A stretch of DNA of 64,000 nucleotides from Acidisoma sp. L85. Its GTDB lineage: Bacteria > Pseudomonadota > Alphaproteobacteria > Acetobacterales > Acetobacteraceae. A program made the position numbers and the translations under genes. Location of the stretch: positions 123,968-187,967 of the forward strand of contig NZ_LMUQ01000026.1 in NCBI RefSeq assembly GCF_009765865.1, read 5' to 3'. This document shows, one piece after another, positions 1 through 64,000 of this stretch. The notes beneath the pieces are model-generated. The model was not told the DNA's origin. It ran no database searches and saw nothing but the letters and a program-made list of their open reading frames with translations. How positions within the stretch are numbered: position 1 is the stretch's first letter; every line of letters starts with the position of its first letter.

Positions 1-264
1 GCGGATGCGACGCTCGGAGACCTCCCGACGCGCACCACGGTGCTTGAGACGCTGAACAAGGAAGGCAAGCTCGCGGCGGGTGACGTGCTGCTCGCGCAGA
101 TCCCAACCATCGGGCCGTTGTTTCCGCTCGGTACGCCGCCCTGGTATCCGCAGTTCTCCAGCGCTGTTTCCAGCAGCATCAACGCCGCGGCGAAGGGCAG
201 CATGACGGTGGATCAGGCTGTTCAGCATATCGCGGCACAAGCCAAGCAGGCCATGAAGCAGTAG
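1..264 (+). CDS. ABC transporter substrate-binding protein, C-terminal part
   Basis: The frame is open from the first base, so the gene begins outside the window; 87 codons remain. The tail (TPPWYPQFSSAVSSSINAA, then a helix rich in Ala, Gln and Lys) looks like the end of a periplasmic sugar-binding protein of the family 1 extracellular solute-binding type, in which a final helix follows the phrase describing regular tandem placement of binding proteins. The assignment rests largely on context: the stop is two bases before the GTG of a MalF-type permease, which is followed by a MalG-type permease. The binding protein would capture the substrate in the periplasm and deliver it to these permeases. 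The substrate cannot be read from this fragment. Confidence 0.7.
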   Translation, partial: ADATLGDLPTRTTVLETLNKEGKLAAGDVLLAQIPTIGPLFPLGTPPWYPQFSSAVSSSINAAAKGSMTVDQAVQHIAAQAKQAMKQ

Positions 265-266
265 GC

Positions 267-1166
267 GTGAGTCTTGCCCTCGCGCTAGCACCCGGCAGGC
301 GGCGGGAGACTGGGCTCGGTCTCCTGTTGGCTCTGCCCATCGTCCTGGTGATGGCGAGCCTCGTTTTCTATCCGCTGTTACTAACGCTGTGGGATAGTCT
401 GCACCGCGTCGATCCGATGCGGTACGGCACGCCGTTTGTCGGGCTCGGCCAATATATCGAGCTGTTCAACGACAGCGACGTCGGCGCCGCCTGGGGCAAT
501 ACGATTTGGCTGGTGATCATGGCGGTGGTCGCCGAGACCGTGGGCGGCGTGCTGATCGCGCTGCTGCTGCAATCGGTGCGGCGCGGCCGCCAATGGCTCC
601 TCGCCGCGGTGATCCTGCCCTGGGCGATGCCGCCGATCGTCAATGCGATTATCTGGCTGTGGATCTACAATCCGAGCTACGGGCTGCTGAACGCGGTGCT
701 GCGCGATCTCGGCGTCATCTCGCACTACCATGTCTGGTTCAACGACCGAGCGACGGCGCTCGCGCTGATCGCCGTTGTGCATGTGTGGCGCATGATGCCG
801 CTAACGGCGGTGATCGTGCTGGCGGCTTTGCAGGGCATTCCGCATGAGCTGTATGAGGCTGCGCGCATCGACGGGGCCCGGCCGTGGCGCAGCTTCGTTG
901 CGATCACGCTACCGCTCATCGCACCAGCTTTGGCTATCGCGCTGACGCAATCGACCATCTTCGCCTTCAACCTGTTCGACGAGGCCTGGATCCTGGCGGG
1001 CGCGAGCCTGGATACGCGCACGCTACTGATCGAGACCTATATGCTCGCGTTCCAGAACCTGCATTTCTCGTACGGCATGGCGCTGTCGGTCCTGGTCATG
1101 CTCGTGTCGCTGGCAGTGTCGCTGCTCTACGTCATGCGAAGCGGCCGAGGGGCGACCTACGAATGA
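267..1166 (+). CDS. Sugar ABC transporter permease (MalF type)
   Basis: A 299-residue inner-membrane permease of the binding-protein-dependent transport family. About six hydrophobic segments are visible, starting at residues 17-40. The cytoplasmic EAA loop that docks the ATPase reads YEAARIDGARPWRSF near residues 196-210. The N-terminal pattern (hydrophobic segment ending in YPLLLTLWDSL) is typical of MalF/UgpA-type sugar permeases. Translation starts at a GTG two bases after the binding-protein stop, and the end overlaps the next permease as ATGA, so the three genes are one operon. No ATP-binding subunit is in the window; it may lie upstream or be shared with another importer. Confidence 0.9.
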   Translation: MSLALALAPGRRRETGLGLLLALPIVLVMASLVFYPLLLTLWDSLHRVDPMRYGTPFVGLGQYIELFNDSDVGAAWGNTIWLVIMAVVAETVGGVLIALLLQSVRRGRQWLLAAVILPWAMPPIVNAIIWLWIYNPSYGLLNAVLRDLGVISHYHVWFNDRATALALIAVVHVWRMMPLTAVIVLAALQGIPHELYEAARIDGARPWRSFVAITLPLIAPALAIALTQSTIFAFNLFDEAWILAGASLDTRTLLIETYMLAFQNLHFSYGMALSVLVMLVSLAVSLLYVMRSGRGATYE

Positions 1167-2017
1167 GGCGGATCTCTGCCAAACCTGTTGGTGTCGTCGT
1201 GCTGTTGATTTGGTCGCTCGGGCCGATCTATTGGGCGCTTGCCTCGTCTTTCATGCGGCCGACCGATCTCACCGCGCAGCCGCCGCATTTTCTGCCGCCT
1301 GTGGTTACCTGGCAGCACTATGCGAATCTTCTAGGCTTCAACAGCACCTTTCAAGGCCAGCAGGTGCAGTCGGTTTGGCCGCAATTCAGCCGGGCGCTGG
1401 TCAATAGCCTGGTGACCTCCGGCGCCGCGACAATCGTGACGGTCGCTCTTGCTGCTCTTGGCGCCTATGCCTTCGTGCGGCTGCGTTTTCCCGGACGCGA
1501 CGCCATCTTCGCCCTGGTTGTCGCGACGCTCGCCATCCCGGCCTATACGGTAATGATCCCGCTCTACCGGCTGATGATCGTGGTGCATCTGGTCGACACT
1601 TATCTCGGCGTCACGCTGATCTATGTTTCCGCCTTCCTGCCGCTGGCCTTGTGGCTCATGCGCAGCGTCTATCGTGCGCTGCCGCTGTCGCTGGAAGAGG
1701 CGGCAGCGCTGGATGGCGCGAGCCGGCTCTACACGCTGTTCCGCATCGTCATACCGCTGTCGGCGCCTGGGCTTATCGCGAGCGCGATCCTGACCTTCCT
1801 GAGCGCCTGGGGCATGTTTGTGGTGCCGCTGGTGTTTTCACCGACGCTGCATACGAAGCCGCTGACGGTGCTGATCCCGGAATTCGTGACGAAGAACTAC
1901 GTCGATTACGGGCTGATGAACGCGGCTGGGCTGCTGGCCATTATCCCGCCCGTGCTGGTCGTGATCTTCCTCAACCGGTATCTGGTGAGCGGGTTGATGG
2001 CGGGGGCGGGGAAGTAA
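1163..2017 (+). CDS. Sugar ABC transporter permease (MalG type)
   Basis: A 284-residue second permease of the same importer. The start at the ATG overlapping the upstream stop (ATGA) was preferred to earlier in-frame starts because it gives the usual short N-terminus before the first membrane helix (VGVVVLLIWSLGPIYWAL). The EAA motif reads LEEAAALDGASRLYTLF around residues 177-193, and the helix ending in PVLVVIFLNRYLVSGLMAGAGK closes the protein as in MalG/UgpE. It would form the heterodimeric membrane channel with the preceding permease. The substrate is unknown; carbohydrate or polyol is the family norm. Confidence 0.9.
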   Translation: MRRISAKPVGVVVLLIWSLGPIYWALASSFMRPTDLTAQPPHFLPPVVTWQHYANLLGFNSTFQGQQVQSVWPQFSRALVNSLVTSGAATIVTVALAALGAYAFVRLRFPGRDAIFALVVATLAIPAYTVMIPLYRLMIVVHLVDTYLGVTLIYVSAFLPLALWLMRSVYRALPLSLEEAAALDGASRLYTLFRIVIPLSAPGLIASAILTFLSAWGMFVVPLVFSPTLHTKPLTVLIPEFVTKNYVDYGLMNAAGLLAIIPPVLVVIFLNRYLVSGLMAGAGK

Positions 2018-2029
2018 ACCCAGGCGACT

Positions 2030-2875
2030 CTACGAAAGACCCCCGGAAATCGCCTCCGAGAAGGGCTGCAAAGTCTCGACCGCCCCCTCATCCACCGCCG
2101 CGCCACCCGCTGTCGCCTCGCGGTCCGGCAGGCGCCGCCAGCCGCCGCCGCTGAGTATTTCTGTCGGATGGAAGCGCGTTTTGTAGGCCATCTTGCGGCT
2201 CTCGGCGACCCAGTAGCCAAGATAGACATGCGGCAGGCTTTGCGTCCGCGCCGCGTCGATCAGCGACAGAATGGCGTAGGTGCCGAGCGACCGGCGCGAC
2301 TCCTCGGGCTCGAAGAAGCTGTAGACGGCGGAGATGCCGTCCGCGAGGCGGTCTGCCAGGCAGCAGCCAATCAAGCGGCCCGCAGCGCGGAACTCCACCA
2401 TGAACGTGTCGATGGGCGTGTCCTCGACCATCGCGCGATAGTCGTAGAAGCTCATCGTCGCCATATCGCCCTCGCCGTGGCGGAGCCGCTGGTAGCGCTG
2501 GAACAAGGCGAATTGCTCGGGCGTCGCGGTGGCGGGCAGTGCCTCCCGCGTGACATCGGCATTGGCTTTGGCGATGCGCCGCAAGCCGCGATCCGCCTCG
2601 AACTGCCCGACGGGGATGCGGATGGGAACGCAGGCATTGCAGCTCGGACAAACCGGCGCATAGGCGATGTTGTGGCTACGGCGGAAACCGGCGCGAGAGA
2701 GGCGGTCATGCAGGGCTTCCGCATCGGGTCCGGTCAGCTCGGTGACGACCTTCCGCTCCGTGCGGCCGGCGATATAGGGGCAAGGCAGCGGCGCGGTCGT
2801 GTAGAAGAAATTGGGCCGGCGCATGCTCTTGTAGCTCATCGGCCCAGGCGGTCTCCGCTCAGTCAGCTCTGCCAT
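2030..2875 (-). CDS. bpt: Aspartate/glutamate leucyltransferase (N-end rule aminoacyl-tRNA-protein transferase)
   Basis: This 281-residue protein transfers an amino acid (Leu in the Bpt class, Arg in the Ate1 class) from a charged tRNA to acidic N-termini, marking proteins for ClpS/ClpAP degradation in the cytosol. The N-terminal half has the family's cysteine signature CPSCNACVPIRI near residue 55, and the C-terminal half has the GNAT-like segment YLGYWVAESRKMAYKTRF. Length fits the bacterial family (about 250-280). It starts at an ATG that overlaps the end of the RDD gene by 13 bases, implying co-transcription from the penicillin acylase. A poorly conserved Ala/Gly-rich tail ends the protein. 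Confidence 0.92.
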   Translation of the reverse strand: MAELTERRPPGPMSYKSMRRPNFFYTTAPLPCPYIAGRTERKVVTELTGPDAEALHDRLSRAGFRRSHNIAYAPVCPSCNACVPIRIPVGQFEADRGLRRIAKANADVTREALPATATPEQFALFQRYQRLRHGEGDMATMSFYDYRAMVEDTPIDTFMVEFRAAGRLIGCCLADRLADGISAVYSFFEPEESRRSLGTYAILSLIDAARTQSLPHVYLGYWVAESRKMAYKTRFHPTEILSGGGWRRLPDREATAGGAAVDEGAVETLQPFSEAISGGLS

Positions 2876-3336
2876 GGCCCCGTCCAGCGCAAGGCGCCCG
2901 CTCGCACCACCACGAGTCCGGAGATCATGTCATGGATCGCCCGGCGCCTGTATGTGAAAAACGCCACAGCCAGCCAGATCACACCAGCTGCCAGGGTAAT
3001 GTAGAGCAGCGCCACGAAGGCCGCAGCCTCTACCAAAGTCGGACGCTCGAGATCGGCCATTCGGCGAACGGCCAACCCCACGGACCTTTGCCCCGGCGTC
3101 GCGCCGCCCGGCCCCGCGATCCACAGCGTCTCGTAGATGAAGCCGACAATCAGGAAGAGATGCGCAGGCCCATGCAGCAGGCCGAGGCTCATCACATGGA
3201 TGACCGCGAAGCCGATCGAGACACCCATGGTCAGCACGGCGATCAGCAGCCAATCGACCACGAACGCGGCGATCCGGCGGCTGGGCACGCCCCAGGTCAG
3301 GCTGTCATCCGCGTAGCGCGCTGCGTCTGGCGTCAT
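2863..3336 (-). CDS. RDD family membrane protein
   Basis: A 157-residue integral membrane protein. The family signature, an Arg-Asp pair in the first helix, appears as SRRIAAFVVDWLL near residues 19-31. A second region, GGATPGQRSVGLAV, matches the conserved PGK/QxxxGL segment after the second helix. Three to four membrane helices are visible, with a basic YRRRAIHDMISG segment near the end that is also typical. The molecular role of RDD proteins is mostly unknown; some have been linked to ion or stress tolerance. The start overlaps the penicillin acylase stop as ATGA and the end overlaps bpt, placing it in the middle of a three-gene operon. Confidence 0.85.
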   Translation of the reverse strand: MTPDAARYADDSLTWGVPSRRIAAFVVDWLLIAVLTMGVSIGFAVIHVMSLGLLHGPAHLFLIVGFIYETLWIAGPGGATPGQRSVGLAVRRMADLERPTLVEAAAFVALLYITLAAGVIWLAVAFFTYRRRAIHDMISGLVVVRAGALRWTGPWQS

Positions 3337-5663
3337 GGTGACTTCGATAGTGGCATGATCCGGATCTGGCGCGAAACCTCATTCGGCTCAGGGCCGAGCT
3401 GCAAGTTCAATCCCTCTCGCCAGGGCAGCAGCAGGTCACGCGTGTGGGAATCGAGCAGGTTGCCGGATTGCCCCGGCGCGATGACGAAACGGCTCTCGTC
3501 GAGATCGGAGAGATCGTAGATGGCCCGCAGCTCCGGCCCATGCACGGCGGTGAAGCCATGCGGATCCTTCTCCGTCGGAGCGGGCGCTGAAAGATCGATC
3601 GTCGAGTTATCGCCCGGCACCGGGATACTGAGGCGGCCGAGCGCGCCGATCAGCGGCAGGCGGCTCAGCAACGGATGGGCGAAAATCGCCGGATGAGCGG
3701 CACCCCAGCGCCAGGCGGCGGGATCGGCGCCGTAGCGGCGCCGTAGCGGCCTCATCGCGCCGTCCAGCGCCGCGAGCAGGACCGGGTTGCAGTCGCCGCC
3801 GCACCACATGGCCTGGGCCGCCGTCGTTGCGTTCGGGCCGAGCAGGGAGAGCAGGAAATTGTTTTCCTCGATTGGCGCGTCACCCAGCGAGAGGCCGTTC
3901 TCCTTGAGGATCAGGGCGATGATGGCGCGATTCCAGGCGGTGAAGATGAGCGGCTGCGGCCGGTCCAGCGTCATTTCGCCGGCCCAGTTCTCCAGCAGCG
4001 CAGCGGCCTTGGCGGCGGGATCTCCGGCCGGGACCTTGAGCTTGCGCAGGCGTGGCAGTTCGGCCGCCGCGAAATCGCTCGTCACATCCGCCTGGATCAC
4101 GCTGAAACTCTGGACCGACTGGCGTTCCGAGGCTTCGAGCAGCGCGCGGATACGCCGTGCCCGCCAATCGCCATGGGTGTCGCGCGACAGGAAGATCGGG
4201 AAGCTCGGCCCGACCGTCGGTTCATTGGCATTGACCAACCTCCCCGAGCGCGGATCGACACTATGCGGCAGCGTGACGCCGCTCGCGAAGCCGATCCAGT
4301 CATGCTTGCCATCCGCCCCATCGACCGGCCAAGCGCCATCACCCGCATGCCGGATCGGCACCCGCCCGGTCGTGAAGAAGCCGATGTGGTTGGCGATATC
4401 GGCGGCGAGCAGGTTCTGCACCGGGCTCGTGATATGCGCGGCGGCAAGCGCGACATCGGCCATGTTGCGCGCCCGGTCGAGCATCAGCAGGCCGTCCGCA
4501 TCCGTATCGTGCGGCGCGAGATTGGCCATATCGACGGCGAGAAGGCTGCCGCCGTCAGGCGTGCTGCCGATGACCGGACCGTGGCGGGTCTCGGCGATGG
4601 TGAGCACCTCGTCCTTGTGGCCGCGCACGGGAATGTCTTCGGTGCGCATCACGAAGGGCTTCGGACCGTCTGGCGTCTCATAGCTATGCCCATCCGCCGT
4701 GCGGTGCTCGATGAAGATGTCCTGCACGGCGGCGCCGGTCGTCGTGAAGGTCCAGGCCACGCGGTCGTTATGGCCGATAACCATGAACGGCAGTCCAGGC
4801 GCCGTGGCACCGGCCATGACACCGCTCGGCGTGTCGATGCGGACGAGATACCAGAGGCTCGGAAAGCCGAAGGCGAGATGGGGGTCACCCGCCAGAAGCG
4901 GACGGCCAGAGGCGGTATGCGCGCCGGAAACCGCCCATTCGTTGGAAGCCTCAGCGGGCTGAGTGAAAGGCTGCGGAAAATGCCGCGTCCAGCCCAGGGT
5001 CTCGGCCGCCGCCGCGGCGAGGCGGGGCAAAGCAGGCTCAAGCGAGGCAATCTCGGGCAACATGCCCGGCACCGGCGGCCATAAGGCGTCGATCTTGGCG
5101 CGCGACAGCTTGCCGGACAGCGCGAGACGTTGGAGTTGCTGCCGCCAGTTGCCGGAAAGCCAGAGGCTCATCGTCTTGCCCCAGAGCAGGCTATCGACGA
5201 TCGACCAATGGGCTGGCTTGCCGAGGAAGACGAATTCCGGCGCGGCAAAGCGCCCGCGCCGGCTGATCCAGGCGTTCACCCCGTCCGCATAGGCCTGCAG
5301 CATCGCTCTCGCGGCCGGCGAAAGATCGGCGACATCGGCCTCGGCGCTGCGCCGGACGCCCAGCAACCGCATTTCCCGGTCGTTCGGCAGCGCCGCCGGG
5401 CCGAAGAGCTCGGCGAGCGTGCCGCCGGCCGCCCGGCGCATGAGGTCCATCTGGAACAGCCGGTCGCGCGCATGGATATAGCCAAGCGCCGCCGCCGCAT
5501 CGGTCGCCGAGGAAGCGCGGATGAAGGGAATGCCGTTGCCGTCGAAAGCCACCCCGATCGGTGCCGAGATGCCCGGTAGCGACACCACGTCCTGCTGCGG
5601 CGGTAGCACCCGCCACATCAAGGCGGCAGCCGTGGCGCAAAGCACGAAAATGGCGGCACCCAC
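3333..5663 (-). CDS. Penicillin acylase family protein (Ntn hydrolase)
   Basis: A 776-residue precursor of the N-terminal-nucleophile amidohydrolases (penicillin G acylase, acyl-homoserine-lactone acylase). Such proteins are exported and self-cleave so that a Ser becomes the N-terminus of the beta chain. Here that residue is Ser240 in AEASNEWAVSG, followed by the expected GRPLLAGDPHL. The alpha-chain motif YIHARDRLFQMDLMRR (residues 62-77) is also present. A membrane segment occupies residues 1-20. The annotated GTG start removes a basic stretch (WRRLPRLLRR) that lies in frame just upstream and would make a normal export signal; an ATC codon at 5739-5741 preceded by AGAGG is a possible true start. 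The substrate (beta-lactam, acyl-homoserine lactone or another amide) cannot be predicted. Confidence 0.9.
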   Translation of the reverse strand: MGAAIFVLCATAAALMWRVLPPQQDVVSLPGISAPIGVAFDGNGIPFIRASSATDAAAALGYIHARDRLFQMDLMRRAAGGTLAELFGPAALPNDREMRLLGVRRSAEADVADLSPAARAMLQAYADGVNAWISRRGRFAAPEFVFLGKPAHWSIVDSLLWGKTMSLWLSGNWRQQLQRLALSGKLSRAKIDALWPPVPGMLPEIASLEPALPRLAAAAAETLGWTRHFPQPFTQPAEASNEWAVSGAHTASGRPLLAGDPHLAFGFPSLWYLVRIDTPSGVMAGATAPGLPFMVIGHNDRVAWTFTTTGAAVQDIFIEHRTADGHSYETPDGPKPFVMRTEDIPVRGHKDEVLTIAETRHGPVIGSTPDGGSLLAVDMANLAPHDTDADGLLMLDRARNMADVALAAAHITSPVQNLLAADIANHIGFFTTGRVPIRHAGDGAWPVDGADGKHDWIGFASGVTLPHSVDPRSGRLVNANEPTVGPSFPIFLSRDTHGDWRARRIRALLEASERQSVQSFSVIQADVTSDFAAAELPRLRKLKVPAGDPAAKAAALLENWAGEMTLDRPQPLIFTAWNRAIIALILKENGLSLGDAPIEENNFLLSLLGPNATTAAQAMWCGGDCNPVLLAALDGAMRPLRRRYGADPAAWRWGAAHPAIFAHPLLSRLPLIGALGRLSIPVPGDNSTIDLSAPAPTEKDPHGFTAVHGPELRAIYDLSDLDESRFVIAPGQSGNLLDSHTRDLLLPWREGLNLQLGPEPNEVSRQIRIMPLSKSP

Positions 5664-5863
5664 CCCGATCAGTACGCGGCGGAGGAGGCGTGGCAGCCGC
5701 CTCCAGCGGAAGCGTGACGGGGAGGTCGTTGAAACGGAGATGGTCTTGGTCCTCTCGGTCTTCCGGCGTCATATGGCGGTCGTAAGCGGCGGCAGGATGC
5801 CCCGGTCCGAGCTTCCGCGCCAAGCGGCGCGTGCCGGGGCCGTCAGCTTAGAGGGAGTTTGGA

Positions 5864-6712
5864 ATGACGATGCGTGAAGGCTCGGTAAGTTATCTCCTCA
5901 CGGATGGCTTTCATCGCATGGCGTATGCCGAATGGGGTCCACAGGATGCCCCGCCGGTTATCTGCGTTCACGGCCTGACCCGCCAAGGGCGTGATTTCGA
6001 CCGGCTGGCTGCGGCCTTGGCAACCGATTTTCGCGTCATCTGTCCCGATTTGCCCGGCCGCGGTCATTCGGGGTGGCTCAGCGACCCGCAGCTTTACCAG
6101 GTGCCAGCCTATATCACGGCGCTGTCACATCTGCTGGCGACCCTTGACCGGCCGGTGCATTGGGTCGGCACCTCGCTCGGCGGCGTCTGCGGCATGGTGC
6201 TGGCGGCGCAGCAGGACCAGCCGATCCGGCGCATGGTGCTGAACGATATCGGGCCGCATATCCCGAAGGCAGCGCTGGCGCGGATCCGCGAATACATGCG
6301 AGAGCCGCCGGTTTTCGAGGATCTCGCGGCGGTGGAAGCGCTCCTTCGTGTCATTCACGCGCCGTTCGGAATTCCCGATGACGCGGCCTGGAGGGAATTC
6401 GCCACGCATTCGGTGCGTGCGCTGCCGGACGGCAAGTTAACGCTGCATTACGATCCGGCCATCGCCCACATCATCCGGGCGCAGGAGCCGGAGGACGTCA
6501 ATCTCCTGCCATTCTGGTCCAAGATCACGATTCCGATGCTCGTGCTGCGTGGCGAGACCAGTGATCTTCTTCTCGCCGAGACCTTCGCGGAGATGCAGCG
6601 CTCCGGCGCGGAAGGCGTCACTGTGGCTGATGCTGGTCACGCGCCGGCTCTGATGGATGAGCACACCATCGCCACAATCGCGGCTTTCCTGAGAAAAACA
6701 CCGCCTTCGTGA
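5864..6712 (+). CDS. Alpha/beta hydrolase
   Basis: A 282-residue soluble hydrolase of the alpha/beta fold. The oxyanion region reads VICVHGLTRQGRDFD, the nucleophile elbow is GTSLGG with Ser104, an acidic residue is available in RGETSDLL, and the catalytic His is in DAGHAPALMD near the end. This arrangement is typical of esterases, C-C hydrolases and lactonases; the substrate is not predictable. The ATG at 5864 is preceded by GGAG with good spacing. The gene stands alone between the minus-strand acylase operon and speD, and is followed by a hairpin that could end its transcript. Confidence 0.88.
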   Translation: MTMREGSVSYLLTDGFHRMAYAEWGPQDAPPVICVHGLTRQGRDFDRLAAALATDFRVICPDLPGRGHSGWLSDPQLYQVPAYITALSHLLATLDRPVHWVGTSLGGVCGMVLAAQQDQPIRRMVLNDIGPHIPKAALARIREYMREPPVFEDLAAVEALLRVIHAPFGIPDDAAWREFATHSVRALPDGKLTLHYDPAIAHIIRAQEPEDVNLLPFWSKITIPMLVLRGETSDLLLAETFAEMQRSGAEGVTVADAGHAPALMDEHTIATIAAFLRKTPPS

Positions 6713-6737
6713 CGGGTTGAAGGAAAGGAAGATGCTT

Positions 6738-6780
6738 TCTCTGCATAGCGGAGGCACAGCCTATCGCAGAGATTTCTCTT
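6738..6780 (+). terminator. Putative intrinsic terminator after the alpha/beta hydrolase
   Basis: The segment TCTCTGCATAG (6738-6748) pairs with CTATCGCAGAGA (6761-6772), with one unpaired C and a 12-base loop, followed by TTTCTCTT. Position, 26 bases after the hydrolase stop, suits a terminator, though the T-tract is interrupted by C. Confidence 0.4.
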
Positions 6781-6877
6781 GCGCCCAGGGGGTATGGCCC
6801 GCATAACCCGCCGCCTTGGCCCCAGGGGACTTGTCACGAGGACAATGTCCAACAGGCCGTCTACTGGTTGAGGGAGC

Positions 6878-7351
6878 ATGCGAATGAACGCACTTGCCCG
6901 ACTGGGGATGGTCTCGGATTTCCCGAGCGATAACCAGACGACGATCATCTGCGACGACGCCGAGGCGCCGAAGCAGAAGGACTATTGGATCGAGCGGGAT
7001 GGCCAGAGATTTGCTGGCATGCATCTGCTTGTCGATCTCTGGGGGGCGCAAAACCTCTCGGAGCCCGAACATATCGATCGCGCGCTGCGTGATGCGGCGT
7101 TGATCGCTGGCGCGACGATTCTCCATTCGCACTTCCACCACTTCACGCCGAATGGTGGCGTGTCGGGTGTTGTCGTGCTGGCGGAGAGCCATATCTCGAT
7201 CCACACCTGGCCCGAGAACGGCTTTGCCGCGATCGACATCTTCATGTGCGGTGACTGCGATCCGCGCAAGTCGATCCCCGTGCTTCAGGCAGCCTTCATG
7301 CCGGAGCAGACCGTGCTTGGCGAGCAGCGTCGCGGCATCGCCGCACCTTAG
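6878..7351 (+). CDS. speD: S-adenosylmethionine decarboxylase proenzyme
   Basis: The 157-residue proenzyme decarboxylates S-adenosylmethionine to supply the aminopropyl donor for spermidine synthesis. It cleaves itself between Glu103 and Ser104 in LAESHISIHTWPE; the Ser becomes the pyruvoyl cofactor. His and Cys residues of the active site follow (HTWPE, FMCGDCDP). It carries roughly 35-40 more N-terminal residues than the compact SpeH-type enzymes. The ATG has a GAGG site six bases upstream; a second ATG two codons later is equally possible. The next gene, speE, uses its product, 92 bases downstream on the same strand. Confidence 0.95.
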   Translation: MRMNALARLGMVSDFPSDNQTTIICDDAEAPKQKDYWIERDGQRFAGMHLLVDLWGAQNLSEPEHIDRALRDAALIAGATILHSHFHHFTPNGGVSGVVVLAESHISIHTWPENGFAAIDIFMCGDCDPRKSIPVLQAAFMPEQTVLGEQRRGIAAP

Positions 7352-7443
7352 ACGCTCCGCCGTTCCCGTCACCAACTCTTCATGCGACCCGCGCCTGGCA
7401 CCCGTGCCATGCGCGGCTTTATCGCACGCAGGGAGTTTGCTCC

Positions 7444-8307
7444 ATGGCAACTGATAGCTGGTTGAACGAGACGCTGTATCCGGATTGGGGCCAGCGCTTT
7501 CGCGTCAAGCGCGAACTCGCCCGTGTGCAAAGCGAGTTCCAGGACATCGCGATCTTCGAGAGCGAGAGTCACGGCCGCGTTATGGTGCTGGACGGCATCA
7601 TCCAGATCACCGAGGGCGACGAGTTCGTCTATCAGGAAATGCTGACGCATGTGCCGCTGCTGGCTCATGGCGAAGCCAATCGCGTGCTCATCATCGGGGC
7701 GGGTGACGGCGGCGTGCTGCGCCGCGTGCTGCAACACCGCAACGTCACGCAGGCGGTCATGTGCGAGATCGATGGCGAAGTCATCCGTCTCGCGAAGGAG
7801 TTTCTGCCGAAGATCGCCGGCGAAGCCTGGAGCGATCCGCGCGCGAACGTCATCGTCGGCGACGGGATCGATTATGTGCGCCGTGCCGCGGCGGGGAGTT
7901 TCGATGCGATCATTGTCGATTCGACCGATCCCATCGGCGTCGGCGAAGTTCTCTTCACCGACGAGTTCTACGAGAATAGCGCGCGTATCCTGAGCAGCCG
8001 CGGCATCATCGTCAATCAATGCGGTGTGCCCTTCATGCAGGCCGACGAGCTGCGTGACACCAGCGCGCGCCGCCGCCGCTTCTTCCCACATGTCGGCGCT
8101 TATGTCGCAGCGGTGCCAACCTATGTCGGTGGCTTTATGACTCTCGGCTGGGCGTCGAAGGACGCGGCGATCAGCACGGCGCATACCGTGACGATACGCT
8201 CTCGGGCGGAAGCGGCGGGTATTCTGGGCACGACGCGCTATTGGACGCCGGAAATCCATGTCGGCAGCTTCAACCTGCCGCCCTATATCGCCGAGGCGCT
8301 CGACTGA
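7444..8307 (+). CDS. speE: Spermidine synthase (polyamine aminopropyltransferase)
   Basis: A 287-residue cytosolic enzyme moving the aminopropyl group from decarboxylated S-adenosylmethionine to putrescine. The Rossmann-fold donor site reads LIIGAGDGGVLRRVL near residue 80, the catalytic region is IIVDSTDPIGVGEVLF around residue 157, and the substrate motif QGEDEFVYQEM-type appears as TEGDEFVYQEM. GGAG precedes the ATG by about seven bases. It is paired with speD, giving a minimal route from putrescine and S-adenosylmethionine to spermidine; no ornithine decarboxylase is in view. Confidence 0.95.
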   Translation: MATDSWLNETLYPDWGQRFRVKRELARVQSEFQDIAIFESESHGRVMVLDGIIQITEGDEFVYQEMLTHVPLLAHGEANRVLIIGAGDGGVLRRVLQHRNVTQAVMCEIDGEVIRLAKEFLPKIAGEAWSDPRANVIVGDGIDYVRRAAAGSFDAIIVDSTDPIGVGEVLFTDEFYENSARILSSRGIIVNQCGVPFMQADELRDTSARRRRFFPHVGAYVAAVPTYVGGFMTLGWASKDAAISTAHTVTIRSRAEAAGILGTTRYWTPEIHVGSFNLPPYIAEALD

Positions 8308-8360
8308 CGACGAGGCGTGCGCGTGATGATCTAAGCTGGGCCGCGCCATAAGTATTCGTC

Positions 8361-8450
8361 ATGGCATGCGCAGGCATGCCATCCACGCCTTGCCTTCGTC
8401 GCGCAGTCAAAGGCGTGGATGCTCGGCCTCCGCCGAGCATGACGTGTCGG
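8361..8450. repeat. Dispersed palindromic intergenic repeat, copy 1
   Basis: Three nested or adjacent stems: GGCATGC/GCATGCC at the left, ATCCACGCCTT pairing with AAAGGCGTGGAT, and the tight hairpin GCTCGGCCTCCGCCGAGC followed by ATGACG. The same arrangement recurs near 23.1, 24.2 and 44.8 kb, always between genes. It lies between the speE stop and the end of a convergent gene. Confidence 0.8.
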
Positions 8451-8483
8451 AATGAGCGCGATGCAAACTAGATACGGGCTTCC

Positions 8484-9047
8484 CTAAGACCGCACCGCGC
8501 CGTTCGAGCAGGCGCGTTCCCAGAGGGTCGGAAAACTCGGGTCCTGGAATTCCAGCGATATCATGCTGGGTGAACCTAGAACGGCGACATAGCGCTCCGC
8601 GCCATCGGGATCGACTTTGGGATCGGTCGTTCCGCAGACGCTTACGACGTGACCAACGCTGACGCTGATGAACCTGTCGCCAAAGCTGTCATAGGACGGG
8701 TTACCGAGCGCTTGGCGCAGCGCTTCCTCGCCTTCCCGCCAATCCGCCGCCTCAGCCGGATCCGCAGCAGTCGCGGAAATCGTGGGCGGCGTGTCGAACT
8801 GAAGCGGCGTGAAGGCGGCATGAACCGACATGATGCTGAGGCCGACGCCGGCCACGCAGACGGCCCCCGCTACTAACGGGGGTAGGCGCCGCCTGCGGCT
8901 ACGCGGCCGAGCCTTCGATGCGCGCGCCTCGGCTATGCGGCGTGGCGCTCTGGGCTCAGAGCAGAGAACCTTCAAGCCACAGCCATGGCACTCAGCGGCG
9001 CGGGGACTGAGGAGCGTCATACAAAGGACGCAAGCAGTTGAAGGCAT
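8484..9047 (-). CDS. Hypothetical protein with zinc-ribbon-like N-terminus and one membrane helix
   Basis: A 187-residue protein of unknown function. The start at 9047 was chosen because AGAGG lies about ten bases upstream and it places a Cys quartet near the N-terminus (ACVLCM ... ECHGCG, about residues 5-24), resembling a zinc ribbon. An Arg/Lys-rich stretch follows, then a single hydrophobic helix LPPLVAGAVCVAGVGLSIM near residues 54-72. The remaining ~110 residues (containing DSFGDRFISVSVGHVVSVCG) would lie outside the membrane. An earlier in-frame ATG at 9146 exists but adds a basic, unremarkable extension. It is convergent with speE and stands alone. Confidence 0.6.
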   Translation of the reverse strand: MPSTACVLCMTLLSPRAAECHGCGLKVLCSEPRAPRRIAEARASKARPRSRRRRLPPLVAGAVCVAGVGLSIMSVHAAFTPLQFDTPPTISATAADPAEAADWREGEEALRQALGNPSYDSFGDRFISVSVGHVVSVCGTTDPKVDPDGAERYVAVLGSPSMISLEFQDPSFPTLWERACSNGAVRS

Positions 9048-9178
9048 ATCGAATTTGCCTCTAAAATGAGCCTTTACGCTAAAATGTCTCATCACTTGAA
9101 TAGCGCCCTCGGCTCTTCGAGGGAAGAGACAAGCGTAGTTTTTCACAAATTTGTTAAGTCATTAAAAACAAACAGTGT

Positions 9179-10459
9179 CTAAAGACGAAGGACAGCGCCT
9201 GCCAGATAAAGGCTTCCGCATATTACCACGCGCCCTGCGGGCCCACCGAGCGCCGCGAGCTGTGTAAGTGCTTCGGTGACTGTCCCGCCAGGTCGAGCGA
9301 CTCCATCGGAGGCGAGAACAACGTCCTCCACTGCCAGCGCGAGATGCTGACCAGGCTCCGCAACGGCCCAAACGCTGGCGGCCAGAGGCAGAAGGGGGCG
9401 AAGGAACTCGGCCGCGTCTTTGCCTTGCTTCATGCCGATTACGAGGTGCAGCGGCTTGTCAGTCCAAGCCGCGACATGGGCGGCGAGAGCCAGGCCGCCG
9501 CCGGGGTTATGGGCGCCATCGAGCCACAGTTCCCAGTCGCGCGGCAGCAGGGCGGAGAGCGGCGGTCCCAAACGCTGCAAGCGGCCCGGCCATTCCGCTG
9601 TAGACAGGCCGCGGCCAAACGCCGCCTCTGGAAAACCCAATCCACTCGCCCGAAGCGCCGCTATCGCGATCCCGGCATTTTCAACCTGAAAGCCGCCAGC
9701 CAGAGAAGGTGGCGGCAGAGCCAAACGGCCAGCCTGATCCTCATAGATCAGGCCATCTCCCTTTGGCCCGATGCGCCAGTCTCGGCCATGGGCGAGGAGA
9801 GGTGCGCCGACCGATCGCGCCCGTTCATCGAGAACCCGCAGAACCTCGGCGGGTTGAGCGCCGACGGCCACGGGAACGCCCGGCTTCATGATGCCTGCCT
9901 TCTCGGCGGCGATGCCCGTGAGTTCATCGCCCAGGAACTCGCGATGGTCGATCGAGATGGCGGTGATCGCGCAAACCCTTGGCCGCTCGATCACATTGGT
10001 CGCATCGCCGCGTCCCCCGAGCCCGACTTCCAATATGCAGAGATCGGCGGGGTCTCCGGCGAAAAGCAGGAAGGCGGCGGCGGTGATGACCTCGAAAACG
10101 GTGATCGGCGCACCGGTATTGGCCCGTTCTACCGCCTCTAGCGCATCGGCAAGGGCGGCGTGGCTTACCAACCCGTTTGACAAGCGGATCCGCTCGTTGA
10201 AGTCGATGAGATGCGGCGAGGTATAGACTTGCACGCGTAGCCCCGCCGCCTCACCGATGGCGCGGGCAAAGGCGCAGGTGCTGCCTTTGCCGTTGGTGCC
10301 CGCGACATGCAGCACCGGCGCCAGCCGCCGCTCCGGATTGCCCAGCCGATCGAGCAAGACGCGCAAGCGGTCGAGGCTGAGATCGATCGCGCGCGGAAAG
10401 AGTGCGAGCAGCCGCTCCAGCACGTCATCCACGCGCGGATCCAGGCTGTGCTCCCTCAA
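9179..10459 (-). CDS. folC: Bifunctional folylpolyglutamate synthase / dihydrofolate synthase
   Basis: A 426-residue Mur-ligase-family enzyme that joins glutamate to dihydropteroate and extends the polyglutamate tail of folates, using ATP in the cytosol. The P-loop is AGTNGKGST near residue 50, followed by YTSPHLIDFNERI, and the central domain has ILEVGLGGRGDATNV. The C-terminal ligase domain contains WLDGAHNPGG. The start is a TTG with GGAGA eight bases upstream; no better ATG fits. It is the last gene of the ihfB-to-folC run, 39 bases after accD, an order common in alphaproteobacteria. Confidence 0.95.
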   Translation of the reverse strand: MREHSLDPRVDDVLERLLALFPRAIDLSLDRLRVLLDRLGNPERRLAPVLHVAGTNGKGSTCAFARAIGEAAGLRVQVYTSPHLIDFNERIRLSNGLVSHAALADALEAVERANTGAPITVFEVITAAAFLLFAGDPADLCILEVGLGGRGDATNVIERPRVCAITAISIDHREFLGDELTGIAAEKAGIMKPGVPVAVGAQPAEVLRVLDERARSVGAPLLAHGRDWRIGPKGDGLIYEDQAGRLALPPPSLAGGFQVENAGIAIAALRASGLGFPEAAFGRGLSTAEWPGRLQRLGPPLSALLPRDWELWLDGAHNPGGGLALAAHVAAWTDKPLHLVIGMKQGKDAAEFLRPLLPLAASVWAVAEPGQHLALAVEDVVLASDGVARPGGTVTEALTQLAALGGPAGRVVICGSLYLAGAVLRL

Positions 10460-10498
10460 ATGCGTCTCCGGCTTAGGCTGGCGCGTGAAGGTACGTCG

Positions 10499-11371
10499 TT
10501 ACGCGGCCTCGGCGAGCTGGACTTCCTCGCGCAGCAACAGACCGGTCACACGGATCAAGGTTTCCCGCAATTCCAGCCGGTTGACGATCATGTCTACGAT
10601 GCCGTGTTCGTAGAGATACTCCGAGCGCTGGAAACCCTCGGGCAGTTTCTCACGCACGGTCTGCTCGATGACCCGCGCGCCGGCGAAGCCGATCAGAGCG
10701 CCGGGCTCCGCGATCTGGATGTCGCCCAGCATGGAGAAGCTCGCCGTCACGCCGCCCGTCGTGGGATCGGTCAGCACCACGATGAAGGGCAAGCCAACTT
10801 CTTTGACCATCTGCGTGGCGATCGTGGTGCGCGGCATCTGCATCAGGCTGATCGCGCCCTCCTGCATCCGCGCGCCGCCCGAGGCGGTGTAGATAATAAG
10901 TGGCGCGCGCTGGAGCACGGCGAGTCGCGCCGCCGCCACGATGCCCTCGCCGACGGCCGCACCCATCGAGCCCGCCATGAACTCGAAGGCCATCGACCCG
11001 ATCACTGCCTTGCGCCCACCGAGCAAGCCATGCCCGACAAGCAACGCGTCCTCCAGCTTGGTCTTGTCGCGGGCTTCCTTGAGGCGGTCGCTGTAGCGTT
11101 TCTGGTCGCGGAAACGCAGCGGGTCCTGCGGCACCTTTGGAGTGTCGATGATGGTGAAGGCGCCATCGTCGAAGGTCCAGACGAGGCGGTCCCGCGCGGT
11201 GGCCCGCAGGTGATGGCCGCAATGCGGGCACACCTTCAGGTTCGCATCCAGGTCACGCTGGAAGATCATCTGCTGGCAAGCGGGGCATTGGTGCCACAGA
11301 TTCTCGGGCACATCCTTGCGGCCGAGCAGGGTGCGGATCTTGGGGCGAACGAATTCGGTGAGCCAACTCAT
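10499..11371 (-). CDS. accD: Acetyl-CoA carboxylase carboxyltransferase subunit beta
   Basis: The 290-residue beta subunit pairs with AccA to move carboxyl from biotin to acetyl-CoA, the first step of fatty acid synthesis. The N-terminal zinc ribbon is CPACQQ (about residues 29-34) and CPHCGH (48-53). The crotonase-fold core contains YTASGGARMQEG and TDPTTGGVTASF, standard for the subunit, and length matches the family. AGGAG lies about 11 bases before the ATG. It sits between trpA and folC, as in many alphaproteobacteria. Confidence 0.97.
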   Translation of the reverse strand: MSWLTEFVRPKIRTLLGRKDVPENLWHQCPACQQMIFQRDLDANLKVCPHCGHHLRATARDRLVWTFDDGAFTIIDTPKVPQDPLRFRDQKRYSDRLKEARDKTKLEDALLVGHGLLGGRKAVIGSMAFEFMAGSMGAAVGEGIVAAARLAVLQRAPLIIYTASGGARMQEGAISLMQMPRTTIATQMVKEVGLPFIVVLTDPTTGGVTASFSMLGDIQIAEPGALIGFAGARVIEQTVREKLPEGFQRSEYLYEHGIVDMIVNRLELRETLIRVTGLLLREEVQLAEAA

Positions 11372-11425
11372 CTAGGGTCTCCTCGGCGGCATGCGGCGCT
11401 GCGGCGCCAGCTCATGCCAAAGGGT

Positions 11426-12256
11426 TCAGGCGGCTACCCGCGTGGCGCGGACAGCATTGGCCAGGGTGCGCACCTGATCCAGGACGCGCTCCGCTGTGCC
11501 AGGCCGGGCGTGGCCGTCCTCGTCAAGATCCTTCGCGAGCGTCTCGATCAGGGCGGAGGCGACCACGGCCGCATCGGCGATGCCAGTCGCCTCGGCGGCC
11601 TGGGCGGGGCTCCGAATCCCGAAACCGATGGCGATCGGCAAGTCCGTCGCGCGGCGCAGGCGGGCGATGCCGGCCGAGAGGTCCGCGCCGGTGGCGCTGC
11701 GGGTGCCGGTAATGCCGGTGATGCTCACGTAATAGATGAAGCCTGAGGCACCACTGAGCACCAGAGGCAGCCGCGCCTCGTCCGTGGTCGGCGCGACCAG
11801 CCGGATGATGTCGAGCCCATGGTTGAGGGCATAGGGCGCGAGCAGATCCGACTCCTCAGGCGGCAGGTCGACGGCGATCAGTCCGTCCACCCCGGCCGCC
11901 GCCGCGTCCGCGCAAAAGCGTTCCGCGCCATAGGCCACGATGGGGTTGAGATATCCCATCAGGATCACCGGCGTCGTGTCATCCCGCTCGCGAAACACAC
12001 GCACCATGGCGAGCGTGCCAAGTAACGTCGCGCCAGCCTTGAGCCCGCGCTGTCCGGCGCGCTGGATCGTCGGGCCATCGGCCATCGGATCCGTGAAGGG
12101 CATGCCGATCTCGATGAGATCCGCGCCCGCCTCCGACATGCCGTGCAGGATAGCGGTGCTGGTGGCGAGGTCCGGATCATAGGCTTCGAGAAAGGGAATA
12201 AGCGCGCCGCGCCCCTCCCGCTTGAGTGCCGCGAAGCGGGTGGCAATGCGGCTCAC
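11426..12256 (-). CDS. trpA: Tryptophan synthase alpha subunit
   Basis: A 276-residue TIM barrel that cleaves indole-3-glycerol phosphate to indole, passed through a tunnel to TrpB. The catalytic Glu and Asp lie in [20 protein letters not shown] (residues about 46-65), and the phosphate-binding loop region reads [10 protein letters not shown]. It starts with GTG in a four-base overlap (GTGA) with trpB, indicating translational coupling. Confidence 0.97.
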
Positions 12257-13488
12257 AAGGTCACTCCGCTATGGGCCGCCACGGTGAAGATGTCCTTGTC
12301 GCCACGTCCGCTCAGATTGACCAGGATGATCTCGCTTGGCTTCATCTCGGGCGCGATCTTCGCCACATGCGCCAGCGCATGGGCGGATTCCAGGGCCGGG
12401 ATGATCCCCTCCTTGACGGTGCAGAGGTGGAAAGCTTCCAGCGCCTCATCGTCGGTCACCGGCACGTATGACACGCGGCCGCTGTCGAAGAGCCAGGAAT
12501 GTTCCGGCCCGACGCCGGGATAGTCGAGGCCGGCACTGATCGAATGCGCCTCCTGGATCTGCCCATCCGCGTCTTGCAGCAGATACGTCATGTTGCCGTG
12601 GAGCACGCCGGGCTTGCCGCGTGCCATGCTCGCCGCGTGCTTGTCGGTATCGATGCCATGGCCCGCAGCCTCGACGCCGATGAGACGGACGGAGGGCTCG
12701 TCAAGGAACGGATGAAACAGGCCGATGGCATTGGAGCCGCCGCCCACCGCGGCGATCGCCACATCTGGCAGCCGCCCCTCGGCCTCCTGCATCTGCGCTC
12801 GCGCCTCGTTGCCGATCACGCATTGGAAGTCCCGGACCATCTGCGGATAGGGATGCGGCCCGGCAGCGGTGCCGATCAGATAATAAGTGTCGTGAACATT
12901 GGCGACCCAGTCGCGCAGCGCCTCGTTCATGGCATCCTTCAGCGTCGCTGAACCGGATTCCACGGCTTTCACCTCGGCGCCGAGCAGCTTCATGCGAAAG
13001 ACATTGGGCTTCTGCCGCTCCACGTCCACAGCGCCCATATAGATGGTGCAGGGCAGGCCAAAGAGCGCGCAGACGGTCGCCGTCGCCACGCCATGCTGTC
13101 CGGCGCCAGTCTCGGCGATGATGCGCGTTTTCCCCATGCGCCGGGCGAGCAGGATCTGCCCCATACATGAGTTGATCTTATGCGCACCCGTGTGGTTCAG
13201 GTCCTCACGCTTGAGATAGACCTTCGCGCCGCCGAATTGCCTGGTCAGGCGCTCGGCGAGCCACAATGGGCTCGGTCGCCCAACATAATTCTTGAGGTAG
13301 AGGTCGAGTTCGGTTTGGAAGGACGCATCGCGCCGCGCCGCCTCGTAAGCGTGCTCGACTTGTAGCACGAGCGGCATCAGCGTTTCGGCGACGAAGCGGC
13401 CGCCGAAGAAGCCGAACCGGCCGCGATCGTCCGGCTGGTTGCGGAGGCTGTTCTGGCCCGATGGCGGGCGGAGGAATGGCTTGTTCAC
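12253..13488 (-). CDS. trpB: Tryptophan synthase beta subunit
   Basis: A 411-residue pyridoxal-phosphate enzyme condensing indole and serine to tryptophan. The PLP lysine is in [13 protein letters not shown], the phosphate-binding loop is GGGSNAIG, and the TrpB hallmark [13 protein letters not shown] is near residue 27. The GTG at 13488 was chosen because AGGGGG lies six bases upstream and it yields the usual MNKP N-terminus; an ATG at 13515 overlapping the trpF stop (ATGA) would add nine residues and remains possible. It overlaps trpA by four bases. Confidence 0.96.
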
Positions 13489-13511
13489 GTGACCCCCTGA
13501 TCCAGCAGTTC

Positions 13512-14174
13512 TCATACCTCTTGAGGATGAGAGCCGGAAGGGCGGGCGGCGCGTGCTGCCCTCACAAAGGCGCGGATCAGCTCTGGTTCCTTAACCCCTG
13601 GTATGCGTTCGACCCCAGACGACACATCGACAGCCCGCGTTCCCGACACCGCGATGGCTTCCGCTACATTGTCAGGCGTGAGGCCGCCCGCCAGCAGCCA
13701 CGGCACCGGCGGCGACCACCCGGAGAGCATCGCCCAGTCGATGGCCACTGCATTGCCGCCCGGCCGCGTGGCGCCCGGCGGCGGCTTTGCCTCGATCACC
13801 AAACCGTCGAGCCCCTCCGCAGCGGCCGAGGCGGCGGCCAGATCGGCAGAGGTGGCGACCCCTTGAGCGAGCCAGACCGGCCGCCCGAATTCGCGCCGCA
13901 CGGCCCGGGCGAGCGCCGCATTGCCGTAAACTTGCAGGCCGTCGAGCGCCACGAAACCCAGCACCGCCGCGATTTCCGCGAGCGTCGGTGCTACGAAAAG
14001 GCCGATGGCGGGCGGCGGTGATGACTGGGTCGCCTTGATCGCCGCCGCCTGTTCCACCGTTACGGCGCGGGGCGAGCGAGCGAAGAAGACGAAACCGATA
14101 TGGTCGGCGCGTTCCTCGGTCGCGGCGGCGAGGGCCTCGGCGCTGTTGATACCGCAGATCTTGACCCGGATCAT
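13512..14174 (-). CDS. trpF: Phosphoribosylanthranilate isomerase
   Basis: A 220-residue TIM barrel converting phosphoribosyl-anthranilate to its ribulose form in tryptophan synthesis. The catalytic Cys is in [10 protein letters not shown] at the N-terminus, the general acid Asp corresponds to LDGLQVYG, and the phosphate site reads [11 protein letters not shown] and VDVSSGVER. It overlaps pyrF upstream by four bases (ATGA) and touches trpB downstream. The tail is somewhat longer than usual and rich in Ala and Arg. Confidence 0.95.
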
Positions 14175-14881
14175 GCCATCGACCGCCCGATGGCGATTGT
14201 GGTTTCCGCGGGAGACGGAGAATCGGTAATGGGGCGGCCGATCACCAGCCAGTCGGCGCCCGCCACCATGGCTTCACGCGGAGTGAGCGTGCGCGCCTGA
14301 TCACCGCTCGCGCTGCCGGCGGGACGGATGCCGGGAACCACTAACAAGGCGGCGGCACCCAGGTTCCGGCGCAGCATCGCGACTTCCTGCGGACTGCAGA
14401 CCAGCCCATCCGCGCCAGCGGCCAAAGCGAGGTGCGCGAGCCGCAAGACCTGCTCGGGAGGTGAACCTGTTACGCCGGTTTCGTGAAGGTCAGTGGCGGA
14501 AAGGCTAGTCAGCACCGTTACCGCCAGGATTTTGGGCCTCGCATCGCCGGCCGCTTCGGCTGCGCGCCGCGCCGCGCCGATCATCGCGCTGCCGCCGGAT
14601 GCGTGGAGCGTCAGCATCGCCGGCCGCAACGGCAATACGGCCGAGACGCCGCCCGCCACCGTGTTCGGAATGTCATGCAGTTTGAGGTCGAGGAATATCC
14701 GCGTCGGCCCCGCGGCTTCGGCGACCGCGCGATAGCCCGCCGCGCCATGCGCCAGGAAAAACGCGAGACCGAGTTTGAGCATGCCGCAATGTGGGGCGAG
14801 AGCAGCCGCCCAGCCGCGCGCGGTCGCGAGGTCGGTCGTGTCCAACGCCGCGATGATGCGGCGGGCCGCCGCGCCGTCCAT
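14171..14881 (-). CDS. pyrF: Orotidine 5'-phosphate decarboxylase
   Basis: A 236-residue TIM-barrel enzyme making UMP, the last step of de novo pyrimidine synthesis. The catalytic Asp-Lys-Asp array is in IFLDLKLHDIPNTV (about residues 63-76), and the substrate-closing loop region reads VVPGIRPAG near residue 180. The ATG lies four bases after the lapA stop. Linkage to trpF is a common alphaproteobacterial arrangement. Confidence 0.96.
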   Translation of the reverse strand: MDGAAARRIIAALDTTDLATARGWAAALAPHCGMLKLGLAFFLAHGAAGYRAVAEAAGPTRIFLDLKLHDIPNTVAGGVSAVLPLRPAMLTLHASGGSAMIGAARRAAEAAGDARPKILAVTVLTSLSATDLHETGVTGSPPEQVLRLAHLALAAGADGLVCSPQEVAMLRRNLGAAALLVVPGIRPAGSASGDQARTLTPREAMVAGADWLVIGRPITDSPSPAETTIAIGRSMA

Positions 14882-14884
14882 CGC

Positions 14885-15220
14885 TTAGCCTTCCCGCAGG
14901 GCCACTGCGCGAGGCACCGGCAGGGCAACCCGATTCTCCACCGGTGCCTGGCGCAACTCCGTTGTCGCGATCTGCGCCTGGAGGCGGGAGACCAGAGCCT
15001 CAGCGCGCCGCGCCCGCCGCCGCAGGCCAACTGTCTGCACCCAGACGATGCTGGCGCCGACAAGGAAGGCGAGGGCCATGCCGACGAGGATGGCAACCGA
15101 GAGCGGAACTTCCGCGACGTAGTCGGTCGGCCAGAAGCCAAGCGCCACGTCCTGCCTGTTCGACAGCGCGAAGAGCACGAGCACCAATACAAGGACGAGG
15201 GCGGGGATGAGACGAATCAT
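14885..15220 (-). CDS. lapA: LapA-domain membrane protein
   Basis: A 111-residue protein with two hydrophobic segments (about residues 3-17 and 41-61), a short loop containing NRQDVALGFWP between them, and a cytoplasmic basic coiled-coil-like tail (LRRRARRAEALVSRLQAQ). This is the layout of LapA/YciS, which with LapB controls LPS synthesis in enterobacteria. In alphaproteobacteria it is regularly found between ihfB and pyrF or trpF, as here. No LapB is adjacent, so its role here is inferred from the family. Confidence 0.8.
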   Translation of the reverse strand: MIRLIPALVLVLVLVLFALSNRQDVALGFWPTDYVAEVPLSVAILVGMALAFLVGASIVWVQTVGLRRRARRAEALVSRLQAQIATTELRQAPVENRVALPVPRAVALREG

Positions 15221-15256
15221 GACACGCAGTCTACCGAGGATGGATCGCTAAGGCGA

Positions 15257-15577
15257 TCACTCCTCGGTGCGGGTAGACCTGCGACGTTCCGGGCGGCCGC
15301 CACGATTGACGCGGCCGCGAAGTTCCTTACCGGCCTTGAAGAAGGGCACGACCTTCTCATCGACCGCGACAGCCTCGCCGGTACGGGGATTGCGGCCGGT
15401 GCGAGCGACACGCTTCTTCACCGTGAAGGCGCCGAAGCCGCGCAATTCCACGCGCTCGCCACGCGCCAGGGCCTCACTGATCTGGTCGAAGATCGTCGCG
15501 ACGATGAGTTCGACGTCGCGGCCGGTGAGGTGAGGATTGGCGAGTGCCAGCTCGGCGATGAGCTCCGACTTAGTCAT
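15257..15577 (-). CDS. ihfB: Integration host factor subunit beta
   Basis: A 106-residue DNA-bending protein of the HU/IHF family. It shows [11 protein letters not shown] at the N-terminus, the [11 protein letters not shown] strand, and the DNA-intercalating arm [12 protein letters not shown] with the Pro at its tip. The acidic and basic tail beyond KELRGRVN is longer than in E. coli. The ATG at 15577 gives the family-typical N-terminus; an in-frame ATG at 15622 would add 15 residues. It heads the eight-gene minus-strand run ending in folC. Confidence 0.93.
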
Positions 15578-15762
15578 CCCGCTGGCATTCGCCCCCGTTG
15601 TCAGTCGATGCCGCCAAGGCAATGGCCATCAGGCGGTGAGCCATATCGGGCACACGCCACGAAACGGAAGGCTGCCAGACAGCCTCCGGAACGTCAAGCG
15701 TAAGTCTTTGAAATTGGCTGAATAGCCGAAATATTCCCGCATTATCTCAACAAAATTAGAGT

Positions 15763-15802
15763 GGTGGCGACCGTCTCGGAGAAGCGAGAGACGATTGCCA
15801 CC
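15763..15802 (-). terminator. Hairpin downstream of the Kef antiporter gene
   Basis: GGTGGC (15763-15768) pairs with GCCACC (15797-15802), and inside it CGTCTC pairs with GAGACG. Read on the minus strand the hairpin lies about 45 bases after the antiporter stop and is followed by an AT-rich tract containing TTTTG, fitting a terminator between the antiporter operon and ihfB. Confidence 0.5.
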
Positions 15803-15847
15803 CAACCAAAGGCCGGCCGGGCATTGAGGATCGTGCGGCCTAAACCG

Positions 15848-17710
15848 TCATTCCGCCGCGTCCCGCATCTCCTCGGCCACCGAGGACGTGTCCCAGCCGC
15901 GGTCGCGATCTGAGGTCACGGACTCCTGAAGCTCCGCCGAAAGCAGTTGGTCGAGGGTCGCCTGACTCTGCCGGCTGGCCAGGATGAAGCCATCCTCGTC
16001 GTCGCGTAACGGCATCAGCTCGTCGAATAGTCGGCGGTCCTGCCGCCGAAAGAGATTTGCCGCCCGCAGCGCCTGATTTGCCCGCAGGCCCAGCCGTTGC
16101 AGCCCGATGCGTCCCAGCGCCAAACCGCCCTCGAAAGTCTCGCGCTCGACGACATCGGCGCCGCGATCAAGCAATTCATAGGCGTGGCGGCGATCCCAGG
16201 CGCGCGCCAGGATGGTGAGCTGAGGAAAGTATTGCTTCGCCGTTTCCACCAGTTCGAGTGCCTTTTCGCGGTCGTCGATCGCGATCACCAGAAGCCGCGC
16301 CTTCTCGGCGCCGGCGGCGCGCAGCAGATCGAGCCGCGTCGCGTCGCCGTAGTGGATGCGGCGGCCAAAGCGCCGCAGCAGCTCGATCTGTGACACGCTG
16401 ACATCGAGCAGCGAAGTCCGGAAACCGTTAGCGGCGATCAGGCGCCCGGCGATCTGTCCAAAGCGGCCGAAGCCCGCGATGATGACATCCGCCGTCTCGT
16501 CGAAAGCGTCCGGCACGGCGGCGGTCGAGACCTCTGCGTTCCCCTGCCCAAACCGCTCATGCAGCAGGAAGACGAGGGGCGTCAGCACCATGGAAACCGC
16601 GACCACCGCGTTGAGCATGCGGCCGAGTTCGCTCGTCAACACTCCAGCGCCGACCACGAAACCCACCAGCACGAAAGCGAATTCGCCGCCCTGGCACAAT
16701 GCGACACCGACGGTGCGGGCATCGCCCCAGGGCATCCGGAAGGCGCGGGCAATGCCGGACATCGCCACCGCCTTGATCGCCATGAGACCCAGGGTCAGCG
16801 CCAGGATCAGGACAGGATGGCGCATGAGCAGCCCGAAATCGAGGCTCGCGCCGACCGTGATGAAGAACAGCCCGAGGAGCAGCCCGCGAAACGGCTCGAT
16901 ATCGGCTTCGAGTTCCCGCCGGAACTCATTCTCCGCCAGCATCACCCCGGCGAGGAAGGCGCCGAGCGCGGGCGACATGCCGACGAGTTGCATGAGCGCC
17001 GTGACGCCGATCACCAGCAGCAACGCGGTCGCCGTATAGATCTCGCGCAGGCGGGTCGCCGCGATGAACCGGAAGATGGGGCCGATGAGGTAGCGGCCGC
17101 CGGCAACGATCGCCAGGACCGCCGCGAGAACCGCCAGCGCATGCCACCAGCCATGTAGCCCGCCATCCGCGCCGGCAACCGCAACGACGGGCACCACCGC
17201 GAGCATCGGCAGCAGAACAAGCAACGGAATGACCGAGAGGTCCTGGAACAACAGCACGCCGAAGGCCGCTGAACCCACAGCACCGCGCCGCAGCCCCTTC
17301 TCGTCCAGCGTCTGCAGCACGATCGCGGTGGAGGACATCGCGAGAATGGCGCCGATCGCCGCCGCATGGCGCCAGTCCAGCCCGAGCGCCATAGCGGCGG
17401 CGGCGATGCAGAGCCCGATGCCGATGAGCTGCGCCGCGCCGAGACCGAAGATCGCGGCGCGCATGCTCCACAGCAACGCAGGGCGAACCTCAAGTCCAAT
17501 GAGGAACAGTAGGATGACCACGCCGAATTCGGCGAAGCGCATGACATCGGCCTGGTTGCCTACGAGATGCAACGCGAACGGGCCAATCGCCGCGCCGGCG
17601 ATGAGATAGCCGAGAACCGAGCCGAGGCCTGCGCGCTTGGCAATCGGCACGGCGATGACGCTCGCCAGAAGATAGACGAGGGCCTGCATCAGGACGGTGT
17701 CGGTACTCAT
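15848..17710 (-). CDS. CPA2-family K+/H+ antiporter with TrkA-N domain (Kef type)
   Basis: A 620-residue inner-membrane antiporter. Residues 1-390 form about 12 hydrophobic helices of the Na/H exchanger fold, with the FLIGLEVRP and GAFLAGVMLAE signatures of KefB/KefC. From about residue 400 a Rossmann-type RCK/TrkA-N domain begins (VIIAGFGRFGQIAGRLI), which in Kef proteins binds nucleotide and glutathione adducts to gate K+ efflux during electrophile stress. The ATG lies four bases after the stop of a KefF/KefG-like flavoprotein, supporting a gated Kef system. KefB versus KefC cannot be decided. Confidence 0.92.
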   Translation of the reverse strand: MSTDTVLMQALVYLLASVIAVPIAKRAGLGSVLGYLIAGAAIGPFALHLVGNQADVMRFAEFGVVILLFLIGLEVRPALLWSMRAAIFGLGAAQLIGIGLCIAAAAMALGLDWRHAAAIGAILAMSSTAIVLQTLDEKGLRRGAVGSAAFGVLLFQDLSVIPLLVLLPMLAVVPVVAVAGADGGLHGWWHALAVLAAVLAIVAGGRYLIGPIFRFIAATRLREIYTATALLLVIGVTALMQLVGMSPALGAFLAGVMLAENEFRRELEADIEPFRGLLLGLFFITVGASLDFGLLMRHPVLILALTLGLMAIKAVAMSGIARAFRMPWGDARTVGVALCQGGEFAFVLVGFVVGAGVLTSELGRMLNAVVAVSMVLTPLVFLLHERFGQGNAEVSTAAVPDAFDETADVIIAGFGRFGQIAGRLIAANGFRTSLLDVSVSQIELLRRFGRRIHYGDATRLDLLRAAGAEKARLLVIAIDDREKALELVETAKQYFPQLTILARAWDRRHAYELLDRGADVVERETFEGGLALGRIGLQRLGLRANQALRAANLFRRQDRRLFDELMPLRDDEDGFILASRQSQATLDQLLSAELQESVTSDRDRGWDTSSVAEEMRDAAE

Positions 17711-17714
17711 CCCG

Positions 17715-18284
17715 TCAGGCCGCCGTCGCGGTGGCTGGTGCCGAGTTCGTCACCGGCAGCGCCGCGATGAGTTCCGCGAGCCGCTTGCGATAGCGCGCGG
17801 CTTGGATAGCGATACCCGCGTCGTCGATCTGGAAAGTGTCGTGAATGATGAAAGGCTCCGCCCAGGCGAGGCCACAGAGGTAAGCCGTCGCCTCCATGGG
17901 CCGGAGGAATTCCGCGATCGGAAAACGGTTGCTGCCCGATGGGGTATAAGCCTCCGGCTCGCCGCCGGTGGTGACGGCGCAAAGCAGCGTCTTGCCGTGC
18001 AGCCGCGTGCCGCTGCGGCCATAGGCGAAGCCGTGCAGCCAGACCATGTCGAGCCATTCCTTGAGGAGGGCAGGGGTCGCGTACCAATACATTGGGAATT
18101 GCAGGATGATGAGGTCGTGGTCCGCGAGCCGCTGCTGCTCCACCTCAACATCGATGGAAAAGTCGGCGTAGGATTCATAAAGGTCGTGGAAAGTCACGTC
18201 ATCCGCCATATCGGCGACGGCGGCATAGAGCGCCGCGTTGACCCGCGATCTCTGAAGCGCCGGGTGGGCCAGGATGAGTAACAT
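17715..18284 (-). CDS. Kef-associated NAD(P)H oxidoreductase (KefF/KefG-like)
   Basis: A 189-residue flavodoxin-fold protein. The N-terminus MLLILAHPALQRSRVNAAL, the FPMYWYATPALLKEWLD segment and CAVTTGG are those of the KefF/KefG/MdaB quinone reductase group, soluble subunits that bind FMN and activate Kef antiporters. Its position four bases before the antiporter gene confirms the pairing. The ATG at 18284 matches the family start; an in-frame ATG at 18392 would add 36 residues rich in Arg and Pro and is less likely. Confidence 0.88.
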   Translation of the reverse strand: MLLILAHPALQRSRVNAALYAAVADMADDVTFHDLYESYADFSIDVEVEQQRLADHDLIILQFPMYWYATPALLKEWLDMVWLHGFAYGRSGTRLHGKTLLCAVTTGGEPEAYTPSGSNRFPIAEFLRPMEATAYLCGLAWAEPFIIHDTFQIDDAGIAIQAARYRKRLAELIAALPVTNSAPATATAA

Positions 18285-18508
18285 TCGTCGATTATGCCGC
18301 TCGAGCACTGGGCCGCCGGACGGGCCGCTGGCTGCCAACCTCGGCTTGGCAATTACCCTCTTACGGCGGCCAAACGGCCAGAATGACTTCATCTTTGGAC
18401 TGCCCTCATGCCGCGCCTTTCTGTCTCGCGCGCAGTATGGCGCAGTCCGGTGGCGATGCCGATCCTTTGTTACAATGGGTCGCTGATGGTGGCGACGCCC
18501 GATCGCCG

Positions 18509-19087
18509 CTACAGGTAAATCAGGACGATGAACCCGCCCACGATGCCGGCGGCGACCAGGCTGGTGACGAGCATCAGGCGCTTCTCGATGAAGTCCCGCG
18601 CGGCCGTGCCAAACAGGCGGAGCAATAGCGCGACCAGGAAGAAGCGAAGGCCACGTGTAACGAAGCTTGCCGCCATGAACTGCCAGAAGCTGAACTTGGC
18701 GGCGCCTGCCGCGATCGTGACGATCTTATACGGGATCGGCGTCAGGCCCTTGATGAGGATGAGCGCCACGCCGTAGCGCGCGAACTTCGCCTGGAAGGTC
18801 TCGAAGGCATGTTCCATGTGGTAAAAGTGGATCACCGGTTGAGCGAGCCGGTTGAACAGGAAGTCACCGATCGCATAGCCCAGCGCGCCCCCGCAGACGC
18901 TGGCGACGGTGCAGATGAGCGCATAGCGCCAGACGCGATCGCGCCGCGCGAGACACATCGCGGCCAGCAATGGATCCGGCGGGATCGGGAAAAAACTCGC
19001 TTCCGCGAAGGCGACCGCGGCGAGTGCCCAGGCGGCGAGGGGATGCCCCGCCAAGGCGAGGATGCGGTCGTATAGGCGTCTCAGCAT
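18509..19087 (-). CDS. VTT-domain (YqaA/DedA-like) membrane protein
   Basis: A 192-residue integral membrane protein with four to five helices. The family features are AFAEASFFPIPPDPLL near residue 27, GGALGYAIGDFL around residue 70, and KGLTPIPYKIVTIAAG near residue 120, as in YqaA and the broader SNARE-associated/VTT family, some members of which flip lipids. The ATG at 19087 (MLRRLYD) was preferred to one at 19162, which adds a basic stretch without a good binding site. The gene is monocistronic, divergent from the next gene. Confidence 0.85.
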   Translation of the reverse strand: MLRRLYDRILALAGHPLAAWALAAVAFAEASFFPIPPDPLLAAMCLARRDRVWRYALICTVASVCGGALGYAIGDFLFNRLAQPVIHFYHMEHAFETFQAKFARYGVALILIKGLTPIPYKIVTIAAGAAKFSFWQFMAASFVTRGLRFFLVALLLRLFGTAARDFIEKRLMLVTSLVAAGIVGGFIVLIYL

Positions 19088-19244
19088 GCGTGCATTCCTG
19101 GTTCGGGCGCGCGACGCCCTGACACCGCGGGAGGACTTGCCACGCTGCGCCCGGCCGTTCAACAGATTGGAGCGACTTCCGCCCCGGGGCGGGATCGCTC
19201 ATACTCGGCCGCCCCGCCGACAGCTTTCCCGTCATGAGGTTACC

Positions 19245-19727
19245 ATGTCTTGTGCCCACTCGCGCTCCCTGGCCGCCTACGCATTTCTGGCGGGCATGCT
19301 GGGCGCTTCCTTGCTCCCTTCGTATGCCCAGGCCGCCGAACAGCCGCCGCATGCCTGGCTCTACGGCAATTGGGCTGGCGGCCTCTATCCCGCGCCGCCG
19401 GACATGACGGCCGCGGAATGCAATGCCCACCCGACCTTCATCGTGACCCAGGATGCGGTTCTGCATGCGACGCTGACGGAGCCCGGCTATGTGCAGAATC
19501 TGATCGCAAGCGTGCGCGGCACGCCGCAGGGCACCGTCTTCACCCTCGCGCCGTCAGCAGACGCGGCCGCTGCCTCGGCCAACGCGCTGCCCGGCGCGAC
19601 CGCGGAGAGTGACTATGGATGCGCGGACAGCAATATCCTACGCGTCGTGAAGAGCGGCGCGACCTCGATCGCTTTCCCCGGCTGCGCCGCCTTCCCGAGC
19701 CCGCTTGTCCGCTGCCCCGCAAAGTAA
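19245..19727 (+). CDS. Hypothetical secreted protein
   Basis: A 160-residue protein with a clear export signal: hydrophobic core LAAYAFLAGMLGASLLP followed by a likely cleavage site at AQA-AE near residue 30. The mature part (~130 residues) begins PPHAWLYGNWAGGLYPAP and contains four Cys, which could form two disulfides in the periplasm. GAGGT precedes the ATG by five bases. I do not recognise the family; short proteins opening with a W-x-Y-GxWxGG pattern are common as small periplasmic conserved proteins of acetic-acid bacteria relatives. Confidence 0.7.
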   Translation: MSCAHSRSLAAYAFLAGMLGASLLPSYAQAAEQPPHAWLYGNWAGGLYPAPPDMTAAECNAHPTFIVTQDAVLHATLTEPGYVQNLIASVRGTPQGTVFTLAPSADAAAASANALPGATAESDYGCADSNILRVVKSGATSIAFPGCAAFPSPLVRCPAK

Positions 19728-19755
19728 CACCTGGCCCCGCCAAACGGGTTCTCGC

Positions 19756-20706
19756 ATGACACCCGGCGCCCCTCGGGTCGTCGTCATCACCGGTGGCTCC
19801 TCCGGCATCGGACGCTGCGCGGCGACGCTCTTCGCACGGCGCGGCTGGCGGGTCGGGCTGATCGCCCGTGGCGCGCTGGGCCTCGCCGCCGCGGCGGCTG
19901 AGGTCACCGCCGCCGGTGGCGTGGCGGCCACCGCCGTCGCGGATGTCACCGACAGCGCCGCCCTCGGCAACGCCGCGGACGATCTTGCGGCGACCCTCGG
20001 GCCGATCGACGCCTGGGTGAATTGCGCCGGCAACGGCGTCTATGGCCGCTTCCTCGACGTGCCGGAAGATCAGTTTCGCCAGGTGACCGAGGTGACCTAT
20101 CTCGGCGCGGTCAATGGCACGCGGATCGCGTTGCTCGCCATGCAGCCGCGCAATCGCGGCACCATCGTCAATGTCTGTTCGGGCGTCGCCTTTCACGGCC
20201 TGCCGCTGATGACGTCCTATTCCGGCGCCAAGGCCGCGCTGCGCGGCTTCGCCCAGGCGCTGCGGGTCGAGCTCGCGATCGAGCACAGCCGCATCCGGCT
20301 CAGCGCGGTCTTCCCGCCGGCGATCAACACGCCGTTCTTCAGCCATGCTGCGAGCCATATGGGCTGGCCGGCGAGACCGGTGCCACCGGTCTATCAGCCG
20401 GAAGTCGCGGCCGAGGGGGTCTATCTCGCCGCCACCACTGGCCGCGCCGAGGTCATCGTGAGCGGCACCATGTCGCTGTTTTCGCTACTGACCCGTGCGG
20501 CGCCGGTCTGGACCGGGTTCATCGTGCGGCGCCTCGGGATCGAGGGAAATCTCACGCGCGATCCGGCGGCTCTGCGGTTGCAGGAGTGCACATTGTTCGC
20601 GCCCTCGGTGATCCCAGGCGGCATGCACGGCCCCTTCGGCCACCGGGCGCGCCGCTGGAGCATGCAGATGGCGCTGCAGAAGCTGCGCGCCCGGATCGTG
20701 TCCTAG
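19756..20706 (+). CDS. SDR family oxidoreductase
   Basis: A 316-residue short-chain dehydrogenase. The cofactor site is TGGSSGIGR near residue 13, NCAGNG follows, and the catalytic triad is Ser in VNVCSGVAFHG with YSGAK (Tyr-x-x-x-Lys). The C-terminal extension of about 80 residues beyond the usual core (VSGTMSLFSLLTRAAPVW onward) is seen in a subgroup of membrane-associated SDRs. Substrate unknown. An alternative TTG start at 19705 would overlap the previous gene. The end overlaps that of the next, convergent SDR gene by four bases. Confidence 0.88.
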   Translation: MTPGAPRVVVITGGSSGIGRCAATLFARRGWRVGLIARGALGLAAAAAEVTAAGGVAATAVADVTDSAALGNAADDLAATLGPIDAWVNCAGNGVYGRFLDVPEDQFRQVTEVTYLGAVNGTRIALLAMQPRNRGTIVNVCSGVAFHGLPLMTSYSGAKAALRGFAQALRVELAIEHSRIRLSAVFPPAINTPFFSHAASHMGWPARPVPPVYQPEVAAEGVYLAATTGRAEVIVSGTMSLFSLLTRAAPVWTGFIVRRLGIEGNLTRDPAALRLQECTLFAPSVIPGGMHGPFGHRARRWSMQMALQKLRARIVS

Positions 20707-21530
20707 GTTCCTATCAACCTCTCCGTTGCCGCAACCACCCTTGCCATCAGCGCCGCATCGCGCGTGACCGGGTTCGCCGCCGCGGCCTTGCTGCGCTTGA
20801 GGTAAAGCCCGGTCTTGCCCTCCAATTCGGGAGCGATGCAGGCGAAGAGAGGCGTCTCGGCACCTTTCTCCTCGGTAAGCGCGAAATTGCCGAGCAAGCG
20901 CCAAGCGAGGCCAGTCACGCCACGCTCCCGCACCAGCCCCGTCGCGACCAGACCGGGATGCACGACATTGACGGAGATACCGCTGCCTTTCAGGCGCTGC
21001 GCGGTATCCAGACTCACCATCAGCAACGCGATCTTGGATTGGCGATAGGCGCGGACCCGGTTCCATCCCCGCGTCAATTCGAGGTTGTCCGGATCGATCA
21101 CACCGCGATCTGCCGTCGAGGAGCCGACATTGACGACGCGCGCCGCGCCTGATGTCCGCAGCACCGGCAGCAACGCCTCAGTCAGCACGAAGGGCGAGAG
21201 GTGGTTCGTCGCGAGGACCCGTTCATGCCCCTCGGCCGTGACTTGCCGCGTCCCGAGAAAGGCGCCCGCGTTGTTGACCAGGCAATCGAGGGGCCGGCCC
21301 TCCGCCAGCACCTCCTCGGCAAAGGCGCGCGTGGCGGCGAGGGAGGATAGGTCGATGAGGCGAAGCCGGGTCTCGCTGCCGGGGGCGCGGGCGGTAACCC
21401 ATTTCTGCGCCGCCTCGCCTCGCGCGGAGTCACGCCCAACCAGCGTTACCCGGTAGCCGGCCTGGGCGAGGCCGCCCGCGATCCAGCGGCCGATGCCGCT
21501 GGTCGCACCGGTCACGATGGCGGTTTTCAT
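20703..21530 (-). CDS. SDR family NAD(P)-dependent oxidoreductase (retinol-dehydrogenase-like)
   Basis: A 275-residue short-chain dehydrogenase. TGATSGIGR (residues 8-16) binds the nucleotide, NNAGAFLG follows, and the catalytic residues are in VNVGSSTADRG and YRQSKIALL (Tyr-x-x-x-Lys). The phrase LACIAPELEGKTGLYLKRSK near the end resembles the retinol dehydrogenase / WW-domain oxidoreductase-like group. Substrate unknown. It is transcribed toward the preceding SDR gene. Confidence 0.88.
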   Translation of the reverse strand: MKTAIVTGATSGIGRWIAGGLAQAGYRVTLVGRDSARGEAAQKWVTARAPGSETRLRLIDLSSLAATRAFAEEVLAEGRPLDCLVNNAGAFLGTRQVTAEGHERVLATNHLSPFVLTEALLPVLRTSGAARVVNVGSSTADRGVIDPDNLELTRGWNRVRAYRQSKIALLMVSLDTAQRLKGSGISVNVVHPGLVATGLVRERGVTGLAWRLLGNFALTEEKGAETPLFACIAPELEGKTGLYLKRSKAAAANPVTRDAALMARVVAATERLIGT

Positions 21531-21634
21531 CGGTTTCGCCGCTCGGCGGGGTCGGGCATCGGATGCTCCTCGGCCGTCATCCGGCCGTCCCGTGAGTTTA
21601 GAGCGGCGACCTCATCAACCGCCAGGGTCCGCGC

Positions 21635-22411
21635 TCACGCCGCGCGGAAGAGGGGCGAACCCCAGGGATTCTGTGTCGCGCCACCATCGACGACGATCTC
21701 GCTGCCCTGGATGTAGAGGGACTCATCCGAGGCCAGGAACAGCGCCGCCTGCGCCAGCTCCGTCGCTTCGCCCATGCGGGCAAGCGGGATACCGGCCGAC
21801 ATGCGCGCATCGAGCGCGGCCATCGCGGCCTCGCTGCCGGCACGACTGTCCCAGATCGGGGTCCGCGTCGCGCCTGGCGTCACCTGGTTCACACGGATGC
21901 GGCGGGGCGACAGTTCGGAGGCGAGGTTCCGCGTCATCGCCCGCACCCCGGCTTTCGAGGCGGCATAGGCCGAGGAGCCTGGAATGCCGAGCACCGCATG
22001 CACCGAGCCGTTGAGGATGATCGAACCGCCATCCCGGAAATGCGGCAGCGCGGCCTGGATGGTGAAGAAGACGCCGGTGAGGTTGATCCGGATGATCTCC
22101 TCAAAGGCTGCGAGAGTCGTCTGGCCGAGCGGCGTGGCGCCGGGAATGCCGGCATTGGCAAAGAGGATGTCGAGCCCGCCGAGGCGCTCCGCGGCTTGAT
22201 TGATGGCGCTCTCCGTCGCCGCGACATCCCCGACATCGGCGCGCACGGCAAAGGCGTTGGACCCGAGTTCGGCGGCCACCTCATCGAGCGTCTTCTGGTT
22301 GCGGCCGGTAATGGCGACCCGCGCACCCTCGGCGATGAAGAGCCGGGCGGTCGCGAGCCCGATGCCGCTATTGCCGCCGGTAATCAGGGCCGTCTTGTTC
22401 GTGAGCCGCAT
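21635..22411 (-). CDS. SDR family oxidoreductase, TetR-controlled
   Basis: A 258-residue classical short-chain dehydrogenase: TGGNSGIGLA cofactor loop near residue 12, NAGIPGA, catalytic Ser in LNGSVHAVLG and YAASKAGVR, and the closing GSEIVVDGGATQNPWG. An excellent AGGAGG site lies six to seven bases before the ATG at 22411. It diverges from a TetR-family gene across 84 bases that contain a perfect inverted repeat, so the regulator probably represses it until a small ligand, perhaps related to the enzyme substrate, is present. Confidence 0.9.
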   Translation of the reverse strand: MRLTNKTALITGGNSGIGLATARLFIAEGARVAITGRNQKTLDEVAAELGSNAFAVRADVGDVAATESAINQAAERLGGLDILFANAGIPGATPLGQTTLAAFEEIIRINLTGVFFTIQAALPHFRDGGSIILNGSVHAVLGIPGSSAYAASKAGVRAMTRNLASELSPRRIRVNQVTPGATRTPIWDSRAGSEAAMAALDARMSAGIPLARMGEATELAQAALFLASDESLYIQGSEIVVDGGATQNPWGSPLFRAA

Positions 22412-22434
22412 GGGATCCTCCTTTGGATTGCGTG

Positions 22435-22464
22435 CAACCTGGATTATGACCATAATCCAGGTTG
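22435..22464. promoter_or_regulatory. Palindromic operator between SDR and TetR genes
   Basis: CAACCTGGATTATG (22435-22448) and its exact reverse complement CATAATCCAGGTTG (22451-22464) flank a two-base AC centre: 14-base arms with no mismatch. It lies 24 bases upstream of the SDR start and 32 bases before the TetR start, the expected place for a dimeric TetR protein to block both promoters. Confidence 0.85.
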
Positions 22465-22495
22465 GTCAATCAGCGGCGCTATCGAGGTTTTGCAT

Positions 22496-23065
22496 ATGGG
22501 TCATTCAAGGGCACAGAAGGCCGCGACGCATGATCGCCTGGTCTCGATCGCGGCGCGCCGTTTTCGCGAGCAGGGGCTGGAGGGATTAAGCGTCGCCGAC
22601 CTCATGAATGAGGCCGAACTGACGGTCGGCGGCTTCTACAAACACTTCGACAGCCGCGAGGCGCTGGTGCGGGAAGCAATGGGCGTCGCGATGGCGGAGA
22701 GCGAGGCGCGCGTCGAGGCACGGGAGAGCCTGGCCGAGGGGATCGACGCCTACCTGAGCCCGGGGCATCGGGACAATCCGGGCGATGGCTGCCCGATTGC
22801 CGCATTGTCCTGCGATGTTGGCCGCGCCGTTGCCGAAACGCGCACGCTGTTCACCGAACGGATCGAGCGACGTCTGCGGTCACTCGAGATAGGCGTCACG
22901 GCGCCGGAGGGCATGGCGAAGCGCGATGGCGCGATTGTCACCCTGAGCACATTGGTCGGTGCCCTCACCCTGGCGCGCGCGGTTTCCGATGATGGGCTGT
23001 CAGAGGAGATCCTCGAAACCGCGAGGGTATTCCTGCGCGAAACCTTCGCCGCGGATCAGGGCTAA
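22496..23065 (+). CDS. TetR/AcrR family transcriptional regulator
   Basis: A 189-residue repressor. The N-terminal helix-turn-helix reads RRFREQGLEGLSVADLM with recognition helix TVGGFYKHFDSREAL (residues about 20-57), the usual TetR pattern. The remaining helices form the ligand-binding domain, including a PIAALSCDVGRA segment seen in regulators next to short-chain dehydrogenases. The ATG at 22496 was used; a TTG two codons earlier is possible. It probably controls itself and the divergent SDR gene through the operator at 22435-22464. Confidence 0.92.
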   Translation: MGHSRAQKAATHDRLVSIAARRFREQGLEGLSVADLMNEAELTVGGFYKHFDSREALVREAMGVAMAESEARVEARESLAEGIDAYLSPGHRDNPGDGCPIAALSCDVGRAVAETRTLFTERIERRLRSLEIGVTAPEGMAKRDGAIVTLSTLVGALTLARAVSDDGLSEEILETARVFLRETFAADQG

Positions 23066-23105
23066 GGCGTCACGATCAGGTGTTGAACCGCGACCCAATG
23101 CTCCG

Positions 23106-23210
23106 TCATGGCACCGAAGGCGGGGCGGCCCCCACGCGCCATCCACGCCTTGCCTTTGTCACGCGAGCGAGGGCGTGGATGTTCGGCCTTCGCCGAGCAT
23201 GACATGGTGG
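23106..23210. repeat. Dispersed palindromic intergenic repeat, copy 2
   Basis: ATCCACGCCTTGCCTT and GGGCGTGGATG form the central stem, followed by TTCGGCCTTCGCCGAG and CATGACA. A left-hand GGC/GCC-rich stem (GGCGGGGC) differs from copy 1. It lies between the TetR stop and the end of map, in the same orientation as copy 3 on the other side of map. Confidence 0.8.
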
Positions 23211-23266
23211 CTTAAGCGTGCGTGGTGGAACGAGGACGGCTCAAACCAAAGACAGCTTGCCCAAGA

Positions 23267-24067
23267 TCAAACGTAAGGCGGTTTGGTCATCCCGGCCGGG
23301 GAGAGCGTGAAGATCTCGCAGCCGGTCTCCGTCACGCCGATCATATGTTCGAACTGCGCCGAGAGGCTGCGGTCGCGGGTCACGGCAGTCCAGCCGTCGT
23401 CGAGGATCTTCACCTCGTGTCGGCCGGCATTGACCATGGGCTCGATGGTGAAGACCATGCCCGACCGAAGCGTCAGCCCTTCATGGGGGCGGCCATAATG
23501 CAGCACGTTTGGCGGCTCGTGGAAGCGGCGGCCGATGCCGTGGCCGCAGAAATCACGCACCACGCTAAGGCGCTGCGGCTCGACATAGCTCTGAATCGCG
23601 TGGCCGATGTCGCCCAGCGTGGCGCCCGGCTTTACGGCGCGAACACCCCGCATCATCGCCTCATAGGTCACGTCGATGAGCCGCTTCGCCCGCGTGCTCG
23701 CCGAGCCCGCGATGTACATGCGGCTGGTGTCGCCGTAATAGCCGTCGAGGATCGCGGTGATGTCGATATTGAGGATATCGCCATCCTCCAGCCGCCGCTC
23801 GCCCGGTATGCCGTGGCAGACGACATGGTTGATCGAGGTGCAGATCGATTTCGGATAGCCGCGATAGTTCAGCGTCGCAGGGACGGCTTCGCGCTCCACC
23901 ATGAAGTCGTGGCAGAGCGTGTTCAGGGCTTCAGTCGTAACGCCGGGAACGACATGTTCGGCGATCATGTCCAGCGCCTCGGCGGCCAGCCGCCCGGCCA
24001 GCCGCATGCCGGCGAAAGCCTCGGGGCTGTAGAGAGTGATGCGCCGTGAGTCCGTCTCGCCGTCCAT
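23267..24067 (-). CDS. map: Type I methionine aminopeptidase
   Basis: A 266-residue metalloprotease removing the initiator Met from nascent proteins. All metal ligands are visible: the Asp pair in NIDITAILDGYYGDTS, His in GHGIGRRFHEPP, Glu in FTIEPMV and Glu in GVTETG; the substrate-site His is in INHVVCHGIPG. The ATG at 24067 gives the standard N-terminus with GGAG upstream; longer in-frame readings run through repeat DNA and are not credible. The gene is flanked by two copies of the dispersed repeat. Confidence 0.96.
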   Translation of the reverse strand: MDGETDSRRITLYSPEAFAGMRLAGRLAAEALDMIAEHVVPGVTTEALNTLCHDFMVEREAVPATLNYRGYPKSICTSINHVVCHGIPGERRLEDGDILNIDITAILDGYYGDTSRMYIAGSASTRAKRLIDVTYEAMMRGVRAVKPGATLGDIGHAIQSYVEPQRLSVVRDFCGHGIGRRFHEPPNVLHYGRPHEGLTLRSGMVFTIEPMVNAGRHEVKILDDGWTAVTRDRSLSAQFEHMIGVTETGCEIFTLSPAGMTKPPYV

Positions 24068-24227
24068 AGTCCGATTCTCCGTCTCCGCTCCGTCAGGCGG
24101 TCTCCCAAAATGCGCGGCGGCTGGCCGACACACAAGTGCGTTGACGCGGGGCGGCGTCGCGTCCCGTGTTTGCGGGGCGGGGTCTTGAAATTGGCGGTGC
24201 CGCTGAACCGCGATCCCAAAATATCCG

Positions 24228-24330
24228 CCGTGGCACGCGAAGGCGTGCGGGCCACCTCGTGCCATCCGCGCCTTGCCTTCGAGGAACGAGGAAGGCGTGG
24301 ATGCCCGGCCTTCGCCGAGCATGACGTGAT
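24228..24330. repeat. Dispersed palindromic intergenic repeat, copy 3
   Basis: GTGGCACGCGAAGGCGTGC and GGGCCACCTCGTGCC form the left stems, then ATCCGCGCCTTGCCTT pairs with GGAAGGCGTGGAT, then CCGGCCTTCGCCGAGCATGACG. It occupies most of the 374-base gap between map and the transglycosylase gene; the rest of the gap shows no coding sequence. Confidence 0.8.
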
Positions 24331-24441
24331 GGAGTGGGCACCTGCACCCAGAGATATCCTTAGCTCCCATCTTTCAACAATCGCGAAGTGCGACTCGGCA
24401 TGCCGGTTGCTCCGTGGCCCCGGCTCTGGCAGACAGCCCCC

Positions 24442-25416
24442 ATGCACCGCCGCCGGATTCTTACCCTGCTCTCAGCCGCAGGCGCGGCCTCCCTGGTAGG
24501 CATTTCGCGCGCCGACGCGGCTGGAGCGTTTCAGGATTATCTCGTCTCAGTCGATCGCCAGGCGATGGCCGCCGGGATCAGCTACGCGACCCGGCGCGCG
24601 ACACTTTACGGGCTGCAACCTAACGAGAAGTGCATAGAGCTCATCAACAGGCAGCCGGAATTCACCCAGACCTGGGCGCAATATGCGGCGGCGCGGCTTT
24701 CCGCGACGCGCGTGGCCAACGGGCGGCAGAATTACGCGGCGGCGAGCGGCTTGCTTGCCGCGATTCGCGGCCGTTTCAATGTCGATCCGGGCGTCATCAT
24801 GGGCATCTGGGGACTCGAGACGAATTACGGCCAGAACACCGGCGGTTTCTCGGTGGTGCAGGCGCTGGCGACACTCGGCTGGGCCAGCCATCGTGGCGCC
24901 TATTTCCGCTCCGAGCTGATCGCGGCCCTGCATATCCTCGACCGCGGCGCCATCTCGCCGCAGGGCATGACCGGCAGCTACGCGGGTGCGATGGGCCAGC
25001 CGCAATTCATGCCGAGCGTCTATCTGAAGCTCGCGGTGGACTACGAAGGGCAGGGGCGTCCGAATATCTGGACGAGCACGCCCGACAGCCTCGCCTCGAT
25101 CGCCAATTATCTGAGGAAATCGGGCTGGCATGCCGGCGAGCCCTGGGGCGAGCAGGTGGTGCTCGGTCCGAATATCCAGCCGGCCGGCATCGATCCCGAT
25201 CAGGCGCAGCCGCTCGGCTCGTGGCTCAGCATGGGGGTCCGCCGCTTGCCACGTGCGCCGGCGGCTTATGCGTCGCTCCCCGCGCGCCTCATTCTGCCGG
25301 ATGGCGTCGGCGGCGACAGCTACCTGGTCTATCCCAACTTCAAGGTCATCCGCCGGTATAACCCCTCCGATTTCTACGCCCTATCGGTCGGCCTGCTGGG
25401 CGACATCGTTACGTGA
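24442..25416 (+). CDS. Lytic murein transglycosylase (MltB family)
   Basis: A 324-residue exported enzyme cleaving the glycan strands of peptidoglycan. The signal sequence MHRRRILTLLSAAGAASLVG has three consecutive Arg and ends near residue 26 (ADA). The catalytic Glu is Glu126 in GIWGLETNYGQ, and the family signatures GAMGQPQFMPS and SIANYLRKSGW follow. It lacks the C-terminal peptidoglycan-binding repeat found in some relatives. It ends in a TGATG junction with the RlpA-like gene, so the two murein proteins are co-translated. Confidence 0.93.
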   Translation: MHRRRILTLLSAAGAASLVGISRADAAGAFQDYLVSVDRQAMAAGISYATRRATLYGLQPNEKCIELINRQPEFTQTWAQYAAARLSATRVANGRQNYAAASGLLAAIRGRFNVDPGVIMGIWGLETNYGQNTGGFSVVQALATLGWASHRGAYFRSELIAALHILDRGAISPQGMTGSYAGAMGQPQFMPSVYLKLAVDYEGQGRPNIWTSTPDSLASIANYLRKSGWHAGEPWGEQVVLGPNIQPAGIDPDQAQPLGSWLSMGVRRLPRAPAAYASLPARLILPDGVGGDSYLVYPNFKVIRRYNPSDFYALSVGLLGDIVT

Positions 25417-26297
25417 TGAAAGCGGGCGCCGCGCTGGCGCTGCTGCTCGGGATGATCGGCTGCGCGCATCAGCCGTCGGTCGAGGCACCAGGTCCAAGCT
25501 ACGTCATCGGCCAGGGCTACGAGGCACGCGGCGTGTGGCACTATCCGCGCGAGGATTTCGGCTATGACCGCACCGGCCTCGCCTCGGTCTATGGCGACGA
25601 TGCGCCGGATCTAACGACCGATGGCGAGGCTTACGACCCCAATGCCATGGCCGGCGCCAGCCAGATCCTGCAGCTTCCCGTCATCGTGCAAGTGACCAAC
25701 CTTCAGACCGGGCGGCAGCTTCTTCTGCGGCTCAATGACCGTGGTCCAGAGGATCCTGGCCGCATCATCGCGGTGACGCCGAAGGCCGCTCGCCTGCTCG
25801 GGATTCCGGAAGACGGCGCGGCGGAAGTCCGGGTGACGGTCCAGCAGGGACCAAGCGAGGCGCTCGCCGACCATCTTGGCGCCGGGATCAAGATCGCGGC
25901 AGCGCCCGTGGAGAGCTTCCAGGCGGCCAGCCTTGCGCCTCCGCCGGGGGTTGCCTCCGGTGGCGGCCTGTCCATCGGCGAAACCGACCAATCGAGCGGC
26001 GGTCTCCTCGCGCCGCCGCCTCCGCCGCTGAGCCTGCCGGTCACGTTGACACAAGTTCCGCCCGAGCCTGGCGGGATCTATGTCCAGAACGGTTCCTTCG
26101 GCCGCCGCTACGATGCCTCGCGCATGGCCGCGCGACTGGCGGGGCTGGGGAATGCCCAAGTGATCGTCTTCACCGGCGAGGGACGGACCCTGTACGCAGT
26201 CCAGTCAGGCCCCTATCCCGCCGTCGCGCAGGCGGACCAGGCACTCGCCGCCACGCTGCAGGCCGGCGGCGTCGACGCGACCATCACCGTGCGCTAA
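25416..26297 (+). CDS. rlpA: RlpA-like septal protein with DPBB and SPOR domains
   Basis: A 293-residue lipoprotein-like protein: hydrophobic N-terminus with MIGC as candidate lipid-attachment site (Cys16). Residues about 56-120 form the double-psi barrel of RlpA (ASVYG ... VQVTNLQTGRQLLLRLNDRGPEDPGRII). A Pro-rich linker leads to a SPOR domain at residues ~215-290 (GGIYVQNGSFGRRYDA ... YAVQSGPY) that binds denuded glycan at the septum. In active RlpA transglycosylases the stretch after YDMNA reads AAHKTLP; here it reads AGASQILQLP, so the conserved His is Ser82. The protein may be inactive or altered. A GTG one codon upstream is an alternative start. Confidence 0.85.
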   Translation: MKAGAALALLLGMIGCAHQPSVEAPGPSYVIGQGYEARGVWHYPREDFGYDRTGLASVYGDDAPDLTTDGEAYDPNAMAGASQILQLPVIVQVTNLQTGRQLLLRLNDRGPEDPGRIIAVTPKAARLLGIPEDGAAEVRVTVQQGPSEALADHLGAGIKIAAAPVESFQAASLAPPPGVASGGGLSIGETDQSSGGLLAPPPPPLSLPVTLTQVPPEPGGIYVQNGSFGRRYDASRMAARLAGLGNAQVIVFTGEGRTLYAVQSGPYPAVAQADQALAATLQAGGVDATITVR

Positions 26298-26325
26298 GCC
26301 GCGCCGCCACGAACGGGATCGTCCC

Positions 26326-27585
26326 ATGCATACGCGCCGCCTCTGGCTCGCTTCCGCCGCCGCACTCGCCACTGTCGCCGCTGCCCCAGCCTGGGCGAAG
26401 CGTAAACATTCGGCCATGGTCGGTGGCACTTCGGGCAACGCTTCCGGCGATGAGGGGGGACCGACCACCAACGGCGCCGCCGGTGTCTCGACGCCCGCGA
26501 CCACGCCGATCGGACCGCTCGATACGGTGGCGAGCGAAGCCATCATCATCGACGTGAACACCGGCGCGGTGCTGCTGGAGAAAAGCCCGGACACGCCGAG
26601 CCCGCCATCCTCGCTGACCAAGCTGATGACGATCTACATCACCTTCCAGCACCTTAAGGAAGGCAAGCTCCGTCTCGACCAGACCTTCCTGGTCAGCGAG
26701 CACGCCTGGCACATGGGCGGCTCCCGGATGTTCATCCAGGTCGGCACCAATATCTCGATCGAGGATCTCATCCGCGGCGTCTTCGTCGATTCCGGTAATG
26801 ACGCGGCGGTGGCGCTGGCCGAGGGCATCGCCGGTTCCGAGGATTCCTTCGCCGCGATGATGAACGAGCAGGCCAAGAAGCTCGGCCTGACCGCGTCGCA
26901 TTTCGTCAATGCCTCGGGCTGGCCGGCGGATGGCCATGTCATGTCGGCGCGGGACATCGCGACGCTAAGCGTCGCCATTCTCCGCGATTTTCCGGATTAT
27001 TATCATTACGCCGGCGAGCAGACCTTCACCTACAACAAGATTAGCCAGCCCAACCGCAACCCGCTGGTCACCGCCGGTCTGGGCGACGGGCTGAAGACTG
27101 GTCACACGGAGGAGGGCGGCTATTCGCTCGCCGGCACGACAAAGCGCAACGACCGCCGGGTACTGGTCGTGCTCAATGGCCTGCCGAGCTGGAACAGCCG
27201 GGTCACGGAATCCAAGCGGCTGATGGATTGGGCTTTCAACAACTTCGAGGACGTGCCGCTGTTTACCGCCGGTCAGCAGGTGGTTCTCGCCCCGGTGTGG
27301 CTGGGCGAGACCCGCACCGTTGGGCTCACCGTCGATAAGCCGGCGGTGGTTACGCTGCCGCAGGGCTGGCGGAACTCCGCGAAGATCGCGGTGGACTACG
27401 CGGCACCCGTGCCCGCGCCGATCCTGCGCGGCCAGAAGATCGGCCAGCTCAGCCTGAGCGGTCCGGGCATCCCAAGCGGGCAGGGATCGGCCACGGCGGC
27501 GCTGGTCGCGATGGTCGATGTGCCTCGTCTCGGGCTGCCGGGCCGCGCCCTCGAACGCGCCAAGCATTTCGTGACCGGTGCCTGA
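26326..27585 (+). CDS. dacC: Serine-type D-Ala-D-Ala carboxypeptidase (PBP5/6 family)
   Basis: A 419-residue penicillin-binding protein trimming the terminal D-Ala from peptidoglycan stems. Signal peptide MHTRRLWLASAAALATVAAA, cleaved near AWA-KR (residue 24); a Gly/Thr-rich spacer follows. The active-site motifs are SLTK (Ser96-Lys99), SGN in DSGNDAAVAL, and KTG in LKTGHTEEGGYS. The C-terminal part holds the beta-rich PBP5_C domain. It is the third murein gene in a row and overlaps tmk by eight bases. The dacC symbol denotes the family rather than strict orthology. Confidence 0.92.
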   Translation: MHTRRLWLASAAALATVAAAPAWAKRKHSAMVGGTSGNASGDEGGPTTNGAAGVSTPATTPIGPLDTVASEAIIIDVNTGAVLLEKSPDTPSPPSSLTKLMTIYITFQHLKEGKLRLDQTFLVSEHAWHMGGSRMFIQVGTNISIEDLIRGVFVDSGNDAAVALAEGIAGSEDSFAAMMNEQAKKLGLTASHFVNASGWPADGHVMSARDIATLSVAILRDFPDYYHYAGEQTFTYNKISQPNRNPLVTAGLGDGLKTGHTEEGGYSLAGTTKRNDRRVLVVLNGLPSWNSRVTESKRLMDWAFNNFEDVPLFTAGQQVVLAPVWLGETRTVGLTVDKPAVVTLPQGWRNSAKIAVDYAAPVPAPILRGQKIGQLSLSGPGIPSGQGSATAALVAMVDVPRLGLPGRALERAKHFVTGA

Positions 27586-28237
27586 GACCGAGCCTCTCCG
27601 CCCCGAAGATCCGGTTCCGTGCGGCCGCTTCATCACGTTCGAGGGCGGCGAGGGCAGCGGCAAGTCCACCCAGGCCCGGCTGTTGGCGGCCACGCTGGAT
27701 CTAGACGGCTTCCCCGTGGCCATCACGCGCGAGCCCGGCGGGTCGCCGGGGGCCGAGGCGCTGCGTGCCCTTCTGCTGGGCGGCGAGCCGCCCTTTGCGC
27801 CGCTTGCCGAGGCCATGCTGCATTTCGCCGCCCGCGCGGATCATGTGGCGACGCTGATCCGGCCACGGCTTTTCGAGGGTCGGCATGTCGTCTGCGACCG
27901 CTATACGGACTCCACGCTGGCCTATCAGGGCCATGTGCTCGGTGCAGGTATCGCCGCTGTCGAGGCCCTCACGGCGCTCATCGCTCTCCCGCCCGATCTG
28001 ACCTTCGTGCTCGATCTCCCAGCCGAGCAAGCGATGCGGCGGCTGGTCCGGCGCGGCGGCGGGCTGGACCGCTACGAAGCCCTCGGCCTGCCCTTCTTTA
28101 CCGCCGTAGCGGAGGCGTTTCGCGCCATCGCCGCTGCCTGTCCCGAGCGCTGTGTGCTGGTTCCCGCTGACCGGCCGGTGAAGACGCTGCAACTGGAGAT
28201 CCGCGCATTGCTGCGTGAGCGCCTCGGTGTCGGATGA
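27578..28237 (+). CDS. tmk: Thymidylate kinase
   Basis: A 219-residue kinase phosphorylating dTMP to dTDP. The P-loop is FEGGEGSGKSTQ (residues 21-32), the DR(Y/H) motif appears as VVCDRYTDSTLAYQG, and the lid region is RRGGGLDRYE. It begins with GTG within the end of dacC and overlaps holB by four bases (ATGA). The order dacC-tmk-holB-metG is common in alphaproteobacteria. Confidence 0.96.
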   Translation: MPETEPLRPEDPVPCGRFITFEGGEGSGKSTQARLLAATLDLDGFPVAITREPGGSPGAEALRALLLGGEPPFAPLAEAMLHFAARADHVATLIRPRLFEGRHVVCDRYTDSTLAYQGHVLGAGIAAVEALTALIALPPDLTFVLDLPAEQAMRRLVRRGGGLDRYEALGLPFFTAVAEAFRAIAAACPERCVLVPADRPVKTLQLEIRALLRERLGVG

Positions 28238-29220
28238 GCGCGCCCGCGCCCCGTGCCAATCCCGACCTCATCGGGCAGGAAACGGCTGAGCGAGCGCTCG
28301 TCGAGGCGCGCGCGGCGGGACGGCTGCATCACGCCTGGCTCCTCACGGGCACCGAGGGAATTGGCAAGGCGACGCTGGCCTATCGCTTCGCCCGCTTTCT
28401 GCTCGCGCGTGGAACTGCCGGAGCCAGTCTCAAGGTCGATCCCGCCGACCCAGTGTTCCGCCGCGTCGCGGCCGGAACTCATGCCGATCTCATGACCGTC
28501 GAGCGCGGCATGGACGACAAGCGCAAGCGAATGCGGCAGGAGATCGTCGTCGATGAGGTGCGGGAAGTGTCGCGTTTCCTGCGGCTGACGCCGGGTGAGG
28601 GCGGCTGGCGGATCGTCATTGTCGATGGCGCCGAGGATATGAATCCCAATGCCGCGAACGCGCTGTTGAAGCTGCTGGAGGAGCCGCCGCAAGGGGCGAT
28701 GATGCTCCTCACCTGCCACGCGCCGGGGCGATTGCCAGCTACCATCCGCAGCCGGTGCCGCCGATTGCGGCTCTCACCGCTCGCGGACAGTGAGACAGAA
28801 ATCCTACTGTCGCGCTATTTGCCTGACATGCCCTCGCCCGACCGGAGCCGTCTCGCACGGCTCGCCGAAGGCTCCCCTGGCCGCGCTTTGGCCCTGGCGG
28901 AAGGTGACGGGCCCGCGATGGCGGAACGTGTCGCGCGGATCCTGGCTGCACCCCCCGCCGCGGCCGCCGCTTTGGCGGTGGCGGACGAGATCGGGCGCGA
29001 CGAGGAAGCCTTCACGCTGTTCATGGATATGCTGCGTCAAGTCGTATCCGCCGAAGTGCGCCAGGGGGCGCGCAGCGGCGCAGGCGCCGCGCCGCGTTCC
29101 CTTGAACGGTGGGGTGGGGTATGGCAGGGCCTCACGCGGTTGCAGGAGGAGACGGAACGTTTCAGCCTCGACCGTCGCCAGGCGGTTCTCGCAGGGCTGA
29201 GCTTGATGGCAGAGCAATGA
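28234..29220 (+). CDS. holB: DNA polymerase III subunit delta'
   Basis: A 328-residue clamp-loader subunit. The AAA+ module has the degenerate P-loop LTGTEGIGKATLAYRFARF and the sensor region NALLKLLEEPPQGAMMLLTCH, then SRCRRLRLSPL, all typical of delta'. In the clamp loader it joins DnaX and HolA to place the beta sliding clamp on DNA. It overlaps tmk and metG by four bases on each side (ATGA), so the three are translationally coupled. Confidence 0.93.
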   Translation: MSAPAPRANPDLIGQETAERALVEARAAGRLHHAWLLTGTEGIGKATLAYRFARFLLARGTAGASLKVDPADPVFRRVAAGTHADLMTVERGMDDKRKRMRQEIVVDEVREVSRFLRLTPGEGGWRIVIVDGAEDMNPNAANALLKLLEEPPQGAMMLLTCHAPGRLPATIRSRCRRLRLSPLADSETEILLSRYLPDMPSPDRSRLARLAEGSPGRALALAEGDGPAMAERVARILAAPPAAAAALAVADEIGRDEEAFTLFMDMLRQVVSAEVRQGARSGAGAAPRSLERWGGVWQGLTRLQEETERFSLDRRQAVLAGLSLMAEQ

Positions 29221-30758
29221 CCGAAACATTCTACGTCACGACGCCGATCTATTATGTCAACGGCGCGCCCCATATCGGCCACGCCTATACCTCGATCGCC
29301 GCCGATGTCGTGGCGCGGTGGAAACGCCTTCAGGGCCGCGACGTCTTTTTCCTGACGGGCACGGACGAGCACGGCCAGAAGGTCGAGAAGGCGGCGCAGG
29401 ATGCCGGCCTCGAGCCGCAGGCTTTCACCGACCGTATCGCCGCCGAGTTCGAAGCCATGGCCGCGACCTGCGGCATTTCGAACGACGATTTCATCCGCAC
29501 CACGGAGCCTCGGCACAAGGCGGCCTGCGCGGCACTCTGGTCCAAGCTGGTGGAATCCGGCGATATCTATCTCGGGCATTACGAAGGCTGGTACGCCGTC
29601 CGCGACGAAGCCTTCTATGCCGAGGACGAGCTTGCAACGAACGTCCATGGCGTTCGGGTGGCACCGACGGGCGCTCCGGTGGAATGGGTGCGCGAACCTT
29701 CCTATTTCTTCCGCCTCTCCGCCTGGCAAGACCGGCTGCTCGCCTTCTACGAGGCGCATCCGGATTTCATCGCGCCGCATGCCCAGCATCGTGAGGTGCT
29801 GAGCTTCGTGCGCGGCGGCCTCAACGACCTCTCCGTCAGCCGCACCAGCTTCCGCTGGGGCGTCGAGGTGCCGGGCGACCCTGACCATGTCATGTATGTC
29901 TGGCTCGACGCGCTGACCAACTACATCACCGCCGCCGGCTACCCGGATGAAAGCGCCGAGCGTTGGCGCTTCTGGCCCGCTAATCTGCACATGGTCGGCA
30001 AGGACATCATCCGCTTCCACGCCGTCTACTGGCCAGCTTTCCTCATGGCGGCCGGCCTGCCCGTGACGCACCGCGTTTCGGCCAATGGCTGGTGGACTGT
30101 GGAGGGCGAGAAGATGAGCAAGTCGATCGGCAATGTGATCGAGCCGGCCGCGCTTATCGCGGAGTTCGGGCTCGATCCTGTTCGCTTTTTTTTCCTCCGC
30201 GAAATGCCTTACGGAAATGATGGAGATTTCAGCCGCAAGGCGCTGATCTCACGGCTTAATATTGACCTGGCGAATGACCTAGGCAACCTCGCCCAGCGCA
30301 GTCTCTCGATGATCGCGCGCAACTGCGGCGGACGCCTGCCGTCCATGCCCGGCGCGCCCGCCCATGCCGATCAGGCGATCCTCGATCATGCGAGAGACCT
30401 GGTGACGCTGGTGGGCACCGCGATCGATCGCCAGGCCTTCCACGAGGCGCTGGAGGAGGTCTGGCGCGTTATCCGCGCCGGCAACGGCTATATCGACCAC
30501 CAGGCACCCTGGGCGCTCAAGAAGATCGACGAGACCCGCATGGGCGAGGTATTGCGCGTGTTGGCCGAGGTCATCCGCATCGTGGCGACCGTGCTGCAAC
30601 CCTTCATGCCCGAAAGCATGGGGCGGATGCTCGACCAGCTCGGTGTTCAGCCTGACGCGCGCAGCCTTGCGGTTCTCGCCCTGCCGATGGCGGACGGCAC
30701 TCTGCTCCCACCACCGCACGGCATCTTTCCACGTTTTGTGGCGGAAGCGGTTTGTTGA
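29217..30758 (+). CDS. metG: Methionyl-tRNA synthetase
   Basis: A 513-residue class I synthetase charging tRNA-Met. The HIGH motif appears as PHIGHAYTS (residues 18-26) and KMSKS at residues 299-303. The zinc-knuckle Cys found in the E. coli-type enzyme are absent, and it lacks the C-terminal tRNA-binding extension, so it is the shorter MetG2-type form common in alphaproteobacteria. The ATG overlaps the holB stop. A run of eight T at about 30186-30193 lies within the gene and is in frame. Confidence 0.97.
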   Translation: MTETFYVTTPIYYVNGAPHIGHAYTSIAADVVARWKRLQGRDVFFLTGTDEHGQKVEKAAQDAGLEPQAFTDRIAAEFEAMAATCGISNDDFIRTTEPRHKAACAALWSKLVESGDIYLGHYEGWYAVRDEAFYAEDELATNVHGVRVAPTGAPVEWVREPSYFFRLSAWQDRLLAFYEAHPDFIAPHAQHREVLSFVRGGLNDLSVSRTSFRWGVEVPGDPDHVMYVWLDALTNYITAAGYPDESAERWRFWPANLHMVGKDIIRFHAVYWPAFLMAAGLPVTHRVSANGWWTVEGEKMSKSIGNVIEPAALIAEFGLDPVRFFFLREMPYGNDGDFSRKALISRLNIDLANDLGNLAQRSLSMIARNCGGRLPSMPGAPAHADQAILDHARDLVTLVGTAIDRQAFHEALEEVWRVIRAGNGYIDHQAPWALKKIDETRMGEVLRVLAEVIRIVATVLQPFMPESMGRMLDQLGVQPDARSLAVLALPMADGTLLPPPHGIFPRFVAEAVC

Positions 30759-30812
30759 CCCGCCGGCCTTGAACTTTCCTCCAGCAGGATCGCTTCTGCC
30801 GCAATGCCCGGC

Positions 30813-31238
30813 TTAAGCCCCTGGCCGTAGACCATAAAACGCGTAGTGCCCCTGTTGGTATTTTACGAATGGCAGTTGCAAGTTGGCCGCCTCGGCTTGA
30901 CTGAATAGTTTCGTTATTCGTGCATGAAAATTGTTGTAGGCTTGATTGCGAAATGTCGCTCTGCCGGTCTCGTTTATATCGCACGCTTCCATCAACTCCC
31001 GTAGCGTGAAGCGGTTATCGGGCCGACGTCTGAATAGCGGCATAACTCCGGCCAAAAGCTGGATTGAGTGCGCACTCAGGAGGGGGGGCTGCGGGTCCTG
31101 CGGGAGCAGCTGCACAGGATGCGGCACAGGATAGTGAACGACGGGTCCCAGGACCGGCGCGCGACCGAAGGGGGTCGGCACGTAAGAGACGGGCTGTGGC
31201 GCAGGTAGATCACCGTTCCAAACCGCCCCGTTACTCAT
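30813..31238 (-). CDS. Hypothetical protein, possibly 5'-truncated by an in-frame stop
   Basis: A 141-residue protein of unknown function if started at 31238, where AAAGGGATGAG precedes the ATG. The N-terminal third is Pro-rich (LPAPQPVSYVPTPFG, PVPHPVQLLP); the C-terminal ~80 residues look like a small winged-helix-type domain (FTLRELMEACDINETGR ... LQLPFVKYQQGHYAFYG). In the same frame, 43 codons upstream, an ATG at 31367 has a better GGAGG site, but codon 11 from it is TGA (31335-31337), separating it from the rest. Either the gene was longer and is now interrupted, or the strong site serves a ten-residue leader peptide. Base composition is AT-richer than neighbours and it opposes the surrounding operon. 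Confidence 0.55.
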   Translation of the reverse strand: MSNGAVWNGDLPAPQPVSYVPTPFGRAPVLGPVVHYPVPHPVQLLPQDPQPPLLSAHSIQLLAGVMPLFRRRPDNRFTLRELMEACDINETGRATFRNQAYNNFHARITKLFSQAEAANLQLPFVKYQQGHYAFYGLRPGA

Positions 31239-31428
31239 CTCATCCCTTTGCCCCTTGGGCGGATCCGGGACGAACGGCGGAACGACCTCATTTCCCCTTC
31301 CCGGTGACATGTCGTAAGAGCCGACACCGCCGGATCAGTCGTGTCCGCGGATGGCTTGGTTGGTCATGAGATACCTCCTGTGAGAGGTTCTTCTGGCGCC
31401 GACATCGTAAAGGTACTGTTATCGCCCG

Positions 31429-32244
31429 ATGGACGTTATGATGCCGGATCGGCCGCCCCTACTGATCGATTCACACTGCCACCTCGACTACTTCAAGCCT
31501 GAGGAATTTCCCGACGTCATCGCGCGCGCTCGCGCGGCCGGCGTTGGCGAGATGGTCTCGATCGGCACCAGCCTCGCTCAATCGCGACGCATCCTCGATT
31601 TGGTGGCGGGGCATCCTGGCCTGTGGTGCAGCGTCGGCATCCACCCGCAGCACGCCCATGAGGAGCCCATCCCGGAACCCGCTGATCTTGTGGCAATGAC
31701 GCGCCACCCGAAGGTGGTTGGCATCGGCGAGACCGGGCTGGACTACTTTTACGAAACCGCGCCGCATGAGGTGCAGCAAGCCGGCTTCCGCGCCCATATC
31801 CGCGCGGCCCGTGACGCTGGTGTCGCGGTCGCCATCCATGCTCGGGACGCCGATGCCGATATCGCGAAAATCCTGCAAGAAGAGCGTACTGCCGGGGGTC
31901 CCTTCGATTTCCTCTTACATTGCTTCAGCTCCGGCCGGGCGCTCGCCGAGACTGCCATCAAGTTGGGAGGCTATGTGAGCTTCTCCGGCATTCTGACCTT
32001 CCCGAAATCCATCGAACTGCGGGAGATCGCCCGCGACATGCCGCCCGACCGCATCCTCGTCGAAACCGATGCGCCTTACCTCGCCCCGGCGCCCAAGCGC
32101 GGCAAGCGCAACGAACCCGCCTGGGTGGCCCATACCGCCGCGACTCTGGCGGAGGTACGCGGCCTGACGGCTGAGGCCCTGGCGGCGCTGACCACCGCGA
32201 ATTTCCGGCGGCTCTATCCGAAGACCCAGGGCGTCCAGGCGTGA
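31429..32244 (+). CDS. TatD family hydrolase
   Basis: A 271-residue metal-dependent hydrolase with DNase-type activity in characterised relatives. Metal ligands are in IDSHCHLDYF at the N-terminus, GIGETGLDYF (Glu), AIHARDAD (His), LHCFSSG and VETDAPYLAP (Asp). In-frame ATG codons at 31438 and 31441 are alternative starts. It is followed in a GTGA overlap by an MBL-fold hydrolase, continuing the tmk-holB-metG order after the interrupting minus-strand gene. Confidence 0.93.
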   Translation: MDVMMPDRPPLLIDSHCHLDYFKPEEFPDVIARARAAGVGEMVSIGTSLAQSRRILDLVAGHPGLWCSVGIHPQHAHEEPIPEPADLVAMTRHPKVVGIGETGLDYFYETAPHEVQQAGFRAHIRAARDAGVAVAIHARDADADIAKILQEERTAGGPFDFLLHCFSSGRALAETAIKLGGYVSFSGILTFPKSIELREIARDMPPDRILVETDAPYLAPAPKRGKRNEPAWVAHTAATLAEVRGLTAEALAALTTANFRRLYPKTQGVQA

Positions 32245-33032
32245 GGGCCGTCGTGCTGGGATGCGGCGGCTCGGCCGGGGTGCCAATGGTCGGCGGTGCC
32301 GATGGGCGAGGGGATTGGGGCGCCTGCGACCCGTCCGAACGCCGCAACCGGCGGACCCGCGCGAGCATCATCCTCGAAGGCGACGACGGCCGGCGCATCC
32401 TGATCGACACCGGGCCCGACATGCGGAACCAGCTCATCGACAATGCGATCCCGCAGGTCGATGCGGTGCTGATCACCCATGCCCACGCCGATCACATCAC
32501 CGGCCTCGACGACCTGCGGATTCTCAACCGCATCATCAACCAGCCCATGCCTCTGCGCACGGACGCCGCGACCATGGAGGCGCTACGGCTACGCTTCGAT
32601 TACGCTTTCCTGCCCTGGCGGCCGCCGAGCTTCATTCGCCCGGCCCTGGAACCCGAGATCATCACGCCGGGTGACCGCATCACGCTTGCCGGCATGTCGA
32701 TCGAGGTTTTCAACCAGGACCACGGCTTCTCGACCTCGCTCGGTCTGCGCATCGGGCGCTTCGCCTATTGCACAGATGTCGTCGCGCTCGATGACGCCGC
32801 CTGGCGAGCGTTGGAGGGGGTGGAGACCTGGCTGGTGGATTGCTTCCAGCGCGACCCGCATCGGACTCATGCCTGGCCCGCGCTGATTGAGGAATGGGTC
32901 GCCAAGCTGGGACCGAAACGCACGATTCTCACCCATATGGGAAACGACATGGATTGGGGCTGGATGATGCGCAACCTGCCGCTGGGCATAGAGCCGGCCT
33001 ATGACGGCATGGAAATCGCCATCGCGCGGTAG
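32241..33032 (+). CDS. MBL-fold metallohydrolase (PhnP-like)
   Basis: A 263-residue metallo-beta-lactamase-fold phosphodiesterase. The zinc motif is ITHAHADHITGLDDLR (His-x-His-x-Asp-His), with DTGPDMRNQL before it and YCTDVVAL and LTHMGNDMDW after it. The N-terminal CGGSAGVPMVGG is typical of the PhnP/RNase-Z-like subgroup. Cyclic phosphodiesters are known substrates of PhnP; the substrate here is unknown. It begins with GTG overlapping the tatD stop. Confidence 0.9.
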   Translation: MRAVVLGCGGSAGVPMVGGADGRGDWGACDPSERRNRRTRASIILEGDDGRRILIDTGPDMRNQLIDNAIPQVDAVLITHAHADHITGLDDLRILNRIINQPMPLRTDAATMEALRLRFDYAFLPWRPPSFIRPALEPEIITPGDRITLAGMSIEVFNQDHGFSTSLGLRIGRFAYCTDVVALDDAAWRALEGVETWLVDCFQRDPHRTHAWPALIEEWVAKLGPKRTILTHMGNDMDWGWMMRNLPLGIEPAYDGMEIAIAR

Positions 33033-33126
33033 AGCCTCCGCCGAGGGGCACCAAATCGACATCGAATCCCGCCCGAAAACGCGCTTCGCACTATGCCGCG
33101 ATGTCGCGGGCGGGTAGACTGAGCCC

Positions 33127-33435
33127 GTGATCGCAACACGTATCCTCGCAGTGCTCGCGGCGGCCTTTCTGGTCGCTGCTTTTGCCGTGGCCACCATCTG
33201 GCCGCCGGATATGTCGCTCGCCGCCCTGATCGGGATGGTGGATACGACGTGGCTTCCCGTGGCCCAGTCCTTCGTCCGGCGCGCTTTGTCGCCCTGGATT
33301 TGGGACCAGGTCGCTGTGCCCGTGCTGCAGCGGCCCGGCTGGCTGGTTCCCACAGCCATCGGCCTAGTGCTCTTCGGCGGCGCTGTCAGCCTCTCCGGTC
33401 CCAGGGGCAGCCGCACCCGCCGCTGGCGCAGCTGA
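33127..33435 (+). CDS. Hypothetical small membrane protein
   Basis: A 102-residue protein starting with GTG. Two hydrophobic segments are visible: residues 5-25 (ILAVLAAAFLVAAFAVATIW) and about 73-90 (LVPTAIGLVLFGGAVSL), joined by a loop containing three Trp, and a short basic tail (RTRRWRS). No family is recognised. The frame keeps the codon usage of its neighbours, which supports it as real. Confidence 0.55.
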   Translation: MIATRILAVLAAAFLVAAFAVATIWPPDMSLAALIGMVDTTWLPVAQSFVRRALSPWIWDQVAVPVLQRPGWLVPTAIGLVLFGGAVSLSGPRGSRTRRWRS

Positions 33436-33495
33436 GCGGGTCCGTTGTAGTGCGGGCGATACGCGCCATGAACTTCCGGGATCAGAGGTGACGCC

Positions 33496-33864
33496 ATGGA
33501 CGTAACACCGCTTCGCGTGACAGCGACGCCAGCCGCTTTGGACCTCATCTCGACCCTGCAAAGCGAATACGGGCCGGTGCTGTTCCACCAGTCAGGGGGG
33601 TGCTGCGACGGTTCCTCGCCGATGTGCTACCCGGTGAGTGACTTCATGATCGGTGACTCCGATGTTCAGCTCGGAGAGATCGGCGACGCGGCCTTCTATA
33701 TGAGCCGGTCGCAATTCGACTACTGGAAGCATACCCAGATCATCATCGATCTCGTGCCAGGCAAAGGCGGCATGTTCTCGCTGGAGAATGGCCGCGGCGT
33801 GCGCTTCCTTACCCGTTCGCGCATCTATTCCGACGAAGAATACGCGCAGTTAGCGCCGGTCTGA
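33496..33864 (+). CDS. DUF779 domain-containing protein
   Basis: A 122-residue soluble protein matching the DUF779 family: FHQSGGCCDGSSPMCYP near residue 30, then the acidic mid-region and FSLENGRGVRFLTRSR near the end. The three Cys suggest metal or redox function but none is established. DUF779 genes often sit next to aldehyde dehydrogenase genes; none is present here. The ATG has AGAGGTGACGCC upstream. Confidence 0.88.
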   Translation: MDVTPLRVTATPAALDLISTLQSEYGPVLFHQSGGCCDGSSPMCYPVSDFMIGDSDVQLGEIGDAAFYMSRSQFDYWKHTQIIIDLVPGKGGMFSLENGRGVRFLTRSRIYSDEEYAQLAPV

Positions 33865-33965
33865 CCGTATAGCGGCGAAGCGTCTCGCGTTGCATTCGGC
33901 CGTCCCGGATTTACATGTTGTACCACAGGCATGATTGCCGTGGGGCAACCCGGGAGGAGACCAAC

Positions 33966-34169
33966 ATGACCGCAACGCCCAAGGGTAAAGCAGGCGCCCC
34001 AAAGACAGGCGAGGCCAAGCCCGTGCCGAACCCGCCGCAAAGCAAGCAAGACGACCACGCGGCCAAGCACGGTGTTCCGGAGGAGATGGGCCAAGGCGAT
34101 GAGCCGAAGGGCCATCCCACCAGCGATCGTTTCCAGACCGAGACCGCTTCGGAGAAGCCGCAAAAGTAG
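33966..34169 (+). CDS. Small hydrophilic protein, probably disordered
   Basis: A 67-residue protein rich in Lys, Pro, Gly, Gln and Glu (KAGAPKTGEAKPVPNPPQSKQ, then DDHAAKHGVPEEMGQGDEP). It has no hydrophobic core and would be disordered. The GGGAGGAG sequence seven to eight bases before the ATG is among the best ribosome-binding sites in the window, which argues that it is expressed. Function unknown; such proteins are often stress-related. Confidence 0.65.
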   Translation: MTATPKGKAGAPKTGEAKPVPNPPQSKQDDHAAKHGVPEEMGQGDEPKGHPTSDRFQTETASEKPQK

Positions 34170-34201
34170 GATCAGCGTGGAGACCCCGGACGTACCGAGC
34201 G

Positions 34202-34720
34202 ATGAGTGACGGTTCGGCCAGCTTCCTGATGCTCGCGGTCGGCAGTGCCACGCTTGCGCTCGCCCTTACCGATATCGCGGAGGTTCTTCCCACGCCGCGT
34301 CTCGCGCCTGTTACCTCGATGCCTTTCGTCGTGCGCGGGGTCTTCATGCTCGGCGGCAAACCCAAGGTGGTCATCGATCTGGCGCGCCTGCTCGATCTCG
34401 CGGAAATTGACCAGAACGGCTTGTTCCATCACCACATCCTTTTGCCGAGGAATGCCGAGGACGTCGCTGACGCGGCAATTCTCGTTCGCCGCGCCACGGG
34501 CACGCGCACGGGAGTGATTTGCCCGCAGCCAGAGGAGGAAAGCTTCAACGGCTGCGTCGCCGCGAACGTCTCATTCGGCGACGATCTGATACCGCTGCTG
34601 TCGCTCGCGCGATTGCTGACGGCGTTGGAGCGGCAGCGTCTTGGCGAGTTTTCCCAGCGAGCGGCGGCCCGTGCATCCGGCTGGCCGTCCGCGCTGGATG
34701 AGAGCGCGGATGAAGGCTGA
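34202..34720 (+). CDS. cheW: CheW-like coupling protein (first)
   Basis: A 172-residue protein with a CheW fold: SFLMLAVGSATLALALTDIAEVLP at the start, VRGVFMLGGKPKVVIDLARLL in the middle, and DDLIPLLSLARLL near the end. CheW proteins bridge receptors and CheA at the membrane array. It starts the chemosensory operon and its end overlaps the CheR gene by 11 bases. In the Wsp system the equivalent position is WspB. Confidence 0.85.
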   Translation: MSDGSASFLMLAVGSATLALALTDIAEVLPTPRLAPVTSMPFVVRGVFMLGGKPKVVIDLARLLDLAEIDQNGLFHHHILLPRNAEDVADAAILVRRATGTRTGVICPQPEEESFNGCVAANVSFGDDLIPLLSLARLLTALERQRLGEFSQRAAARASGWPSALDESADEG

Positions 34721-36098
34721 AGAAGCGGCTTATAAGCGGCTGAAGCAGGCGGTCGTTGCCCACACTGGACACCATTACTACGACGACAAGGACGCTTTGC
34801 TGCGAAAGCGGCTCGACGAGCGGGCGCGCGAAGTCGGTGCTCCCAACCTTGCTGGTTATGAAACGGTGCTCGCGGACCCTGTGACCGGGGATGCCGAGTG
34901 GCGGGCGCTCGAAGCCGTAGTCACCGTCGGCGAGACCTTCTTTTTCCGCCACAGCGAGCAATTCGCTGTCTTGCGGGACACGATCCTTCCAAACCTCCTG
35001 AACGCCGCAACGAACCGTCGCCGGCTACGCATCTGGAGCGCCGGCTGCTCCACCGGTGCGGAACCTTATTCGCTTGCGATCCTGATCGAGCGGCTGCTCG
35101 GCGATGCCTTGCCCACATGGCGCGTGGACATCATCGGAACGGACATCAACGAGCAGGCGCTCGTCAATGCGCGCAAGGGCCGTTACAGCGCCTGGAGCTT
35201 GCGCGGGATGACCGATGTGGAACGTGCGCGCGATTTTGACGCTGACATTAGGCCCAGCGCATGGCGGCTGCATGAGCGGCACCGGCCAAGGGTCGAGTTC
35301 CGCCGCCACAACCTGCTCGATCTGCTGCCCGAGCCGCCGGCGGAGTGGAGAGGCTTCGACCTTATCCTTTGCCGCAACGTGTTGATTTACTTCGGCGCCC
35401 ATCAGGCGGCGCCGATGCTTTCAGCCTTGGGGCAATGCCTCTCGTCGGGTGGCTGGCTTATGATCGGATATTCTGATGCCCTGGCCGACATACCGCCGGA
35501 GCTTGACGTCGTCCAAATCGAGGCCACTCGGGTCTTCAGGCCGCGGGGCGTGACGAAACTCGCCGAGGTCCCAGCCGCTCTGCCCGAGCCTCCGGCGCCG
35601 GAATCCCACCGGCTTCCGCCGCGTCACGCACCGAGGCCGGCTGAGGCGCCGCAGCCTCGCGTGATCGCCTCGGCGCGCGCCGAGGATCGTGATCTGGACC
35701 GGATCAGAACTTTGGCTGACACCGGACGGCTGGAGGAGGCGGCGCTACGCTGTGCCGGGGCCTTGCAGGCCCACCCGCTCGACCATCGGCTCCATTACTA
35801 CGACGCGCTGCTCGCCCAAGCGGCCAGCGACCGAACCCGCGCGGAAGCGGCGTTGCGCCGTGCGATCTACCTCAGCAATGACATGGTGATGGCGCATTAC
35901 CATCTCGGCCTCCTGCTGCTTCAGGGCGGCGCGGCCGAGAGTGGCCGAAGGGTTATGAGCGTCGTCACGGAGCTTTGTCGCGCGGTGCCCGAGGACACGG
36001 TCTTGGAGGAAGGTGACGGCCTCCGCGCCGGCGACCTGCTCGCACGTGCGGTCTTGGCAGTCGAACCGGCGATGGTCGATCAGGCGTCGCAGCCGTGA
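34710..36098 (+). CDS. cheR: CheR-type methyltransferase with C-terminal TPR region
   Basis: A 462-residue receptor methyltransferase that adds methyl groups from S-adenosylmethionine to glutamates of the MCP. The N-terminal helical domain is residues 1-80; the Rossmann core has IWSAGCSTGAEPYSLAIL, the inserted beta-subdomain follows, and FDLILCRNVLIYF marks the catalytic end. After a Pro-rich linker (residues ~290-330), about 120 residues of helical repeats (RLEEAALRCAGALQAHPLDHRLHYYDALL) resemble TPRs, as in WspC. An ATG at 34698 is an alternative start. It overlaps the second cheW by four bases (GTGA). Confidence 0.92.
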   Translation: MKAEEAAYKRLKQAVVAHTGHHYYDDKDALLRKRLDERAREVGAPNLAGYETVLADPVTGDAEWRALEAVVTVGETFFFRHSEQFAVLRDTILPNLLNAATNRRRLRIWSAGCSTGAEPYSLAILIERLLGDALPTWRVDIIGTDINEQALVNARKGRYSAWSLRGMTDVERARDFDADIRPSAWRLHERHRPRVEFRRHNLLDLLPEPPAEWRGFDLILCRNVLIYFGAHQAAPMLSALGQCLSSGGWLMIGYSDALADIPPELDVVQIEATRVFRPRGVTKLAEVPAALPEPPAPESHRLPPRHAPRPAEAPQPRVIASARAEDRDLDRIRTLADTGRLEEAALRCAGALQAHPLDHRLHYYDALLAQAASDRTRAEAALRRAIYLSNDMVMAHYHLGLLLLQGGAAESGRRVMSVVTELCRAVPEDTVLEEGDGLRAGDLLARAVLAVEPAMVDQASQP

Positions 36099-36634
36099 GC
36101 ACAATACCGGCCCCTGACATGGGACAGCGGTCGTGGGAAGGCCGCGTGCTCGACGAACGCAGCCGGCGTCTGGCTGTGCGCGGCCTCAGCCAATCCGATC
36201 GGACGGCCGCCAGGGTCCACAGCCTCCTGGTATGGGAGGAAGGGAGTGAGCTGTATGGCATTCGTCCCGAGGAGGTCCGAGCCGTCCTGCCCTATGCCCG
36301 CTGCATGCCGATTATCAGCCGGCAGCCCTCCTGCATTGGCGTCTTGGGCTGGATGGGTGCCGTCTACAGCGTGATCGACAGCGCGCGCCTGTTTCAAGCA
36401 TCGAGCGAGCATCCGAGCGACGGGCATCTGCTCCTGCTCACCCATGAGAAGCCGTGTATTGGACTGCGGGTGCCCCAGGTGTTGGGTCTGATTTCCACCG
36501 CGCTTGGCAGTGACGAAGCCTCCGCTCTTGTCGCCGAGGGGGCGCATGAACTTTCGGGCCGTCCGGTCATGCCTATCGATACTGCCTTCCTCGCCGCGCG
36601 CTTGGGCCTGCCTGTCCCAATCCTTGGAGCCTAG
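36095..36634 (+). CDS. cheW: CheW-like coupling protein (second)
   Basis: A 179-residue CheW-fold protein starting with GTG in a four-base overlap with cheR. Core CheW strands are LLVWEEGSELYGIRPEEVRAVLPY, GVLGWMGAVYSVIDSARLF and HLLLLTHEKPCIGLRV. About 45 residues precede the domain, as in WspD. A second CheW alongside CheR-TPR is the hallmark of Wsp-like systems, in which the two coupling proteins are not interchangeable. Confidence 0.87.
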   Translation: MSTIPAPDMGQRSWEGRVLDERSRRLAVRGLSQSDRTAARVHSLLVWEEGSELYGIRPEEVRAVLPYARCMPIISRQPSCIGVLGWMGAVYSVIDSARLFQASSEHPSDGHLLLLTHEKPCIGLRVPQVLGLISTALGSDEASALVAEGAHELSGRPVMPIDTAFLAARLGLPVPILGA

Positions 36635-36640
36635 ACGATT

Positions 36641-38305
36641 GTGACCATCGCCACGCGCCTGCTTCTTGGTTTTGGGGTCAGCATCCTTCTGCTGGTAGGC
36701 ATCGGGCTTTTCAGCCTTTGGGAGATTTCCAGCGTCCGCTATGCGACTGAGACGATCGTCGCACGCGACCTCGCCGCCTACCGCGCTCTGGGTCAGATCG
36801 CCGAGAGTCAGTCCAACATGAACGAGTCCCGCCGGGCCGCGGTGCTCGAGGCCATGATGCATCCTTCATCCGCAGTCGCCATCCATGCGGTCGCGACGCG
36901 GTGGGACGCCCAGGCGGACACGACGGAATCCCTGCTCGACCAGGCGATCACCACCACCGCGACCTACGAGCAAACCGCCCTCGACCCTGGCCGCCGATCC
37001 GCCTGGCAACAAACCGCCGAGCTCCTGCGGCAGGCACGGCTCCGCCTCCAGTCGCTCCGGGCTGGTTCGGACAAGCAATTCGACGATCTCGCGCGGAATG
37101 ATGCGGCCGGGGTCATGGCTGTCGAACCGAGCTTGATCTCACTGCGAGCGGACTTCGTCGTCACGCTGCGGCAGGCCGAGGATGCGCTCAACGTCGGCGT
37201 TGAGGCCGGGCAGCGGAGGATCGAGCTCATTTACAATACGAGCCGGACTTCGCTGATTGTCGCCGCAGCCGGCGCGGCCCTGCTGTGTCTGTTGATGACC
37301 TTCCTCATCCAGCGCTCGATCGTCCGGCCATTGGCGCGCTACGTGCGTTTCGCTGAGGTGGTGGGACAGGGCGATCTCACGACGCCGCCCACACGCGCGG
37401 GGCATGATGAGCTGGGCCGCCTCGGCGGAACGCTCAACGCGATGGTGACTGGGCTGCGGCAGTTGGCGGTGCAGACGCGCGATGTGACGCGCAACCTCAA
37501 CGCCGCTGCCGCCGAAATCCGCGCCTCCACGCAGGAACAGGCGGCTAGCGTCGAGCAGCAACTTGCGGCGATCCAGGAGACGGCGGCGACCGCCGATGAA
37601 ATCACCCATTCCGGCACCCGCATCGCGCGCCGCGCCGAGGAGGTGATCGTCGCGGCTGAGGCCGCCACCCAGCGGAGCGCCAGCGGACTGCAGGCGGTGG
37701 TCGAGACCGCGCGCGCGATGGAACTCATTCGCGACCAGGGCGGCATGGTCGCGGGCAATATCGTGGCGCTCAGCGAGAAGACCCAGGCGATCGGCGACAT
37801 CATCATGGTCGTCAACGACATCGCGGAGCGCTCGCATTTGCTCGCCCTCAATGCGGCGATCGAGGCCGCCGCGGCTGGTGAAAAGGGCCGCAGCTTCGCG
37901 GTGGTCGCCTCCGAGATGAAGATCCTGGCGGATCAGGCGAAGGAGGCGACGGTGCAGGTGCGCTCCATCCTCGGCGAAATCCAGCGCGGCATAAACACTT
38001 CGGTGATGCTGGCCGAGGAGCAGGTCAAGCGCGTCGCCTCCGGTAAGGAGCGTACTGACCTCACGCATCGCGCGATCGAGGAAATCACCGGCAGCGTGCG
38101 GGAGAGCGTGCAGACCTTCCAGCAGATCGTTGCCTCCACCAACCAACAGCAGATCGGTGTGGAGCAGGTGATGACGGCACTGCAAAGCATCCGCCAGGCG
38201 AGCCAGCAGACTGCCGCCGGGACCCGGCAACTGGACTCTGCCGCGGGCAATCTCACCGAGTTGTCGCACCAGCTCGTGGCCCTCGCGGACCGCTACCGGG
38301 TGTGA
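36641..38305 (+). CDS. Methyl-accepting chemotaxis protein
   Basis: A 554-residue receptor. Membrane helix 1 spans residues ~6-27, a ~175-residue mostly helical periplasmic domain (four-helix-bundle type) follows, helix 2 is ~204-224, then a HAMP domain (IVRPLARYVRFAEVVGQGDL) and the cytoplasmic signalling hairpin with the tip DIAERSHLLALNAAIEAAAAGEKGRSF split around residue 392. No C-terminal CheR-docking pentapeptide is seen. As the only receptor in the cluster it presumably feeds the CheA that follows; the stimulus is unknown. Starts with GTG six bases after cheW. Confidence 0.94.
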   Translation: MTIATRLLLGFGVSILLLVGIGLFSLWEISSVRYATETIVARDLAAYRALGQIAESQSNMNESRRAAVLEAMMHPSSAVAIHAVATRWDAQADTTESLLDQAITTTATYEQTALDPGRRSAWQQTAELLRQARLRLQSLRAGSDKQFDDLARNDAAGVMAVEPSLISLRADFVVTLRQAEDALNVGVEAGQRRIELIYNTSRTSLIVAAAGAALLCLLMTFLIQRSIVRPLARYVRFAEVVGQGDLTTPPTRAGHDELGRLGGTLNAMVTGLRQLAVQTRDVTRNLNAAAAEIRASTQEQAASVEQQLAAIQETAATADEITHSGTRIARRAEEVIVAAEAATQRSASGLQAVVETARAMELIRDQGGMVAGNIVALSEKTQAIGDIIMVVNDIAERSHLLALNAAIEAAAAGEKGRSFAVVASEMKILADQAKEATVQVRSILGEIQRGINTSVMLAEEQVKRVASGKERTDLTHRAIEEITGSVRESVQTFQQIVASTNQQQIGVEQVMTALQSIRQASQQTAAGTRQLDSAAGNLTELSHQLVALADRYRV

Positions 38306-38391
38306 GGCAGCAGAGGGATGAAGCCCGGCATTGATCTCTGGCTTTTGCAGAGCATTGCGGTGGTGTTTGCGTTGGAAAGCGGCGCGGTGCG

Positions 38392-40485
38392 GTGAAGGAT
38401 ATCCAAACAGAGCTGCTCGCCGCCTTTGATGCGGAATATCGCGAGCATTTGGCGGTCGTGCGGCACGGTCTCGACATTGCCCGAAGCGGGCAGCCCCCGG
38501 ATCTTAAGGATATGTTTCGGCGCATTCATTCGCTGAAGGGCGCGGCCCGTGCCGTCGGCCGGCCCGAGGTCGAACATCGCGCGCATGATCTCGAAGCTCT
38601 ACTTGCCGCGCTGCTCGATGGCGAAACCCGTCTCGATGAAGGAGCAGCCTCGGCAATCGAAGATGCGCTGGACGCAATCGCGCAAGTCGCCGCCGCTGTG
38701 CCCGACATCAAAGCCGAACCCGAGAGCGTGGACACGGCCGCCGCCTCGATCGATCTCCTCCGCATCAATGGCGCGCGCCTCGCGGCCGTCGGTACCAACG
38801 CGCAGCAAGTCGCGCGGGCTGCCGAGCGACACGAGCATCTCGAAGAGCGGCTCGACGCGATCGCCCGCTCGACGCGCCGGGCGACGCAGCTGCTGACTCC
38901 CTTGTTGCGTGCGGCGTCTCCGTCACCCACGCTGCTCCACCTCGCGCAGGAACTTCGGCAATCGGCGCGGCAGGTGACGGAGGCACGGCGGCAGTATCAG
39001 GACACCGCCTGGGCACTGGACCAATCCGTCTCGACGCTGCTTGGCGGCATCGAGGCGCTCAGTCTCGTCACCGCCGAAACCGTCTTCGGAAATCCAGCGC
39101 GGATGCTGCGCGACCTGGCCCAGGAGGAGGGTGTCGAGGTCGCACCAATCGTCGAGGGTCTGGATCTGCAGGCGGATCGCAGGGTGTTGCAGGCGCTCAA
39201 GGATCCCGTGATCCAGCTACTGCGGAACGCCGTCAGTCATGGTGCCGAGGTGCCGCCACGCCGCCGCGCGCGCGGGCGTCCGGACGCGGCTGAGATCGGC
39301 CTCGCTTTTGTCCGCGACGCTGATCGGCTGCGCGTGACCGTGACCGATGACGGGCCGGGCCCCGACCTCACGGCAATCCGCAGGCGCGCCGTGAACGCCG
39401 GCCTCATTTCGACGGAAGCCGCGGCCAGCGCCAGCCGCGAGACTATCCTCTCCTTCGTCTTCGAGGCGGGCTTCTCGACCCGCGCGGATGCGGATGCTTT
39501 GGCCGGGCGCGGCCTCGGCCTCTCCATCGTCGCCGAGGCGGCGCGTGCGCTGCGAGGAACCGCGAGCCTCCTGCCGCGCGCCGGCGGCGGAACGGTCGTC
39601 GAGATCAACGTCCCGTTGTCGGTGGCGCGTGAATCGGTGCTGCTGCTCGACTGCGGTGTCGGCTATGTCGTCGGCCTGCCCAGCCTCGCGGTGGAACGGC
39701 TCGTTCGCCTCCCCGCGTCCCGCATCGAGCGTCGGGCCGGTCATCCCGTGTTGCGGCCAGACCCTGACAGCGCGGACGCCATTCCGCTGATCGCGCTTCG
39801 CCGATTGCTCGGCCTCGGCGGTGAGGAATTGCCGATGCCGGAAGGCAGCCTGCTGTTGGTGCAGCTACGCAAGACCGGCGGAGGGTCTTTGGCGATCGTG
39901 GTCGACGCTCTGAGGGACGTGCGCTCGATGCTCGTGCATGCCGCGGAGGTCGTCGGCCTCGACACCGAACTCGTACAGGGCTTCGTGTTTCTGGAGCAGG
40001 AGCGGCCAGCGATGCTGCTGTCACCCCCTGGCCTGCTCGCGCGCTGGCAACGCCTCGTGGAACATGGCCCGCAAGTGGCGGCTCAGGCGGAGGTGCAGGC
40101 CGGCCCAAGGCCGGCCGCCCGCCGGACGATCCTGGTGGTCGATGACTCGATCACCACGCGGACTCTCGAAAAGAGCATCTTGGAAGCGAATGGCTATCAC
40201 GTTCTTGTCGCGGTCGACGGGATAGAGGGATTGGAGGTTCTGCGATCGGATGCCGTGGTTGACATGGTGCTGGCCGATATCGAAATGCCCCGCATGGATG
40301 GCTTCGCCCTGCTGGAAGCGATGAGGAAGGATTCGGCTCTGGCCGCGATCCCCGTCATTGTCATGACCTCGCGCGCCGCCGCCGCTGATATCCGTCGTGG
40401 CCTCGATCTCGGCGCCAACGCCTATATAGCTAAACAGAGCTTCGACCAGCGCGACCTGCTGCAAACCATCGGCAGGCTGTTATGA
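38392..40485 (+). CDS. cheA: CheA-type histidine kinase with C-terminal receiver domain
   Basis: A 697-residue hybrid kinase. The Hpt domain carries His46 in RRIHSLKGAA; a helical region follows, then the ATPase (QLLRNAVSHGAE, VTDDGPGPDL, GRGLGLSIV), a CheW-like domain (SVLLLDCGVGYVVGLP-like region near residue 410), and a receiver domain from ~578 with phospho-acceptor Asp629 in VLADIEMPRMDG and Lys in YIAKQ. This Hpt-kinase-CheW-REC layout is that of WspE and of CheA3-type kinases. The GTG start follows an 86-base gap after the MCP; its end overlaps cheB (ATGA). Confidence 0.93.
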   Translation: MKDIQTELLAAFDAEYREHLAVVRHGLDIARSGQPPDLKDMFRRIHSLKGAARAVGRPEVEHRAHDLEALLAALLDGETRLDEGAASAIEDALDAIAQVAAAVPDIKAEPESVDTAAASIDLLRINGARLAAVGTNAQQVARAAERHEHLEERLDAIARSTRRATQLLTPLLRAASPSPTLLHLAQELRQSARQVTEARRQYQDTAWALDQSVSTLLGGIEALSLVTAETVFGNPARMLRDLAQEEGVEVAPIVEGLDLQADRRVLQALKDPVIQLLRNAVSHGAEVPPRRRARGRPDAAEIGLAFVRDADRLRVTVTDDGPGPDLTAIRRRAVNAGLISTEAAASASRETILSFVFEAGFSTRADADALAGRGLGLSIVAEAARALRGTASLLPRAGGGTVVEINVPLSVARESVLLLDCGVGYVVGLPSLAVERLVRLPASRIERRAGHPVLRPDPDSADAIPLIALRRLLGLGGEELPMPEGSLLLVQLRKTGGGSLAIVVDALRDVRSMLVHAAEVVGLDTELVQGFVFLEQERPAMLLSPPGLLARWQRLVEHGPQVAAQAEVQAGPRPAARRTILVVDDSITTRTLEKSILEANGYHVLVAVDGIEGLEVLRSDAVVDMVLADIEMPRMDGFALLEAMRKDSALAAIPVIVMTSRAAAADIRRGLDLGANAYIAKQSFDQRDLLQTIGRLL

Positions 40486-41567
40486 GCGGCGGCGCGCCGG
40501 CCTTGGGCAAGCCGGTGAGGGTGATGATCGTCGAGGATTCGCCCGTCGTGCAGGCGCTATTGCGCCACATCATTGCCGCTGATCCTCGCCTTGAGCTGGT
40601 CGCCACCCTGTCCTCAGCGGAGGACGCATTGGCGGCTCTGCCGCTTGTCAGGCCCGATGTCATCTCGATGGATATCCGACTTCCAGGCATGGATGGGCTG
40701 GAGGCGACGCGGCTCATCATGACGCGTCAGCCTACACCGATCGTGGTGATCGCCGACGCGGTTGCGGACCTTTCTCTGATGATCTCGATGAACGCCCTGC
40801 GGGCAGGGGCGCTGGCCGTGGTCGAGAAGCCCGCAGGCTTCAGCCATCACGGCCATAACACGATCGCCGAGACCATTCGCACACAGCTTTTTATCATGAG
40901 TCAGGTGCCCGTCATCCGGCAGCGCGCGTTCCGACCTTCCGGCTCTACCAGAGCGTCTCGGTTGCCGCCGGGCGGCCAGGCAGGCCTCGTGCGGCCGAGG
41001 ATAGTGGCCATCGTCGCATCGACGGGGGGACCGAGCGCGCTTGCCCGTTTGCTGAGCGCATTGCCGGTTGATTTCCCGCTTCCCGTTCTCGTCGTGCAGC
41101 ATATGGGCACGCCGTTTCTCGCGGGCTTCGCCGCCTGGCTCGACAGCCTCGTCCCGCTCAAGGTGCGGATCGCCGTCGATGGTGAAGTGGCTGAACCCTC
41201 CATGGTCTATGTCGCGCCCGGCGACAGCCACCTGCGCCTCACACACGACGCCCGCCTTCGGCTGACGCTAGAGGGACCGGTCGCGGGACAGAGGCCATCG
41301 GGCACGGTTTTGTTCCGCTCGCTCGCCGAGGCGGCGGGGGCCGCTTCGCTCGGTGTGCTGCTTACTGGAATGGGCGAGGATGGCGCCGAGGGCTTGCTGG
41401 CGATGCGGCGGGCGGGGGCCACCACTTTGACGGAGGATGAGAGCACAGCGGTGGTCTTTGGCATGCCGCAGGCGGCGGTCCGCCTGGGTGCCTCCGCCCT
41501 CAGTCTGCCGCTCGACAGTATCGCCGGCGAGATGCTGCGGCTGACCGCCGGCCGCGACGGCCAATGA
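40482..41567 (+). CDS. cheB: Chemoreceptor glutamate methylesterase
   Basis: A 361-residue response regulator that removes receptor methyl groups. The receiver domain has Asp64 in ISMDIRLPGMDG and Lys in VVEKPAGF. The methylesterase triad is Ser180 (IVASTGGPSAL), His207 (VVQHMGTPF) and Asp300 (GMGEDGAEG). It opposes CheR and resets the receptor, as WspF does. It overlaps both neighbours by four bases (ATGA at each end). Confidence 0.95.
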   Translation: MSGGAPALGKPVRVMIVEDSPVVQALLRHIIAADPRLELVATLSSAEDALAALPLVRPDVISMDIRLPGMDGLEATRLIMTRQPTPIVVIADAVADLSLMISMNALRAGALAVVEKPAGFSHHGHNTIAETIRTQLFIMSQVPVIRQRAFRPSGSTRASRLPPGGQAGLVRPRIVAIVASTGGPSALARLLSALPVDFPLPVLVVQHMGTPFLAGFAAWLDSLVPLKVRIAVDGEVAEPSMVYVAPGDSHLRLTHDARLRLTLEGPVAGQRPSGTVLFRSLAEAAGAASLGVLLTGMGEDGAEGLLAMRRAGATTLTEDESTAVVFGMPQAAVRLGASALSLPLDSIAGEMLRLTAGRDGQ

Positions 41568-43282
41568 CTAGCCCCGCCATGCGCGTGCCCCATCTGCTGG
41601 TCGTCGAGGATTCCGAAACCCAGGCGCTCGCCATCCGCCGCATGTTGGAAGCAGCCGGCTTCACCGTGGATCGCGCTGGCTCGGCGGAAGCGGCGCTCGA
41701 TCAACTCAGCCGGCGCCTCCCCGATCTGGTCGTCGCCGATTATCATCTGCCGGGAATGAACGGCGGCGAGCTGTCGCGGCAGATCAGACTCGATACCCGA
41801 ACGAGGTCGCTGCCGCTCCTCATGCTCACCAATGCCTCGGAGCGGGAAACCGAGCGGGACGGGCTGGAGAGCGGCGCCGACGCTTATATCTCCAAGACCG
41901 CCGACCACGATCTCATGATCCTGCGCATCCGCGCGCTGCTGCGGCAGCGGCCCACGGTCGCAACGATGGAGGAGACTGACGGCAGCGCGGCCCCGCTTCG
42001 CCGCATCCATGTGCTGCTGCTCGACGATCCAGGCCTGTCCCGCGACAACGTGGCGGAGCTGCTGACCCGGGATGGCTATCGCATCGACGCCTTGGACGAT
42101 GCCACGGCGGCACTGGACCGATTGCGGGACACCGGGCGACCGATCGACTGCGTGCTCGTTGGGCTGCGCGCCTCAGGCTTTGACGGCATCGAGGCCTGTC
42201 GTCGCATCAACGCGCTACGTGAGCGCGCGGCGGAGGTTACGGCCGACGCGGCTGCGTTCCTCATCATCGGCATGGAGCGCGCCGAGGGCGGCGGCCGCGA
42301 TCTGTTGGCGCGCGCTTTCGATGCGGGGGTCGACGAGTGCATCCCGGCGCAGCCCGATCCCGGCGTCATGCGCGTGCGTATCCGAGCGGTCGTGCGCCGC
42401 AAGCTACTGCAGGACGACGCCCGCCGCAGCGTGGCCGAGCAGCGCGAGCACGCGCTGACCGAGCAGCGCGCCCGCATGACGGTCGCGCTTACGCAAGCAA
42501 ATCACGACCTCGAACAAGCCAACCAGAAACTGCGGGACACTCAGGCGAAGCTGGTGCAGGCGGCCAAGATGGCGTCGCTGGGCGAGCTGGTGGCCGGCAT
42601 CGCCCATGAGATCAACAATCCACTCGCCTTCATCTTGGCGCATCAGCACACCGTCGAGCGTCTACTCGGCCAGGTCGAACCCGAAGCCGCCGAGAATGCA
42701 CGGGTCGCCCGCACGATCGCCAAGGCGCGCGACCGGACCCAGGCAATGGGCACCGGACTGAAGCGCATACAGGACATTATTCTTAGCCTCCGGCGCTTCT
42801 CGCGCATGGATAGCGGCGGCTTCCAGCATGTCGATATCCCGGCGGGTCTCGACACCGTGCTGTTCCTGCTCGGCCCGAAACTCGGGGAGCGGATCGAGGT
42901 CACCCGGCATTATGAGGGTCCGCCGTCGCTGTGGTGCTCGCCGGCGCTGCTGAACCAGGTGGTGATGAATATCGTGAGCAATGCGGCGGATGCGATCGAG
43001 GGGAAAGGTTACATCGACATCTCCACCAAGGCCGACGAAGAATGGTATGAGATCGCCGTGGGTGACTCAGGGCCAGGCATCCCAGACGAAATTAGGAACC
43101 GGGTCTTCGAACCATTCTTCACGACCAAGGCAATAGGCTCGGGAACCGGCCTCGGCCTCGCCATCGCCTATAACGTGATCCAGTCGCATCAAGGGACCCT
43201 CGCTATCGAAACCTCGATTTACGGAGGTGCTGCCTTCATCATTCGTGTGCCGTTAGTTCCCCTAACATCGGTAAGCGCATGA
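41564..43282 (+). CDS. Hybrid histidine kinase with two N-terminal receiver domains (CheS-like)
   Basis: A 572-residue soluble protein. REC1 (residues ~8-127) is complete, with Asp59 in [12 protein letters not shown] and Lys in YISKT. REC2 (~147-280) keeps the fold but Gly200 occupies the phospho-acceptor position ([12 protein letters not shown]) and the conserved Lys is lost, so it is a pseudo-receiver. A coiled coil leads to a HisKA domain with His348 ([13 protein letters not shown]) and an ATPase domain ([28 protein letters not shown]). No membrane helix. It overlaps cheB by four bases, suggesting CheA phosphorylates REC1 to control this kinase, as proposed for CheS3 of Rhodospirillum centenum. 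Confidence 0.9.
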
Positions 43283-44745
43283 GCGCCGAATCTCGCGGCA
43301 TGATTCTCCTCGTCGATGACGAGCCCGAGATCCTGACCGCCCTCCGCGATTTGCTCGAAGACGAATATGACGTCTGGGCCGCAAACTCGCCGCAGGCCGC
43401 GTTGGAGATACTCCTTCAGGAGCCGGCGATTTCCGTCATCGTTTCCGATCAGCGGATGCCCGGAATGACCGGCGACGTGCTGCTCGCCAAGGCGCGCGGG
43501 ATTTCGGACGCGGAGTCGATATTGCTCACGGGCTATGCGGATCTCGACGCCGTGGTGAATGCGATCAACCTCGGCGGCATCTCGGGCTATGCACAAAAGC
43601 CTTGGGAGCCGGTGCTGCTGCTGAGCGTGATCGCCAATGCGCATGCGCAATGCCATTTGCGCCGCGCGTTGACGACCGAACAGGCGTTGCTGCGCGGCTT
43701 GATGGAAGGAAGCGAGGACGGCGTCTCCTTCAAGGATCGCGAGGGGCGCTTCGTGCGACTGAACGCCGCCAAAGCGTCGGCACTCGGCGGCGTCGCGGAG
43801 GATTGGATCGGCCGCCGCGAAATCGGCGAAACCGCCGAGGCGGATGACGTCGTGTTGTCCCTAGGACGCAATTCTCAGACGACCGAAGAACTGCCGATGC
43901 CGGAGGGCCCGCGCCTCTGGCAGGTAACGCGGGTTCCGGTACGGGCGGGGGATGGCAGGATCACCCACCTCGCGCGGCTCGAACATGACATCACCGATCG
44001 GCGGCGGATGGAGGCCCGGCTGCATCAGGCGGAAAAGATGCAGGCGCTTGGCACGATGGCGGGCGGCGTCGCGCATGACTTCAACAACCTTCTGACCGCG
44101 ATCCTGGGCAGCCTCGAATTGGCGGTGCGTCGCGTGACTGGAGACGAACGCGTGGAGCGGCTGTTGCGCAACGCCACATTGGCGGCGGAGCGCGGCACGT
44201 CCCTCACGCAGCGTCTTCTGAGCTTCAGCCGTCAACGGGATCTGGCACCTCGGTCGGTGGATGCCAATGCGCTGATCAGGCAGATGCAGGATCTTATACT
44301 GCGCAGTATTGGCGATGGTATCGAGATCGAGGAGGCGCTTGCGGCGGATCTTTGGCCGGCGCATGTCGATCCCGACCAGCTCGAACTCGCCGTGCTCAAC
44401 CTCTGTATCAATGCGCGCGACGCCATGCCCGCCGGTGGCCGCATCACCCTCGCCACGCGGAACCTTGGCGCCGTGGAGGAGGGGCTCGACCTTGTGCCGG
44501 GCGACTATGTGGTGGTGTCGGTCAGCGATACGGGAACCGGTATCCCGCCCGAAGTGCTGAGCCGTGTGTTCGAGCCTTTCTTCACGACGAAACCGATCGG
44601 CAAGGGCACCGGGCTCGGCCTATCCATGGTTTACGGGCTGGCGCAGCAAGCGGGCGGCGTCGCCCGCGTCACCAGCGCGACGGGACAGGGCACGACGGTC
44701 GAGATGCTGCTCCGCCGCTCCCACGAACCGCCAGAAGGGCGATGA
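43279..44745 (+). CDS. Receiver-PAS-histidine kinase
   Basis: A 488-residue soluble kinase, overlapping the previous gene by four bases. The receiver (residues 7-125) has Asp57 in IVSDQRMPGMTG and Lys in YAQKPWEP, of the HupR/RpfG-like subtype. A PAS-type domain spans ~130-245 (LMEGSEDGVSFKDREGRF). The HisKA motif has His266 (GGVAHDFNNLL), and the ATPase shows NLCINARDAMP, SDTGTGIPPEV and GTGLGLSMV. The HDFNN pattern is typical of kinases that form two-component relays with a separate regulator. It ends the chemosensory operon; no cognate DNA-binding regulator follows. Confidence 0.9.
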   Translation: MSAESRGMILLVDDEPEILTALRDLLEDEYDVWAANSPQAALEILLQEPAISVIVSDQRMPGMTGDVLLAKARGISDAESILLTGYADLDAVVNAINLGGISGYAQKPWEPVLLLSVIANAHAQCHLRRALTTEQALLRGLMEGSEDGVSFKDREGRFVRLNAAKASALGGVAEDWIGRREIGETAEADDVVLSLGRNSQTTEELPMPEGPRLWQVTRVPVRAGDGRITHLARLEHDITDRRRMEARLHQAEKMQALGTMAGGVAHDFNNLLTAILGSLELAVRRVTGDERVERLLRNATLAAERGTSLTQRLLSFSRQRDLAPRSVDANALIRQMQDLILRSIGDGIEIEEALAADLWPAHVDPDQLELAVLNLCINARDAMPAGGRITLATRNLGAVEEGLDLVPGDYVVVSVSDTGTGIPPEVLSRVFEPFFTTKPIGKGTGLGLSMVYGLAQQAGGVARVTSATGQGTTVEMLLRRSHEPPEGR

Positions 44746-44785
44746 AGGCCGCCGCGTCGTCGGTTGCGGTCTTGGTGGCTACTAT

Positions 44786-44880
44786 CGTCGTGCTCGGCGA
44801 AGGCCGAGCATCCACGCCTTGCCTTCAGGGCCGCGAGCGAAGGCGTGGACCCTCGGCCTTCGCCAAGGATGACGGGCGGG
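44786..44880. repeat. Dispersed palindromic intergenic repeat, copy 4
   Basis: The most symmetrical copy: GTGCTCGGCGAAGGCCGAGC, then ATCCACGCCTTGCCTT, a short centre, GAAGGCGTGGAC and CCTCGGCCTTCGCC, then GGATGACG. The left half is nearly the reverse complement of the right, so the whole ~90 bases can fold into one long cruciform or into three hairpins. It lies between the kinase stop and the end of convergent msrA. Confidence 0.8.
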
Positions 44881-44902
44881 GATCGCTTCGAGGTCTATAG
44901 GC

Positions 44903-45451
44903 TTAAGCCGCCGCAGGCTTCCGTAGCCGGCTTGTGAATTCCTTCCTAACCTTCGCGACCTTCGGCGCGATCACCACGCGGCAATAGCCGGCGTTGGGAT
45001 TGCGCGAATAGTAGTCGTCATGCTCGCGCTCGGCCGGGAAGAACTGGCGCAGCGGCTCGATCGTGGTGACGATCGGCTTGCCCCAGACGGAATTCGCCTC
45101 GAATTCCGCGATGACTTCGCGGGCGACCTTCGCCTGGGCATCATCGGTCACCAAGATCGTCGAGCGGTACTGGGTGCCGACGTCGTTGCCCTGGCGGTTG
45201 AGGCTCGTCGGGTCATGGGTGGTGAAAAACACGCGCAGCAGATCCGCGAAGGACAGGACCTCGGGGTCGAAACTGACGCGCACCACTTCCGCATGGCCCG
45301 TGCGGCCGGTGCAGATCTGCTCGTAGGTCGGACTGGGCGTCTGGCCGCCGGCATAACCGGACTGGACGTCCGACACGCCATTCAGTTCCTGGAAGACCGC
45401 CTCGGTGCACCAGAAGCACCCGCCACCCAATACCGCTTGCTCGACTGACAT
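44903..45451 (-). CDS. msrA: Peptide-methionine (S)-S-oxide reductase
   Basis: A 182-residue repair enzyme reducing methionine-S-sulfoxide. The catalytic Cys12 is in LGGGCFWCTE; substrate-binding residues follow in GVSDVQSGYAGG, HAEVV and HDPTSLNRQGNDVGTQYRS. The C-terminal region has a single conserved-type Cys (NAGYCRVVIAPKVAK) for resolving. The ATG at 45451 has GGAGAG upstream; a longer reading adds a basic stretch. Single gene, convergent with the kinase operon. Confidence 0.96.
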   Translation of the reverse strand: MSVEQAVLGGGCFWCTEAVFQELNGVSDVQSGYAGGQTPSPTYEQICTGRTGHAEVVRVSFDPEVLSFADLLRVFFTTHDPTSLNRQGNDVGTQYRSTILVTDDAQAKVAREVIAEFEANSVWGKPIVTTIEPLRQFFPAEREHDDYYSRNPNAGYCRVVIAPKVAKVRKEFTSRLRKPAAA

Positions 45452-45546
45452 TGTCGCTCTCCGTTTTTTGACCAACCGCCTCACACGGCATATCGGCATC
45501 GTGAGCACTCGGCAAAAGGGGCCGGATGCGCGGAGGAGGGTCCTGC

Positions 45547-46518
45547 ATGGCTATTGCGGAAAGCGCTGCCGCTGGCGGCCGGATTGTCACGATCGGTGAG
45601 ATCCTGGTCGAGATCATGGCGACACAGCCCGGCGACGGTTTCCGCGCGCCGATCGAGCTGACAGGTCCCTATCCCAGCGGCGCCCCGGCGATCTTCATCG
45701 ACCAGGTGGCGAAGCTCGGCCAGCCCTGCGCCATCATTAGCTGCGTCGGCGACGATGATTTCGGCTGGGTGAATATCGACCGGCTGAAGCGGGACGGCTG
45801 CGACGTGAGCGGGATCGAGGTGCGGGATGATCAGGTCACCGGCAGCGCCTTCGTGCGCTATACGACAAGCGGCGACCGCAACTTCGTTTTCAATATCCGC
45901 AACAGCGCCGCCGGCCAGACGCGGGTGACAGAGGCCGCCGCCGCCTTGCTCGCCGACTGCGCGCATCTCCATGTGATGGGTTCCTCGCTGAGCTCCGCCA
46001 GTTTGATCCGCGAAACACAAGAGGCCGTGGCGGCGGTGAAGGGCAGGGGCGGCACGATTTCATTCGACCCGAATGTACGGAAAGAAATCCTAGGCGCGCC
46101 GGATGTGCTACAGGCGATCAGCTATATGCTCTCCGCCTGCGACATCTTCATGCCGAGTGGCGCGGAGCTCACCATGCTAACCGAGGCGAAGACGGAAGCG
46201 GCGGCGATCGCCGAGATTCTCGGCCGTGGCATCACGGCCGTCGTCGTCAAGCGCGGCGCCGAAGGGGCGAGCTATCACGACAGCACGCAGGACCGCCGCA
46301 TCGCCGGCTTCGCGGTGACGGAACTGGACCCAACCGGCGCGGGCGATTGTTTCGGCGCCACCTTCGTCACCTGCCGGTTGCAGGGCCGCCCCATCGCCGA
46401 TTGCCTGCGCTACGCCGCCGCCTCGGGCGCCTTGGCCGTAACCCGGCGGGGACCCATGGAGGGTACTTCGAGCTTCGCGGAACTCGACGCGCTAATCGGC
46501 GAAGGCGCGGTGCAATGA
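45547..46518 (+). CDS. PfkB-family sugar kinase (possible tagatose kinase)
   Basis: A 323-residue ribokinase-type kinase. Features are IVTIGEILVEIMA, the sugar site around GGAPAIFI-like SGAPAIFIDQVAKLG, and the ATP/anion-hole motif LDPTGAGDCFGATF with the catalytic Asp. A strong GGAGGAGGG precedes the ATG at 45547. It overlaps the gatZ-like gene (ATGA). In Agrobacterium-type galactitol/tagatose pathways a kinase of this family phosphorylates D-tagatose and a GatZ-like protein handles the product; that is the best guess here, not proven. Confidence 0.82.
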   Translation: MAIAESAAAGGRIVTIGEILVEIMATQPGDGFRAPIELTGPYPSGAPAIFIDQVAKLGQPCAIISCVGDDDFGWVNIDRLKRDGCDVSGIEVRDDQVTGSAFVRYTTSGDRNFVFNIRNSAAGQTRVTEAAAALLADCAHLHVMGSSLSSASLIRETQEAVAAVKGRGGTISFDPNVRKEILGAPDVLQAISYMLSACDIFMPSGAELTMLTEAKTEAAAIAEILGRGITAVVVKRGAEGASYHDSTQDRRIAGFAVTELDPTGAGDCFGATFVTCRLQGRPIADCLRYAAASGALAVTRRGPMEGTSSFAELDALIGEGAVQ

Positions 46519-47795
46519 GCGCCGACATCCTTGCGAGCCTCGTCGCGGCACGGGCAGCGGGACGCCCCTTTGGCATCACCTCCGTCTGTTCGGCCCATCC
46601 GCTGGTCATCAAGGCAGCGCTGCTGCAAGCGAGCGAGGATGGTGGCCCGGCGCTCATCGAGGCGACCTGCAATCAGGTCAACCACCATGGCGGCTACACC
46701 GGAATGACCCCGGCGGGTTTTCGGGATTTCGTCGAAGGCATCGCCGCGCGGCTGGGCTTTCCGCGTGACCGTATCATCCTCGGTGGCGACCATCTCGGTC
46801 CCAACCCCTGGAAAACCCTGCCCGCGGAACAGGCGATGGCCGAGGCCGGGGCCATGGTGCGGGCCTATGCGCTGGCCGGCTTCGCCAAGCTGCATCTCGA
46901 TACGAGCATGGGCTGCGCCGGTGAGCCGGTGGCGCTGTCCGATACGGTGACGGCCGAGCGCGCGGCGAAGCTTGCCGCTGTCGCCGAAGCGGCCGCCGCG
47001 GAGATCGGCTCACGGCCGTATTACGTTGTTGGAACAGAGGTTCCGACGCCGGGCGGCGCGCTCGAAGCTCTCGACCACATGCATGTCACCGCGCCGGACG
47101 CACCGCTTAAGACCTATGAGATACATAAACATATGTTTATATCTCTAGGTCTCGACGACGCCCTAAGCCGGGTTGTGGCCCTGGTCGTACAGCCCGGCGT
47201 GGAGTTTGGTCATGACAGCGTGGCGCGATACAAGCCGGAGGCGGCAACCGCTCTGTCTGCGAGCCTGGAAGGCCTGCCGAGCCTCGTCTTCGAGGCGCAT
47301 TCAACGGACTACCAAAGCGAGGACGCCCTAGCCGCGTTGGTGCAGGATGGTTTTCCTATCCTCAAGGTCGGACCCGCTTTGACCTTTGCCCTGCGCGAGG
47401 CGCTTTACGGCCTCGACGCCATCGCCTCCTGCCTCATCGAGGGAGACGGGGTGGAACGGCTTCCATCGGTCATGGAGCGGCTCATGGTCGAGAAGCCGGG
47501 CAACTGGCAGGCGCATTACCACGGCACCCCCGCGGAGCAGCGGCTGCTGCGTCACTTCAGCTACAGCGACCGCATCCGCTACTATTGGGCCGAGCCCGAG
47601 GCGGTATCGGCTGTCGATGAACTCTTCGCGCGTCTCCGCGACCGGCCGATCCCACCGACCCTCGTCAGCCAGTTCCTTTCGCGGCTTTCCGACCGCGTGG
47701 CCGAGGGCCGCATTGCCGCCGATGCCCGCAGTCTGGCCCTCGAATCCGTGCGCGATGTGCTCCGGCTCTACGCTGCCGCCAGCATGGCGAGATAG
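46515..47795 (+). CDS. GatZ/KbaZ-like protein (possible D-tagatose 6-phosphate 4-epimerase)
   Basis: A 426-residue TIM-barrel-type protein of the GatZ/KbaZ family. Family segments are SVCSAHPLVIKAAL, EATCNQVNHHGGYTGM, GGDHLGPNPW, KLHLDTSMGCAGEP and VGTEVPTPGGA. In E. coli GatZ stabilises the tagatose-bisphosphate aldolase GatY, but no aldolase gene is present here; related stand-alone proteins in Agrobacterium were reported to epimerise tagatose 6-phosphate to fructose 6-phosphate. With the upstream kinase this makes a two-step route into glycolysis. An AT-rich palindrome with two ATA codons lies inside the gene at 47118-47145. Confidence 0.88.
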   Translation: MSADILASLVAARAAGRPFGITSVCSAHPLVIKAALLQASEDGGPALIEATCNQVNHHGGYTGMTPAGFRDFVEGIAARLGFPRDRIILGGDHLGPNPWKTLPAEQAMAEAGAMVRAYALAGFAKLHLDTSMGCAGEPVALSDTVTAERAAKLAAVAEAAAAEIGSRPYYVVGTEVPTPGGALEALDHMHVTAPDAPLKTYEIHKHMFISLGLDDALSRVVALVVQPGVEFGHDSVARYKPEAATALSASLEGLPSLVFEAHSTDYQSEDALAALVQDGFPILKVGPALTFALREALYGLDAIASCLIEGDGVERLPSVMERLMVEKPGNWQAHYHGTPAEQRLLRHFSYSDRIRYYWAEPEAVSAVDELFARLRDRPIPPTLVSQFLSRLSDRVAEGRIAADARSLALESVRDVLRLYAAASMAR

Positions 47796-47876
47796 GAGGG
47801 TTTCGCCGAAGACGCTTGGCAGAAAGGGCATGGCGGGACTATCTCCCCGGCATCCAAGTCGGAAGGCGAGCGGCTT

Positions 47877-48650
47877 ATGGCGGCGTTCAATACTGAAACC
47901 GTGACTAAGGTTCATCACTGGACGGACCGGTTATTCAGCTTCCAGACTACCCGCGACCCCGCTTTCCGCTTCCTCAATGGCCAATTCACGATGATTGGAT
48001 TGGAGATCGAGGGGAAACCCCTGCTCCGCGCCTATAGTCTGGCCAGCGCCAATTACGAGGAAGGCCTGGAATTCCTCAGCATCAAGGTGGCGGATGGTCC
48101 GCTGACCTCCCGCCTGCAGAATATTCGTGAGGGCGATACCGTTCTCGTCGGCCGCAAGCCGGTGGGCACGTTGGTCGCCGACAGCCTGCTGCCCGGCGAG
48201 ACGCTCTATCTGCTCGGCACCGGCACTGGCCTTGCGCCCTTTATGGCGATCATCAAGGACCCCGAGATCTACGAGCGTTTTCCGCGCGTGGTTCTGGTCC
48301 ATGGGGTGCGGCAAGTCGCAGAGCTTGCCTATGCCGATTACATCCAGCGCGATCTGCCGGGCGACGAGCTGATCGGCGATCTCGTCAGCGGCAAGCTCAT
48401 CTATTACCCGACCGTCACCCGCGAGCCCTTCCGCAACCGCGGCAGGCTGACGGACCTCATCGCCTCCGGCACCCTGACCCAGGAGCTTGGCCTGCCGCCG
48501 ATCGACAAGGCGCGCGATCGATTCATGCTCTGCGGCAGTCCCGAGATGCTGACGGACATGACCGCCTGGCTGCGCGGTCAGGGTTTCGAAGAGGGGAGCC
48601 ACGCTAAGCCGGCGGAATTCGTGGTGGAGAAGGCCTTCGTGGAGAAATAG
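47877..48650 (+). CDS. fpr: Ferredoxin-NADP reductase
   Basis: A 257-residue flavoenzyme exchanging electrons between NADPH and ferredoxin or flavodoxin. FAD is bound by LLRAYSLASANYEE (Arg-x-Tyr-Ser) and the NADP site is LLGTGTGLAPFMAI; MLCGSPEML and the C-terminal VEKAFVEK are family hallmarks of bacterial Fpr. Length is normal. GGAAGG lies about 12 bases before the ATG. It follows the gatZ-like gene by 81 bases and precedes an MFS gene; functional linkage is not obvious. Confidence 0.95.
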   Translation: MAAFNTETVTKVHHWTDRLFSFQTTRDPAFRFLNGQFTMIGLEIEGKPLLRAYSLASANYEEGLEFLSIKVADGPLTSRLQNIREGDTVLVGRKPVGTLVADSLLPGETLYLLGTGTGLAPFMAIIKDPEIYERFPRVVLVHGVRQVAELAYADYIQRDLPGDELIGDLVSGKLIYYPTVTREPFRNRGRLTDLIASGTLTQELGLPPIDKARDRFMLCGSPEMLTDMTAWLRGQGFEEGSHAKPAEFVVEKAFVEK

Positions 48651-48656
48651 CCCTTC

Positions 48657-49931
48657 ATGGCAAGAGACGGTCTCCGGCCCGGTTCAGCTTCGGGCCTGGC
48701 ACAGAATGCCAGCGCCTCTGTGCGGGAGATCGTCGACCTCATCGAGCATTGGACGCCGGCCTTTATCCGGGCGACCTTCGGCCTGTTCTTCGCCGGTTTC
48801 TCCACCTTCGCGCTGCTGTATTCGATCCAACCGCTCCTGCCGGTGTTCTCGCGGGAGTTTCACGTCAGCGCGGCGCATTCGAGCTTCGCGCTGTCATTGA
48901 CCACCGGCTTGATGGCGGTGTGCCTCTTGGGCGCCAGCAGCCTGTCCGAGAGCATCGGCCGCAAACCGATGATGATCGCCTCGGTGGTCGCATCCTCGCT
49001 GCTAATGCTGCTCTCCGCCGTGATGCCGAGCTGGACAGGGTTTCTCATCGTGCGTGCCCTCATGGGGGTAACGCTGAGCGGTTTGCCGGCGGTGGCGATG
49101 GCCTATGTGGCGGAGGAAATGCACCCCCGTTCCATCGGTCTTTCGATGGGGCTGTTCATCGGCGGCAATGCGGTGGGCGGGATGTTCGGGCGGCTCATCA
49201 TCGGGCTGCTTACCGACTACATGGGGTGGCGGACTTCAATCCTATTGATAGGACTATTTTCCTTCGTCGGCAGCCTCGTGACCTGGTGGTGCCTGCCGGC
49301 GTCGCGCAACTTCCGCAGCCGGACCTTGTCACTTGCCAGCCTCGGGAGTGCCTTCGCCTCCCATCTCAAGGACGAGGCGCTGCTGCTGCTTTTCGCTGAG
49401 GGCTTCCTGCTGATGGGCGGCTTCGTCGCGATCTACAATTACCTCGGCTATCGGTTGCTGGCGCCGCCCTTCGACCTCAGCCAGTCGGCGGTGGGGTTCA
49501 TTTTCGCGGCCTATCTGGTGGGCATTTTCAGTTCCGCCTGGATGGGCAATCTCGGCGGCCGGCTGGGGCGGCGGCGGGTGCTGTGGGTCGGCTTCGTTAT
49601 CATGGCGGTCGGCACCGGGCTCACCGAGGCGCACAGTCTCGTCCTGGTCATTCTCGGCGTGCTGGTTCTCACTTTCGGGTTTTTCGGCGCTCATTCGATC
49701 GCGAGCAGCTGGGTGGGCGCGCGGGCGCGCCACGCAAAGGCGCAGGCCTCGTCGCTCTATTTGTTCTTCTACTACGGCGGTTCGAGCGTGGTCGGCACCT
49801 TGGGCGGCGTATTTTGGGGCCATTTCGGTTGGACGGGCGTCACGGGCATGACCGGCACGCTCATCGCAATCGGGCTACTATTATCGTGGCGCCTCAGCCA
49901 CATCCAGCCGCTGGCGGTGCGATCAGCATGA
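48657..49931 (+). CDS. Major facilitator superfamily transporter (YnfM-like)
   Basis: A 424-residue inner-membrane carrier with about 12 hydrophobic helices. An N-terminal cytoplasmic stretch of ~38 residues precedes helix 1 (FGLFFAGFSTFALLYSIQPLLPVF); the loop 2-3 motif reads SLSESIGRKPMM, and a similar GNLGGRLGRRRVL appears in the second half. The pattern matches the YnfM/drug-efflux-type MFS group. Substrate unknown. It lies six bases after fpr. Confidence 0.88.
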   Translation: MARDGLRPGSASGLAQNASASVREIVDLIEHWTPAFIRATFGLFFAGFSTFALLYSIQPLLPVFSREFHVSAAHSSFALSLTTGLMAVCLLGASSLSESIGRKPMMIASVVASSLLMLLSAVMPSWTGFLIVRALMGVTLSGLPAVAMAYVAEEMHPRSIGLSMGLFIGGNAVGGMFGRLIIGLLTDYMGWRTSILLIGLFSFVGSLVTWWCLPASRNFRSRTLSLASLGSAFASHLKDEALLLLFAEGFLLMGGFVAIYNYLGYRLLAPPFDLSQSAVGFIFAAYLVGIFSSAWMGNLGGRLGRRRVLWVGFVIMAVGTGLTEAHSLVLVILGVLVLTFGFFGAHSIASSWVGARARHAKAQASSLYLFFYYGGSSVVGTLGGVFWGHFGWTGVTGMTGTLIAIGLLLSWRLSHIQPLAVRSA

Positions 49932-49999
49932 GGTGGCCGGGCTCTTGACCTGACCGCACCGCTCTGGACCTTCGTCTTGCGACGGAGGGACCAGCGGCC

Positions 50000-51172
50000 A
50001 TGCGGAATGGACTATCGGCGCAAGCCGCCTCGGCGGGGCTGCTTGCGGCACTCATCGGCTTCGCCTCCTCCTTTGCGGTCATCCTGCGAGGCCTGGGCGC
50101 GGCGGGCGCCACGCCGACGCAGGCAGCCTCCGCGCTGCTGGCGCTTTCGGTCGCCATGGGCGTCTGCGGCATTTTGCTGAGTGTCGGGACGCGCGTGCCG
50201 GTCAGCGTCGTCTGGTCGACGCCGGGCGCTGCCTTGCTCATCAGCGCGCCACCGGTTCCGGGTGGCTATGGCTATGCCGTGGGCGCCTTCATGCTGGCGA
50301 GCCTTCTGGTGATCCTCGCGGGACTCTGGACACCGCTGGGCCGGCTGGTCTCCGCCATTCCGCGCTCGCTCGCCAATGCCATGCTTGCGGGCGTGCTGTT
50401 CGAGCTTTGCCTCGCGCCGGTGCAGGCACTCGAACAGCAACCGCGTGATGCGATCATCATTCTGCTCGTCTGGGCCGCGGTGGGGCGGTTCCGGCGGCTC
50501 TATGCCGTGCCGGCCGCCGTGGTCGCGACGCTGATTCTGGCGGGCCTGGCGCTTCATCACGGCAGCACCGGCTTGCAGCTCCACCCGGTGCTGACCCTGA
50601 TCGAGCCGCACTTCGCCTGGGCGACGATCGCCAGCGTCACCATCCCGCTATTCGTTGTGACCATGGCGTCGCAGAATATCCCCGGCCTGGCCGTGCTGCA
50701 TATGAACGGCTACCGGCCGTCTCCGCGCCTGTTGTTCGCGAGCGCCGGGTTTACTGGCTTCCTGACGGCGCCCTTCGGCGGTCACATGCTCAACCTCGCG
50801 GCCATTACGGCGAGTCTCTGCGCCGGGCCGGATGCGCATCCTGACCCGGCCCGGCGCTGGTGGGCCGCGGTGGTCGCCGGGGTCGGCTACATCTTCCTCG
50901 GACTCCTCTCGGGCGCCATCACGACCTTTATCGCGCTGTCCTCGCCGGTGCTGATTGCCGCGGTCGCCGGTCTCGCGTTGCTCGGCCCCCTCGGCGGTGC
51001 ACTGGCCGGCGCGACCGCGGAACCGGCGGAGCGCGACGCCGCCATTCTTACGTTTCTCATTCCGGCTTCGGGTCTCAATTTCCTCGGCATCGGAGGCGCC
51101 TTCTGGGGCCTGGCGGCGGGCTGCGCGGTGCTGGCGATCCAGGGCAAAGGGCTATTCAGAAGAGCTGTCTAA
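50000..51172 (+). CDS. benE: BenE-family benzoate/H+ symporter
   Basis: A 390-residue membrane protein with about 12 hydrophobic helices. It matches the benzoate transporter BenE family: VWSTPGAALLI near residue 72, PRSLANAMLAGVLFELC, VVTMASQNIPGLAVLHMNGYRP near residue 218 and APFGGHMLNLAAITASLCAG. GGAGGGA lies about 12 bases before the ATG. No benzoate-degradation genes are nearby, so the true aromatic acid or other substrate is uncertain. Confidence 0.9.
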   Translation: MRNGLSAQAASAGLLAALIGFASSFAVILRGLGAAGATPTQAASALLALSVAMGVCGILLSVGTRVPVSVVWSTPGAALLISAPPVPGGYGYAVGAFMLASLLVILAGLWTPLGRLVSAIPRSLANAMLAGVLFELCLAPVQALEQQPRDAIIILLVWAAVGRFRRLYAVPAAVVATLILAGLALHHGSTGLQLHPVLTLIEPHFAWATIASVTIPLFVVTMASQNIPGLAVLHMNGYRPSPRLLFASAGFTGFLTAPFGGHMLNLAAITASLCAGPDAHPDPARRWWAAVVAGVGYIFLGLLSGAITTFIALSSPVLIAAVAGLALLGPLGGALAGATAEPAERDAAILTFLIPASGLNFLGIGGAFWGLAAGCAVLAIQGKGLFRRAV

Positions 51173-51210
51173 GATATATCTTGACTCTTCGGTTCAGCGA
51201 TATATCTTGA
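51171..51210 (+). promoter_or_regulatory. Promoter and repeated operator upstream of the PadR gene
   Basis: AAGATATATCTT (51171-51182, a perfect 12-base palindrome) and GATATATCTT (51199-51208) are two copies of the same site, each followed by GA, with starts 26 bases apart. TTGACT (51181-51186) and TATCTT (51203-51208) with a 16-base spacer make a good sigma-70 promoter that the two sites overlap. This suits autoregulation by the PadR protein encoded 28 bases downstream. Confidence 0.75.
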
Positions 51211-51237
51211 GCGTGTCGAACCAAGAAAGGACACGAC

Positions 51238-51852
51238 ATGTTTGGACATCATCATCTCGGCTGGGGCCGCCGCTTCGCCCATGACAACGAGGACAGCCCG
51301 CGCGGCGAGCGGGACGGCGAAGGCCGTTTCGGCGGCCGACACGGACGGCATGGCCCATGGGGTCACGATCGCCATGAGGGGCGAGGCGGTCGCGGCCGGG
51401 TCTTCGATCAGGGGGAGTTGCGACTTGTGCTTCTCGCGCTGATCGCCGAGCAGCCGCGCCATGGCTACGAGATCATCAAGGCCATCGAGGAGAAGCTCGG
51501 CGGCAGCTACAGCCCGAGCCCGGGAGTGATCTACCCGACCCTGACGCTACTCAACGAGCTGGGCTTTGCCACCGTCAGCGAGACCGGCGGCGGGCGCAAA
51601 CTCTACACCATCACCGAGGAAGGCCAGGCCGATCTCGCAGCGAATAAGCCGAACGTAGATGCGATTTTCGCTCGCATGGAGCGGACTTCGGCCTCGTCCT
51701 CGGGCAACCGGTCGCCGCAAGTAGTGCGGGCGGTGCAGAATATGCGGACCGCGCTGCATATGCGCCTGTCACGCGGTCCGCTGGCGGATGGCGAGGCTCA
51801 GGCTATCGCCGATGCCTTGGATGCCGCCGCCCGTGCTATCGAACGGGCCTGA
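51238..51852 (+). CDS. PadR-family regulator with His/Gly-rich N-terminus (YqjI-like)
   Basis: A 204-residue repressor. Residues 1-52 are rich in His, Gly and Arg (FGHHHLGWGRRF, GGRHGRHGPWGHDRHEGRGG), a likely metal-binding region as in the nickel-responsive E. coli YqjI. The winged-helix PadR domain follows (LRLVLLALIAEQPRHGYEIIKAIEE, SPSPGVIYPTLTLLNELG). AAAGGA precedes the ATG. Duplicated palindromic sites overlap its promoter. The next gene encodes a DUF2218 protein, a family often linked to siderophore-interacting reductases, which fits a role in nickel or iron homeostasis. Confidence 0.88.
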   Translation: MFGHHHLGWGRRFAHDNEDSPRGERDGEGRFGGRHGRHGPWGHDRHEGRGGRGRVFDQGELRLVLLALIAEQPRHGYEIIKAIEEKLGGSYSPSPGVIYPTLTLLNELGFATVSETGGGRKLYTITEEGQADLAANKPNVDAIFARMERTSASSSGNRSPQVVRAVQNMRTALHMRLSRGPLADGEAQAIADALDAAARAIERA

Positions 51853-51854
51853 GC

Positions 51855-52232
51855 ATGATCGGCGAGATTATGCTCTCCCTTAACCAGACGGGGGCGGCTA
51901 ATCCCGCCCCCGCAACGGAGACGACGAGGATGCTGGTAACCGAGACGTTTTGGGAAACGCCCAGCCCGGCCCGCTATATGGGCCAGCTCTGCAAGCATTT
52001 CGCGCATCGCGCGCCGGTAGTGCTGAATGAGGCTGACGGCAAGATCACCTTCTCCTTCGGCACCTGCGACGCGATTGCCGAAGCGACCGGCTTGCGCATG
52101 CGCGCCACGGCGCCGGATGCGGAGGACATGGCTCAGCTGCAGCGGGTCATCATCAGCCACCTGCAGCGCTTCGCCTTCCGCGAGATGACGGAGGAGCAGG
52201 CGGCGGCGATAGTTTGGAGCGCCGCCGGCTGA
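51855..52232 (+). CDS. DUF2218 domain-containing protein
   Basis: A 125-residue protein matching DUF2218: ARYMGQLCKHFAHR, GKITFSFGTC and LQRVIISHLQRFAFRE. Such proteins are found beside or fused to siderophore-interacting FAD-binding reductases of the YqjH type. It lies two bases after the PadR/YqjI-like gene and would share its promoter and metal-dependent control. A downstream ATG at 51930 would give the compact domain without the first 25 residues. No ferric reductase gene is adjacent. Confidence 0.85.
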   Translation: MIGEIMLSLNQTGAANPAPATETTRMLVTETFWETPSPARYMGQLCKHFAHRAPVVLNEADGKITFSFGTCDAIAEATGLRMRATAPDAEDMAQLQRVIISHLQRFAFREMTEEQAAAIVWSAAG

Positions 52233-52302
52233 CGGTCGACGATCGCTGAACGAGATTGGTGAGGGGTCGGTCGATTTTTTTGGCTTACAGTCTAGATGTA
52301 GA

Positions 52303-52845
52303 TCAGAGCAACGAGTTTGCCAGATTGTAGTACTGAATTCGAAGCGAATATATGTCGACGTTCGTAGGGGGCCCGCCGGATAGCGAATTCTTATAAGCTG
52401 TAGCGAGATGCTGGAAATTACGCAGAGATGCCTTTGTCGTTTCATCTGAAGTTCTCAGAATGGCCGCAGCTGCCGTGTTGATGATCCAATTGGCTGTTTC
52501 GATTCTATCGTCCGGTTTGGCACCCGCTTGGGCAGCTGCTCGAATCGTTCCTGGATCAATGTGGTAGGTCGATGGCTTCAGCTTTCGCGTCAAGTTGCAG
52601 GCAAACCTGTAGAGAAAGCTTGGGGGCTTTTGAGGCAGAGGTGGTCCAACGAACGCGATATTCTGTGGCGTTGGATTCAGAATTAACGCGATTTCCCGTG
52701 GCTGCTCATGCGGACGAAAGAATTTGTCTTGAGGAAATTGGCCTTGCTTGCTGTTTGATTTTGCGGGATGCAATTCGAACTTTTTTTGAGCTGGTGGCGA
52801 CGGATCTCTATTGGAAGGCCGGCCCCCTGGTTGTATCCACGTCAT
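52303..52845 (-). CDS. Hypothetical protein in AT-rich accessory DNA
   Basis: A 180-residue protein with no recognised family. The N-terminal ~85 residues are Pro-, Gln- and Lys-rich and probably disordered (WIQPGGRPSNRDPSPPAQKK); residues ~95-180 are predicted helical by pattern (TIRAAAQAGAKPDDRIETAN, SDETTKASLRNFQHLATAYK). AAAGGA lies nine bases before the ATG at 52845. The DNA is clearly AT-richer than its surroundings, suggesting recent acquisition. No secretion signal is visible, although the disordered N-terminus would be compatible with a translocated protein. Confidence 0.5.
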   Translation of the reverse strand: MTWIQPGGRPSNRDPSPPAQKKFELHPAKSNSKQGQFPQDKFFRPHEQPREIALILNPTPQNIAFVGPPLPQKPPSFLYRFACNLTRKLKPSTYHIDPGTIRAAAQAGAKPDDRIETANWIINTAAAAILRTSDETTKASLRNFQHLATAYKNSLSGGPPTNVDIYSLRIQYYNLANSLL

Positions 52846-53655
52846 GCATCTGCGTCCTTTTATGTCGCGCCCCGTTGCCTTCCGGGATCGCGATTGAAAC
52901 TCGCATTTAGGTTGTTTCATCGCGGTATATATTTCGATAAGCGAACGCTGATTTCATCGCGTATATTGAGCTTCACAACGGCTTTAAGTCGTTGCCGGAA
53001 TACTTGGGATCCTCATCTCGCGAGGCGCTCTGATCCACAACAGGGATCGCATTGCGACATAAGGTCGATGTTTTGCGCGGAGCAAGGACGCAAAGCCGCT
53101 CGCGTCGCAGCAGAAGATACGCGGGCTGCTGGCATCAGGGGGCGGTGGCCGCCGGTGACGAAGCAGGGGCGCGTGACGACCAGCCCACGCACCGGGACGC
53201 TCGCCTTGGGAGATGGTGGTCGCAGAGTTTACACTCCGGCACTACGGGGTGCGAAGTGAAGGATCGCCGTCAAAATATGGAATCGGTGCTCTCTCGTCGC
53301 GGTGCGTTGACACGGAAAACCGAGCTTCGCGGGCGGGGGTTGAGGTACTGCTCAACCGCATCGCGTGGGCCGATGAATATTGATGAACCTAGCTGACCTG
53401 GACCTTGTTGCCTTAGAGGCGCAACCGCAACGTACTGCCGCTGCACCCACGGAGTTGCGGCAGGCTTCTGTGGTTTATTTCGGCTAAGCAAATTCCTCTA
53501 CGTTTCGCGGAAACTGCCATCGGGGCCGGCTTCCACTGGTATTTGCCGCGGTGCCGAGGCAACGGGAGATGAGCGCGTCATGGTCTTTCCTGAGTGCTGT
53601 TGGCTTCTCGTCACGCTGAGGATTGCACTGAACGGCCTAAGGAAGCGTAACGACA
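52846..53655. other. Gene-poor accessory stretch containing a pdeM remnant
   Basis: About 810 bases with no convincing intact gene. It contains the decayed copy of the pdeM 3' part (53093-53255). A 73-codon minus-strand frame at 53270-53491 starts with TTG after AGAGGA and encodes a basic, Pro-rich peptide (RNKPQKPAATPWVQRQYVAV); it may be a small gene but evidence is weak. No transposase, integrase or tRNA is seen. Confidence 0.5.
53093..53255 (-). pseudogene. Decayed partial duplicate of pdeM
   Basis: The segment matches 53693-53930 inside the intact pdeM: shared blocks include GAAGCAGGGGCG, GACGCTCGCCTTGGGA (one difference from the parent), and GCCGGTGACG. About 70 bases present in the parent (around 53728-53797) are missing, and small insertions and deletions break the frame. 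It lies about 600 bases away in the same orientation, so a local duplication or an imported paralogue that decayed are both possible. Confidence 0.75.
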
Positions 53656-54345
53656 TCACGCCGCCCGCGCGCCCCGCGCGAGCTGAAAGTGGTACAGCCG
53701 CTCGCGCCCCAGCAGAAAGATGCGCGGGCCGCGTGGGAACAGGGACGCGATGGCGGCGTCGCTCACATCCAGGCCGCCCGTATAGGCGCCGAAAGCTGGC
53801 AGCATCAGCCGCCGGTGACCATCGGTCACGAAGCAGGGGCGGGTGACCACCAGCCCTCGCACCGGAACGCTCGCCTTGGGATGATGGTGGCCGCAGAGTT
53901 CACCCTCCGGCGGCACGCCCGCCCGTGCCTCGTGGCGGAAGACGAGTGGTCCCTCCGCCCAGTCGGGCACGACGTGGCCGGGCAAGCTCTCCGGCAGGGC
54001 CGGATCGTGATTGCCCAGCACCCAGGTGAAGGCCGCGCCATCCGCCATCAGCGCGAGGCGCTGGCGATCGGCCGGCTGCAGGCTCAGCGCGCCTTCCTCG
54101 TCGTGGAAGCTGTCACCCAGCGCGACAACCCGCGTGGGCCGATAATGCCGTAGCAACAGCGCCATACGGTCCAGAGTTGTCCGGCTGTCATAGGGCGGGA
54201 GCAGGCGCCCGCGCCGCGCGGCGGCCGCCGCCTTCTCCAGATGCAGATCGGCGAAGATGAGCATGCTCGCGGCGGGCCAGAAGACGGCACCAGCGGGATC
54301 GAGCATGAGGCGCTCGCCAGCCAGATGTAGAAGGGCGGCTGTCAT
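53656..54345 (-). CDS. pdeM: Ligase-associated DNA damage response endonuclease PdeM
   Basis: A 229-residue metallophosphoesterase. Metal-binding motifs are FADLHLEKAAAA, ALGDSFHDEEG, LGNHDPALPE and CGHHHPKASV, the order found in the PdeM group. PdeM travels with a DNA ligase, an MBL exonuclease and an Lhr-type helicase in a repair gene set. Here the helicase gene is directly upstream (17 bases), while the other two members are 6.8 kb away on the other strand. A decayed partial copy lies nearby at 53093-53255. Confidence 0.92.
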   Translation of the reverse strand: MTAALLHLAGERLMLDPAGAVFWPAASMLIFADLHLEKAAAAARRGRLLPPYDSRTTLDRMALLLRHYRPTRVVALGDSFHDEEGALSLQPADRQRLALMADGAAFTWVLGNHDPALPESLPGHVVPDWAEGPLVFRHEARAGVPPEGELCGHHHPKASVPVRGLVVTRPCFVTDGHRRLMLPAFGAYTGGLDVSDAAIASLFPRGPRIFLLGRERLYHFQLARGARAA

Positions 54346-54362
54346 AGGCGGAACTTCATATT

Positions 54363-56879
54363 CTAGGTGAACCTCAGGTCGAAGCGCGGTGATCTGGCAA
54401 GAACGTTCTCGGCATGTTCCTCCCCTGTTGCCTCTGCGACAAGAGCCTCCGCCTCTGCCAGTAAATCCTCCTCGGCTTCGCCCTGCACATGCTCGCGGCC
54501 GATGTCGAGGATGACCGGCACGGCCAGCGGCGAGACGCGATCGAGGATGACGTGGTGAATTTTCCCGCGCACCCGCTGCAGCATGCCGGAGAGGCGGCCG
54601 AGATCGGTGAGGCCGCCCGCGGCATCGGCCCAGGTCGCGCGCAGCAGAATATGATCGGGCTGGTGGCGGCGAAGCACGTCGTAGATGAGATCGCTGTTCA
54701 CGGTCACTTGCCGCCGGTTGCGCTCGGCTCCCGGCATCTGCCGGTCGATCAGCCCCGCCACCACCGCGACATTGCGGAAGGTGCGCCGGAGCATTGAACT
54801 CTCGGCCATCCAGGCTTCGAGATCGTCGCCCATCATATCCTGGGAGAAGAGTGCCGCTATGTCATGCGGCTCATGCGCCGACCAGGCGGCGAGCACGTAA
54901 TCGGTCGCGACATAGCCGAGCGGCCCGATGCCGAAACGCTCCATGCGGCGGGTGAGGAGCATGCCGAGCGTCTGGTGGGCGTTACGACCCTCGAAGCAAT
55001 AGGCGACCAGATACCAGCGGCCGCCGCGCGGGAAGGTTTCCACCAACAAGTCGTCGGCGCCGGGCAGCGCGGAGCGTTCCCGCTGGATGGCGAGCCATTC
55101 CTGCACCGGCTCGGGGAACGCCGGCCAGCTTTCCGGATTACTCATCAGGCCGCGCACACGGACGGCGAGGCCCGTGGTGAGCGGCAGCCGGGCTCCGGCA
55201 TAGGTTGGCACGCGAGGCGGCCCGCTTCCGCCTTCTGCGACCTCGGCGGTGGTTTCACGCAACCGCACGAACCGCAGCAAGCGGCCGGCGAACATGAAGG
55301 TGTCGCCCGCCGTTAGACCGGAGACGAACCATTCCTCGACCTCGCCCAGGAAAGCGCCCCGGCCGAGGCGCAGCTTGATCATCGGCGCCTCGACGATAGT
55401 GCCGATATTCATGCGGTATTGGCGCGCGACGCGGGCGTTGCGGACATGCACCCGGCCCTCGAAATCGCGGAATAGTTTCCTATATCTTTCGTAGGCGGCG
55501 AGGGCGTAGCCGCCGTTTTCCACGAAGTTCAGCACTGCCTCGAAGGTCGCGCGGTCCACTGCCGCAAAGGGTGCCGCTCGGGTGATCTCGGCGAAGGCCT
55601 CATCCGGCAGGAAGGGTGCGGCGCAGGCGAGACCGAGAAGATGCTGCGCCAAAACATCCAGCCCGCCGGGCCGGGGCGCGTCGCCATCCAGCTCGCGGGC
55701 GGCCACCCCCTGGCGTGCCGCTTCGCATTCCAGAACCTCAAAGCGGTTGGCCGGGACCAGGATGGCGTGACTGGTCTCGTCCATGCGGTGGTTCGCGCGG
55801 CCAACGCGCTGTAACAGACGCGAGACGCCCTTGGGTGCGCCGACCTGGATCACCTGATCGACGCCGCCCCAGTCGATGCCCAGATCGAGCGAGGAGGTGG
55901 CGATCACGCCGCGCAGCCGCCCCTCGGCCATCGCGGCCTCGACCTTGCGCCGCTGATGAACGTCCAGGCTGCCGTGGTGGATGGCGATAGGAAGAGTGTC
56001 CTCGTTAATCTTCCAAATATCCTGGAACAGCAACTCGGCTTGGGCACGGGTATTGACGAAGATGATGGTCAGGCCGGCGGCCTTAACCCGTTCCAGGATA
56101 TCCGGCGCGGAGGCGAGGCCCATATGGCCCGACCAGGGCAGGTGGCCGGCCGGCAGCATGATCGAGAGGTCCGGCGGCGCCGGATCGGCCACCTCGATGA
56201 GGGTGACATTGCCGCCCTGGCCATCGGCCGAGACATAGGCCGCCAGCGGCACCTTATGCGCGACCGTCGCCGACAGTCCGATCCGCACCGCTTCGGGCGC
56301 CAGCCGGTCGAGCCGGGCAAGGCCGAGGGAGAGCAGGTCGCCGCGCTTAGTGCCCGCCAGCGCATGCACCTCGTCGAGGATGATACTGCGTAGGTCGCGG
56401 AACATCGTGGGGGCGCCGTCCAAGGAGAGCAGCAACGAGAGGCTTTCGGGCGTCGTAAGCAGGATATCGGGCGGCGTTTCCCGCTGGCGCTGGCGGCGGT
56501 TCTGCGGCGTATCGCCGGTGCGTGTCTCGACACGGATGGGCAGATCCATCTCGGTCACCGGGTCCATCAGGTTGCGGGCGATATCGGTCGCGAGCGCCTT
56601 GAGCGGGCTGAGATAGAGGGTGTGGACACCACGCGGCGGCGCATCCTCGGCCGGGACGGGGCGTTCCGCGAGCGCGATCAGGCTCGGCAGGAAGCCGGAG
56701 AGCGTCTTGCCTCCTCCGGTCGGTGCGATCAGCAGGACATGGCTGCCGGCCCGTGCCGCCTCCAGCACGTCAATCTGGTGTGGCCGAGGCCGCCACCCGC
56801 GCGCCGCGAACCATGCGGCAAAGGCCGGGGGCAGCGATTGCGGAAGCGTGGGAAGGGCGGCGGGGCGGCGTCTGCTCAT
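54363..56879 (-). CDS. Ligase-associated DEXH-box helicase (Lhr-like)
   Basis: An 838-residue ATP-dependent 3'-5' helicase. Motif I is LLIAPTGGGKTLSGF near residue 50, motif II is DEVH in IILDEVHALAG, motif III region LSATVA, and motif VI is LQRVGRANHRMDE. The Lhr core domain continues with a winged helix and the WYLVAYCFEGRNAHQTLG segment. Start chosen at the ATG giving MSRRRP; a GTG at 56921 would add 14 residues. Transcribed toward pdeM, 17 bases apart. It belongs to the ligase-associated DNA damage response set. Confidence 0.93.
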   Translation of the reverse strand: MSRRRPAALPTLPQSLPPAFAAWFAARGWRPRPHQIDVLEAARAGSHVLLIAPTGGGKTLSGFLPSLIALAERPVPAEDAPPRGVHTLYLSPLKALATDIARNLMDPVTEMDLPIRVETRTGDTPQNRRQRQRETPPDILLTTPESLSLLLSLDGAPTMFRDLRSIILDEVHALAGTKRGDLLSLGLARLDRLAPEAVRIGLSATVAHKVPLAAYVSADGQGGNVTLIEVADPAPPDLSIMLPAGHLPWSGHMGLASAPDILERVKAAGLTIIFVNTRAQAELLFQDIWKINEDTLPIAIHHGSLDVHQRRKVEAAMAEGRLRGVIATSSLDLGIDWGGVDQVIQVGAPKGVSRLLQRVGRANHRMDETSHAILVPANRFEVLECEAARQGVAARELDGDAPRPGGLDVLAQHLLGLACAAPFLPDEAFAEITRAAPFAAVDRATFEAVLNFVENGGYALAAYERYRKLFRDFEGRVHVRNARVARQYRMNIGTIVEAPMIKLRLGRGAFLGEVEEWFVSGLTAGDTFMFAGRLLRFVRLRETTAEVAEGGSGPPRVPTYAGARLPLTTGLAVRVRGLMSNPESWPAFPEPVQEWLAIQRERSALPGADDLLVETFPRGGRWYLVAYCFEGRNAHQTLGMLLTRRMERFGIGPLGYVATDYVLAAWSAHEPHDIAALFSQDMMGDDLEAWMAESSMLRRTFRNVAVVAGLIDRQMPGAERNRRQVTVNSDLIYDVLRRHQPDHILLRATWADAAGGLTDLGRLSGMLQRVRGKIHHVILDRVSPLAVPVILDIGREHVQGEAEEDLLAEAEALVAEATGEEHAENVLARSPRFDLRFT

Positions 56880-57113
56880 CGCGACGAGAACATAGCGTGA
56901 ATCCTGCGTCGGCCCAGCCACTTTCTCTCATTGGTGCGGTGCGGCGGGGATGGCGCTGTGGGTATCTTTGCAAACAGCACGAAACGTTAGCGTGACGCAA
57001 AGATGACGTTTAAGACGTTCTATAACGCTGCGCTTAGGGGTGGCGGTCGGATGTTGCTGGCAGACAACCGTCCGGCTATCTCTCGTCTGCGCATGAATCG
57101 AGGAGTTTGGCTG

Positions 57114-57815
57114 ATGGGCAGAAGCCGAAGTCCGTCCTATCCCCAGATCGGCCTGCGGGAAGCGGTCCAACGCGTAAAATCCGTCTACGACCGCGATTAC
57201 AGAAATGTTTTGACGCGAGAGGTCGCGGCAGAGCGCCTGGGCTATTCGGGCCTGAACGGAAAGTCTCTCGCGGTTCTCGCGGCCCTGGGCCGTTTCGGTC
57301 TGGTCGAGGGGCGGGGCGACGAGGTGAGGGTTACCGATCTCGCGGCCCGTATCCTCGCCTATCCGGGCGCGTCGCCTGAACGAAGCGAGGCGGTGGCCGA
57401 GGCCGCGGCCAAACCCGCGCTCTTCGGCCGTCTCGATGAGCGGTTCGCCGAGGGTGCTTCCAGTGACGCGGCGATACGCGCCTGGCTCGTGACCCAAGGG
57501 TTCATCCCGCCCGCAGCCGAAGCCACGGTCCGCTCCTATCGGGAGACGAAACAGTTCCTGGCGGAACAACTTGTTCGGCAGCCGGTTTCGATGCCGTCCA
57601 CCACCGAACGCCATTCCCTCAGCGAGGTGGTTTCACTGGTCGAGCCGTCCGCTCGGCCCGAGGGCGTCCGGCGCGCGGTCTTCGGCTTGGCGGAAGGCGA
57701 GGTCGTCATTACCGCACCGGTTTTCCTCTCCGCCGAGAGCGTCGACGATCTGAGAGACTACCTCGAGGTCTTTATGAAACGGGCGCTTCGCGAGGCAGGG
57801 CTTACCGATTCCTAG
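57114..57815 (+). CDS. Hypothetical protein with winged-helix-like N-terminus
   Basis: A 233-residue protein. Residues ~10-90 look like a winged-helix domain (AVQRVKSVYDRDYRNVLTREVAAERLGYSG split by KSLAVLAALGRFGLVEG and EVRVTDLAARILAYP). The C-terminal half has a Ser/Glu-rich linker, then EGEVVITAPVFLSAESVDDL and a terminal helix. Start at 57114 has AGGAG about ten bases upstream; ATGs at 57003 and 57093 are alternatives. Similar proteins occur as stray genes of mobile origin, but I cannot name a family. It begins the insert that separates the two halves of the ligase repair set. Confidence 0.65.
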   Translation: MGRSRSPSYPQIGLREAVQRVKSVYDRDYRNVLTREVAAERLGYSGLNGKSLAVLAALGRFGLVEGRGDEVRVTDLAARILAYPGASPERSEAVAEAAAKPALFGRLDERFAEGASSDAAIRAWLVTQGFIPPAAEATVRSYRETKQFLAEQLVRQPVSMPSTTERHSLSEVVSLVEPSARPEGVRRAVFGLAEGEVVITAPVFLSAESVDDLRDYLEVFMKRALREAGLTDS

Positions 57816-57938
57816 CGACGTCCGGGTGATGTCGGGACCGGCTGCAATCCTAAGAGCCGTCTAAGTGTTTCAGAAGATAACCAAATCTTAACCCACTCCA
57901 CCACTACTTTGGCCCGAAAGTAACCGGAGGCTTGAAAT

Positions 57939-58166
57939 ATGGCGGAAACACCATCACTGCAACAAATGCCTGTGGGATCCGCGAGCACAGAGTGTTTCGA
58001 TACTAGTACATTTACACTTCCGAACCATCGCGTTGCGGCAAAACAGAAACGGAAGAAGGAGCGCGAAGCGGAGCTTGCGATGCGGGAAACGATGGCAAAA
58101 GAAGATACGGCTGCGAGCAGCTTGGTCACCCGCAAAACTTCTTCGCCGGAAGGGGTGAATGAGTGA
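57939..58166 (+). CDS. Small hydrophilic hypothetical protein
   Basis: A 75-residue protein with a CGGAGG site about ten bases before the ATG. The middle is strongly charged (RVAAKQKRKKEREAELAMRE) and would be helical; the ends are Ser/Thr-rich and disordered. No family recognised. Local DNA is AT-richer than the repair genes on either side. Its last codons overlap the start of the next small frame (ATGAGTGA). Confidence 0.5.
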   Translation: MAETPSLQQMPVGSASTECFDTSTFTLPNHRVAAKQKRKKEREAELAMRETMAKEDTAASSLVTRKTSSPEGVNE

Positions 58167-58407
58167 AATCTTATCCGTAGCGATCCACGCCTACTACCCC
58201 GACAGCGGCATCAACGAGACGGAAGCCCGAAGTCTCTTTGCGAGCAGCGCCAGAGATCGCACGGTGACCAAGCCGGCCTCCGGCGACACGGGGTTTCGGA
58301 ACGCGTACGCTAAAATAAATCTTACGATTGGTCACAGAGGCCCTATGGTTCCAGTACCGAAACGACAGGACCTCTGTGATGGGCGAGCCGGACATCTTCT
58401 CGGATAG
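58159..58407 (+). CDS. Possible small protein overlapping the Hint gene start
   Basis: An 82-codon frame starting at the ATG within the stop region of the preceding small gene, an arrangement that suggests coupling. The product (ILSVAIHAYYPDSGINETEA, later RNAYAKINLTIGHRG) shows no known domain. Its last 29 bases overlap the Hint-domain gene, and it reads through the start-site hairpin, so it could equally be a chance frame. Included with low confidence. Confidence 0.25.
   Translation: MSEILSVAIHAYYPDSGINETEARSLFASSARDRTVTKPASGDTGFRNAYAKINLTIGHRGPMVPVPKRQDLCDGRAGHLLG
58333..58378 (+). promoter_or_regulatory. Hairpin at the ribosome-binding site of the Hint-domain gene
   Basis: CACAGAGG (58333-58340) pairs exactly with CCTCTGTG (58371-58378), ending one base before the ATG at 58379. 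The AGGA binding site (58367-58370) is adjacent to the right arm. Folding would restrict ribosome access, so the stem may control translation. Confidence 0.45.
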
Positions 58408-60415
58408 TCACGCGACCACCGGGGCGACCGGTCCGAGCCAGTATCTATGGAGCGATGCGGCCAATTGGTCGGATGGCATCCCAACGAACGGCGAAGCCGT
58501 TGTCGTCGGCGGCACGGGGACGGACGATATCCCGGGCCTCAGCCTCCCCAGCGTGACGGTGCTCGCCGACGGTGTGCTCTATAACATCGATGATCTCTCG
58601 GTCGGCAGCCTGCTAGTGGATGACAATGCCACTGTCGTCGATGATGCCGAAGGAGGCACGCCCAGCACACTGACGATAGCGTCGATCCTCGGAGATGGGA
58701 CGGGAGACGCCGAAGGCGCGACCGCCGCGGTGGTGGCCGCACTCGGTGGCGGCGCGGTGGTACATCTCACCGGCAGTGACCCCGGACTCTATTACGCGGC
58801 AACGGATCGTGGCGTGGTGCAGCTGGATGACGCACCCAACGCAAACTCCGCTTTTTCCTTCCTCGACCCGGCGCGGCCGGGTATTTTCGCCTTCTCCAAT
58901 CCGGGGACCGTGATTCAGGCGTCGCTTCTCGGCCTCGGCACCGGCGATGCCATCGAGTTGCCCGGCACCTTTTTCTCCGCCGTGACGATCAGCCCGAGCG
59001 CGGTCACCATCGTCTCCAACGCCGGAACGGTTGCCTTCACGGATGTGAGCTACGCGACCTCTCTCACCGGCGAAGCGATCGCGAAGGATCCCAGCACCAA
59101 CCTCGATGCCCTGACTTTGCTGGGCTACACAACATTCGAGCAGACCGTTCCTGCAGGCGGTCCATTCCTCTGGAGCGACGGCCAAAACTGGACCAATGGT
59201 GCGCCGCAGGACGGCGACGGTGTGGTCATTGGCGCGGCCGGGCTCGATGACATGGCCGATCTCCATCTTGTCGGGCTGACGGCCGAGAACGGCACGGCGC
59301 TGACGGTCGAAGGCGATCTCGTAGCCACCGCGATGCAGCTTGCCGGCGGTGCCACGATCACCGTCAGCGCCACCGCCGGAAACCCGCACGGGATCCTTAC
59401 TGGTCAGGTGAGCGGTGGTGGCAGCCTCGTCTTGAACGGCGCTGGAGCTTCGGCGGAGGTTGGCGTCGATGGCGGTGCTGACTACACGCTTCTAAACGGC
59501 GGGATCCTCGCGCTCGAAAGCACTGTCGCCGTCAGTACCGACATCGACTTTGTGGATGGCGAGAGCGACACCCTGGCGCTTGCCGCTCCGGGCGCCACGA
59601 TCGATGCTGGGCTGGCCGGGCTCTCAGCGGGCGATATTCTGGAACTTCCAGGCACCAGCGTGGTCGGCGTCACGATTGGCAGCTCCACGCTCACCATCGT
59701 GACCAATATCGGCACCTATAATTTCGACGATGTTGCGTACGGCATCCAGCCTGCCGATTATACCTCGGGAGAAGACGAGGTACGCGGCCTCGCCACCATC
59801 GACTTCACACCCGCCTGCTTCGCCGCGGGCAGCCGGATCCTGACGCCCGGGGGAGAGGTTCCGGTGGAAGAGCTTGGCCCTGGGGGAATGGTCATTACCG
59901 CCGACGGCAATGCGCGGGCTATCCGCTGGGTCGGCCGGCGCCGCGTGTATTTCGGCCTTCAGCCTGATCCGACAAAGTTCCTACCCGTCCGCGTCCCGGC
60001 TGGCACTTTTGGACCCGACGTGCCTCAACGGGATCTATACCTCTCGCCGGATCACGCGATTTATTCGGAAGGCGTGCTCATCCCGATCAAGCATCTCATC
60101 GATGGCCACGGCATTGTCCCCGTGGATACCGAGACCGTGCTCTACTGCCATGTCGAGCTCGAGACGCATGATGTCCTGCTTGCCGAAGGCATGCCGGCGG
60201 AGAGTTTTCTCGATACTGGAGTCCGGGCGGCCTTCGCGAATGGCGGCACCCTCGCGCAATTGCACCCGGACTTTGCGGCCGCAGAGGAGCCGCTGGTCTG
60301 GGAGGCAATGGCCTGCGCGCCGCTGATAGTGACCGGTGCCGAAGTCGCCCGGCTGCGCCAGATCATCGCCGCCCGCGACTGCGCAAAAGGTCGCGATCGC
60401 CGTTCGTTGGCGTGA
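58379..60415 (+). CDS. Hint-domain protein with tandem beta-rich repeats
   Basis: A 678-residue acidic, Gly-rich protein. Two tandem units of about 240 residues are visible: each opens with LWSDxxNWxxGxPxxGxxVVxG (residues ~23 and ~263) and closes with GLxxGDxxELPGT ... VTIxxSxxTIVxNxGT. From Cys480 (PACFAAGSRILTPGGEVPVEEL) a Hint domain runs to ~630, with the His-containing block LSPDHAIYSEGVLIPIKHL, as in hedgehog/intein-like autoprocessing modules. No standard signal peptide is seen, so export by a type I or other route is plausible. Such proteins are common in Acetobacteraceae and Methylobacterium; function unknown, probably cell-surface. Confidence 0.85.
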   Translation: MGEPDIFSDSHATTGATGPSQYLWSDAANWSDGIPTNGEAVVVGGTGTDDIPGLSLPSVTVLADGVLYNIDDLSVGSLLVDDNATVVDDAEGGTPSTLTIASILGDGTGDAEGATAAVVAALGGGAVVHLTGSDPGLYYAATDRGVVQLDDAPNANSAFSFLDPARPGIFAFSNPGTVIQASLLGLGTGDAIELPGTFFSAVTISPSAVTIVSNAGTVAFTDVSYATSLTGEAIAKDPSTNLDALTLLGYTTFEQTVPAGGPFLWSDGQNWTNGAPQDGDGVVIGAAGLDDMADLHLVGLTAENGTALTVEGDLVATAMQLAGGATITVSATAGNPHGILTGQVSGGGSLVLNGAGASAEVGVDGGADYTLLNGGILALESTVAVSTDIDFVDGESDTLALAAPGATIDAGLAGLSAGDILELPGTSVVGVTIGSSTLTIVTNIGTYNFDDVAYGIQPADYTSGEDEVRGLATIDFTPACFAAGSRILTPGGEVPVEELGPGGMVITADGNARAIRWVGRRRVYFGLQPDPTKFLPVRVPAGTFGPDVPQRDLYLSPDHAIYSEGVLIPIKHLIDGHGIVPVDTETVLYCHVELETHDVLLAEGMPAESFLDTGVRAAFANGGTLAQLHPDFAAAEEPLVWEAMACAPLIVTGAEVARLRQIIAARDCAKGRDRRSLA

Positions 60416-60693
60416 TTGGAACCGCACAATCCGAGAAGTCCGCTAGCGGCTACCGCGCGTACTTTAAGCGCAGAGCGTTTTCGCGTTTCGGCGTCCCGGG
60501 GGCCGATACAAACCATGAGCGCGCCGAAGGCGACAATTTTTTAGTCGCAATACCGCAACGAAATTATAAGCATGCTTCGGTTACAAAAGCGGCGTGCATG
60601 GTCACGCAGCGAAGGCAGCGTGCGACTGATCTCTGCTTGAACTTGGAACATAATTCTTCGGTCGTCGTCGGGCGGCTGGCAGGACAGAAGACA
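60416..60693. other. Non-coding or degenerate stretch after the Hint gene
   Basis: 278 bases, AT-richer than the flanking genes. A reading frame continues through it in phase with the following small gene, but lacks a binding site and has no plausible start before 60694. No repeat, tRNA or terminator is evident. Confidence 0.4.
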
Positions 60694-61041
60694 ATGGCGA
60701 TAGGGCCAACGACACAAGCCACGCTTACGTCGGCGCGAGCACTGCGTGAGGAGCAAACGACGACGCCCTTCGAGCCGAAGCCGACAATTCCGCAGCCTCA
60801 GCACGCACCTGGCGGCTTGAGTTGCTACAGAGTCGTTAAGCGGCTCCCTAAGGCCTTTCTGCAACTCGAGCGGCAGTCTGGCCCGCAAAACTCACCGCAC
60901 ACGATCGCTATGGAAGAGAAGGAATTTCTTCGCGCAAATCACGGAGGTCTCGTACCGATAAATTGGGAAAAGGCGCAATTGCTCCCGGATCAAAACAGAG
61001 CATCAGCTGAGGACGCTGAACAGTCAGAAACCGAAGACTAG
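60694..61041 (+). CDS. Hypothetical small protein
   Basis: A 115-residue hydrophilic protein (TTTPFEPKPTIPQPQHAPGG, then KRLPKAFLQLERQSGPQN and a Glu/Asp-rich tail). Unknown family, no signal peptide. The start at 60694 is weak, with only AGGAC and AGAAG nearby; earlier in-frame ATGs (60598, 60412) are possible. It lies just before the exonuclease gene and has AT-rich composition like the other genes of the insert. It could be spurious. Confidence 0.3.
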   Translation: MAIGPTTQATLTSARALREEQTTTPFEPKPTIPQPQHAPGGLSCYRVVKRLPKAFLQLERQSGPQNSPHTIAMEEKEFLRANHGGLVPINWEKAQLLPDQNRASAEDAEQSETED

Positions 61042-61102
61042 CCTCCGCCGCCAAGCTCAAAGCGCCTCTTCCAGGACAACGGGCAGACCCTATATCTACT
61101 CC

Positions 61103-62200
61103 GTGGTCGTGCCGCATCCTGAAACTTGGCTCCGCGTGCTGCCTCAGGGCCTGTATTGCGAGCCTGGAGGGTTTTTCATCGATCCGCTGCGAGCGGTGGA
61201 TCGAGCGGTCATCACGCATGGCCACTCCGATCACGCGAGGGCGGGTCACCAAGCTGTGCTCGCTACCCCCGACACGCTTGCGATCATGCGCGCCCGTATG
61301 GGGGCGGAGCGGGCCGGGGAGAGCCAGCAGCCGTTGGCCTATGGCGAGCCCCTGGACATTCGCGGCGTGCAGGTAACGCTCAGGCCGGCTGGTCATGTTC
61401 TCGGCTCGGCGCAGATCGTCATGGAATGGCGAGGCAGCCGTGCCGTTGTCAGTGGCGACTACAAACGCCAGGACGACCCGACCTGCGCGCCGTTCGAGCC
61501 CGTCGAATGCGATGTCTTCGTGACGGAGGCGACCTTCGGGTTTCCGGTCTTCCGCCATCCGCCACCCGCGCATGAAATCGCCAAACTTCTCAAAAGCCTC
61601 GCGCTGTTTCCCGAGCGCACGCATGTCATTGGCGCCTATTCGCTCGGCAAGTCTCAGCGGGTGATCGCCTTGCTGCGCGAAGCCGGTTGGGATGGCCCCA
61701 TCTATATCCACGGCGCGCTGACCTCGCTCTGCGCCCTCTATGAGGAACGCGGGGTTCGCCTTGGTGACCTTCGGGCAGCGACTGCGGCTAAGAAAGAAGT
61801 CCTAAAGGGGGCGATTGTCGTGGCGCCCCCGGCGGCCTGCGCCGACCGCTGGGGTCGGAGGCTGAACGATCCGGTGATCGCCCGCGCCTCCGGCTGGATG
61901 CGGGTGCGTCAGCGCGCCAAGATGGCCGGCGTCGAGCTGCCCATGATCATCAGCGACCACGCCGATTGGGACGATCTCTTGCGCAGCATCGCGGAGGCCC
62001 AGGCGCCGGAGGTTTGGGTGACGCACGGCTCGGAGGAAGCGCTGATCCACGCACTCTCGCTGCGCCAGATCCGTGGTCGCGCCTTGCGGCTGGTCGGCTA
62101 TGAGGGCGAGGAGCCGGGCGAGGAAGCACCCGACGAACGCGCCTCGGCGCCGCCCGAACCCGGCGACCATCTGCCGCCCGTGGCGGAGGGTGCCGCATGA
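61103..62200 (+). CDS. Ligase-associated DNA exonuclease (MBL/beta-CASP fold)
   Basis: A 365-residue metallo-beta-lactamase-fold nuclease. The zinc site is VITHGHSDHARAGH (His-x-His-x-Asp-His), further ligands are in PAGHVLGSAQ, VVSGDYKRQDDP and ISDHADWDDL, with FVTEATFGFP in between, as in the exonuclease of the ligase-associated set. The frame starts at GTG (61103), giving the N-terminal WLRVLPQGLYCEPGGFFIDP. It overlaps the ligase gene by four bases (ATGA). The final ~30 residues are acidic and variable. Confidence 0.93.
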   Translation: MVVPHPETWLRVLPQGLYCEPGGFFIDPLRAVDRAVITHGHSDHARAGHQAVLATPDTLAIMRARMGAERAGESQQPLAYGEPLDIRGVQVTLRPAGHVLGSAQIVMEWRGSRAVVSGDYKRQDDPTCAPFEPVECDVFVTEATFGFPVFRHPPPAHEIAKLLKSLALFPERTHVIGAYSLGKSQRVIALLREAGWDGPIYIHGALTSLCALYEERGVRLGDLRAATAAKKEVLKGAIVVAPPAACADRWGRRLNDPVIARASGWMRVRQRAKMAGVELPMIISDHADWDDLLRSIAEAQAPEVWVTHGSEEALIHALSLRQIRGRALRLVGYEGEEPGEEAPDERASAPPEPGDHLPPVAEGAA

Positions 62201-63816
62201 CACCCTTCGCGGCTTTGCTGGAGCGGCTGCTTTTCACCCCCGGCCGCCTCGCCAAGATCGCTCTGCTACGGGACTACTTCGCCCATACCCCCGATCCGGA
62301 TCGAGGCTATGCCCTTGCGGCCATTGCCGGCGATCTCAGTTTCGTCGCCGCCAAGCCCGCCATGATCCGCGAGATCACCATGGCGCGGGTCGATGCGACG
62401 CTCTTCGAGTGGTCCTATGACTATGTCGGCGACCTCGCCGAAACCGTCGCGCTGATCTGGCCCGATACGGCGCCGGGGGTTGCGCCGCGCCTGTCGGAAG
62501 TGGTGGACGCCTTGCACGACACGAGCAAGGCGGCTTTGCCGGCGCGGATCGCTGGCTGGCTCGACCTCTGCGATCCCTCCGAGCGGATCGCGCTGCTGAA
62601 GCTCATCACGGGCGGATTGCGCGTCGGCGCCTCGGCTCGGCTGGCAAAGATCGCGCTGGGCGAAATGGCGGGACTTCCAGCCGATGACATCGAGGAGGTC
62701 TGGCACGGCCTGTTGCCGCCCTACTTGCCGCTATTCGATTGGCTGGAGGGCAGGGCGCCCAAGCCTGACGCGGCGGGGGCGCCGGTTTTCCGTCCGACCA
62801 TGCTCGCCCATCCGCTGGAGGAAGCCGATGCGGCGTCGATCGACTGGGACGCGTTTCGCGCCGAATGGAAATGGGACGGTATCCGCGTGCAACTGGTCGC
62901 GACGAGCGGGGGCAAGCGACTCTATACCCGCACCGCGGAGGACATTTCTCACGCCTTTCCCGAGATCCTAGCGGCGATGCATTTTCTCGGCGTATTGGAC
63001 GGCGAGTTGCTGGTGCTGCGAGACGGGCAGGTGGCGCCGTTCGCGGACTTGCAGCAACGCCTGAACCGCAAGTCGCCCACCGCGAAAATGCTGGCCGAAT
63101 TTCCAGCCGCCGTGCGGCTGTATGACATTCTGTTCGACGGCGATGAGGATCTCCGGGCGCTGCCTTTCGATGCGCGCCGACAGCGCCTGGAAGCCTGGTA
63201 TGCGCAGGAAAATCCGGAACGGATGGACCTCTCGCCACTCATCGATTTCGCAGGCCCAGAGGATCTCGCTCAGCTACGCCTCGGCGCTCGAGCGGCGAGC
63301 ATCGAGGGACTGATGCTCAAACGCGGCGATGCGCCCTATCTCGCCGGGCGGCCCAAGGGGCCATGGTGGAAGTGGAAGCGCGATCCGCTCTCGATCGACG
63401 CTGTGCTGATGTATGCGCAGCGTGGGCATGGCAGGCGGTCGAGCATCTATTCCGACTATACCTTCGGCCTGTGGCGAGACGACGGGGTGCTGGTTCCGGT
63501 GGGCAAAGCCTATTCGGGCATCACTGACCAGGAACTGAACTTCCTCGACTCCTGGGTGCGCAACCACACGACATCGCGCTTCGGACCGGTTCGGGAAGTC
63601 GAGAAGGCGCTGGTGCTGGAGATCATTTTCGACGCGGCGCAGCTTTCCACACGTCACAAATCGGGCGTGGCACTCCGCTTCCCGCGCATCAGCCGCATCC
63701 GTACCGACAAGCCCGCGGCCGAGGCGGATAGGCTTTCGAGCCTTATGGCGCGTGTGGTACGCTCCGGCATCGCAAAGGGCGAGACGCTGGTCGAGGCTCC
63801 CGCAGCCGCGAATTAG
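62197..63816 (+). CDS. ATP-dependent DNA ligase (repair-associated)
   Basis: A 539-residue ligase. The N-terminal ~200 residues form the helical DNA-binding domain (ITGGLRVGASARLAKIAL), and the nucleotidyl-transferase core has the adenylation Lys225 in EWKWDGIRVQ, then LDGELLVLRDG (motif III) and EGLMLKRGDAPYLAGRP (motif IV), WWKWKRDPLSIDAVLMYAQ (motif V), and an OB domain. This is the larger, bacterial repair-type ligase rather than the NAD+ replicative LigA. It is coupled to the exonuclease (ATGA). Confidence 0.95.
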   Translation: MTPFAALLERLLFTPGRLAKIALLRDYFAHTPDPDRGYALAAIAGDLSFVAAKPAMIREITMARVDATLFEWSYDYVGDLAETVALIWPDTAPGVAPRLSEVVDALHDTSKAALPARIAGWLDLCDPSERIALLKLITGGLRVGASARLAKIALGEMAGLPADDIEEVWHGLLPPYLPLFDWLEGRAPKPDAAGAPVFRPTMLAHPLEEADAASIDWDAFRAEWKWDGIRVQLVATSGGKRLYTRTAEDISHAFPEILAAMHFLGVLDGELLVLRDGQVAPFADLQQRLNRKSPTAKMLAEFPAAVRLYDILFDGDEDLRALPFDARRQRLEAWYAQENPERMDLSPLIDFAGPEDLAQLRLGARAASIEGLMLKRGDAPYLAGRPKGPWWKWKRDPLSIDAVLMYAQRGHGRRSSIYSDYTFGLWRDDGVLVPVGKAYSGITDQELNFLDSWVRNHTTSRFGPVREVEKALVLEIIFDAAQLSTRHKSGVALRFPRISRIRTDKPAAEADRLSSLMARVVRSGIAKGETLVEAPAAAN

Positions 63817-63840
63817 CGTATGGGGCAGGGAGGCGAGACG

Positions 63841-64000
63841 ATGGCGCGACGCTTGGCGATTCTGGCTATTGTTGGACTGGGCGGATTGCTAGTTGGCGGC
63901 GCGGCACAGGCGGCGACCCCGCCTGCCAAGACTGCCATTTGTGCATCCTGCCACGGCAAGGACGGGCGTTCGCCTTACCCGACCTTCCCAAATATCGCCG
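63841..64000 (+). CDS. Cytochrome c family protein, N-terminal part
   Basis: The gene runs off the window after 53 codons. It starts at an ATG with GGGAGG six bases upstream, has a signal peptide (RRLAILAIVGLGGLLVGGAAQA, cleaved near residue 23), and soon after a heme c site CASCHGKDGRSP (Cys-x-x-Cys-His). That pattern matches class I cytochromes of the short c553/c4 type, periplasmic electron carriers. Confidence 0.85.
   Translation, partial: MARRLAILAIVGLGGLLVGGAAQAATPPAKTAICASCHGKDGRSPYPTFPNIA

Follow-up and report, generated by a model that had tools for sequence, protein, structure and literature searches.

The Che3 system of Rhodospirillum centenum, in which CheA3 phosphorylates the first receiver (REC1) of the kinase CheS3, is the closest described counterpart of the gene cluster considered here (PMC3868531). 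According to the passages of that paper which deal with Che3, the two resemble each other in having an MCP, two CheW proteins, CheR, CheB and a CheA with a C-terminal receiver, in a hybrid kinase that combines a live REC1 with a dead REC2, and in an output other than swimming. Che genes next to two adjacent kinases have also been mentioned in passing for Komagataeibacter xylinus E25 (H845_2129-2136) and Gluconacetobacter diazotrophicus (GDI3283-3293), in passages that offer neither a mechanism nor a tie to Che3 nor any receiver comparison; by inference these clusters are very probably the same locus as ours. While the cluster itself has thus been in print before, the pairing of its two terminal kinases across relatives and the decay of a receiver upon loss of the che genes are new. 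The orphaning pattern is not described in the parts covered of the open-licence literature searched, which included PMC3868531, PMC4686702, PMC2765452, PMC5017713, PMC10782961, PMC12632262 and PMC4618731. We propose, with a probability of about 0.7, that the cluster is an alternative-function chemosensory system with two kinases in series as its output.

The cluster and its domains

The window, a stretch of 64,000 nucleotides from Acidisoma sp. L85, carries at 34202-44745 eight co-directional open reading frames on the + strand, in the order cheW-cheR-cheW-MCP-cheA(REC)-cheB followed by two kinase genes, here termed W7 and W8. The ORF list and Pfam searches confirm the layout given by the sequence-only reading, namely eight genes in one direction with these positions and domains. 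The first cheW (34202..34720, +; Pfam CheW, E 3.8e-10) overlaps by 11 bases with cheR (34710..36098, +; placed by Pfam CheR at E 2.9e-45, the junction letters and a model), whose ATG at 34710 is in frame with a mechanical ORF beginning at TTG 34641. The C-terminal part of CheR had been taken for a TPR region, a trait of the Wsp system; the predicted structure shows TPR-like helical hairpins at 343-482 with pLDDT mostly >90, whereas Pfam TPR_11 reaches just E 0.095, so that the support is structural. A 4-base overlap joins cheR to the second cheW (36095..36634, +; Pfam CheW, E 1.7e-9), and 6 bases separate the latter from the MCP gene (36641..38305, +), which encodes a 4-helix sensor, a HAMP and a signalling domain (Pfam 4HB_MCP_1, HAMP, MCPsignal). 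The spacing between MCP and cheA is 86 bases and every later junction is a 4-base overlap; the junction letters hence bear out the claim that overlaps or a six-base gap couple all genes save this pair.

CheA (38392..40485, +) consists by Pfam of an Hpt domain (His46), HATPase, a CheW domain and a C-terminal REC (Asp629), and a P2 domain was not detected in it by Pfam. His46 is kept in 63/63 readable of 68 aligned rows and the pocket of the CheA receiver in 68/68. CheB (40482..41567, +) combines a REC with a methylesterase domain (Pfam). W7 (41564..43282, +), delimited by Pfam, the model and a PleD-like tandem, is a hybrid kinase of the order REC1 (Asp59), pseudo-REC2, long helix, HisKA (His348) and HATPase, and W8 (43279..44745, +; Pfam) is a CckA-like kinase with REC (Asp57), PAS, HisKA (His266) and HATPase. 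Since the identical order of all eight genes recurs in 4 further sampled genomes of the host genus and the full set is detected at 42/127 related loci, the arrangement is not due to chance.

The second receiver of W7 had been called a pseudo-receiver, and this is confirmed: searched alone it matches Pfam Response_reg at E 1.9e-8, its model is a complete (beta-alpha)5 fold, and the full acceptor set is found in none of the tallied relatives. Structure comparison of REC1-REC2 with PleD gives ~300 aligned columns, an rmsd of 4.4-5.7 and a TM-score by query of ~0.4. The tandem of REC and pseudo-REC is common to both proteins, but W7 carries a kinase where PleD has GGDEF. As judged from the description of the R. 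centenum proteins in the passages on Che3, W7 also differs from CheS3, which has PAS and an HWE-type kinase, whereas W7 has HisKA and gave no Pfam match to PAS at E up to 1. Moreover, the R. centenum cluster described there includes CheY3, while the Acidisoma cluster is without a CheY gene and instead contains the second, REC-PAS kinase.

Retention and loss among relatives

Relatives were sorted by kinship codes, family f1 being identified as Acetobacteraceae by inference from the sequence-only reading and two papers. W7 and W8 form a same-strand pair with a gap of <=360 bases in 126/127 genomes with W7; in the 127th (L185) the pair is broken. W7 is also present in G097, which a cut-off of E 1e-60 misses. 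The che genes are present in 72/127 of the W7-bearing relatives, among them two g17 genomes (G371, G316) classed as che-bearing since they carry a cut or split cheA or cheB, and are gone in 55/127, where they are absent between flanks common to che-bearing loci. On the tree the che state changes three times, with intermediates; all 126 rows entered this analysis, and the tree showing long branches comprises 59/126. A partial cluster of MCP, CheA, W7 and W8 in g73 retains the REC1 pocket, and three g31 genomes carry remnants of CheB with altered catalytic positions upstream of W7. A scan of genome contigs returned at least 80 loci, mostly with distant CheA, of which L004 was taken further. The earlier proposal of a Che3-like system lacking CheY and WspR, with the kinase pair as its probable output, holds up.

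In the host genome three CheW domains were found, all inside the cluster, which is the sole CheW-bearing system found, and flagellin was not found genome-wide. A role in flagellar chemotaxis was therefore rejected for this host, and the claim that neither CheY nor a flagellar gene is present stands as far as the eight genes, with no CheY, and the genome-wide results on flagellin and CheW reach. Flagellin is present in 52/72 che-bearing relatives, and hence the cluster is independent of, yet not exclusive with, flagella.

Decay of the first receiver

The phosphorylation pocket of W7 REC1 is intact in 72/72 genomes with che genes versus 2/55 without. It reads E-D-D-T-K in 69/70 che-linked rows and in 2/2 rows with che genes on another contig; in the 70th che-linked row (G323) a frame break lies after REC1, which is intact in its own frame, so that a dead REC1 was rejected here. 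When L185 and L267 are left out, the signature D16/T19/L22/R25 is exact in 66/71 genomes with and 0/54 without che, and 11/159 conserved W7 columns are retained at <65% without che, seven of them being D16, S17, T19, Q20, L22, R25 and D59. Residues 15-26 (41606..41641, +), which hold the acid pair, helix alpha1 and this signature, have the lowest retention among 152 runs of eight conserved columns. The decay is concentrated at D16, the second residue of the acid pair, together with the acceptor Asp and helix alpha1, the face on which donors dock. The two che-less genomes with a full pocket (G026, G106) both have T19 altered. Asp59 is retained in 18/55 che-less rows, ten of which differ from the intact set by D16 to E alone, and the resulting EEDTK pocket may still be functional. 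With L185 and L267 again left out, genus-weighted retention without che is 0.76-0.87 for E15, T89 and K111 and on average 0.64 for the five pocket columns; D16 and alpha1 thus show the sharpest decay, which is uneven over the pocket.

Could this merely reflect fast evolution in small genomes, and be uninformative on CheA? The che-less genomes are small (1.9-3.9 Mb) and many lie on long branches, the changes of che state number just three, so that no formal significance can be attached to the decay, and the remaining conserved REC1 columns are likewise somewhat less kept (0.82, genus-weighted). However, without che the retention of conserved columns is 0.91-1.00 in the kinase parts and 0.93-0.99 in the W8 receiver, the decay lying in pocket and alpha1, and g73, with 3.5 Mb, keeps CheA and has an intact pocket. 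We thus regard this explanation as improbable. Because pocket and alpha1 of REC1 decay without che while the W8 receiver and the kinase cores persist, CheA very probably signals via W7 REC1, in line with the earlier suggestion that it is the probable donor to the first kinase.

The same suggestion extended to W8, with CheA phosphorylating the receivers of both kinases as parallel outputs. The genes of W7 and W8 do overlap in one run with cheA-cheB, and both N-terminal receivers are intact in che-bearing genomes. Then again, the pocket of the W8 receiver is intact in 125/125 readable rows, relatives without this CheA included, and its alpha1 columns are kept there as well; this CheA hence does not maintain them, and we consider parallel outputs unlikely and that part of the claim unsupported. 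A series of CheA, W7 and W8 fits better, as the W8 pocket is intact without CheA while W7 REC1 decays. Least probable is a system of the Wsp type that has its true output in a GGDEF protein encoded elsewhere, with the two kinases as side branches. The layout of the first six genes, to which the likeness to the Pseudomonas Wsp system is limited, does match, as had been noted, and W7 REC1-REC2 resembles the PleD stem, but Pfam finds neither GGDEF nor a WspR-type diguanylate cyclase in the eight proteins, for which reason Wsp membership was rejected, and the kinases are what remains after che loss.

A putative phosphorelay

We suggest that the ligand state of the MCP would control CheA, and there are strong grounds for phosphate transfer from CheA His46 to Asp59 of W7 REC1, the C-terminal receiver of CheA probably serving as a phosphate sink by analogy with what has been proposed for R. 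centenum CheA3. Together with the pseudo-receiver, REC1 would build a tandem like that of PleD, from which a continuous helix runs into the W7 kinase. With moderate confidence, phosphorylated REC1 would most likely turn this kinase off, a direction favoured both by the parallel with CheS3 and by the survival of the W7 kinase after CheA is lost. W8 would then probably receive phosphate from W7 at Asp57 of its N-terminal receiver, in series rather than as a second parallel output. This step carries moderate confidence and draws on the adjacency of the two genes, on their retention and on a motif test confined to one genus: in g65 a search at E 1e-20 found no W7 in 8/8 genomes and the acceptor codon motif of W8 was unmatched in 8/8, as scored by motif match alone, while the motif is matched in 120/126 genomes with W7. 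The motifs of both kinases are kept in all readable rows. W8 could also phosphorylate its own receiver or take phosphate from another kinase. The W8 receiver would replace CheY3, fused to a second, PAS-containing kinase, which may then act on a partner, perhaps via a REC at its C-terminus in most other genera and directly in the host genus, where this domain is absent from W8 in all five genomes. The cascade may serve development, biofilm or stress, as had been suggested.

We lean slightly towards a relay that is stripped from its input end: upon each loss of a donor, first the CheA array and then W7, the receiver it fed would lose both phosphate pocket and docking face, and the remaining kinase cascade would persist. 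If true, donor loss would be a natural origin of pseudo-receivers, of which W7 REC1 may offer a worked case, and relay order and docking residues would be readable from genomes. The outputs of many alternative-function chemosensory systems are unknown, and natural loss of CheA marks the residues that it probably used, which yields a candidate docking face and a testable wiring order of CheA, W7 REC1, W7 kinase, W8 REC and W8 kinase.

A CheY or GGDEF gene directly downstream in relatives had been named as evidence against the kinases as outputs. In the window W8 is followed by msrA on the opposite strand, and among relatives, with annotation covering the commonest near genes, the three most widespread downstream families (15-17/25 genera) are a proteasome-type (HslV-like) protein, an AAA (HslU-like) protein and a SufE protein, neither CheY nor GGDEF. 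An Era-type GTPase that follows cheB in G025 was considered as an output and rejected, the kinase pair of this genome being located on contig C65. The same contig also carries a CheW domain near its start.

A proposed relay from CheA through two hybrid kinases

The best reading of the chemosensory cluster at 34202-44745 (forward strand) is a series relay from CheA through the hybrid kinase W7 to a second one, W8. The MCP and the CheW proteins would govern CheA, which would pass phosphate to REC1, the first receiver of W7; the W7 kinase would then act on the receiver of W8, and the W8 kinase on a further partner. The step from CheA to REC1 has a precedent in Rhodospirillum centenum, for which one paper reports that CheA3 phosphorylates REC1 of the hybrid kinase CheS3 and proposes that this switches the CheS3 kinase off (PMC3868531). 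The cluster itself is not new: papers on G. diazotrophicus and K. xylinus list it in passing, and a table on Acetobacter pasteurianus Ab3 contains two kinases of fitting size with neighbouring accessions that may, as an unproven assignment, be a W7-W8 pair without che genes. No account of the relay or of an orphaning of its receivers was found in the literature searched.

The eight genes described in the sequence-only reading were all recovered, in one direction and almost all with overlaps. They comprise two cheW genes (W1, W3), cheR (W2), an MCP gene (W4), cheA (W5), cheB (W6) and genes for a REC-pseudoREC-kinase (W7) and a REC-PAS-kinase (W8). CheA combines an Hpt, a kinase and a CheW domain with a REC at its C-terminus; no P2 domain was detected in it. 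The genome holds three CheW domains, all from this cluster, and no flagellin was found in it. The kinase core of W7 consists of HisKA and HATPase; for that of W8 the top-scoring models were PRK13557 and CckA, both under the model cut-offs. In an AlphaFold2 model of W7 built from 20 aligned W7 proteins (mean pLDDT 83, pTM 0.54) both receiver folds are complete, and the last helix of the second extends unbroken over residues 266-375, taking in the HisKA helix. Foldseek ranked the Leptospira REC-kinase LvrB top, at an rmsd of about 30, so that the two whole proteins are not superposable; next came PleD, whose REC-pseudoREC tandem aligned over about 300 columns at an rmsd of 4.4-5.7, and from this rank and fit the W7 model looks like a PleD-type stem joined to a kinase. 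The modelled C-terminus of CheR is a helix stack resembling TPR repeats. Directly 3' of the operon lies a palindromic repeat (44786-44874), probably a REP-like element, whose half-site (up to three mismatches) matches the window at 8422, 23182, 24304, 44786 and 44852, and shuffled sequences not once.

Distribution of the cluster and probable loss of che in place

W7, called at E 1e-60 or better, occurs in 127 of the 397 genomes sampled in the family and in 25 of 102 genera; in one more genome (G097) it falls slightly short of this cut. All 127 neighbourhoods were inspected: in 126 of them W7 and W8 share a strand and are separated by no more than 360 bases, and in the remaining one (G153) the pair is broken. 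The che genes stand immediately upstream of W7 in 70 genomes of 11 genera, counting two in which they are cut by a contig or frame break. The full eight-gene set was detected at 42 loci, and the lack of one or more genes at the remaining ones we infer to reflect mostly low scores of the small cheW genes or contig ends. In genome G025 the che genes lie on a separate contig from W7-W8, and in G013 cheB seems to be split across two contig ends. They are absent from the locus in 55 genomes of 12 genera. A check for CheW domains in these 55 together with G013, G025 and G076 found none anywhere in 24 of the 58, all 24 within the che-less 55; the other 31 of the 55 carry CheW at other sites, typically a single CheW together with a single frame of CheA size.

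In a sample of 385 genomes of the class, W7 was found in 8 (E 1e-45) and CheA in 10 (E 1e-50), the window's own counted. Outside the family, a Caulobacteraceae MAG (L004) has the gene order of this cluster with the second cheW undetected, and G434 and G676 have cheA-cheB-W7-W8. At loci L275 and L284 of another family (G747:C4:166353-176596) a CheA gene is found about 7 kb downstream of a W7-like gene, both genes sharing a strand. In G025 (L118:7771-9770) cheB overlaps an Era-type GTPase gene by four bases.

Flanking genes were compared with a simple gene caller at one or two loci per genus. Genus g84 has the families fam4 and fam7, the che genes, W7, W8, then fam3, fam1 and fam2; the che-less g23 and g109 have the same order with fam7 directly followed by W7, and g62 adds one frame to it. 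The flank order is partly retained in g26, g103, g78, g9 and g71, and hardly or not at all in g31, g57, g14 and g85. On annotation, fam3 was represented by a proteasome-type protein resembling HslV, fam1 by an AAA protein resembling HslU, fam2 by a SufE protein and fam4 by an ABC ATPase; the fam7 representative gave no match. In g73 solely an MCP and a CheA gene stand between fam7 and W7; at its locus L166 (G076) Pfam recognises no CheW domain in the CheA adjoining W7, and no homologue of the window's CheW, CheR or CheB was found, making this a receptor-CheA pair lacking the usual couplers.

Whether che was lost or gained is not given by the tree (126 rows, receiver columns excluded), on which the che state switches three times. 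We consider loss more likely than gain, because the full cluster occurs in other families and because remnants of CheB are seen in g31. There, in three genomes (L160, L180, L252), an open CheB-like frame persists upstream of W7, with the three catalytic positions and the receiver pocket expected of CheB altered in every one; it can be read either as a fossil or as a re-used pseudo-CheB.

Decay of the W7 receiver where che is absent

Of the 70 che-linked rows, 69 have an intact REC1 phosphorylation pocket (E15, D16, D59, T89, K111). The 70th (G323) has one too once it is read in its own frame, as do both genomes with che on another contig. Among the 55 che-less rows the pocket is intact in 2, alongside 22 further patterns, and Asp59 is kept in 18. 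Against the proposed link to CheA, G026 and G106 retain the pocket without CheA and with no CheW in the genome, and in ten che-less rows the sole pocket change is D16 to E. As a signature, D16-T19-L22-R25 occurs unchanged in 66 of the 71 che-bearing rows, with a single difference in each of the remaining five; not one of the 54 che-less rows carries it in full.

Of 159 W7 columns conserved with che, 11 have a genus-weighted retention below 65% without it. Seven lie in REC1 (D16 0.17, S17 0.60, T19 0.07, Q20 0.58, L22 0.18, R25 0.08, D59 0.60) and the rest in the kinase part (P426, L463, N464, G554). E15, T89 and K111 are retained at 0.76-0.87. A further point against the link is some loss in the remaining REC1 columns, which are kept at 0.82 compared with 0.91-1.00 for the kinase parts. 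In the model, D16, S17, T19, Q20, L22 and R25 map to the loop after strand 1 and to helix 18-30, the region at which receivers dock their phosphate donors. The title of a Foldseek entry, 4jav, names changes at receiver positions 13-21 that rewire such an interface, presumably in the same helix. A comparison of paired rows gave a mean agreement of 2.9 out of 3, which cannot attain significance with only three che-state changes.

The kinase motifs of W7 and W8 are intact in every readable row. Retention of the W7 kinase after loss of CheA suggests that unphosphorylated REC1 permits kinase activity, which is compatible with a brake.

The W8 receiver and the ends of the proposed relay

At the CheA end, the Hpt His46 is present in all 63 readable rows of 68, and every one of the 68 keeps the pocket of the REC that CheA itself carries. 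The W8 REC pocket (D-D-D-T/S-K) is intact in all 125 readable rows; one column of this receiver decays (A121, 0.25) and two do so partially (R100, 0.67; R73, 0.74). Eight genomes of g65 have a nearly full-length W8 (38-43% identity), and W7 was not found in them at E 1e-20. A degenerate codon motif for the acceptor stretch S-D-Q-R-M-P, whose match a single neighbouring codon change can abolish, was found within W8 in 4 of 4 W7-bearing genomes versus 0 of these 8 in the same search; the one match in G322 lies outside W8. It is present in 120 of 126 W8 genes accompanied by W7, and of the six without it five retain the Asp, the sixth being unreadable. The apparent acceptor mismatch in the W7-less genus, coming from a codon motif and one genus, is a lead rather than proof.

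W8 of G020 and G007 has a C-terminal REC by Pfam. By tail length this domain is present in most genera and missing in 22 of 126 rows (g1, g14, g57, g80, g95), so that the last step of the proposed relay probably varies among genera.
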